From assembly GCA_007130695.1 (NCBI GenBank), contig SLRZ01000196.1:1-34655 (forward strand): a stretch of 34,655 nucleotides of DNA, in the 5' to 3' direction. Below are positions 1 to 34,655 of the stretch, piece after piece. A program made the translations under genes and the position numbers. This DNA is from Nitriliruptoraceae bacterium (lineage in GTDB: Bacteria; Actinomycetota; Nitriliruptoria; Nitriliruptorales; Nitriliruptoraceae). Below the pieces are notes generated by a model. The model saw only the letters and a list, made by a program, of their open reading frames with translations. It was not told the DNA's origin and did not search any database. How positions within the stretch are numbered: position 1 is the first letter of the stretch; each line of letters begins with the position of its first letter.

Positions 1-2001
1 GACCAGCGCCAGCAACAGCATCACGGCGCCGAGCGCCACGAGGATGGAGACCAGCTGCGCGTTCTCGATCTCCTCGCTGACACTGGCCTGGACGAGCTCG
101 TCGGACGTGGCCACCACCGACACACCGGTCTCCCGCAGTGGCCCGAATGCGTCCCGGAGGTCGTCGCGCAGGCGGAGTGCCTCGCCCTGGCTGACGCTGG
201 TTCGCAGTTCGGCCCGACCGATCCAACCGTCCCCGGTGTCCGCCAGGACCTCCTCGGCGCTGGGGACCTCGTCGAGGAGTCGTTGGTAGATGCCGTCGAC
301 GTCCGCGTCGTCCTCGACGGTGAGATCCTCGCGCAGGCCGTCGGCGCCGAGCTCGGAGCGCAGCTCGTCACCCTGGCGTGGCACCTGGCGGAGGACGGAG
401 ACGAGGGTCGTGCCGTCGGCCTCACCGTCGATCGTCTCGACGCCGTCGACGTCGGCGACCCGGTCCAGTGAGGCCACCAGCGCGTCGTGCGAGGCGGGTG
501 CGGCGAGGTCGCCGGTCAGCAGGACCTCGGTGGTCTGACCGAAACCTCCCCCGAACTCCTCCTCGAGGGTCTGGAAGGTCGCCAGCTGTGGGTCGTCCCG
601 AGGCACGAAATCGGTCAGTTCGAAGCGGCTGTCGAGCTGGGTGAAGCCGTACATGCCGACGCCGGTGAGTGCGACGGCCACGGCCAGCGTCGCGACCGGC
701 GCACGCTCCGCCAGCCACACGGTCCGTTCCATGGCCCGCGGGAGCGCCGAGTGGCCCGATGCCTCCAACGTCGACGCCGGCAGCAGGCCGCGTCGTTGCG
801 CCCGCCGGTCGAGCAGGACCCGAACGGCGGGCAGGAACGTCATCGTGAGCACGAAGGCCGCCATGATGCCGCTGGCGGCGAGCACCCCGAGGGTGGCGAG
901 GAAGTCGACCGGGCTGAACAGGTTGGTGAGGAACCCGATCGCCGTCGCGACGGCGTCGAGGAGCAGCGCCACGCCCACCGTGGCGAACGTCCGTCGGTAG
1001 CCGCGCCCCGGGTCCCGCGACGCGCCGGTCTCTGTGCGGTATCGCGCCGTGAGGTGCACGGCGAAGTCGACACCGAGCGCCGCGATCAGGATCGGCACGA
1101 TCTGGGTCTGCGAGTCGAAGTAGCCGATCAGCCCGGCGTAGTCGGGGCCGAGCAGGACCCCGGTGCCCTGCATCCACACGATCGCGAACAGGATCGTCAG
1201 TAGCGTCAGGCCCACGTCCGCGGCGGTGCGCCGCAGGACCCGCAGCCGCTGCCCCGGGGGCGGGCGGGTCCAGAACATCAGGCCGAGCACGAAGGCGATG
1301 ATGAGGAACGCCGTGCCGAACAGTCGGCCGACCTCGGCGCCGATGTCGTCGTTCTCCAGCAGCAGTTCCAACGACAGCGCCGAGACCTGCAGACCCTCCG
1401 GCGTCGGGACCTGCCCGACCAGTGCCGCGAGGTCGCGCTGCTGTTCGAGCAGTTCCTCCTCGGAGAGTCCCTCGGCGTCCTGGAAGACCAACAGCAGCCC
1501 GGCGGTCGGCGGGTCGCCGTCGGCGAGGAGGGGCGCGATCTGTGCGGTGACCTCGTCGGGCAGGTCCTGCTCCGCGTCCCGCTGCAGGTCGCGCACGTCC
1601 GCGTCACCGAGGTCGGCGACCTCGAGGTCGCGTTCGGTGACGAGGGTCTCGGCAGGGGTCAGGAAGCCGAGCAACGGTGGCTGGTCGTCCCGCTCGAGCA
1701 GCGTGTCGGCCATCGGGCCGTCCTCGATGCGTGCCCGGATCTCACGGGTCACCGCCAGCGCGTCGCTCGAACGCACCTCGGACCCGTCGGTGGTCTCGAA
1801 GAGCACCTGGGAGACGGCACGTGGGTCGCCGAAGCTCTCGCTGAGCAGCTCCTGGGCCTCGGAGAGACGGTTGTCGACCGCCACGCCGTCCTCGACCACG
1901 GACTGGCTCGCGAACCCACCGAAGACGACGGTCAACAGCAGCGTGGCCACGAGCACGACCACCGGGCGCCGCGGGACGAGGTCCGCCAGCCACGATCCCA
2001 C
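1..2001 (-). CDS. MMPL/RND-family transporter, C-terminus truncated by the window edge
   Basis: Open minus-strand frame from GTG at 2001 (GGGG RBS) to the window edge: GSWLADLVPRRPVVVLVATLLLTVVFGGFASQSV...LLENDDIGAEVGRLFGTAFLIIAFVLGLMFWTRPP...PILIAALGVDFAVHLTARYRTE. The ORF track does not list this frame because no stop lies in the window. Confidence 0.85.
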   Translation of the reverse strand, partial: MGSWLADLVPRRPVVVLVATLLLTVVFGGFASQSVVEDGVAVDNRLSEAQELLSESFGDPRAVSQVLFETTDGSEVRSSDALAVTREIRARIEDGPMADTLLERDDQPPLLGFLTPAETLVTERDLEVADLGDADVRDLQRDAEQDLPDEVTAQIAPLLADGDPPTAGLLLVFQDAEGLSEEELLEQQRDLAALVGQVPTPEGLQVSALSLELLLENDDIGAEVGRLFGTAFLIIAFVLGLMFWTRPPPGQRLRVLRRTAADVGLTLLTILFAIVWMQGTGVLLGPDYAGLIGYFDSQTQIVPILIAALGVDFAVHLTARYRTETGASRDPGRGYRRTFATVGVALLLDAVATAIGFLTNLFSPVDFLATLGVLAASGIMAAFVLTMTFLPAVRVLLDRRAQRRGLLPASTLEASGHSALPRAMERTVWLAERAPVATLAVAVALTGVGMYGFTQLDSRFELTDFVPRDDPQLATFQTLEEEFGGGFGQTTEVLLTGDLAAPASHDALVASLDRVADVDGVETIDGEADGTTLVSVLRQVPRQGDELRSELGADGLREDLTVEDDADVDGIYQRLLDEVPSAEEVLADTGDGWIGRAELRTSVSQGEALRLRDDLRDAFGPLRETGVSVVATSDELVQASVSEEIENAQLVSILVALGAVMLLLALV

Positions 2002-2170
2002 CGATGCCCCTTGTCCCTGGTCCGTGCCACCGGCAGCTGGCCGGGTGCGGCCCCGGCCTCCGGCGCCGTCGGGAGCCTACGATGGTTGTTCGGGACGGCC
2101 CGGCACCGGGATGGCCCGACGGCCACGACTGCCCGGGCGCTTTCACCCCTACCGGCCCGGACGACGTTCC

Positions 2171-2186
2171 GCCCGTGAAAACGGGC
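2171..2186 (+). promoter_or_regulatory. GNRA-type tetraloop hairpin in the intergenic leader
   Basis: GCCCGT-GAAA-ACGGGC, perfect 6-bp stem, about 105 nt upstream of the alpha/beta hydrolase start. Confidence 0.35.
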
Positions 2187-2289
2187 ACCTCGGGCCGTTC
2201 GCGCCGGGCAGCAATTCGGTGACCGTGCCAGCCAGTCCGGGGTTCCCCGGCCGCCGGGCAGCCCCCGCAACCGTTTTCGAGGTCGTGAC

Positions 2290-3213
2290 GTGCACCTGGA
2301 CTCAGTGACGCTCCACGGACGCGAACTGGTGTACCGCACCCAGGGGGAGGGGCCGTGCCTCCTGCTGGTCCACGGCATCTCCCAGGACTCGACCACCTGG
2401 TCGTCGCTGGCGCCGTTGCTGGACGGCTACCGCGTGCTGGCGCCCGACCTGCCGGGCCACGGCGGCTCGGCCAACCCGCCGGGCGACCACTCCATGGGTT
2501 CGTACGCCTCGGCCCTGCGCGACCTCCTGCTCGCGCTGGAGATCGACAGTGGCACGGTGGTGGGCCATTCGCTGGGGGGAGGGGTGGCCCTGCAGTTCGC
2601 CTACCAGTTCCCCGCCTACCTCGACCGGCTGGTGCTGGTCGACAGTGGTGGCCTCGGCAGCGACGTCAGTGCCTTGTTGCGGGCCGCCGCCCTCCCGGGC
2701 GCCGATCTGGTCATCCGTGGGATCTCACACGATCGCGTCACCCGTGGGGCGGCGGGGCTCGGCCGGGTCCTCGCCCGGCTGGGTGTCCGGGTGGGAACCG
2801 ACATCCAGGAGGCCCAACGCGGTATCGCCGGGCTGGCGGACCCGGACGTCCGACGGGCCTTCCTCGGCACGGTGCGCACGAACATCGGGCCACGTGGCCA
2901 GCGCGTCTCCGCGAACGACCGTCTCTACCTCGCCACGCACGTGCCCACCCTGATCCTGTGGGGCGAGCGCGATCGCATCATCCCAAGGTCCCACGGCCTC
3001 GAAGCGCACGCCTCGGTGCCCGACAGTGAATTCGAGGTGGTCCCCGGCGCCGGGCACTTCCCGCACGTCGAGGCGCCCGGACGGGTGGGCGCCTCGCTGC
3101 AGCGCTTCCTCGCCGCCACACGACCGGCAGGCCTCACCAAGGAGGACCTCAGCGCACTGCTCCGCAATGATGGGCCCGTCGACGAAAACGCCGGGGCGCC
3201 CGGACCGGGCTGA
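2290..3213 (+). CDS. alpha/beta hydrolase
   Basis: LLLVHGISQDSTTW, nucleophile elbow GHSLGGG, late LILWGERDRIIP and GAGHFPHVEAP. Confidence 0.9.
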   Translation: MHLDSVTLHGRELVYRTQGEGPCLLLVHGISQDSTTWSSLAPLLDGYRVLAPDLPGHGGSANPPGDHSMGSYASALRDLLLALEIDSGTVVGHSLGGGVALQFAYQFPAYLDRLVLVDSGGLGSDVSALLRAAALPGADLVIRGISHDRVTRGAAGLGRVLARLGVRVGTDIQEAQRGIAGLADPDVRRAFLGTVRTNIGPRGQRVSANDRLYLATHVPTLILWGERDRIIPRSHGLEAHASVPDSEFEVVPGAGHFPHVEAPGRVGASLQRFLAATRPAGLTKEDLSALLRNDGPVDENAGAPGPG

Positions 3214-3227
3214 GTGGGAACGCCCAC
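3214..3227. terminator. Short hairpin between convergent genes (possible terminator)
   Basis: GTGGG-AACG-CCCAC right after the hydrolase stop; short stem and no T-tract. Confidence 0.25.
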
Positions 3228-3256
3228 CAGCCGGTGTCCGGGCCCCGTCGGTCGCT

Positions 3257-4801
3257 TCAGTTGGGCACCGCGAACATCTGCTTCCAGCCGTCGCTGCCGC
3301 CGTCCTCGGGGATCGCCGTGCCCGTGATCGGTGCGAGGCTCAACGCGACCGAGGGAGTCACCCAGCGGCCCCCGTCCTCCTGCGCGTCCGCGTCGGCGAG
3401 GTAGCGGAAGACGTCGAGGCTGCGGTCGATGTCGCCGCCGTAGATGTAGAACGAGCCGTCCTCCTCGACCTCGGGCACCTTCGCGGACCACAGGTTGGAG
3501 TCGGGGAAACGGAAGTGGCCGACCTCCTGGATACCGGGGGTGAGGCTTCCGCCGAGGAACGGTGAGAGACCGAGCGAGAGCCCCGCTGGGCCGAGATCCG
3601 CCAGGCCCGAGAAGTCCAGGACGCGCACGCCGGCGTTGTACCAGGCGATCGAGATGAGCTGTTCGTCCTCCTGGATGTCCAGGACGTGGGCGGTGCAGGT
3701 CTCGAGGCCGCCACTGGAGCGGACCTCGGGGATGAAGAACGCGCCGACCTTGACCGGGGCCTGCTCCAGTTCGCCCGTGATGTCATAGACGTGCACACCC
3801 CCGCCTGGGCAGGTGCCGGTGCCGATGGCGCCGGCGAGTTCGTCGCCGATGAACATGAAGTCGCGCTCGCCGTAGGGCGTGTCGACCGTCACCGCGTGGG
3901 CGTCGTGGTGGATGTTGATCGCCGGATCGAAGATCCGCGACACGATCTCGTTGTCCGTCGGGTCGGAGGTGTCGATCACGAACGAGTGGGTCAGTGCCGC
4001 GGAGTACAGGCGCGTGCCGTCCTCGTTGAAGGTCAGGTCGTGGGAGTCGAGGCCGGTGATCAGCTCGATCTCGTCCACGATCTCCGGATCGCCCGGGTCC
4101 GTGATGTCGTAGACCTCGATGCTGCCCGGCCGGGTCGTGACCACGACGGCAGCCGAGTTGTAGACGTAGTCACCACTGGGGTGGACGGTCACCTGGTGGG
4201 TGCCCTTGCGCATCGGCAGGAAGCTCACGGACTCGGGTGCAGAGGGATCGGTGACGTCGATGAGGAACGTCCCGCGCTCGTCGGGATCGGTGACGCCGTT
4301 GTCGACGTGGCAGTCCGAGTCCTCGGGCTGGTTCTGGCTCACGGCGTCCAGCGAGTAGGCGGCCAGCACCCGATCGCCCTGCTCGAAGACGTACACGTCG
4401 GACTGGGAGATGCGGCAGTCGTAGCGGGCGACCAGTTCGGGGTCCTCCCGGTCGGTGATGTCGACGACCTGCAGCCCGTTGAGCGCGGTGCCGACGAACG
4501 CGAACTCGCGTTCCTCGCCGCCCCTTGCGCCCGGGGGGAGCACCTTGCCCTGGGCGTTGACCCGGTAGGCGTGGAAGTCGAGGTCGGTGGCGCGGAAGCT
4601 GCCACCCTCGACCTCGACCGGAAACTCGAGGTTGGTGATGAACTCCATGTTGTCGCTGCCCTCACCGTCCTCGGCGGGGGCGATTGGCGCCCCGGTCGCG
4701 GTGGTCTTCACACTGCCCTCGTGGGCCAGAGCCGTGGCGGGGACCAGCAGCGGGACGGCAAGGGCGAGGGCACTGACGGCAGCACGTAGACGGAGCGTCA
4801 T
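3257..4801 (-). CDS. Secreted LVIVD-repeat (predicted beta-propeller) protein
   Basis: ATG at 4801 with AGG RBS; signal peptide MTLRLRAAVSALALAVPLLVPATALAHEG; repeats VVDITDREDPELVARY, LIDVTDPSAPESVSF, VYDITDPGDPEIVDEI, VIDTSDPTDNEIVSRI, VYDITGELEQAPVKVG. Confidence 0.8.
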   Translation of the reverse strand: MTLRLRAAVSALALAVPLLVPATALAHEGSVKTTATGAPIAPAEDGEGSDNMEFITNLEFPVEVEGGSFRATDLDFHAYRVNAQGKVLPPGARGGEEREFAFVGTALNGLQVVDITDREDPELVARYDCRISQSDVYVFEQGDRVLAAYSLDAVSQNQPEDSDCHVDNGVTDPDERGTFLIDVTDPSAPESVSFLPMRKGTHQVTVHPSGDYVYNSAAVVVTTRPGSIEVYDITDPGDPEIVDEIELITGLDSHDLTFNEDGTRLYSAALTHSFVIDTSDPTDNEIVSRIFDPAINIHHDAHAVTVDTPYGERDFMFIGDELAGAIGTGTCPGGGVHVYDITGELEQAPVKVGAFFIPEVRSSGGLETCTAHVLDIQEDEQLISIAWYNAGVRVLDFSGLADLGPAGLSLGLSPFLGGSLTPGIQEVGHFRFPDSNLWSAKVPEVEEDGSFYIYGGDIDRSLDVFRYLADADAQEDGGRWVTPSVALSLAPITGTAIPEDGGSDGWKQMFAVPN

Positions 4802-5003
4802 GGTGGGACCTCTGTCGCGGTGGTGGTCACGGAGAGCCGCCAGGGATGCCGACGGCGTCATGCCTCTGGCTTCGCCGTCCGGGCACGCGATTCCTGCGCC
4901 CGGAGGCGACCCGCGCTGCCCGTGCCCGTCCCACGCACGGCGCGGGCCCCGCGAAATCGGGACCGCACGGTGAGACCGGCATACTGCACCCCACGAGGAG
5001 TGC

Positions 5004-6704
5004 ATGATGAGTGGACACGATGAGGGCCCCGACGAGGGCTTCCGGTTCGACGACCTTCCGCTGCGCGACGAGGTGCTGAGCGCGCTCGTGCAGCTGGGCT
5101 ACGAGGAGCCCACGCCGATCCAGCGTGAGGCCATCCCGCCGTTGCTGGAGGGGCGCGACCTCCAGGGGCAGGCGGCGACCGGGACCGGGAAGACCGCGGC
5201 GTTCGCGCTGCCGCTCCTCGAACGCCTCGGTGAGGGCGAGCGGGGCCCCCGGCCGGTCGCGCTGGTGCTCGTGCCAACCCGTGAACTGGCGATGCAGGTC
5301 TCCCAGGCGATCCACACCTACGGCCGCGGCCTGGGTGCCCGGGTGCTGCCGGTGTACGGCGGCCAGCCGATCTGGCGCCAACTGAAGGAGCTGCAGCGGG
5401 GGGTCGACGTGGTCGTCGCGACGCCGGGTCGTGCCGTGGACCACATCGGACGGGGGACCCTGGTTCTCGACGCCCTCCAGGTCGTCGTCCTCGACGAGGC
5501 CGACGAGATGCTCGACATGGGCTTCTCCGAGGACCTCGAGACCATCCTCAGTGCGACGCCCGACCACCATCAGACCCTGCTGTTCTCCGCCACGATGCCC
5601 GCCCGGATCGACGGGCTCGCGCGGCGCTACCTACACGATCCGGTGCGGGTCACGATCGGACGCGAGGACGCCGGGGCGCGGCACACCCCCGCGGTCCGCC
5701 AGAGCGCCTACGTCGCGTCGCGCAAGCACAAGCCGGCCGCGCTCGGCCGGGTCCTCGACGTCGAGGCGCCGACGGCCGCGATCGTGTTCTGCGGGACGCG
5801 CAACGAGGTCGACGAGCTCACCGAGATCATGAACGGCCGCGGCTATCGGGCCGAAGCGCTGCACGGCGGGATGAGCCAGGAGCAGCGGGACCGGGTCATG
5901 GACCGCCTGCGGGCCGAGACGGCGGACCTGCTGGTCGCCACGGACGTCGCCGCGCGGGGCCTCGACATCGACCACCTCACGCACGTGATCAACTACGACG
6001 TCCCCTCCGCGCCGGAGTCCTACGTCCACCGGATCGGTCGCGTGGGACGGGCGGGCCGTGAGGGTGTGGCCATCACGCTCGTCGAACCGCGCCAGCAGCG
6101 CCTGGTGAAGGCGATCGAGCGTCACACCGGCCAGCGCCTGGAGGTCGAGTCGATCCCGACGGTCGCCGACCTGCGTGCCCGGCGCCTCGAGCTCACGCGC
6201 GAGGCTCTACGCGACCGCCTCCTTGCCGAGGACGACCTCGACCGGTTCCGCGGGGTCCTCGAGTCGTTGGGGGACGAGTTCGACCAGTTCGAGCTCTCCC
6301 TCGCGGCCGTCGCCCTGGCCTACGAGACCGTGCGGGGCGGCGAGGACGACGAGACCGAGCTGCCGGAGATCCGCCTCGACGACGCCAAGGCGGGTGGCGG
6401 CGCCGGCGGCAAGGGCGGCGGGAAGCGCGCCGGCGGCGGCCGGCCGGGGCCGGCCACCGACATGGCCAGGATCTACATCGGCGCCGGCCGCAGCCAGGGC
6501 ATCCGGCCCAAGGACCTCGTCGGCGCGATCGCCAACGAGTCGGGGCTGTCCGGCCGCGACGTCGGCAACATCGAGATCACCCCGAACTTCTCCCTGGTCG
6601 AGGTGCCGGCGGGGGCGGCCGACGAGGTGATCCGTACGCTGCGCACGACGACGATCAAGGGACGTCGGGCGACCGTGCGCCCGGACCGGGACGCCAAGCG
6701 CTGA
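5004..6704 (+). CDS. deaD: DEAD-box ATP-dependent RNA helicase with C-terminal DbpA-like RNA-binding domain
   Basis: ATGTGKT, VPTRELA, VLDEADEMLDMGF, SATMP, VATDVAARGLDI, HRIGRVGRAG; Gly/Lys-rich linker; C-terminal MARIYIGAGRSQGIRPKDLVGAIANESGLSGRDVGNIEI. Confidence 0.95.
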   Translation: MMSGHDEGPDEGFRFDDLPLRDEVLSALVQLGYEEPTPIQREAIPPLLEGRDLQGQAATGTGKTAAFALPLLERLGEGERGPRPVALVLVPTRELAMQVSQAIHTYGRGLGARVLPVYGGQPIWRQLKELQRGVDVVVATPGRAVDHIGRGTLVLDALQVVVLDEADEMLDMGFSEDLETILSATPDHHQTLLFSATMPARIDGLARRYLHDPVRVTIGREDAGARHTPAVRQSAYVASRKHKPAALGRVLDVEAPTAAIVFCGTRNEVDELTEIMNGRGYRAEALHGGMSQEQRDRVMDRLRAETADLLVATDVAARGLDIDHLTHVINYDVPSAPESYVHRIGRVGRAGREGVAITLVEPRQQRLVKAIERHTGQRLEVESIPTVADLRARRLELTREALRDRLLAEDDLDRFRGVLESLGDEFDQFELSLAAVALAYETVRGGEDDETELPEIRLDDAKAGGGAGGKGGGKRAGGGRPGPATDMARIYIGAGRSQGIRPKDLVGAIANESGLSGRDVGNIEITPNFSLVEVPAGAADEVIRTLRTTTIKGRRATVRPDRDAKR

Positions 6705-6759
6705 CCCGGTCCGCTCACCGTCGTCGAACGGCACCGGTCACCCGCCGGAGCCCCGTCGG

Positions 6760-6993
6760 TCAGACCGAGTCGGTCAGTTCGGCGCCGCCACCCTGCCGGG
6801 CACAGTGGGCGCAGCAGTAGAAGCGTCCCTCGACCTCCGTGCCGTGGCCCACCACCTTCACGCCGCAGTGCGCACAGTTCGGGGCGAGCAGGTGGATCGC
6901 GCACTCGAACGAATCGAAGACGTGGGCGTCACCGCCGGCCCGTACCTCGAAGGCCTTGTCGTAGTCGTTGCCGCACACCGTGCACGTGGCCAT
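6760..6993 (-). CDS. Small Cys-rich putative zinc-binding protein
   Basis: ATG at 6993 preceded by GAAGGAG; MATCTVCGNDYDKAF...DSFECAIHLLAPNCAHCGVKV...FYCCAHCARQGG with several CxxC pairs. Confidence 0.8.
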   Translation of the reverse strand: MATCTVCGNDYDKAFEVRAGGDAHVFDSFECAIHLLAPNCAHCGVKVVGHGTEVEGRFYCCAHCARQGGGAELTDSV

Positions 6994-7043
6994 GCTCTGC
7001 TCCTTCGCCGCGGATCCGTCAGGTCGAACGGGATCACCACTCC

Positions 7044-7072
7044 GGGTTACCGGCGGCCGACGGGTAGCGCAA
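7044..7072 (-). promoter_or_regulatory. Possible promoter for the Cys-rich small protein
   Basis: Minus strand TTGCGC - 17 nt - TAACCC, upstream of the gene starting at 6993. Confidence 0.3.
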
Positions 7073-7106
7073 CCGGCCCCGACCCGTCGTGTGGCCGTGG
7101 TCGACG

Positions 7107-7652
7107 TCACCCGCGGCCGCTGGGCCGGCGGTTGCCCGTCACCGGCATGCGGCGCACGGCCTCGCGCCGTGCCCCGTAGACGTCCGTGCGCCAGCCACAC
7201 CCGGGACGCTGCTGGAGCCAGTGCGTGATCACCGGCCGCGACCACAGGGGGGTGCGGGCCCGGACCACCTGCGGCTCGGGGAGGTAGCCGCGGTAGCGGT
7301 AGCTGTCGATGGTGGCCTTGGTGACCCCGGCCGCCTCGGCGATGTCGGCGACGGTCAGCATCAGCTCCGCATTGAGTTCCGGCGCCAGCATGGCGACGAC
7401 CATGTCCTGTTCACCGTCGACCTCGACCACCGCGACCTGCTGGGTCGCAGGACCGTCGGAGCCGGATGCCGCCCCACGGGCCACCTCGGCCCCCGCACCA
7501 CCGTCGACCGGGAGCTCGGCGAGGCCGAGTCGGCGGGCCAGGGAGAGGGTGAGGTCCTGGGCACCGGGCACGGGCGCCCCCCAGGGGTAGCGCCACACGC
7601 CGTGCTCGTCGCGGGTGTAGGTCTCGTTGCAGCAGCGGAATGGTGCGGTCAC
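7107..7652 (-). CDS. Putative DNA-binding protein with MerR/AlpA-like helix-turn-helix
   Basis: GTG at 7652 with upstream GAGGA; LTVADIAEAAGVTKATIDSYRYRGYLPEPQVVRARTPLWSRPVITHWLQQRPG. The longer ORF to 7763 is less likely. Confidence 0.65.
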   Translation of the reverse strand: MTAPFRCCNETYTRDEHGVWRYPWGAPVPGAQDLTLSLARRLGLAELPVDGGAGAEVARGAASGSDGPATQQVAVVEVDGEQDMVVAMLAPELNAELMLTVADIAEAAGVTKATIDSYRYRGYLPEPQVVRARTPLWSRPVITHWLQQRPGCGWRTDVYGARREAVRRMPVTGNRRPSGRG

Positions 7653-7782
7653 GGTGCGTCCTCGGCTCGGCACGTCGTCCACGTGGTCGATGCCGAGGTC
7701 CGGGGCATCGTGCGGCGTTGACGACCGACCGTACGCGGTGACGGCCACGCCCTCCCCGGCCATCCGTCCGGGGCGGGGGTGG

Positions 7783-8157
7783 TCAGCGCGGTCGCTCGGT
7801 CTCGTGGCGGTTGCCGGGGACGAAGGCGTGGTGCAGCCCCATCCAGGCGGTCATGCACCAGGGGTAGAGGACGACGGGGACGAGGCCGTTCAGGAGCACG
7901 GTGGCGATCAGCAGGGCGGTCCAGGGCACGTCGGGCCAGGTGAGCAGGACCCCTCCGAGGAAGACGAGCGCGAACAGTGCGATGACGACCCCGATGGCCA
8001 CGATCATCGCACCCAGCCAGTAGCCGTCCTCACGCTCGAAGCGCAGGCCGCAGGTGGGGCAGTGTTCGTGCAGGGTGAAGTAGCTCGCGAACAGGCCTCG
8101 TCCGCCGCAGGCCGGACACCGTCGGGCGAGCCCGCGACCGAGGGCTTGGAGATCCAC
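7783..8157 (-). CDS. DUF983 family membrane protein
   Basis: GTG at 8157 with AAGGAA RBS; LARRCPACGGRGLFASYFTLHEHCPTCGLRFEREDGYWLGAMIVAIGVVIALFALVFLGG. Confidence 0.85.
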   Translation of the reverse strand: MDLQALGRGLARRCPACGGRGLFASYFTLHEHCPTCGLRFEREDGYWLGAMIVAIGVVIALFALVFLGGVLLTWPDVPWTALLIATVLLNGLVPVVLYPWCMTAWMGLHHAFVPGNRHETERPR

Positions 8158-8386
8158 CGCAGGTTCCTTGTCGAGGTCGGCCCGGGCAGTGCGCGAGGGT
8201 AGGTGTCCCCGACGACGGTGGCCCGGCGCGAGCGAGACGGCGGAGGCGCGCCCACCCACGTTCGGACGGGGCGCGCGGCAACGGCCGGGGCAGTCCGGTC
8301 AGCCTCTCTGCTGCGTCGCCCGGGACGCAGGCTCGAAGCTGCAGCTCGTCAGCCACAACCCGATCGTGTAGCCCGAAGGCATCCCG

Positions 8387-8752
8387 GTGCGCACCCTTCT
8401 CGCCCTCCTCGCCGCCATCGTCGCCGTCGGTGCGATCAGCGCCGGCCCGCTCGCAGAGGCCTCCGCGGGTCTCGACGTGCCGGTCGACGACGTCGCCGGT
8501 CAGGAAGTCGCCAAGCTCCTGCTGATCGAGACGCTCGAGGAGGACGAGGCCCGCTGGGAGCCCGACCGGCTCGGCGCCTTCGTCGACGATCTCGGCGTCG
8601 ACCGCGCCGAGGGTCTCGACGTCGAGGTCGTCGAGACCGCGGCGGGGACCGGTCTGGCCGTCACCGTCGAGGCGCTGGGGGAGACCCAGCAGGCCTGTGT
8701 CGTCGCCGACGAGGACGACCTGCCGGTCACCGCCGACGGGGAGTGCCGCTGA
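8387..8752 (+). CDS. Small secreted protein of unknown function
   Basis: Signal-peptide-like N-terminus VRTLLALLAAIVAVGAISAGPLAEASA, two Cys near the C-terminus; fits between neighbouring genes. Confidence 0.6.
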   Translation: MRTLLALLAAIVAVGAISAGPLAEASAGLDVPVDDVAGQEVAKLLLIETLEEDEARWEPDRLGAFVDDLGVDRAEGLDVEVVETAAGTGLAVTVEALGETQQACVVADEDDLPVTADGECR

Positions 8753-8773
8753 CGCGGCGGCCGGAGAGGCCCC

Positions 8774-10030
8774 TCAGGCATCGCCGACCGTGTCGAAGGC
8801 CTCGGCGACGATGTCGGCGGCCCGGTCGATCTCCGATTCGTCGACCACCAGGCCGGGAACGAAGCGGATGACGTTCTTGTAGGGGCCGCACATCAGCAGC
8901 AGCAGGCCCCGCTCCTCCGCCGCGCGGTGCACCGCGCCCGCCACCGACGGCGCGGGGTTGCCGTCCTCGTCGGAGAGTTCCAGGCCCACCATCAGGCCCC
9001 GACCGCGCACGTCGCCGATGCTGGCGTGTTCGCCGGCCAGCGACCGGAGCCGGGCCTGCAGCTGCTCGCCGCGTCGGGCCGCGTTGTCCATCAGCCCCTC
9101 TTCCTCGATGACGTCGAGGGTGGCGAGCGCCGCCGCGCACGCCAGGGCATTGCCGCCGTAGGTGCCGCCCTGTGAGCCGGCCCAGGCCCCGTCCATGACC
9201 TCGAAGGATGCCGCCACCGCCGAGATCGGCACGCCGCTGGCCAGCCCCTTGGCCGTCACGATCATGTCGGGGACCACGTCGTGGTGCTGGTGGCCCCAGA
9301 ACCGCCCCGTGCGCCCCACGCCCGACTGGACCTCGTCCATGATCAGCAGCATCCCGTGGGCGTCGCACCGCTCGCGCAGTCCCTCGAGGAACCCGTCGGT
9401 GGCCGGGACGTAGCCGCCCTCGCCGAGGATCGGCTCCACCAGGATCGCGGCCGTGTCCGCGGGCGAGGACTGGGTCGCCAGCAGGTGATCGAGTTCCTGC
9501 AGGCAGAACTCGGTGGTGGCCTTGGCGTCCCAGCCGTAGCGGTAGGCGTGCGGGAACGGCGCGAAGGCGACGCCGGGCATCAGCGGCTGCAGGCCGGCGT
9601 GGAACGCCGTCCCCGACGTCGTCAGTGCGGCGCTGCCGACCGTGCGGCCGTGGTACCCGCCCTGCATGGCGATGATCCGGGGGCGTTGCGTGTACTGGCG
9701 GGCCATGCGCATCGCCGACTCCACCGCCTCGGTGCCGGCGGTGGAGTAGAAGAGCGTGTCGAGCCCCGCCGGCATCTTGTCGGCCAGGCGTTCCGTGAGC
9801 TCGTGCATGGGCGCGTGCTGCACCACGTTGTAGTGACTGTGCAGGATCCGCCCGGCCTGCTCGCGCACGGCTTCGACGACTTTGGGGTGGGCGTGGCCCG
9901 TGGATGTCACGCCGATACCGGCCGTGAAGTCGAGGTAGCGCCGGCCGTCGGTGGTCTCGAGCCACACGCCCTCTCCCCGGGTGGCGACGGCATCGGAAAC
10001 GGGCGTGATGCGGGGGGAGAGCTTGCCCAT
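8774..10030 (-). CDS. gabT: Class-III PLP aminotransferase, 4-aminobutyrate aminotransferase-like
   Basis: ATG at 10030 with AAGGA RBS; YLDFTAGIGVTSTGHAHPKVVEAV, LLIMDEVQSGVGRTGRFWG, PDMIVTAKGLASGVPISAV (PLP Lys). Confidence 0.88.
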   Translation of the reverse strand: MGKLSPRITPVSDAVATRGEGVWLETTDGRRYLDFTAGIGVTSTGHAHPKVVEAVREQAGRILHSHYNVVQHAPMHELTERLADKMPAGLDTLFYSTAGTEAVESAMRMARQYTQRPRIIAMQGGYHGRTVGSAALTTSGTAFHAGLQPLMPGVAFAPFPHAYRYGWDAKATTEFCLQELDHLLATQSSPADTAAILVEPILGEGGYVPATDGFLEGLRERCDAHGMLLIMDEVQSGVGRTGRFWGHQHHDVVPDMIVTAKGLASGVPISAVAASFEVMDGAWAGSQGGTYGGNALACAAALATLDVIEEEGLMDNAARRGEQLQARLRSLAGEHASIGDVRGRGLMVGLELSDEDGNPAPSVAGAVHRAAEERGLLLLMCGPYKNVIRFVPGLVVDESEIDRAADIVAEAFDTVGDA

Positions 10031-10151
10031 CAGTGATCCTTCGACGTGGTGCGGTGTGGCGGGCGGGGACCGGGTCGACCGGGTGCTCGCTGAACGGTCG
10101 GCGTGCGTCCCCGCCAAGGTAGACGATTCCGCGTTGCCCCTGCCGGCGCGC

Positions 10152-10190
10152 CACCGGAACCGGGCCGGGACACGCGGGGCAGTTCCGGTG
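10152..10190. promoter_or_regulatory. 9-bp inverted repeat in a divergent intergenic region
   Basis: CACCGGAAC (10152-10160), 21 nt, GTTCCGGTG (10182-10190); perfect arms between gabT (-) and the kinase-like gene (+). Confidence 0.5.
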
Positions 10191-10301
10191 CGGCGCAACA
10201 CCGGTCGACGGGCCGGAGGTGCGGTAACCTCGCGCGACACTGCCCGGTCCCTGCAGTGCCTGCGATGCCCGTGCGTGCGTCCGATCACCAGGGGACCCCT
10301 C

Positions 10302-11213
10302 TTGACCATCAGTGAGGACCGGCACCGATCGGTCGAGCTCGAGCAGTCCGTCACACTGGACGGGCGGTTCCGCCTCGGCCGACGACTCGGTGACGACGGA
10401 ATTGCCGAGGTCTGGCGTGGTGAGGACCAGCAACTCGATCGCGTCGTGGTCATCCGTGTGCTGCACCCGCGGGTGCGTCAGGACCCCCAGGTCCTCGAAC
10501 GCTTCCGGCTCGAGGCACTCGCGGCGGCCCGGCTGAGCCACGGGCACGTGGCGAACCTCTTCGACGTCGCCGTGCACGACGATCTCGCCTACACCGTGGG
10601 GGAGTACGTCGACGGGCCCAGTCTCGCCAGGCTCATGGAGGACGGCCCGCTGGAGCCCGTCGCCGTGGCCACCGTCGGCCACCAGGCCGCCGCGGGGCTC
10701 GCCGTCGCTCACGCCGAGGGCATCATCCACCGCGACGTGCGGCCCGGGAACCTCCTCGTCGGTCGGGACGGACGGGTCCGGATCGTGGACTTCGGCTCCG
10801 CCCGCATCCCCGACCCGGAACGGCCCCCTCTCGCCGACCACGACTACGGGGCCGAGAGCTACCTCGCCCCCGAGCTCGAGACCGGTGCGCTGACCACCGA
10901 CCGGTCCGACGTGTACGCGCTGGGCCGCACGCTGCTGAAGGCCCTCGACGGCGCGCACGATGCGGCGACGGGCGAGGACGGTCTCCTGGACCGGGTGCTC
11001 GGCTCGATCCCGGGCCTGCCGCTGGGGACCAGTGCGAGCGACTGTCTCCGCGAGGAGCTCGCCGCGGCCACCGACCCGGACCCGGCGCGCCGGCCCAGTG
11101 CGGAGGCCTTCAGCGCCATCCTGAGAGGCCTGTACGGCCACCGTGGGGACGAGGTCCTGCGTTCAATGGTCGATCCGTTGGACGAGGCCGACTACGGCCG
11201 CCGGCCCAACTGA
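10302..11213 (+). CDS. Ser/Thr protein kinase-like protein, probable pseudokinase
   Basis: Hanks-type layout: VVVIRVLHP (VAIK position), FRLEALAAARL (alphaC), HRDVRPGNLLV, IVDFGSAR, YLAPELETG. TTG start at 10302 with AGGGGA upstream; in-frame GTG 10275 is an alternative. Confidence 0.85.
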   Translation: MTISEDRHRSVELEQSVTLDGRFRLGRRLGDDGIAEVWRGEDQQLDRVVVIRVLHPRVRQDPQVLERFRLEALAAARLSHGHVANLFDVAVHDDLAYTVGEYVDGPSLARLMEDGPLEPVAVATVGHQAAAGLAVAHAEGIIHRDVRPGNLLVGRDGRVRIVDFGSARIPDPERPPLADHDYGAESYLAPELETGALTTDRSDVYALGRTLLKALDGAHDAATGEDGLLDRVLGSIPGLPLGTSASDCLREELAAATDPDPARRPSAEAFSAILRGLYGHRGDEVLRSMVDPLDEADYGRRPN

Positions 11214-11238
11214 ACCCGCGGCCGGTCGTGGACCACGC

Positions 11239-11940
11239 TCACAGCTGGAGCCGGTGCTCCACGACCTCGCGAGCCACCTCGTGCAGTCGGCGGCCGTTGC
11301 TTCGGGCATAGGAGCGCAACAGCTGGAACGCGTCCGCCACGGAGCTGTCGTGCTGGACCGCCAGGACCCCCTTGGCCTGTTCCACGATCACCCGGCTGTC
11401 GAGTGCCTCCTGGAGCTGTTCGGCGAGCCGTTGGGAGGCCTGGAGCGTGCGGTGGTTGGAGATGTAGCCGCTGGCCATGTCCCCGAGCAGCTGGGCGACC
11501 TCGAGCTCCTCCTCGGACCACTCGTGGGGCTGCTGGCGGTAGAGGTTCATCGCCCCGATCCGGACGTCGCCGACGAGCATGGGCACGCCCGCCACCGCAC
11601 GGAAACCCGCGTCGAGCGCCGTGCTGCGGTAGCGCTCCCAGCGCTGCTCCTGTTCGAGATCGCCGGTCACCACCACCTGGCCGCTCTCGTAGGCCTCGAA
11701 GCACGGGCCCTCCTGCGCGACGGCCTGTTCCTCCTCGATGCGCACGACGCTCTGTTCCGTCGCGGTGATGAACCGCAGTCGGCCCTCGGGGTCGGCCACG
11801 GAGACGCCGGCACCGTCGCAGCCGAGGATCTGCAGGCTGTGGTCGGTGACGCTGTAGAGGGCGTGACCGAGGTCGTAGGTGTCCGCGATCCGGCGTGCGT
11901 AGTCCCGGGTCGCATTGCGCAACGCGGCGTCGTCGACCAC
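11239..11940 (-). CDS. GAF-ANTAR RNA-binding antitermination regulator
   Basis: GAF region (LGCDGAGVSVADPEGRLRFITATEQSVVRIEEEQAVAQEGPCFEAYESGQVV) and C-terminal ANTAR (LQEALDSRVIVEQAKGVLAVQHDSSVADAFQLLRSYARSNGRRLHEVAREVV). Confidence 0.93.
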   Translation of the reverse strand: MVDDAALRNATRDYARRIADTYDLGHALYSVTDHSLQILGCDGAGVSVADPEGRLRFITATEQSVVRIEEEQAVAQEGPCFEAYESGQVVVTGDLEQEQRWERYRSTALDAGFRAVAGVPMLVGDVRIGAMNLYRQQPHEWSEEELEVAQLLGDMASGYISNHRTLQASQRLAEQLQEALDSRVIVEQAKGVLAVQHDSSVADAFQLLRSYARSNGRRLHEVAREVVEHRLQL

Positions 11941-12131
11941 GAAACCTCCGATCGGTTCTCGTCGCTCGGGGTGGCGGGGCGTCGCCCCCGTCGCCGGACG
12001 TCGGCGACCCCGTCGGTGGGTCGCCGAAGCTCGCGCCCGTTAGTCTAGATGCCCGACGTGGCGGGTAGTATCCCGCGCCGGCTCCGCGACCTCCTGCGGA
12101 CATCCCGAGACCACCACCAGGACGCTCACCC

Positions 12132-12965
12132 ATGCGCTCACGACCGACCCCGGCCACCCGTGCCACCGCCACGTTCGCCGCCCTTGCCCTGGCCCTGGCC
12201 GCCTGCAACGGCGCCGACGACGACGGCGACAACGGTGGCAACGGCGACGACGAGGTCGCCGCGGGCGAACTCGACCTGGTCTCGGAGGGTCAGCTGACGG
12301 TCTGCTCCGACGTGCCCTACCCGCCGTTCGAGTTCGAGGACGACGAGGCGCCCAGTGGCTACAGCGGCTTCGACATCGATCTCGTGCAGGAGATCGCCGA
12401 CCGGCTCGACCTCGAACTGGTCGTGACCGAGGCCGGCTTCGACGGCCTGGCCTCCGGCGCCACGCTCACGGCCGGGCAGTGCGACCTCGCGGCCTCGGCG
12501 ATGACGATCAACGAGGAGCGGGCCCAGAACCTCAACTTCTCCGACCCCTACTACGAGGCGGAGCAGAGCCTGATCGTCCTCGAGGACTCCGACATCTCTG
12601 CCCTCGAGGACCTCGCGGGCGAGTCGCTCGGCGTGCAGGGCCAGACCACCGGGGCCGCCTTCGCCGAGGAGAACGCGCCCGACGACACCGAGGTCGTCGA
12701 GCTCGACCAGGGGCCCGACATCTACACCGCGATGCTCGCGGGTCAGGTCGCCGCGGGCCTGCAGGATCTGCCGGTCAACCTCGACCAGGCCGAGGAGGAC
12801 GACCGGTTCGAGGTGGTCGAGACCTTCGAGACCGACGAGCAGTACGGTTTCGCCGCGGCCGTCGACAACGACGCCCTGATCGAGGCGGTCAACGAGCAGC
12901 TCGAAGAGATGCGTGACGACGGCACCTACGACGAGATCTACGACGAGTACTTCGCGATCGACTGA
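12132..12965 (+). CDS. ABC transporter family-3 substrate-binding lipoprotein (polar amino acids)
   Basis: Lipobox LALAAC; GQLTVCSDVPYPPFEFEDDEAPSGYSGFDIDLVQEIADRL; very acidic composition. Confidence 0.93.
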   Translation: MRSRPTPATRATATFAALALALAACNGADDDGDNGGNGDDEVAAGELDLVSEGQLTVCSDVPYPPFEFEDDEAPSGYSGFDIDLVQEIADRLDLELVVTEAGFDGLASGATLTAGQCDLAASAMTINEERAQNLNFSDPYYEAEQSLIVLEDSDISALEDLAGESLGVQGQTTGAAFAEENAPDDTEVVELDQGPDIYTAMLAGQVAAGLQDLPVNLDQAEEDDRFEVVETFETDEQYGFAAAVDNDALIEAVNEQLEEMRDDGTYDEIYDEYFAID

Positions 12966-12985
12966 CGCGACATGCCGTTGCGACC

Positions 12986-13015
12986 GACGGGGGGCCACGT
13001 TGCGGGCCCCCCGTC
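12986..13015 (+). terminator. Strong intercistronic hairpin between SBP and permease genes
   Basis: GACGGGGGGCC (12986-12996), 8-nt loop ACGTTGCG, GGCCCCCCGTC (13005-13015): perfect 11-bp GC stem without a T-tract. Confidence 0.6.
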
Positions 13016-13055
13016 CGTCATGGTGGCGGCCCGGGGGTGACGTGGAGGAGGCAGC

Positions 13056-13841
13056 GTGAAGCGCCGACACCGCCAGCAGCTCGTGCGCGGCGTCCTCTAC
13101 GTCGTCTTCGTCCTGGCCGTCGGCGGCCTGGTGGCGCTCGCCGACTGGGAGACGGTCCGCAGTTCGTTCTTCGACCTCGACACGGCCCGGGGCATGTTCC
13201 CCGAGGTCGTGACCCTGGCGGCCCGCAACACCATCGTCTACACGTTCCTCGCCTTCGTCTTCGGGTTGTTCTTCGGGCTCGTGCTGGCGTTGATGAAGCT
13301 CTCCCCGGTGGGCCCCTACCGGTGGGTGGCGACCATCTACATCGAGATCTTCCGTGGCCTGCCCGCGCTGCTGACGATCTTCCTGTTCGCCTTCGGCGTG
13401 CCCATCGCCTTCCAGTGGCAGCCGCCCGGTGGGATCGCCGGCGCGGGCGTGCTGGGGCTGATCGTCGTCGCCGCGGCCTACATCGCCGAGACGATCCGCG
13501 CGGGCATCGAGGCGGTGCCCAAGGGGCAGGTCGAGGCGGCCCGGTCGCTGGGCATGTCCGCGACCTGGGCGATGATCTCCGTCGTGCTGCCCCAGGCGTT
13601 CCGGATCGTGATCCCGCCGCTGACCAACGAACTGGTCCTGCTGATCAAGGACACCTCGCTGCTCGCGCTGGTCGGGGTGACCGCCGGGACCCGTGAGCTG
13701 ACGAACTTCGCCCGTGTGGAACTGTTCGCGACGAACAACTCGACGCCGCTGGTCGTGGCCGGCCTGCTCTACGTCGCGATCACGATCCCCCTGACGCAGC
13801 TGATCGCCGTCCTCGAGCGGCGCAACGCCCGGGCACGCTGA
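13056..13841 (+). CDS. Polar amino-acid ABC transporter permease (HisM/GlnP type)
   Basis: Hydrophobic; [81 protein letters not shown]. Confidence 0.95.
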
Positions 13842-13867
13842 CCGCGACCATCCGCAAGGAGCCACCG

Positions 13868-14617
13868 GTGACGACGTCCGCGACGGACCCTCACGCGATC
13901 GAGATCCACGATCTGCACAAGGCCTTCGGTGAGCTCGAGGTGCTCAAGGGCATCGACTTCCGTGTCGCCGCGGGCGAGGTGGTGTGCGTGGTCGGACCGT
14001 CGGGGTCGGGCAAATCCACCCTGCTGCGCTGCGTCAACCGACTCGAGGAACCGACCTCGGGTCGGGTGCTGATCGAGGGAGACGACATCACCGATCGCGA
14101 CGCGGACGTGGACATGCTCCGCAGCCGGATCGGGATGGTGTTCCAGTCCTTCAACCTCTTCCCCCACCTGACGGCCCTGGACAACCTCACCCTCGCCCAG
14201 CGGCGGGTGCGCCGCCGGCGCCGCGGCGAGGCCGAGCGCATCGCCCGGGCGAACCTCGAGCGGGTGGGGTTGTCCGACAAGGTCGACGCCTACCCCGCGC
14301 ATCTCTCGGGTGGGCAGCAGCAGCGGGTCGCCATCGCCCGGGCCCTGTCGATGGAACCCGACATGATGCTGTTCGACGAACCGACCTCGGCGCTGGACCC
14401 GGAGCTGGTGGGGGAGGTCCTGGAGGTGATGCGCCGCCTCGCGGACGAGGGCATGACGATGATGGTGGTCACCCACGAGATGGGGTTCGCCCAGGAGGTC
14501 GCCGACCGCGTCGTGTTCATGGACGAGGGCGTCGTCGTGGAGGAGGGCCCCCCGGGGCGGGTGCTGGTCGAACCGACTCACGAGCGCACCCGCCGGTTCC
14601 TCAAACTGGTGCGCTGA
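13868..14617 (+). CDS. Polar amino-acid ABC transporter ATP-binding protein (GlnQ type)
   Basis: Walker [10 protein letters not shown], signature LSGGQQQR, Walker [16 protein letters not shown]-loop VTHEMGFA. Confidence 0.97.
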
Positions 14618-14618
14618 G

Positions 14619-14656
14619 GGGCGATTTCGCATACCGGTTGGTCCCCGAAATTGCCC
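14619..14656. terminator. 11-bp inverted repeat after the ABC ATPase gene (terminator or operator)
   Basis: GGGCGATTTCG (14619-14629), 16-nt loop, CGAAATTGCCC (14646-14656); one G.U pair, otherwise perfect. Confidence 0.5.
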
Positions 14657-14738
14657 GCGGGCCACGCCCGTTGCCTACGGTGTCGAGCATCCGGGTGGCT
14701 GGACGTGCGCGTGGCCGCATCCGGTGAGGGAGAGCGGT

Positions 14739-16259
14739 ATGGCACAGAGGCAGGTCGGGGAGACGGCGCAGGAGTCCAGGATCCCCGTGGTGGTCGCCGC
14801 CGGGCAGTGCGTCGAGCGTGGGGGCGGGGTCGACGTCGTCGACCTCGCGGCCCGGGCCGCCGGCGAGGCCCTCGACCTCGCGCCGAAGCTGGCCGACGAC
14901 CTCGACCGGCTGTCGTTCGTCGACGCGCTCTCACCCACGGGCAAGGCGCCCGCCGCGACCCTCGCGCGGCGTCTCGGGCTGCGGCCCACGGTGGTGGAGA
15001 AGAGCACGATCGGCGGGAACACCCCCCAGTGGCTGGTGGCCCGCGCCGCGGCCGACATCGCCGCCGGCGGGCTGGCCACGACCCTCGTGGTGGGCGCGGA
15101 GGCCATCGCCTCGCGGCGGGCCCGGACGGCACCGTCGACCGCACCGGCCGCGGACCTCGAGCCCGACCCCGTGGTGGGCGACGGCCGTGACGGGGTCAGC
15201 CCCCAGGAGGCCGCGGTCGGCCTCGGGCTGCCCATACACGTCTACCCGATGCTGGAGTCCGCCCTCGCGCACCGCCACGGTCGGAGCCACGAGCAGCAGC
15301 GTGCCGAACTCGGCCGACTGCTCGCCCCCTTCACCGAGGTCGCCGCGCAGCATCCCCAGGCGTGGTTCCCCGCGGCCCGTACCGCCGACGAGATCGCCCG
15401 GCCGGCGTCCGACAACCGGCTCACCGCCGAGCCCTACACCCTGCGGATGAACGCCGTGCTCGCCGTGGACCAGGGCGCCGCGCTGCTGGTGACCTCCCTG
15501 GCGGCCGCACGCCGGGCCGGGGTCGCGGACCGGGCCGTGTTCGTGTGGTCCGGAGCCCAGGCCAACGACGCCTGGTTCGTCCCCACGCGCCCCGAGCTGG
15601 ACCGCTCCCCGGGCATCGCCGCGGCGGGTGGGGCTGCGCTGGAGGCCGCCGGGATCGAGGTGGACGGCCTCGACCGCTTCGACCTGTACTCCTGCTTCCC
15701 CGTCGCGGTCGAGTTCGCCACCGAGGCACTCGGCGTGGCGGTCGACGACCCCCGCGGCCTGACCGTCACCGGCGGGCTGCCCTACTTCGGCGGGCCGGGC
15801 AACAACTACACCACCCACGGGATCGCCACCCTGACCGACGTCCTGCGCGAGGAGGGCGGCACCGGTCTGGCCACGGGGCTCGGATGGTTCGCCACCAAGC
15901 ACGCGGTCGGGATCTACGGCGCCACCCCGCCGCCGCGGGGGTTCGTGGCCGGCGACACGGACGGGGCGCAGGCCGCCATCGACGCGAACGCCCTCGAGTT
16001 GGCCGACACCCACGAGGGCAACGCGGTGGTCGACGCGGCCACCGTGGCCTACGACCGCGAGGGTGCCGTCACCGCGGCGCCGGCCTACCTGCGCCTGCCC
16101 GACGGGCGCCGGCTGGTGGCCGCCGCCAACCCCGACGAGCTCGCCGGGCTGGCGGGCGCCCAGCTCGTGGGCGCGACGGTCCACGTCTCCGGCGAGGTTC
16201 CCACCTACCGCGTCAGCTCCGCCCCACCGACCGACACCCGACACGAGGAACCGACATGA
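14739..16259 (+). CDS. Thiolase-like protein (TLP1-like, annotated typically as acetyl-CoA acetyltransferase)
   Basis: ATG at 14739 with GGGAGAG RBS; thiolase-fold segments STIGGNTPQWLVARAAADIAAGGLATTLVVGAEA, DRFDLYSCFPVAVEFATEALG, VTGGLPYFGGPGNNYTTHGIA; C-terminal extension of OB-fold-like appearance. Confidence 0.85.
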   Translation: MAQRQVGETAQESRIPVVVAAGQCVERGGGVDVVDLAARAAGEALDLAPKLADDLDRLSFVDALSPTGKAPAATLARRLGLRPTVVEKSTIGGNTPQWLVARAAADIAAGGLATTLVVGAEAIASRRARTAPSTAPAADLEPDPVVGDGRDGVSPQEAAVGLGLPIHVYPMLESALAHRHGRSHEQQRAELGRLLAPFTEVAAQHPQAWFPAARTADEIARPASDNRLTAEPYTLRMNAVLAVDQGAALLVTSLAAARRAGVADRAVFVWSGAQANDAWFVPTRPELDRSPGIAAAGGAALEAAGIEVDGLDRFDLYSCFPVAVEFATEALGVAVDDPRGLTVTGGLPYFGGPGNNYTTHGIATLTDVLREEGGTGLATGLGWFATKHAVGIYGATPPPRGFVAGDTDGAQAAIDANALELADTHEGNAVVDAATVAYDREGAVTAAPAYLRLPDGRRLVAAANPDELAGLAGAQLVGATVHVSGEVPTYRVSSAPPTDTRHEEPT

Positions 16260-17233
16260 TCCGCACGCGCCTGACCGAACTGCTCGGCGTCGACCATCCG
16301 GTCATGCTCGCCGGGATGTCGGGGGTCTCCTACCACGCGCTGACCGCCGCGGTCTCCGAGGCCGGCGGGTACGGCTGCCTCGGGGCGACCACGATCCCCG
16401 CCGAGGAGATGATCGTCGAGATGCGCGCGACGCGGGAGGCGACCGACCGGCCCTTCGGGGTCGACCTGCTCGCCCCCATGACCGGCGACTTCGTCGACCG
16501 GGTGCAGTCGGTCATCGACGAGGGCGCCAAGCTGTTCGTCGCCGGGCTGGGGATCCCCGCCGAGGTCGTGGAGCGCTGTCACCGCAACGGGGTGCTCGTC
16601 GGCAGCATGTGCGGCAAGGTGGACCACGCCCGACGGGCGGTGGACGCCGGCTGCGACCTCGTCATCGCCCAGGGCACCGAGGCCGGTGGCCACACCGGCA
16701 AGGTGGCCACCCTGCCGCTGGTCCCCCAGGTCGTCGACGCGGTCGGCGCCCACGTGCCGGTCGTCGCGGCCGGCGGCATCTTCGACGGACGCGGCCTGGC
16801 CGCCGCCCTGGCGCTCGGCGCCGACGGGGTCTGGGTCGGCACCCGGTTCGTGGCCACCCACGAGGCCCGGGTCCAGGCCGGGTTCAAGGAACGGCTGCTC
16901 GAGGCCGGCGAGTCCGAGACGGTGGTGACCACGGCCTACACCGGCAAGACCTGCCGGGTCATCGCCAACGAGTACACGAGCTACTTCGAACAGCACCCCG
17001 AGGAGCTGCAGGCGTTCCCCCAGCAGGCGATCCGTGCGATCGAGGACGGGGCGAACCACCTCGGTTCCCCCGAGGCGACGCAGATCGACCCGGCACGAGA
17101 GTTCTACCCGGCCGGGCAGGCCGCGGGGGCGATCGACGGGCTCGAGCGGGCGGGTGACGTGGTCACCGGCATGGTCGAGGAGGCCGAGCGGGTCATCGCC
17201 GGGCTGCGTCCCGTCGTGCTGGAGGGCCGATGA
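16256..17233 (+). CDS. Nitronate monooxygenase-like flavoprotein
   Basis: ATGA overlap with the thiolase-like gene; VDHPVMLAGMSGVSYHALTAAVSEAGGYGCLG, VIAQGTEAGGHTGKVATLPLVPQVVDAV, VPVVAAGGIFDGRGLAAALALGADGVWVGTRFVAT. Confidence 0.92.
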   Translation: MIRTRLTELLGVDHPVMLAGMSGVSYHALTAAVSEAGGYGCLGATTIPAEEMIVEMRATREATDRPFGVDLLAPMTGDFVDRVQSVIDEGAKLFVAGLGIPAEVVERCHRNGVLVGSMCGKVDHARRAVDAGCDLVIAQGTEAGGHTGKVATLPLVPQVVDAVGAHVPVVAAGGIFDGRGLAAALALGADGVWVGTRFVATHEARVQAGFKERLLEAGESETVVTTAYTGKTCRVIANEYTSYFEQHPEELQAFPQQAIRAIEDGANHLGSPEATQIDPAREFYPAGQAAGAIDGLERAGDVVTGMVEEAERVIAGLRPVVLEGR

Positions 17234-19122
17234 GCGTCGACGAGAAGCTCATCCGGGCGGCGGTCGACTGCGCGGAGGTGCCCGCGCTGCTGCCGGCCGT
17301 CGCGCAGCTGACGAACGACGAGACGCTGCTGCGCGAGGACCTGCGCCCCGACCCCGACCGCCTGCTCGAACCGGACGCCGGGCTGACGCCCGAACAGCTC
17401 GACACGGCACGCGACCTCGCGTTCGAGGCGCTGCGCGACCATCTCGCCGCCGGCGCCCCGGCCGGCGAGGTCGACCCGGACCGCCTGCGCCGCCTGTTGA
17501 CCTTCGTCGTGGGCGACGACGCGGTGGTCGGGGAGTACCTCCCGTTGTTCCGTGAGGAGCTGTGCGCCGCCGGTGAGGACCCGCGTGCGCCGGGGTGGCA
17601 CAAGGACGAGGTCGCACCCGACACGTCCTTCCGGGTCGCGATCGTCGGCGCGGGGATGTCCGGACTGCTCGCCGCGTACCGGTGCCGGCAGGCCGGGCTC
17701 GACGTGGTGGTCATCGACAAGAACCCCGACGTCGGTGGGACCTGGCTGGAGAACTCCTACCCGGGCTGCCGGGTGGACGTCCCCAACCACTTCTACAGCT
17801 ACTCGTTCGTCCAGCACGACTGGCCGCAGTACTTCTCCACCCAGCCGGTGCTGCTGGACTACTTTCGTCGCTGCGCGGAACAGTTCGGCGTCCTCGACGA
17901 CATCCGGTTCTCCACCGAGGTCACCGAGGCCGTCTACGACGAGGACCGCGAGCGGTGGTCGCTGTCCCTGCGTACCGACGAGGGGGAGGAGACCCTCGAG
18001 GCCCACGCGGTGATCAGCGCGGTCGGCCAACTCAACCGCCCCTCGTTCCCCGACATCCCCGGCCGCGACCGCTTCGAGGGCCCGGCGTTCCACTCCGCCG
18101 AGTGGGACCACGGGGTGACGCTGGAGGGTGCCCGGGTGGCCGTCATCGGCACCGGCGCGAGCGCCGTGCAGCTGATCCCGCACGTGGCCGAGCGGGCCGA
18201 ACGCCTCCTGGTCTTCCAGCGCACGCCGAACTGGTTCGTGCCCACCCCCGAGTACCAGCAGGACATTCCCGAGGCGCTGCGCTGGCTCCAGCGCCACGTG
18301 CCGGCCTACGCCTCCTGGTACCGCTTCTGGTTGTTCTGGCGGAACACCGAGGGAATGCTGGCCGCCACCGAGATCGACGAGGGCTGGGACGACCCGCGCT
18401 CGACCGGCGTGATCAACGACGTCCTGCGGGAACTGCTCACCGCCCACCTGCACAACGAGTTCGTCGAGGCGCCCGACCTGCTCGACGACGTCGTGCCGAC
18501 CTACCCGCCGTCCGCCAAGCGGGTGATCCGTGACGACGGGACCTGGGCGCGCACGCTGCAGCGCGACGACGTCGACCTGCTCACCGACGACATCGCGGAG
18601 ATCACCCCCCGCGGGGTGCGCACCGCCGACGGGACGGAGCACGAGGTCGACGTGATCGTCTACGGAACGGGTTTCCAGGCCTCGCGGTTCCTCACGCCGA
18701 TGCGGGTCGTGGGCCGCGACGGCGTCGACCTGCACGAACACTGGGACGGTGACGCACGGGCCTATCTCGGCATCAACGTGCCGGGGTTCCCGAACCTGTT
18801 CTGCCTGTACGGCCCGAACACCAACATCGTCATCAACGGCAGCATCATCTACTTCTCCGAGTGCTCGGTGAGCTACGTCATGGAGTGCCTGCGGCTCCTG
18901 CTCGAACAGGGGCACCGGTCGATGGACGTACGACCGGAGGTCCACGACGAGTACAACGACTGGATCGACCGGGGCAACGAGCAGCGGGTCTGGAGCGTTC
19001 CCGGGGTCAACAGTTGGTACAAGAACGCCACCGGACGTTCGGCGCAGAACTGGCCGTTCTCCCTGCTCGAGTACTGGAAGCAGACGCGCCGACCCCGGCC
19101 ACGGGACTACGAGTTACGCTGA
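17230..19122 (+). CDS. Flavin-dependent Baeyer-Villiger monooxygenase, HAPMO-like with N-terminal extension
   Basis: ATGA overlap; Rossmann [20 protein letters not shown] fingerprint [12 protein letters not shown] (FxGxxxHxxxW[D/P]), second Rossmann [12 protein letters not shown]; about 135-residue N-terminal extension. Confidence 0.93.
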
Positions 19123-19139
19123 GCCGCGCACGGCTGTTT
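19122..19139 (+). terminator. Possible terminator after the BVMO gene
   Basis: AGCCG-CGCA-CGGCT followed by GTTT immediately at the stop codon. Confidence 0.35.
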
Positions 19140-19231
19140 GGGCGCGCGGCGATCGCGCGACGTTCCCAGTGGGGCTACAGCCGGCGGCCCGGATGTCGAC
19201 GACGGTGGCGACGAGGGCAGGGGGGCAGGCG

Positions 19232-22141
19232 ATGGCCGGGGAGTCGACGCCGGACGGTGGGCGGCCGGCGCCGGCACGGGAAGAAGCCCGCGAGACGGCC
19301 TCGACCACCACCGGCCTGGTCGTGAACTACGTGCGGATACACCGGGGCGAGCGGTGCGTGGGAGAACTGCTGTCCCGCGCGGGGGTGCCGTTCACCGCCG
19401 AGGAGCTCGAGGACCCGGCACGATGGTTCTCCTACGACACGCGCATCCGGCTCTTCGAGGCCGCCACCGAGGTGTTCGACGACCCTGCGACCCCGTTCCT
19501 GATCGGGGCGACGGCCCTGGAGAGCAACCTGCCGCCGGCGATCGTCCTGCTGATCCGGGCGATCGGCTCGCCACGGCAGGTGTTCCGCCAGCTGCCCTCC
19601 GCGGTCACCAAGTTCTCCACCACCTCCACCATGGAGATGCTCGAGACCGGGGCCGGTCACGCCACGATCCGCTACCGCCTGCACGAGGGCTACCGCCACT
19701 CGCGCCTGGACTGCCAGTACGCACAGGGGCTGATCTCCACCGTCCCCAGCATGTTCTCCCTACCCCCGGCGCGCATCGCGCACCCCCGGTGCGAGTCCGA
19801 CGGGCACGAGGCCTGCGTCTACCACGTCACCTGGCAGCGCCGACCACGACTGGGACGGTGGTCCCGGCGGCAGCGGGGTGAGGACCCCGAGTACCGGGCC
19901 CTGCGGGGCCAGCTGACGGCGCTGCAGTCGGCGGCGTCCGACCTGGTGGGCAGCCAGGCGATCGAGGACACCCTCGCCCGCATCACCGAACGGGCGGCCG
20001 CGGCCGTCGTGGCGCCCGCCTATCTGCTGGCGGTCCACGGGCCGGACGGTGGGCCGCCGCTGGTCCACAGCTCCGGCCTGGATGCCGCGACCGAGCAGGC
20101 CTGGGCAGGCACCCTGCTCGAGGGTGGTGACCTCGGTCCCCACGCCGTGACCGTCGACGTCGCCACGGCGCGACGCTTCCACGGGCGACTCGCGGCCCTC
20201 TACGACCCGCAGCAGTACGGGCTGGCCGACGAGGCGGAGCTGCTGTCGGCCTACGCCGCACATGCGGCGGCCGCGCTCGAGATGCTGTTCTCCCTGGAAG
20301 CCTCCCGGCGGGAGGAGGCCCGTGCCCGTCACCTGTTGGGCCTGGCGCACCGGCTCGCGGAGACGGACCGGGAGCTCGAGGTGGCTGAGGCCGTCGTCGA
20401 GCTGGCGCCCACGATCCTCGACGTGCCGCGCGCCTCGGTGCTCGCCTGGGACCCCGGACAGGGACGTCTCCGCGGCCTGGCGGCCCACGGGCTGGATCCG
20501 GCGCAGCGCACCGCGTTGTTCGAGACCGGTCTGCGACCGGACGACACCCCCGAACTCGCGCGGATGCTCACCCGGCACGAACCCACCCTGCTGGAGACCT
20601 CGTCGGCCAGCGAGGGGCTCCGGCTGCTGCTCGCCGCGGTCGACACCGACGCCGTGATGGCCATGCCGCTGCTGGCCGGGGAGACGCTCCTCGGGGTCCT
20701 CACGGTCAGCCACGGGCTGCCGTCGCCCGAGGGGTGGCCCGACCGGGAGGCCTACGAGCGGTTGCAGGGCATCGCGGAACAGGCCGCGGCCGCTATGCAG
20801 AACGCGCGCCTGCTGGCCCAGATCCGCCACCAGGTGCACCACGACAGCCTGACGTCCCTACCGAACAGGCTGTTGTTCATGCAGGAGCTCACCCGCCGGG
20901 TCGCGTCCCCGGAGGAGGAGCCGGACGCGGTGCTGTTCTGCGACCTCGACGGCTTCAAGCGGGTGAACGACACCCTGGGGCACGCTGCCGGGGACGAACT
21001 GTTGCGGCAGGTCTCCGCGCGACTGCGCTCGGTGCTGCGGGGCGAGGACCTCGTTGCGCGTCTGAGCGGTGACGAGTTCGCCCTGCTGGTGTCGGGGCCC
21101 GGGGCGGGCGGTGTCGCCGACGAGGTGGCCGACCGCATCATCGACGAGTTCTCCGCACCCTTCCGGATCGACGGCCGTGAGCTGCGCATCAGTGCCAGCG
21201 TGGGCGTCGCCGTCCGTCGCGACGGTGAACACGGCGACGACGTCCTCCGCCGGGCGGACGTGGCGATGTACTCGGCCAAGGAACGCCGACGGACGCAGGC
21301 GGTGGCCGCCGGCCGGCCGGCCCGGGCGTCGGCCGTGGACCGGTCCTCGGGCGAGGAACTGCTCGCCGCGATCCACGAGGGGGCCTTCGAGCTCCACTAC
21401 CAGCCCATCGTCGTCATCGATCCCACGGGAACCCCGCCGGTGGCCGAGGGCGTCATCGGCCAGGAGGCGCTGGCACGGTGGCGTCACCCACGCCGTGGCC
21501 TGTTGACGCCCGCCGCGTTCCTGCCGGACGCGCTCGAGACCGGGACGGTGGTGGATCTCGATCTGTGGGCGCTGCGCACGGCGCTCGCCGCCCGGGCGAC
21601 GTGGACCGACCACGACCAACCACCCCGGGTGGCGGTGAACCTCTCGGCGCAGACCCTCGTGGACCGGCGGTTGCCCGGCGAGGTCCGTGCCGCGCTCGTG
21701 GCCAGTGACCTCGAGCCCGCCTCGCTCACGCTCGAGATCACCGAGAGCCGCTCGCTGGCCGACCTGCCCGGGGTGGTCGAGCAGTTGACCGAACTGCGCC
21801 GGCTCGGGGTCCGGGTCTCCCTCGACGACTTCGGGACCGGCTACTCGACGCTCACGTGGCTGCAGCGCCTCCCGATCGACGAGATCAAACTCGACCGCAG
21901 CTTCGTGGCCGACCTCGGCGCGGGCCCACGCTCCGGTCACCTCATCGAGGGCGTGCTCGCATTGGCGCGGGCCCTGGAGGTCGAGGTGGTCGCTGAAGGG
22001 GTCGAGACCGAGGAGCAACTGGCACGGCTCGGCGCGGCGGGGTGTCGGACCGTCCAGGGATTCCTGTTCTCGCGCCCCACCCCCGTGCCCAACGGCGTGG
22101 CGGCGCTGCTCTGCGCGGCCGATACCCCGTCGGAGCGATGA
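19232..22141 (+). CDS. Multidomain c-di-GMP signalling protein: N-terminal putative sensor, GAF-like region(s), GGDEF, EAL
   Basis: ATG 19232 with AGGGGGGCAG upstream (alternatives 19193, 19169). [27 protein letters not shown]...[43 protein letters not shown]...[29 protein letters not shown]. Confidence 0.92.
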
Positions 22142-22167
22142 CCCGGCGCGTTCGTTCTCCGCCGGGT
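22141..22167 (+). terminator. Hairpin after the GGDEF/EAL gene
   Basis: ACCCGGCG - 11 nt - CGCCGGGT, perfect 8-bp stem starting at the stop codon. Confidence 0.5.
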
Positions 22168-22187
22168 GCCGAAGTAGTTTGCGCCGC

Positions 22188-23723
22188 ATGAGGCGCCGGG
22201 GCACCCAGAGCGACGGCGGGGCTGCGGCCCCGTGTCCGTCGGAGGGCGCGACGGATGGGCGTGGGCGCTGGTACCCGTGGGTCGTGATGGGGGTGGTGCT
22301 GGCGGGCAGCTATCTCGTCGTGCTCAACACCACTGTGCTGGGTGTGGCCCTGCCCGACATCTCCCGGGATCTCGGTCCGGGCGCCCGGTTGGACGCGGAC
22401 TGGGTCATCACCACCTACCTGCTCGCGGTGGTGGGCGTGCAGCCCGCCACCTCGTGGCTCGCGGATCGTCTGGGGCACAAGCGCCTCTACGTCGGCTGCC
22501 TGGTCGGCTTCGCGCTGGGCTCGCTGCTGTGCGCCCTCGCGCCGACCATGGAGACCCTGCTGGTGGCCCGGTTCGTGCAGGGCGCGGGTGGCGGTGCGCT
22601 CATGCCGCTGGGCATGGCCATGGTCCTGGACGTCTTCCCCCCGCACCGTCGGGGCTTCGTCCTGGGGGTGCGCGGGGTGGCGATCATGGCCGGACCGGCG
22701 CTGGGTCCGCCCATCGGCGGCGTCATCGTCACCCAGGCCAGCTGGCGGTGGATCTTCGGTGCCCTGGTGCCGATCGCCGTCCTCGCGGTGGTGCTGGCGG
22801 CACGGCTGCTGCGCGACCCGGGCCACCGGGCGCACCGACCGTTGGACAAGGGCGGCTGGGTGCTCGCGTTCCTCGGTATCGGCCTGGTAGTGGTCGCGGC
22901 CCGCCAGGCCGCCGACTGGGGGTTCACGGCGCCCGCCACCTGGTCCACCTTCCTCCTCGGGGTCGGCCTGCTGCTGGTGCTGGGGGTGCGCTCCCGCGGC
23001 CGACCGCACCCCATCATCGAGCCACGACTGTTCGCGGTGCCCCTCTACGCGCTCTCGCTCGTGATGGTCTGGCTCGTGACGGTCGTGCTCTACGCCCGGC
23101 TGAACTTCCTGCCGATCGAGCTGCAGGTCGTGCGCGGCCTGCCGGCCCAGCAGGTGGGGTTCATCCTGGTGCCCTCGGCCCTCGGGCTGGCCGTGACGAT
23201 GGCCATGGGCGGCTGGCTCGCCGACCGCGTCGGCGCCCGTGTGCCGACGATGGTGGGCCTGAGCGTGCTGAGCCTGACGACCTGGCAGCTTTCCTCACTG
23301 GAGCCCACGACGCAGGTGTCGTGGATCGTGGGGGTGCTGCTGCTCCAGGGGCTGGGCAGCGGGCTCATGCGCATCCCCGTCAACGTCACCGGGATGAACG
23401 CCCTGGGCAACCGCGACATCACCCAGGGGGCGGCGCTTCGCTCGTTGAACCGCCAGGTGGCCGGCGCCCTGGCCGTGGCGGTGCTGGCCGGGCTGCTCAC
23501 CCTCCAGCTCGGCTCGATCGCGCCCGAGGTCACCACCGCCGCCGAGATCGCCGAGGCCCAGGCGGCCTACAACTCGCTGTTCCGGGTGGCGTTCGTGTTC
23601 GTCCTGCTCGCACTGTGCGGGTCGGTCTTCATGCCGGGAAAGCGCCGGATGGCCGAGCTGCAGGCGGAGCGGGCCCGCGAGTACGCCGACGAGGAGGCGC
23701 GGGGCCCGGACTCTGACCGCTGA
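22188..23723 (+). CDS. MFS transporter, DHA2/EmrB-QacA family
   Basis: Many hydrophobic segments; motif A-like WLADRLGHKRLYVGCL, motif C GPALGPPIGGVI, antiporter-type length. Confidence 0.92.
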   Translation: MRRRGTQSDGGAAAPCPSEGATDGRGRWYPWVVMGVVLAGSYLVVLNTTVLGVALPDISRDLGPGARLDADWVITTYLLAVVGVQPATSWLADRLGHKRLYVGCLVGFALGSLLCALAPTMETLLVARFVQGAGGGALMPLGMAMVLDVFPPHRRGFVLGVRGVAIMAGPALGPPIGGVIVTQASWRWIFGALVPIAVLAVVLAARLLRDPGHRAHRPLDKGGWVLAFLGIGLVVVAARQAADWGFTAPATWSTFLLGVGLLLVLGVRSRGRPHPIIEPRLFAVPLYALSLVMVWLVTVVLYARLNFLPIELQVVRGLPAQQVGFILVPSALGLAVTMAMGGWLADRVGARVPTMVGLSVLSLTTWQLSSLEPTTQVSWIVGVLLLQGLGSGLMRIPVNVTGMNALGNRDITQGAALRSLNRQVAGALAVAVLAGLLTLQLGSIAPEVTTAAEIAEAQAAYNSLFRVAFVFVLLALCGSVFMPGKRRMAELQAERAREYADEEARGPDSDR

Positions 23724-23746
23724 GCAGCGCGGCCCGGATCGTCCCT

Positions 23747-23766
23747 TGTGACATCAAACGATGATG
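23747..23766 (+). promoter_or_regulatory. Putative operator, copy 1 (TGTGACATCA box)
   Basis: TGTGACATCA at 23747-23756, 57 nt upstream of ATG 23804; includes CATCA-AACGA-TGATG. Same decamer occurs at 25612. Confidence 0.5.
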
Positions 23767-23803
23767 ACGTAAGGTGCGCCCGCCACCATGGGAGGGGAGC
23801 CTG

Positions 23804-25585
23804 ATGGGCGTCGCACTGTTCGTCGCGGAATCGTCGAGCGAGATCATGGGCGGCAGCGCCCTGGCGAGCTGGCGGCCGGTGGTGATCCTGCTGGGGATCG
23901 TCGGCGGGATCATGGTCCTGCTGTGGGCCCGCGGCGAGGCGGGTGACCACGACAACGCGCTCGCCCGCTTCCTCCTGCGTGGGCCGGGCGCCCTGGCCCG
24001 GGTGACGGGACTGCCCGCCTGGGCGGCCGTCGCCGTGGTCGGGACCTTCGGGGGGTTGCTGGTCGCGGGGTACGGCTTCTACACCGACGTCGCCTACCAC
24101 GTGGCCTACGGCCGCGACGAGACGTTGTTCACGGCACCGCACACGGCGATCTTCGTGGGCCTGTGCCTCATCGCCGCGTCTTCGTTCCTGGGGATCGCCA
24201 CGGCGCACCTCGAGCGCGCCGACGTCGGGGTCCGCCTGTCGGGGATCCGGGTGCCGTGGTCGCTGCTGCCTCTGACCGTCCTCGGGACTTCGGCGGTGCT
24301 CGGCTTCCCGATCGACGAACTCTGGCATGCGCAGTACGGCGTGGACGTCACCATGTGGAGCCCGCCGCACATGCTGATGATCATGGGCGCGGCGATGTCG
24401 GGCACCGCGGTGTGGCTCGTGCTGGCCGAGGCCGGCGCGGCCGCGCACGAGTCCAAGCGCAATCTGGCGCTGCACGCCATCACCGCGACGCTCGCCATCC
24501 AGGGGTTGGCCGCGCCGCTGGGTGAGTTCAGCTTCGGGGTCCCGCAGTTCCAGCAGCTCTACCACCCGGTGATCGTCATGATCGGCGGTGGCGCCCTGGT
24601 GGCCGCCCGCCTCGTGCTGGGTCGGGGCTGGACGCTCGGGGTGCTGGTGATCTCGTTCGCGTTGAGCCAGATCGACGCCCTGCTGCTGGCCGACAGCTCA
24701 CCGGTGGCCACGGTGGAACCCATGCTGTGGCTCGGCTCTGCGGTCGCCATCGAGCTCGTCGCGCTCGTGTTCGGCACGGACCGGGTTCTTCGCTTCGCGG
24801 TCGTCTCCGGACTCGGGGTGGCCACGGTCGGCCTGGCCACCGAGTGGTGGTGGAACAGCACCTACGCCTGGCAACCGTGGACGACGTCGCTGCTGCCCGA
24901 GGTACTCCTGGTCGCCGCCCCGGCCGCGGTGGCGATGGCCGTCGTGGCCGCGGGCTTCGGTGGTGCGCTGACCTGGCGACGCGACCTGGTGCCCGCCCCG
25001 GCGATCCTCGGCGGCCTGGTCGTGATCTTCGTGGCCCTGGCGGTCCCGCTGCCCCGCACGGTCTCGGAGGTCGCCGCGGCGGTGACCGTGCACGAGCAGG
25101 GGGAGGGGCTGGCCACGATCGAGGCCCGGCTCGACCCGCCGGATGCGGCCGAGGACGCCCGGTGGTTCATCGCGGCGGCCTGGCAGGGGGGCGGCAACCA
25201 GGTGTCGGACATGCGGCACCTGGGAAACGGGCACTACGTCTCCGAGGAGCCGATCGAGGTCGACGGCGGCTGGAAGAGCATGCTGCGCCTGCACGTGGGC
25301 TCGGACATGATGGCCGTCCCGCTGCGCATGCCGGCCGACCCGGAGTTCGGGCTCGACGCCATCCCGTTGGAGGACCGCACGCAGCCATTCGAGTCCGAGC
25401 GCCACTACCTGCTGCGTGAGACCACCGACGGCCCCCAGGGGCTCGCGATCGCGGTCCGGTTGCTGTACGCCGCCCTGACCGTCGCGTTCCTCGCGGCCAT
25501 GATCGTCGCCAGCCGTCGCGTGGCGATGGCGCGCGCGCCGGTGACCGACGAGGCGCGGAGGGGGGAGGTGCCGGCCGGCGTCTGA
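23804..25585 (+). CDS. Polytopic membrane protein of unknown function with C-terminal soluble domain (paralogue 1)
   Basis: ATG 23804 with GGGAGGGGAG RBS; multiple TM segments; motifs DVAYHVAYGRDETLFTAPH and DELWHAQYGVDVTMWSPPH; FGVPQFQQLYHPV; C-terminal domain LDPPDAAEDARWF...GGWKSMLRLHVGSDMMAVPLRMPADP. Confidence 0.85.
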   Translation: MGVALFVAESSSEIMGGSALASWRPVVILLGIVGGIMVLLWARGEAGDHDNALARFLLRGPGALARVTGLPAWAAVAVVGTFGGLLVAGYGFYTDVAYHVAYGRDETLFTAPHTAIFVGLCLIAASSFLGIATAHLERADVGVRLSGIRVPWSLLPLTVLGTSAVLGFPIDELWHAQYGVDVTMWSPPHMLMIMGAAMSGTAVWLVLAEAGAAAHESKRNLALHAITATLAIQGLAAPLGEFSFGVPQFQQLYHPVIVMIGGGALVAARLVLGRGWTLGVLVISFALSQIDALLLADSSPVATVEPMLWLGSAVAIELVALVFGTDRVLRFAVVSGLGVATVGLATEWWWNSTYAWQPWTTSLLPEVLLVAAPAAVAMAVVAAGFGGALTWRRDLVPAPAILGGLVVIFVALAVPLPRTVSEVAAAVTVHEQGEGLATIEARLDPPDAAEDARWFIAAAWQGGGNQVSDMRHLGNGHYVSEEPIEVDGGWKSMLRLHVGSDMMAVPLRMPADPEFGLDAIPLEDRTQPFESERHYLLRETTDGPQGLAIAVRLLYAALTVAFLAAMIVASRRVAMARAPVTDEARRGEVPAGV

Positions 25586-25593
25586 GCCACCCG

Positions 25594-25634
25594 TTGCATT
25601 ACACTGGACAGTGTGACATCATCTACTGTCACAC
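25594..25634 (+). promoter_or_regulatory. Promoter/operator region, copy 2
   Basis: TTGCAT-N17-CATCAT possible promoter; ACACTG-GA-CAGTGT palindrome (25601-25614); GTGTGACA-N8-TGTCACAC perfect inverted repeat (25611-25634). Confidence 0.6.
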
Positions 25635-25667
25635 GATCAGGCTCTGTCGCTGCGGGGAGACACGCAC

Positions 25668-27467
25668 ATGACCGCCGTACCGTTCCTTGCCCAGCAGGCC
25701 GATGAACTCGCCGGCGGCAGCGCGATCGCCGAATGGCATCCGCTGGTGATACTGCTGTCGGTGGTCGCCGGAATCATGCTCCTGCTGATCGTCCGCGGCG
25801 CGCCGGGGGACCACCGCTCGGCCGTAGCCCGGTTCGTGCTGCGCATGCCCAACCAGCTCGCGAAGCTGACCGGGATGCCCGCGTGGGCCGCCACCGCCTG
25901 GGCCGGCACCCTCGGTGGTCTGGTCATCGCCGCCTACGGCTTCTTCACCGACGTCGCCTACCACGTGGCCTACGGCCGGGACGAGACCCTCTTCACGGCC
26001 CCGCACACCGCGATCTTCGTCGGGGTCTGCCTGATCGCCGCGTCCGCCGCCGCGGGCATCCTGGTCGCCAACCTCACCGGCGCCCGGCACGGCACGCGCC
26101 TGTCCGGCATCCAGGTGCCCTGGTCGTTGATCCCGCTGGTCGTGCTCGGATCCGGCGCGGTCGCCGGTTTCGGGATCGACGAGGTCTGGCACGCCCAGTA
26201 CGGCGTCGACGTGACCATGTGGAGCGCCCCCCACATGCTGATGATCCTGGGGGCCGCGCTGTCCAGCACGGGCGCCTGGTTCGTGCTGGCGGAGGGGGGC
26301 GTCCGCCCGGGCACCTCGCGTCGGGCCACCGCCCTGCACGCCGTGACCGCGATGACCGTCCTGGTCGCGCTGTTCGCGCCCCTCGGCGAGTTCGACTTCG
26401 GAGTGCCGCAGTTCCAGCAGCTCTACCACCCCGTGCTGGTCCTGATCGCCTCCGCCGCCGCGCTGGTCGCCGTGCGCCTCGTGCTGGGCCGCGGCTGGAC
26501 CCTCGGGGTCCTCGCGATTGCGTGGGTCGCCGGCAACCTCGACACGGCCCTGCTCGCCGGCAGCGCGCCCGTGGAGACCCGCGACTCGGCGATCCTCCTC
26601 GGCTCCGCGGTGGTCGTCGAGGTCGTGGCGCTGCTCGTCGGCACCCGGCATCCCGTGCGGTTCGCGGTGCTCGCCGGTCTCGGCGTCTCCACCCTCGGGC
26701 TCGCGACCGAGTGGTGGTGGAACAGCCAGGCACACCAGCCCTGGACCACCTCCCTGCTCCCCGACGTCCTGGTGGTGGGGATCCCCGCCGCGGTCGCCGC
26801 CGCCGTCGTCGCCGCGGCCTACGCCGGCGCGGTCCTGGGCCGACCGGGTCTGGTGTCCGGACGGCTCCTCGCCGTCGCGCTCCTCGTCGTCGGCTTGGCG
26901 CTCGCGGTGCCCTTCCCCCGCACGGTCGGGGACGTGGCGGTGCAGATCAGCGTCGAGGACCAGGGCGACGGCATGGCACTCGTGCACGCCCAGCTCGATC
27001 CGCCGGATGCGGCCGAGGACGCGCGATGGTTCTACGCCGGGGCCTGGCAGGGCGGTGGCAACACCGTCGCGCACATGCAGCCGCTGGGGGAGGGCCGGTA
27101 CGTGGCCGAGGAGCCGATCGAGGTCCACGGTCCCTGGAAGGCCGTGCTGCGCCTGCACGTGGGCTCCGACATGATGGCCGCGCCCATCCGCATGCCCGCC
27201 GACCCCATGTTCGACCTCGAGGAGATCCCGCTCGAGGACCGGGCCATGGCCTTCGAGGCGGAGACCCGCTACCTGCTGCGTGAGACCAACGACGGGCCAC
27301 CCGCGCTGGCCGTCGCGGTGCGGCTGCTGTTCGTCGCCCTGGCCGCCGCCTGGCTCGCCGCCATGTGCAACGGCGGCCGGCGGCTGGCGGCGCGTGGCGA
27401 GCACGATGCCGGGCCCGAGGCGCCGGACGCGCCGCCCGTGACCGCCACCCTGACGCGCAGCGGCTGA
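25668..27467 (+). CDS. Polytopic membrane protein of unknown function with C-terminal soluble domain (paralogue 2)
   Basis: ATG 25668 with GGGGAGA RBS; collinear with the 23804 gene over its length; DVAYHVAYGRDETLFTAPH, DEVWHAQYGVDVTMWSAPH, FGVPQFQQLYHPV, LDPPDAAEDARWF. Confidence 0.87.
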   Translation: MTAVPFLAQQADELAGGSAIAEWHPLVILLSVVAGIMLLLIVRGAPGDHRSAVARFVLRMPNQLAKLTGMPAWAATAWAGTLGGLVIAAYGFFTDVAYHVAYGRDETLFTAPHTAIFVGVCLIAASAAAGILVANLTGARHGTRLSGIQVPWSLIPLVVLGSGAVAGFGIDEVWHAQYGVDVTMWSAPHMLMILGAALSSTGAWFVLAEGGVRPGTSRRATALHAVTAMTVLVALFAPLGEFDFGVPQFQQLYHPVLVLIASAAALVAVRLVLGRGWTLGVLAIAWVAGNLDTALLAGSAPVETRDSAILLGSAVVVEVVALLVGTRHPVRFAVLAGLGVSTLGLATEWWWNSQAHQPWTTSLLPDVLVVGIPAAVAAAVVAAAYAGAVLGRPGLVSGRLLAVALLVVGLALAVPFPRTVGDVAVQISVEDQGDGMALVHAQLDPPDAAEDARWFYAGAWQGGGNTVAHMQPLGEGRYVAEEPIEVHGPWKAVLRLHVGSDMMAAPIRMPADPMFDLEEIPLEDRAMAFEAETRYLLRETNDGPPALAVAVRLLFVALAAAWLAAMCNGGRRLAARGEHDAGPEAPDAPPVTATLTRSG

Positions 27468-27480
27468 CCTCTCGGGCCCG

Positions 27481-27888
27481 TCAGTCCTGGGAGCCCGGGA
27501 GCTTGACCGCGAGGACCGGACAGTCGGCGTTCAGCAGCAGTTCCTGCGCGGTGGAGCCCATCACGAGCTTGCCCACGGGCGAGCGCCGGCGCAGCCCGAT
27601 GATCAGCAGCTCGACCTCGTTCTTGCGGGCCGCGGCCAGCAGATCCTCCGCCAGGGAGTCACCCACGGTGTAGTCGAGGATCCGGTGCTCGATCCCCTCC
27701 TCGGTCAGCTGGGTGCCGAGCTTCTCGAGTTCCTGGCGATAGGTCTCGGCCTCGGCCTCGTCGACGCTGCCCCCACGCTGGGTGTTGAGGACCAACAGTT
27801 CGCCCCCACGGAGGCGGGCTTCCTCGATGGCGTGCTGGACCACGGCCAGGCCCAACTCCGTCCGTGTGTAGCCGACCAGGATTCGCAT
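27481..27888 (-). CDS. Universal stress protein (UspA family)
   Basis: ATG 27888; MRILVGYTRTELGLAVVQHAIEEARLRGGELLVLNT and GLRRRSPVGKLVMGSTAQELLLNADCPVLAVK (Usp ATP-binding-type motif). Confidence 0.93.
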   Translation of the reverse strand: MRILVGYTRTELGLAVVQHAIEEARLRGGELLVLNTQRGGSVDEAEAETYRQELEKLGTQLTEEGIEHRILDYTVGDSLAEDLLAAARKNEVELLIIGLRRRSPVGKLVMGSTAQELLLNADCPVLAVKLPGSQD

Positions 27889-27978
27889 GCGTGAGGCCTC
27901 CGCTCGATCGGGCGCCGAGCGTAGTCGCGTTGTGGCCCGCCACACTCCTCGACCCGGAGACAATCCGTGGCCGGCCGA

Positions 27979-32629
<4,651 letters not shown>

Positions 32630-32630
<1 letters not shown>

Positions 32631-34513
32631 CAGGTCTCCTCCCGGAGCAGTACGAGGGCGGCGTGACGCCGCACGGTGGTTCGCAGGATGTCGTCGGTGG
32701 TCGTCACGGCACTGCCTCCGGGGCCACCCCACCGGGGGTCGGCCGTGTCGAAGGCCGTCCGCCAGGCGCCACCCGCGTCGGGCACCACCACCTCGGCGTC
32801 GCCCTCGTCGGCGTTCAGGACGACCAGCAGCTGGCGCCCCCCGGACCGGTCGCGGCGGCGCAGGACCAGGGCCTGATGGCCGGGGACCGGGAACGGTTCG
32901 ACGTCGGGTGCCGCCGGGTCGGTGATCAGCGGCTCGTCGTGGCGCAGGGCGAGCAGGGCGCGGTAGACGTCCCGGAGGTGGGCGTGCTCGCTCCGGTCCC
33001 GCACGGCACGGTCCAGCCGGCTGCGCTCGAAGGTGGCCGGATCCTGCGGATCGGGGGCCTGGCCCTTCCACTGTTCGAACGCGGCGAACTCGGCCCGGCG
33101 GCCCTGACGGACCGCGTCGCCGAGCTCGGGGTCGAGGAAGGACGTGAAGAACTGGAAGGGCGCCGGATCTGCGTACTCCTCGCCCATGAACAGCAGGGGC
33201 ACGAACGGGGACGTCAGCATCGCCGCGGCCGCCAGCTTGCACCCCTCGAGGTCGGTGAGTTCGCCCAGCCGCTCGCCGTGCTTGCGGTTGCCGACCTGGT
33301 CGTGGTTCTGGACGCACACCACGAAGCGGTCGTAGGGCACGTCCGGGGCCGGTCGGCCGACGGTGCGCCCGCGGCTGGGGGAGTAGCGGCCCGCGTAGAC
33401 GTAGCGGTCGCGGAGTTGGGCGACGAGGTCGCCCAACCCGCCGTAGTCGGCGTAGTAGCCGTCCCGTTCGCCGGTCAGGGCCACGTGCATCGCATGGTGG
33501 AAGTCGTCGGCCCACTGGCCGTCGAGGCCCATGCCGCCGGCCTCGGGATGGCGCAGCAGCCGGGCGTCGCACAGGTCGCTCTCGGCCACCACGTGGACCC
33601 GACGGCCGGCCGCCTGTCCCGCCTCGTGCACGGCACCGGCGATCTCCTCCAGCAAGTGGGTGGCCGACTGATCGAGGATCGCGTGCACCGCGTCGAGGCG
33701 CAGGCCGTCGATGCCGAACTCCGTGACCCAGCGGACCGCGTTGTCCACGACGAACCGTCGTACCGCGTCCGAGTCGGGTCCGTCGGCGTTCAGCGCCGGT
33801 CCCCACGGTGTCACGTAGCGGTCGGTGAAGTACGGCCCGAAGTCGTCGAGATGGTTGCCCTCCGGCCCGAGGTGGTTGTAGACGACGTCGAGCCAGACGG
33901 CCAGACCCCGGGTATGGGCCGCATCGACCAGGCGGCGCAGGCCGGCAGGGCCGCCGTAGCTGTCCTGGACCGCGTAGGGCAGCACACCGTCGTAGCCCCA
34001 GTTGCGCTCGCCCGGGAACTGCGCGACCGGCAGGAGCTCCAGGCTGGTGACACCGAGGTCGACGAGGTCGTCGAGGTGCTCGATGACGCCGTCGAACGTG
34101 CCGGGGTGACTGAAGGTGCCCACGTGCAGCTCGTAGAGCACCTGCCGGTGCATCGCCGGTGCGACGAACCCGGCCGGCAGCTCCACCGGTCCGGGTTCGT
34201 CGACGGCGGAGGGGCCCTCGACGCCCTGGGGCTGCCAGCGGGAGGCGGGGTCGGCACGGTCGACGACGTCGCCGTCGGCGCGATGGAGGCGGTAGCGGTA
34301 GGTCGTCCCAGGCGGCGCGTCCGCGACCACGTGGTGGTAGCCGTCCGGGAGCGGCCGCATGGCGAGACGGGACGTGGGCGTCACGGACGGGTCACCCGTC
34401 GGTTCAGCGAGCAGCAGCTCCACCCGTTGTGCGCGGGGTGCCCACACGAGGAAGGAGGACTCGCTCCCGCCGAGCCATCGTGCGCCCAGGGGGAGTCGGG
34501 AAGGATCGGACAC
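32630..34513 (-). CDS. treZ: Malto-oligosyltrehalose trehalohydrolase
   Basis: [97 protein letters not shown] junction with treX. Confidence 0.96.
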
Positions 34514-34655
34514 GACTGCTCCTGGGGCCCGCGGAAGGCCGGACGCGCGGATGTGGGCTGGTCGACGGCCCCGGAGCTCGCCCCGAGGGGACCGTCACCG
34601 TGGAGGGTGCGCTATGGGAGCCCGTCCGGCACCGTCCCCACGGTGTCCGTGCGGC

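Follow-up and report, generated by a model that had tools for sequence, protein, structure and literature searches.

Two adjacent PmoC-like membrane proteins of a Nitriliruptoraceae bacterium are probably old tandem duplicates within an undescribed superfamily

Introduction

Two adjacent genes in the genome of a Nitriliruptoraceae bacterium encode large membrane proteins, and the questions raised by this locus are what kind of proteins these are and whether the two form one system. The first-pass annotation of the window (the whole stretch of DNA analysed here, 34,655 nucleotides) described them as collinear paralogues of no characterised family and proposed that they are the two diverged subunits of a heteromeric membrane enzyme or transporter. 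The analysis presented here suggests that the pair probably arose by an old tandem duplication and belongs to an undescribed superfamily of membrane metalloproteins resembling PmoC. To our knowledge, PmoC, which houses the active site for the oxidation of methane and ammonia, has been described only as a part of the XmoCAB enzymes, which have three subunits.

Results and Discussion

The gene pair

Copy A (23804..25585, + strand, 593 codons) starts at an ATG preceded by the ribosome-binding sequence GGAGGGGAG, with an alternative GTG start for the same open reading frame at 23774. Copy B (25668..27467, 599 codons) also starts with ATG and lies on the same strand, so that the two genes are adjacent and co-oriented, as first described. 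A BLASTP comparison confirmed that they are collinear paralogues, with 366 of 570 residues identical (64%) and two gaps. Three blocks starting at residues 95, 244 and 443 of both copies are identical in the proteins, and the DNA encoding them differs synonymously at 8 of 75, 3 of 39 and 3 of 39 nucleotides, respectively, in agreement with the initial reading. The Nei-Gojobori estimates for the whole pair were dS = 0.68 and dN = 0.29; although dS is probably compressed by the high GC content (71-73%), the constraint on both copies at the protein level is real. Neither protein had a match in Pfam, NCBIfam or the sequences of the PDB, including phmmer and hmmsearch searches, and the statement that they belong to no characterised family was thus upheld. 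A third paralogue, 38% identical, is present on another contig of the assembly; its N-terminus resembles a signal peptide ending AFA|HDPP.

Topology and the C-terminal domain

The full-length AlphaFold2 model (mean pLDDT of 85) contains 13 helices that fit the 13 transmembrane (TM) segments predicted for copy A. The proteins had been described as a multi-TM core followed by a soluble C-terminal domain of about 180 residues; the core is as described, but the tail is composed of a beta domain (approximately residues 414-544, with strands at 424-528) and one more TM helix (545-576), which places the beta domain between TM12 and TM13. This domain is encoded at 25043..25435 (+) in copy A and, collinearly, at 26907..27299 (+) in copy B. 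The Lys/Arg counts alternate between loops, as the positive-inside rule expects, and the loops TM2-3 and TM4-5, which carry the motifs described below, are predicted to be outside the cytoplasm together with the beta domain, with the C-terminus inside.

The beta domain weakly resembles FixH/CcoH and YtkA-like proteins (PF05751, PF13115). The Pfam models of FixH (E = 0.06) and YtkA (E = 0.05) reached one or two of 16 family members, with values ranging up to 0.19 and below the cut-off, and the fold matches of Foldseek included 9g6b_C, from the CcoH-containing cbb3-2 NOH complex, with a probability of 0.82. The resemblance includes an Ig-like extracytoplasmic beta domain beside a TM helix and the pattern 'G.Y....P...G.WK', as well as this weak profile and fold similarity; in contrast with those proteins, the domain is fused here to a large multi-TM core. 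The cupredoxin domains of PmoB (PF04744) are also extracytoplasmic beta domains attached to the membrane near a metal site; however, the profile comparison was weak, with a score of 21.7 (P = 0.02) over 28 columns, and does not demonstrate a relation to PmoB. The second half of the TM core was rejected as a relative of PmoA, with a profile score of 13.6.

Two invariant triads as probable counterparts of the CuC and CuD ligands of PmoC

Copy A contains the motifs D95-x3-H99-x4-R104-D105-x7-H113 (24086..24142, +) and D171-x3-H175-x13-H189 (24314..24370, +). The same residues are found in copy B, with D95, H99, R104 and H113 at 25950..26006 (+) and D171, H175 and H189 at 26178..26234 (+), and these ligands are kept in the alignment of homologues. 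The seven residues are invariant in all 49 aligned members, down to approximately 22% identity; position 105 is Asp or Glu, and a number of residues nearby hardly vary. Across these members, the motifs read D-x3-H-x12-14-H and D-x3-H-x13-H, separated by 52-66 residues, and the pattern of six ligands plus R-[DE] was absent from 6498 open reading frames outside the family.

In particulate methane monooxygenase (pMMO), CuC is coordinated by Asp156, His160 and His173, and CuD by Asn227, His231 and His245, with Arg165 as a second-sphere residue (PMC12576850). The first motif is the counterpart of the CuC ligands and Arg165, and the second that of the CuD ligands. The spacing in PmoC is x3 and x12, then x53, then x3 and x13, versus x3 and x12-14, then x52-66, then x3 and x13 in the family, a divergent subfamily of which has exactly the x12 spacing of PmoC in motif 1. 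At the position equivalent to the CuD Asn, with its spacing unchanged, all 49 members have Asp, and both sites are therefore of the 2-His-1-carboxylate type. The phenylalanine cage that surrounds CuD is not conserved.

The family was compared by hhalign with a profile of nine actinobacterial and proteobacterial XmoC sequences. The P value was 6.4e-4 with 16 family sequences, 7.4e-5 (probability 62%) with 43, and 1.5e-5 (probability 80%, score 45.4) when remote subfamilies were included; both motifs were covered in the first and last of these comparisons, while in two runs, including that with 43 sequences, the local alignment did not extend to motif 2 or fell short of its final residue. The ligands and the second-sphere Arg fell in register unguided. 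Control comparisons scored far lower: 80 block-shuffled profiles reached at most 30.5 versus the real 45.4, shuffling the XmoC columns or blocks gave at most 25.8 and 28.5, respectively, versus 39.9, reversed profiles scored 14-17, and the unrelated TM profiles of HmoA, HmoB and a mycobacterial neighbour scored 12-15. When the core, as modelled by AlphaFold2 (pLDDT of 89.7), was searched with Foldseek against 350,542 PDB chains, the PmoC chain 7yzy_C had the highest probability (0.96) among the matches listed, and a second PmoC chain, 7s4m_C, had 0.66; the E-value of 0.26 is not significant and the TM-scores (0.38-0.42) are modest, so that the predicted fold may be taken as support for the relation and not as proof.

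From these results, we consider that the family is very probably related to PmoC. An unrelated multi-TM family, for instance of transporters, could have acquired D-x3-H motifs independently, and both the overall identity to PmoC, only about 20% over 100-114 columns, and the lack of significance of the Foldseek E-value would fit such a coincidence; however, it is quite improbable, given that the two triads, the Arg, their order and their spacing all agree with PmoC, that the controls scored so low, and that an independent fold search also puts PmoC first by probability.

The relation did not extend to recognised membership. The subunit C model PF04896 matched neither copy nor any of 16 family members, and no single-sequence or hmmsearch match linked PmoC or AmoC to the family. 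PF04896 was silent in the genome of this bacterium, whereas it matched 3 of 297 genomes of the phylum. The models for subunits A (PF02461) and B (PF04744) were also silent in this genome, an absence that must be taken as provisional, given that the control searches found nothing either and that assembly completeness is about 90%; no gene for either subunit lies beside the pair. The family shares with PmoC, AmoC and HmoC two triads at helix ends, alike in order and spacing, the second-sphere Arg (R165, here R104) and a similar TM arrangement, but its members differ in being longer, with about 600 residues, 13 TM helices and a C-terminal beta domain. Because of the Asp at CuD, the missing phenylalanine cage, the lack of a Pfam match and the failure to find xmoA or xmoB partners, we have not filed these proteins as members of the copper membrane monooxygenases (CuMMOs). 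No XmoC was found in viral contigs, and a search of a viral fold library gave no meaningful match.

The pair is not a feature of the family

In a genus-mate of the Nitriliruptoraceae, the syntenic place holds an MFS transporter gene, one copy, a universal stress protein gene and treY. Every other flanked locus examined also has one copy, and in genomes with two copies these are far apart or on different contigs. In the tree, copy A groups with the gene of the genus-mate (support of 0.97) and copy B falls outside; the duplication is therefore older than the split between those two genes, which, together with the dS and dN values, bears out the proposal of an old duplication under strong protein constraint. 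Copy B is an old paralogue that is absent or was lost at the syntenic place in the genus-mate, and the two copies may have diverged in role within this lineage.

These single-copy loci and unlinked copies imply that a two-gene heteromeric system is not a feature of the family. An obligate heteromer of A and B, acting as a two-component membrane enzyme or transporter, would agree with both copies being intact, constrained (dS above dN) and provided with all the ligand residues; nevertheless, with homologues nearly always single-copy, no conserved adjacency and only one gene at the same locus of the genus-mate, it is very improbable. Of the original proposal of a membrane enzyme or transporter, the membrane enzyme remains plausible and has gained a candidate metal site, and the construction from two subunits is left unsupported.

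Distribution and genomic context

With a family profile, relatives were identified in 47 of the 397 Actinomycetota genomes sampled, and the profile of the divergent subfamily gave matches in 52 of the 397. Carriers include mycobacteria-type genomes and also Mycolicibacterium vanbaalenii JOB5, which has the gene on a plasmid, annotated 'hypothetical protein'. The superfamily further includes remote, shorter proteins of 360-430 residues ('DGWAH...FFTPWHA'), which hhalign joined to the family with a probability of 98.7% (E = 1.6e-16). The open-access literature, to which the search was confined, yielded no report of comparable PmoC-like or orphan homologues.

Just one neighbour recurs broadly across the family, namely a MerR regulator that is transcribed divergently from the gene and was seen in 11 genera; a Pfam tally of the immediate neighbours revealed no common pathway beyond MerR and TetR regulators. 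An example of this MerR lacks cysteine, unlike the CueR-type metal sensors. Downstream of the gene, five mycobacteria-type genera encode a small His-bearing lipoprotein, which reads as cupredoxin-like although no Pfam model was above its cut-off, and then an unnamed multi-TM protein. The mycobacterial neighbour, an 'AHG' membrane protein, was rejected as a relative of PmoA or PmoB (scores of 14.6-18.4). CopC is encoded directly upstream of the JOB5 copy, with haem-copper oxidase genes nearby, and a multicopper oxidase gene follows one remote member; copper genes are, however, not a general neighbour of the family. The likeness to CopC/CopD copper resistance is confined to the copper context of the JOB5 relative, and the family lacks a match to the Pfam models of that system.

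Possible function

The relation to PmoC in sequence and predicted fold, the invariance of the ligands, the predicted topology and the lack of a conserved pair are what the analysis shows, and they allow a mechanism to be proposed. The first part of each protein would be the counterpart of CuMMO subunit C, with the triads D95/H99/H113 and D171/H175/H189 and R104 at the extracytoplasmic helix ends as equivalents of CuC and CuD. These triads would bind one or two metal ions; we regard metal binding as quite likely, and copper as its most likely occupant with moderate confidence. There, at the outer face of the membrane, they might use oxygen in the redox conversion of a small or hydrophobic molecule, and the FixH-like domain might help to load the metal or to deliver electrons. 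PmoA and PmoB are probably not needed as partners by either protein. Catalysis as an oxidase or monooxygenase is a tentative suggestion. More speculative is the wider possibility that these are widespread single-polypeptide relatives of PmoC whose metal-dependent chemistry with oxygen proceeds in the absence of both subunits A and B, the PmoC-type site being the core of a superfamily larger and older than the CuMMOs.

In pMMO, the active site is currently assigned to CuD, which lacks a charged ligand (PMC11194816). Since the CuD Asn is replaced here by Asp, these proteins may have a different chemistry or use a metal other than copper. A 2-His-1-carboxylate set is the typical arrangement for non-haem iron (or zinc), and a non-copper metalloenzyme with the same fold, whose two sites could form one dinuclear centre, would account for the Asp in every aligned member and for CuC itself being 2-His-1-Asp; it is nonetheless unlikely, because copper is the metal modelled at CuC of pMMO, where the ligands are the same, and an extracytoplasmic location favours copper over ferrous iron. 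The main rival to catalysis is copper handling, in which the sites would store, sense or pass copper and the FixH-like domain would hand it to an oxidase or another cuproprotein, in the manner of FixGHIS/CcoGHIS and CopCD. The weak FixH/YtkA/CcoH likeness of the C-terminal domain, the genes adjoining the JOB5 homologue and the failure to find a PmoA or PmoB partner in the genome are consistent with this role, which we consider possible but doubtful in view of the inconsistent copper neighbourhood, the cysteine-free MerR and the conserved Arg beside the ligands, which mirrors an active-site arrangement.

Natural PmoC-like proteins with both triads and an extra domain, apparently free of A and B, would allow a direct test of the minimal requirements of the active site, and the family supplies an outgroup against which the origin of the methane and ammonia monooxygenases can be traced. 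Such proteins were previously unrecognised in Actinomycetota, even though about one in eight of the sampled genomes carries relatives, annotated as hypothetical proteins.

Upstream regions and neighbouring genes

In the window, the pair adjoins an efflux pump and trehalose genes. Directly upstream of copy A is a gene for a DHA2-type MFS drug/efflux transporter (22179..23723, +; TIGR00711, 279 bits, over the cut-off), and an MFS transporter also precedes the single copy of the genus-mate. The two copies have separate upstream regions with one element in common. Upstream of copy B, a perfect inverted repeat, GTGTGACA-N8-TGTCACAC (25611..25634, +), is a candidate operator, and the decamer TGTGACATCA within it recurs upstream of copy A at 23747-23756. 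Genes resembling a flavin monooxygenase and an acetyl-CoA acetyltransferase are located 4.7-7.5 kb further upstream.

Upstream elements and neighbouring genes of the pair

The same decamer, TGTGACATCA, is found 5' of both PmoC-like genes in the window, at 23747-23756 for copy A and at 25612-25621 for copy B, where it falls inside an inverted repeat whose 8-bp arms match perfectly. In the genus-mate, a related element, GACATCGAACGATGAT, occupies the corresponding position of the single-copy syntenic locus (L004, 860-877).

On its upstream side, at a distance of a few kb, the pair is preceded by a forward-strand gene (17230-19122) for a PtlE-like, Baeyer-Villiger-type flavin-containing monooxygenase, a match that stayed below the curated cut-off. 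On the other side, a universal stress protein gene (27481-27963) separates the pair from a reverse-strand trehalose synthesis cluster, TreY - GlgX - TreZ (27979-34513), which is complete (TIGR02401, TIGR02100 and TIGR02402 all exceeded their cut-offs) and convergent relative to the pair.

Genes in other loci

A third paralogue in the same assembly (L003, 680-2635) has a signal-peptide-like start that would leave His as the mature N-terminus (AFA|HDPP). A mature N-terminal His is a feature of PmoB and CopC.

Three of the Actinomycetota genomes sampled, all belonging to family f17 (L050, L051, L052), carry genuine HmoCAB operons. These operons diverge from the plasmid-borne mycobacterial HmoCAB, with a subunit C identity of ~35%.

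In five mycobacteria-type genera, the PmoC-like gene is followed by a small lipoprotein gene, with HVHS and ELH conserved, and then by a gene for a multi-TM protein beginning 'AHGLGGSTDLPIP' (L089, 10548-12068; relatives in L060 and L088-L098), which had no match in Pfam or NCBIfam. A remote shorter subfamily with the motifs DGWAH...FFTPWHA...SPTHL (L125, L126, L128-L133) was likewise without a Pfam match; in L125, a multicopper oxidase gene adjoins its member.

Follow-up and report, generated by a model that had tools for sequence, protein, structure and literature searches.

Results

The gene pair and its doubled motif

The window, a 34,655-nt stretch of DNA from a Nitriliruptoraceae bacterium, carries on its forward strand a pair of related genes encoding polytopic membrane proteins (Table 1). 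Paralogue 2 is an open frame of 599 aa coding for a membrane protein, and a search of its own genome matched the same frame. Paralogue 1 is 64% identical to it over 570 aa. Each protein contains two copies of the motif D-x3-H-x13-H, 76 residues apart. In paralogue 2 the segment 25950-26234 (+) translates as DVAYHVAYGRDETLFTAPH...DEVWHAQYGVDVTMWSAPH; the two motifs begin 228 nt (76 codons) apart, and both copies are in frame and lie where the preliminary description had placed them. Motif 1 of paralogue 1, also DVAYHVAYGRDETLFTAPH, is identical at 19/19 positions, and motif 2, DELWHAQYGVDVTMWSPPH, at 17/19, the only differences being a V/L and an A/P change, neither at a polar position; the distance between the two motifs is again 228 nt. 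The claim that spacing and polar positions are kept in both paralogues is thus borne out. Neither window paralogue matched any Pfam or NCBIfam model at E values up to 10, and a search of PDB sequences with P0003, a window family protein, returned no match.

The window contains just two copies of the 10-mer TGTGACATCA, both strands considered, one before each paralogue; the second copy lies within overlapping palindromes (Table 1). Judged by sequence, the 10-mer is a possible operator common to both paralogues. Farther upstream, 4.7 kb before paralogue 1, positions 16256-19122 encode a nitronate monooxygenase and an FMO-like protein, the FMO match of the latter starting only at residue 135. Downstream, positions 27979-34513 (-) hold a run of alpha-glucan or trehalose-type genes, the one at 30510 being a relative of an isoamylase-like protein.

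Table 1. Features of the paralogous gene pair, in window coordinates.
Feature	Position	Strand	Description
10-mer TGTGACATCA	23747..23756	+	57 nt upstream of paralogue 1 ATG; possible regulatory element
Paralogue 1	23804..25585	+	593 aa from ATG 23804, 603 aa from GTG 23774; architecture as paralogue 2
Motif 1, paralogue 1	24086..24142	+	From translation
Motif 2, paralogue 1	24314..24370	+	From translation
Overlapping palindromes ACACTGGACAGTGT and GTGTGACATCATCTACTGTCACAC	25601..25634	+	Hold second TGTGACATCA (25612-25621), 56 nt upstream of paralogue 2
Paralogue 2	25668..27467	+	Helix 1, two hairpins (helices 2-3 and 4-5), 7 further helices, YtkA/FixH-like outer domain, last helix
Repeat 1, residues 80-130	25905..26057	+	From the end of helix 2 across the outer loop to the start of helix 3 (hhalign and model)
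Motif 1, paralogue 2	25950..26006	+	D95, H99, R104, D105, H113; aligns with PmoC CuC (Asp156, His160, Arg165, His173)
Repeat 2, residues 156-206	26133..26285	+	From the end of helix 4 across the outer loop to the start of helix 5 (hhalign and model)
Motif 2, paralogue 2	26178..26234	+	D171, H175, D181, H189; order and spacing of PmoC CuD (Asn227, His231, His245)
E241, third invariant acidic residue	26388..26390	+	After helix 6 (218-240), same face; 51/51
C-terminal extracytoplasmic beta domain, residues 420-530	26925..27257	+	YtkA/FixH-like (profile and fold)

An undescribed actinobacterial family

The same genome holds a third copy on another contig (37% identical). Searching with P0003 located the family in 8/66 genomes of its class, and across the phylum a profile detected it in 45/396 sampled genomes of Actinomycetota; the named relatives of P0003 (5 loci; 4 plasmid records) were all actinobacterial. 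An alignment of 51 homologues, which omits five loci cut by contig ends (L005, L007, L015, L017, and L018) and from which L006 and L008 were dropped as duplicates of L053 and L052, contains 15 columns that never vary (51/51): D95, H99, G103, R104, D105, H113, D171, W174, H175, G179, D181, W185, H189, E241, and G488. For profiles, eight of the 51 rows at identities of at least 80% were removed and 43 were kept. A plasmid-type branch has a shorter form of the protein, with the spacings D-x3-H-x12-H in motif 1 and D-x3-H-x13-H in motif 2; its set of 13 sequences omits L116, the frame of which is broken. A 416-residue relative encoded at L121 7996-9243 lacks the outer domain and reads GPD rather than GRD in motif 1, and the position of D105 is occupied by Glu in L114, L115, and L118-L120.

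Pfam and NCBIfam give the family no name. Searches of the open-licence literature, outside which subscription papers mostly fall, yielded no description of the family or of a PmoC relative beyond the three-subunit enzymes, and viral-contig scans and phage records with AmoC provided no lead.

Age of the internal duplication

When profiles built from 43 homologues for hairpin 1 (residues 70-141) and for hairpin 2 (150-216) are compared in hhalign, they match with P 4.2e-13 (score 62.8, 51 columns), a score reached by none of 60 column-shuffled controls, of which the best scored 28.6. When the motif columns are masked the repeats still match, more weakly (P 1.2e-3).

The preliminary description had proposed that this internal duplication predates the gene duplication, and that in a phylogeny the segments should group by repeat position. 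They do so: when the two repeats of each of 20 homologues (40 segments) were placed in a maximum-likelihood tree, for which 51 columns are few, the root is arbitrary, and the tool issued a long-branch warning, 20/20 repeat-1 segments stand opposite 20/20 repeat-2 segments with branch support of 89/88. The repeat label requires a single change in 87% of bootstrap trees, a number of changes as low as that in 0/500 shuffles, and the window paralogues pair together within each half of the tree. The window paralogues are 82% identical to each other in repeat 1 and 75% in repeat 2, while repeats 1 and 2 of the window proteins are only 24-29% identical. Both repeats are present in 51/51 aligned homologues, including the third paralogue of the same genome and distant plasmid relatives (20-29% identity), and it is because of this, a stronger argument than the tree, that the duplication is taken to predate the gene pair. 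It is older than the whole family and far older than the pair. Helix pairs 6-7 and 10-11 were considered as repeats 3 and 4 and rejected (P at least 0.079 against repeats 1 and 2, within shuffled scores).

Topology, models and the outer domain

An AlphaFold2 model of paralogue 2 (7 sequences; mean pLDDT 74.8, pTM 0.76) has twelve helices followed by a beta domain and a last helix. Helices 2 to 6 are modelled at residues 72-102, 111-137, 154-178, 187-209, and 218-240, and the motif loops are of low confidence, with residues 104-108 below 50. The loops expected to be on the inner side contain 14 K/R residues versus 2 in the short outer loops, a distribution that places both motifs and the beta domain on the outer side.

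The outer domain matches YtkA in hhalign at the family level (P 1.5e-6, prob 90, 32 columns), and that of the plasmid-type branch matches YtkA/FixH (P 6.9e-5, 66 columns). Its fold resembles CcoH-type 9g6b_C (Foldseek prob 0.97, E 0.33; VIA Z 6.9), the third chain of a cbb3 oxidase NOH complex, which we take to be CcoH, and CrdA (9ll4_A; VIA Z 6.6). No member passes the YtkA or FixH Pfam cut-offs, the best values being E 0.01 for FixH and E 0.049 for YtkA (one plasmid-type member).

Foldseek returned no match at E ≤ 0.001 for either of two models. For the full model, CcmF heads the VIA list (Z 7.6, rmsd 5.7, 193 aligned) and NADPH oxidases come next (Z 7.5, rmsd 4.3-4.8, 161-169 aligned), which would suit a haem-binding membrane protein with an NADPH-oxidase- or CcmF-like bundle in which the histidines are haem ligands. 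Z values of 7.5-7.6 are, however, within the ordinary range of the tool for helical bundles, and the invariant residues form Asp/His clusters in outer loops rather than facing His pairs inside helices; we consider a haem protein highly improbable. PmoC (9cl2_Ba) stands at rank 41 of the VIA matches to a model with pLDDT 71.7, co-linear but within noise (Z 4.4, rmsd 4.5, 156 aligned), and structure search was therefore rejected as proof of the relation to PmoC discussed below.

Match to the copper sites of PmoC and AmoC

As reported for pMMO, the CuC site of PmoC consists of Asp156, His160, and His173 with Arg165 nearby, and its CuD site of Asn227, His231, and His245 (PMC12576850). In motif form these sites read D-x3-H-x12-H and N-x3-H-x13-H, 71 residues apart; the triads of the AmoC in L098 are 74 residues apart, and those of the window proteins 76. 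Motif 1 of the plasmid-type branch has exactly the x12 spacing of CuC, whereas that of the window proteins has x13. The second-shell Arg165-Asp pair of PmoC corresponds to R104-D105 of the family, both invariant (51/51). Actinobacterial AmoC motifs are DGAWHQTAVRDTALTPAH and NEWGHSLWITEEIFAVPFH; those of the family are, in L006 for example, DVAWHIDFGRDEFLFTPAH and DELWHSAYGVDVTMWGPTH. Each repeat thus forms a hairpin of two helices with a putative metal-ligand triad, and taken together the two triads correspond in order and spacing to CuC and CuD of PmoC.

Without the motif being supplied, hhalign aligns the family co-linearly through both sites to nine AmoC sequences, with P 1.8e-4 (21 sequences), 1.7e-4 (43 sequences), and 9.2e-5 (43 sequences, N-domain) for the whole family. 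The plasmid-type branch (13 sequences) gives P 2.7e-5 against the nine AmoC sequences and P 4.7e-6 against four proteobacterial ones. The family-AmoC score of 39.0 compares with 13.7 for the reversed profile, 22.8 for the best of 100 shuffled AmoC profiles, and 31.3 for the best of 100 shuffled family profiles. As further controls, 31 other families score at most 18.7 and 25 single membrane proteins at most 20.2 (CtaG 11.7), while single AmoC sequences (9/9) score 23.6-39.7. The plasmid-type profile scores 41.7, with 100 shuffles at no more than 23.7 and one membrane protein at 24.3; one unrelated mycobacterial family reached 33.2 (P 3e-4) with this profile, so that a P near 3e-4 can arise by chance in about 56 comparisons. 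When AmoC columns were shuffled, a second [DN]x3Hx12-13H at 72-80 residues appeared in 3/200,000 cases. Repeat 1 matches the CuC half of AmoC with P 3.1e-6; repeat 2 has no significant match to the CuD half taken by itself (P 0.15), and motif 2 is aligned co-linearly in the longer alignments.

The ligand columns largely carry this signal, to judge from the profiles. Once the three CuC ligand columns are masked, the whole-family match sinks into the background (P 0.38 or worse); with all six ligands masked, a weak signal survives in the plasmid-type branch only (P 0.0095). The long branch by itself reaches only P 0.0076. Single members have AmoC models as their weak best Pfam matches, at the CuC region (E 0.044 and 0.094), and 2/43 match NCBIfam AmoC_BACT (E 0.0018). 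LtrA matched 3/43 members with E 4.2e-7, stronger than any AmoC match, and re-scans of two sets of 10 members gave no LtrA match. Among PDB sequences the family profile retrieved nothing.

The dependence on ligand columns would be expected if the family were a membrane metalloprotein, of copper, iron, or zinc, that had acquired its duplicated D-x3-H...H hairpin by convergence and was unrelated to PmoC. The structural match to PmoC, which does not rise above noise, fits such an origin as well, as does the internal repeat, which is far more obvious in the family than in AmoC, where the two halves compared with each other give P 0.12. Convergence would nevertheless have had to produce plasmid-type triads that are co-linear with those of PmoC and have the right unequal spacings, together with the same second-shell R-D pair, and it leaves the residual match of the ligand-masked plasmid-type branch to be accounted for. 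We judge convergence to be distinctly unlikely and a relation of the family to PmoC to be likely.

No member reaches the PF04896 cut-off of 26.7 bits, the best being 13.6 bits (L092), and the window proteins have no match to this model. PmoA and PmoB profiles do not match the family (P 0.41-0.79), and neither PmoA (PF02461) nor PmoB (PF04744) was found in any of 44 family-bearing genomes (G124 omitted), while a control genome (G077) has both. Because the cut-off is not reached and the A and B subunits are absent, the family falls outside the copper membrane monooxygenases as these are defined. Likeness of the middle helices to PmoA and of the outer domain to PmoB was considered and rejected (P 0.11-0.64). 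The best name at present would be a PmoC-like family of unknown function.

Genomic neighbourhoods

Plasmid homologues lie amid copper or heavy-metal genes in 7/7 cases (six distinct, the pFRL3 and pFRL4 copies being identical), in a sample that is biased, as plasmids are rich in metal islands anyway. Two sets of neighbours comprise a multicopper oxidase and a cupredoxin. The others, one set each, comprise CopC, CtaG, oxidase subunit III, and CbtA; a cupredoxin, a P-type ATPase, DUF5134, and M56/BlaI; BlaI/M56 and YHS; two heavy-metal P-ATPases, a four-helix copper protein, and a multicopper oxidase; and a heavy-metal P-ATPase and BlaI.

In 13 of 41 loci (the window and 40 chromosomal loci), the family gene is followed in an operon by a cupredoxin-like lipoprotein and then by an unnamed membrane protein of 420-450 residues. 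The lipoprotein has invariant HVH and ELH motifs and matches Cupredoxin_1 in 7/12 aligned members (best E 1.4e-4); the membrane protein had no Pfam match in either of the two members scanned. This last protein (e.g., L082 10428-11753 and L085 10532-11788) is polytopic and bears HGxGGxxDLPxP near its start. Outside this mycobacterial-type operon nearly all chromosomal neighbourhoods are without a copper gene, and a MerR regulator is the most frequent neighbour; a divergent MerR-type regulator of ~250 aa adjoins the family gene in 14/41 loci (e.g., L053 9750-10475). A census covered 116 of the 234 listed neighbours plus a few picked by hand, and did not extend to the majority of mycobacterial-type loci or to some long proteins; in it FMO and regulators of the MerR and TetR types were commonest, and no copper family was among the best 25 of 168. 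By eye, the end of the frame that precedes the family gene in L004, L005, and L007 resembles a TetR C-terminus.

Two of the 51 members, in different genomes, are fused in frame to a short-chain dehydrogenase (SDR; L052 7181-9724 (-) and L065 720-3230 (-)). In L054 and L081 the family gene has a 4-nt overlap with an FMO-like gene; in L081 another SDR gene comes next and overlaps the FMO gene by 1 nt. The genome that is home to L081 (G157) has one FMO-like gene, and that of L054 (G043) has three.

The plasmid neighbourhoods and the lipoprotein operon bear on the main rival to a catalytic role, in which a PmoC-like fold binds copper at the outer face for acquisition, buffering, delivery to extracytoplasmic cuproenzymes, or tolerance, without catalysis. 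Both are consistent with copper handling, as is the resemblance of the C-terminal domain to CcoH/FixH, YtkA, and CrdA, which are copper-oxidase assembly or copper-resistance proteins. The ligand sets, however, consist of Asp and His, lack conserved Met or Cys, and in this differ from most Cu(I) transfer sites; SDR fusions and overlapping FMO genes would be unexpected for a copper carrier, and the bias of the plasmid sample weighs against its contexts. We regard copper handling alone as somewhat unlikely.

Discussion

The observed duplication, strict conservation, PmoC match, topology, and absence of PmoA and PmoB frame our proposal for the family, that it is a PmoC-related, outward-facing two-site metalloprotein and probably a copper-dependent membrane oxidoreductase. 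The N-terminal five-helix module would be a remote relative of PmoC/AmoC in which each tandem hairpin ends in an outward loop presenting Asp, His, and His, CuC-like in repeat 1 and CuD-like in repeat 2. Two metal sites would then lie side by side at the outer membrane face, beside the YtkA/FixH-like domain. The metal is probably copper, given the PmoC match and the genomic context, and the site may be redox-active. The sites would carry out redox chemistry, making the protein a copper-dependent membrane oxidoreductase and probably a hydroxylase, and the outer domain or the neighbouring cupredoxin-like lipoprotein may supply copper or electrons. Alcohol products might pass to the SDR and to the Baeyer-Villiger-type flavin monooxygenase that are fused or adjacent in some genomes.

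We favor an oxidoreductase because the ligand sets are hard, of Asp and His without Met or Cys, because the second-shell Arg-Asp pair persists, and because fusion to a dehydrogenase and neighbours of Baeyer-Villiger type would be natural for a hydroxylase. Our confidence in this proposal is evenly divided, because copper handling would account just as well for the copper-resistance surroundings and the YtkA/FixH domain. The family may work like the C subunit of copper membrane monooxygenases. In its most specific form, the proposal is of a free-standing, single-gene PmoC-derived hydroxylase that operates without PmoA and PmoB, has its own domain for copper or electron entry, feeds an SDR and a Baeyer-Villiger monooxygenase, and retains the ancestral duplicated CuC/CuD hairpin as an outgroup of the superfamily; this we advance only tentatively, as a possible but doubtful reading.

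The family may thus be a distant single-protein relative of the methane- and ammonia-oxidizing enzymes, with their other parts missing. If it is related to PmoC, it would present the CuC/CuD module alone, encoded by one gene in fast-growing actinobacteria and so expressible and mutable by itself, and it would provide an outgroup for the copper membrane monooxygenase superfamily. In a published phylogeny covering 66 genomes, archaeal AMO is taken as the most distant group (PMC6215863). Even if the family serves in copper handling only, the analysis puts a name to a family, nameless in Pfam and NCBIfam, that occurs in the 45 Actinomycetota genomes noted above.

A comparison of the family with known systems shows both shared and distinct features. 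In common with PmoC/AmoC, it has a pair of Asp/Asn-His-His triads, each lying where a helix pair ends on the outer side, alike in order, spacing, and separation, and a positively charged segment that precedes the helix with the first triad. Unlike PmoC/AmoC, the family chain adds seven helices and a YtkA/FixH-like domain, some genomes hold a truncated form without the outer domain, and plasmids carry a shorter form; the second triad, unlike CuD of PmoC, has Asp in place of Asn. With CopC, CopD, and CtaG the family shares plasmid neighbourhoods and the combination of a membrane part with an outer beta domain, but the window proteins have no Pfam match to them, and CtaG scored low as a control in the AmoC comparison. 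The outer domains of FixH/CcoH (PF05751), YtkA (PF13115), and CrdA are alike to that of the family in profile and fold; unlike in those proteins, the beta domain of the family sits within a polytopic protein.
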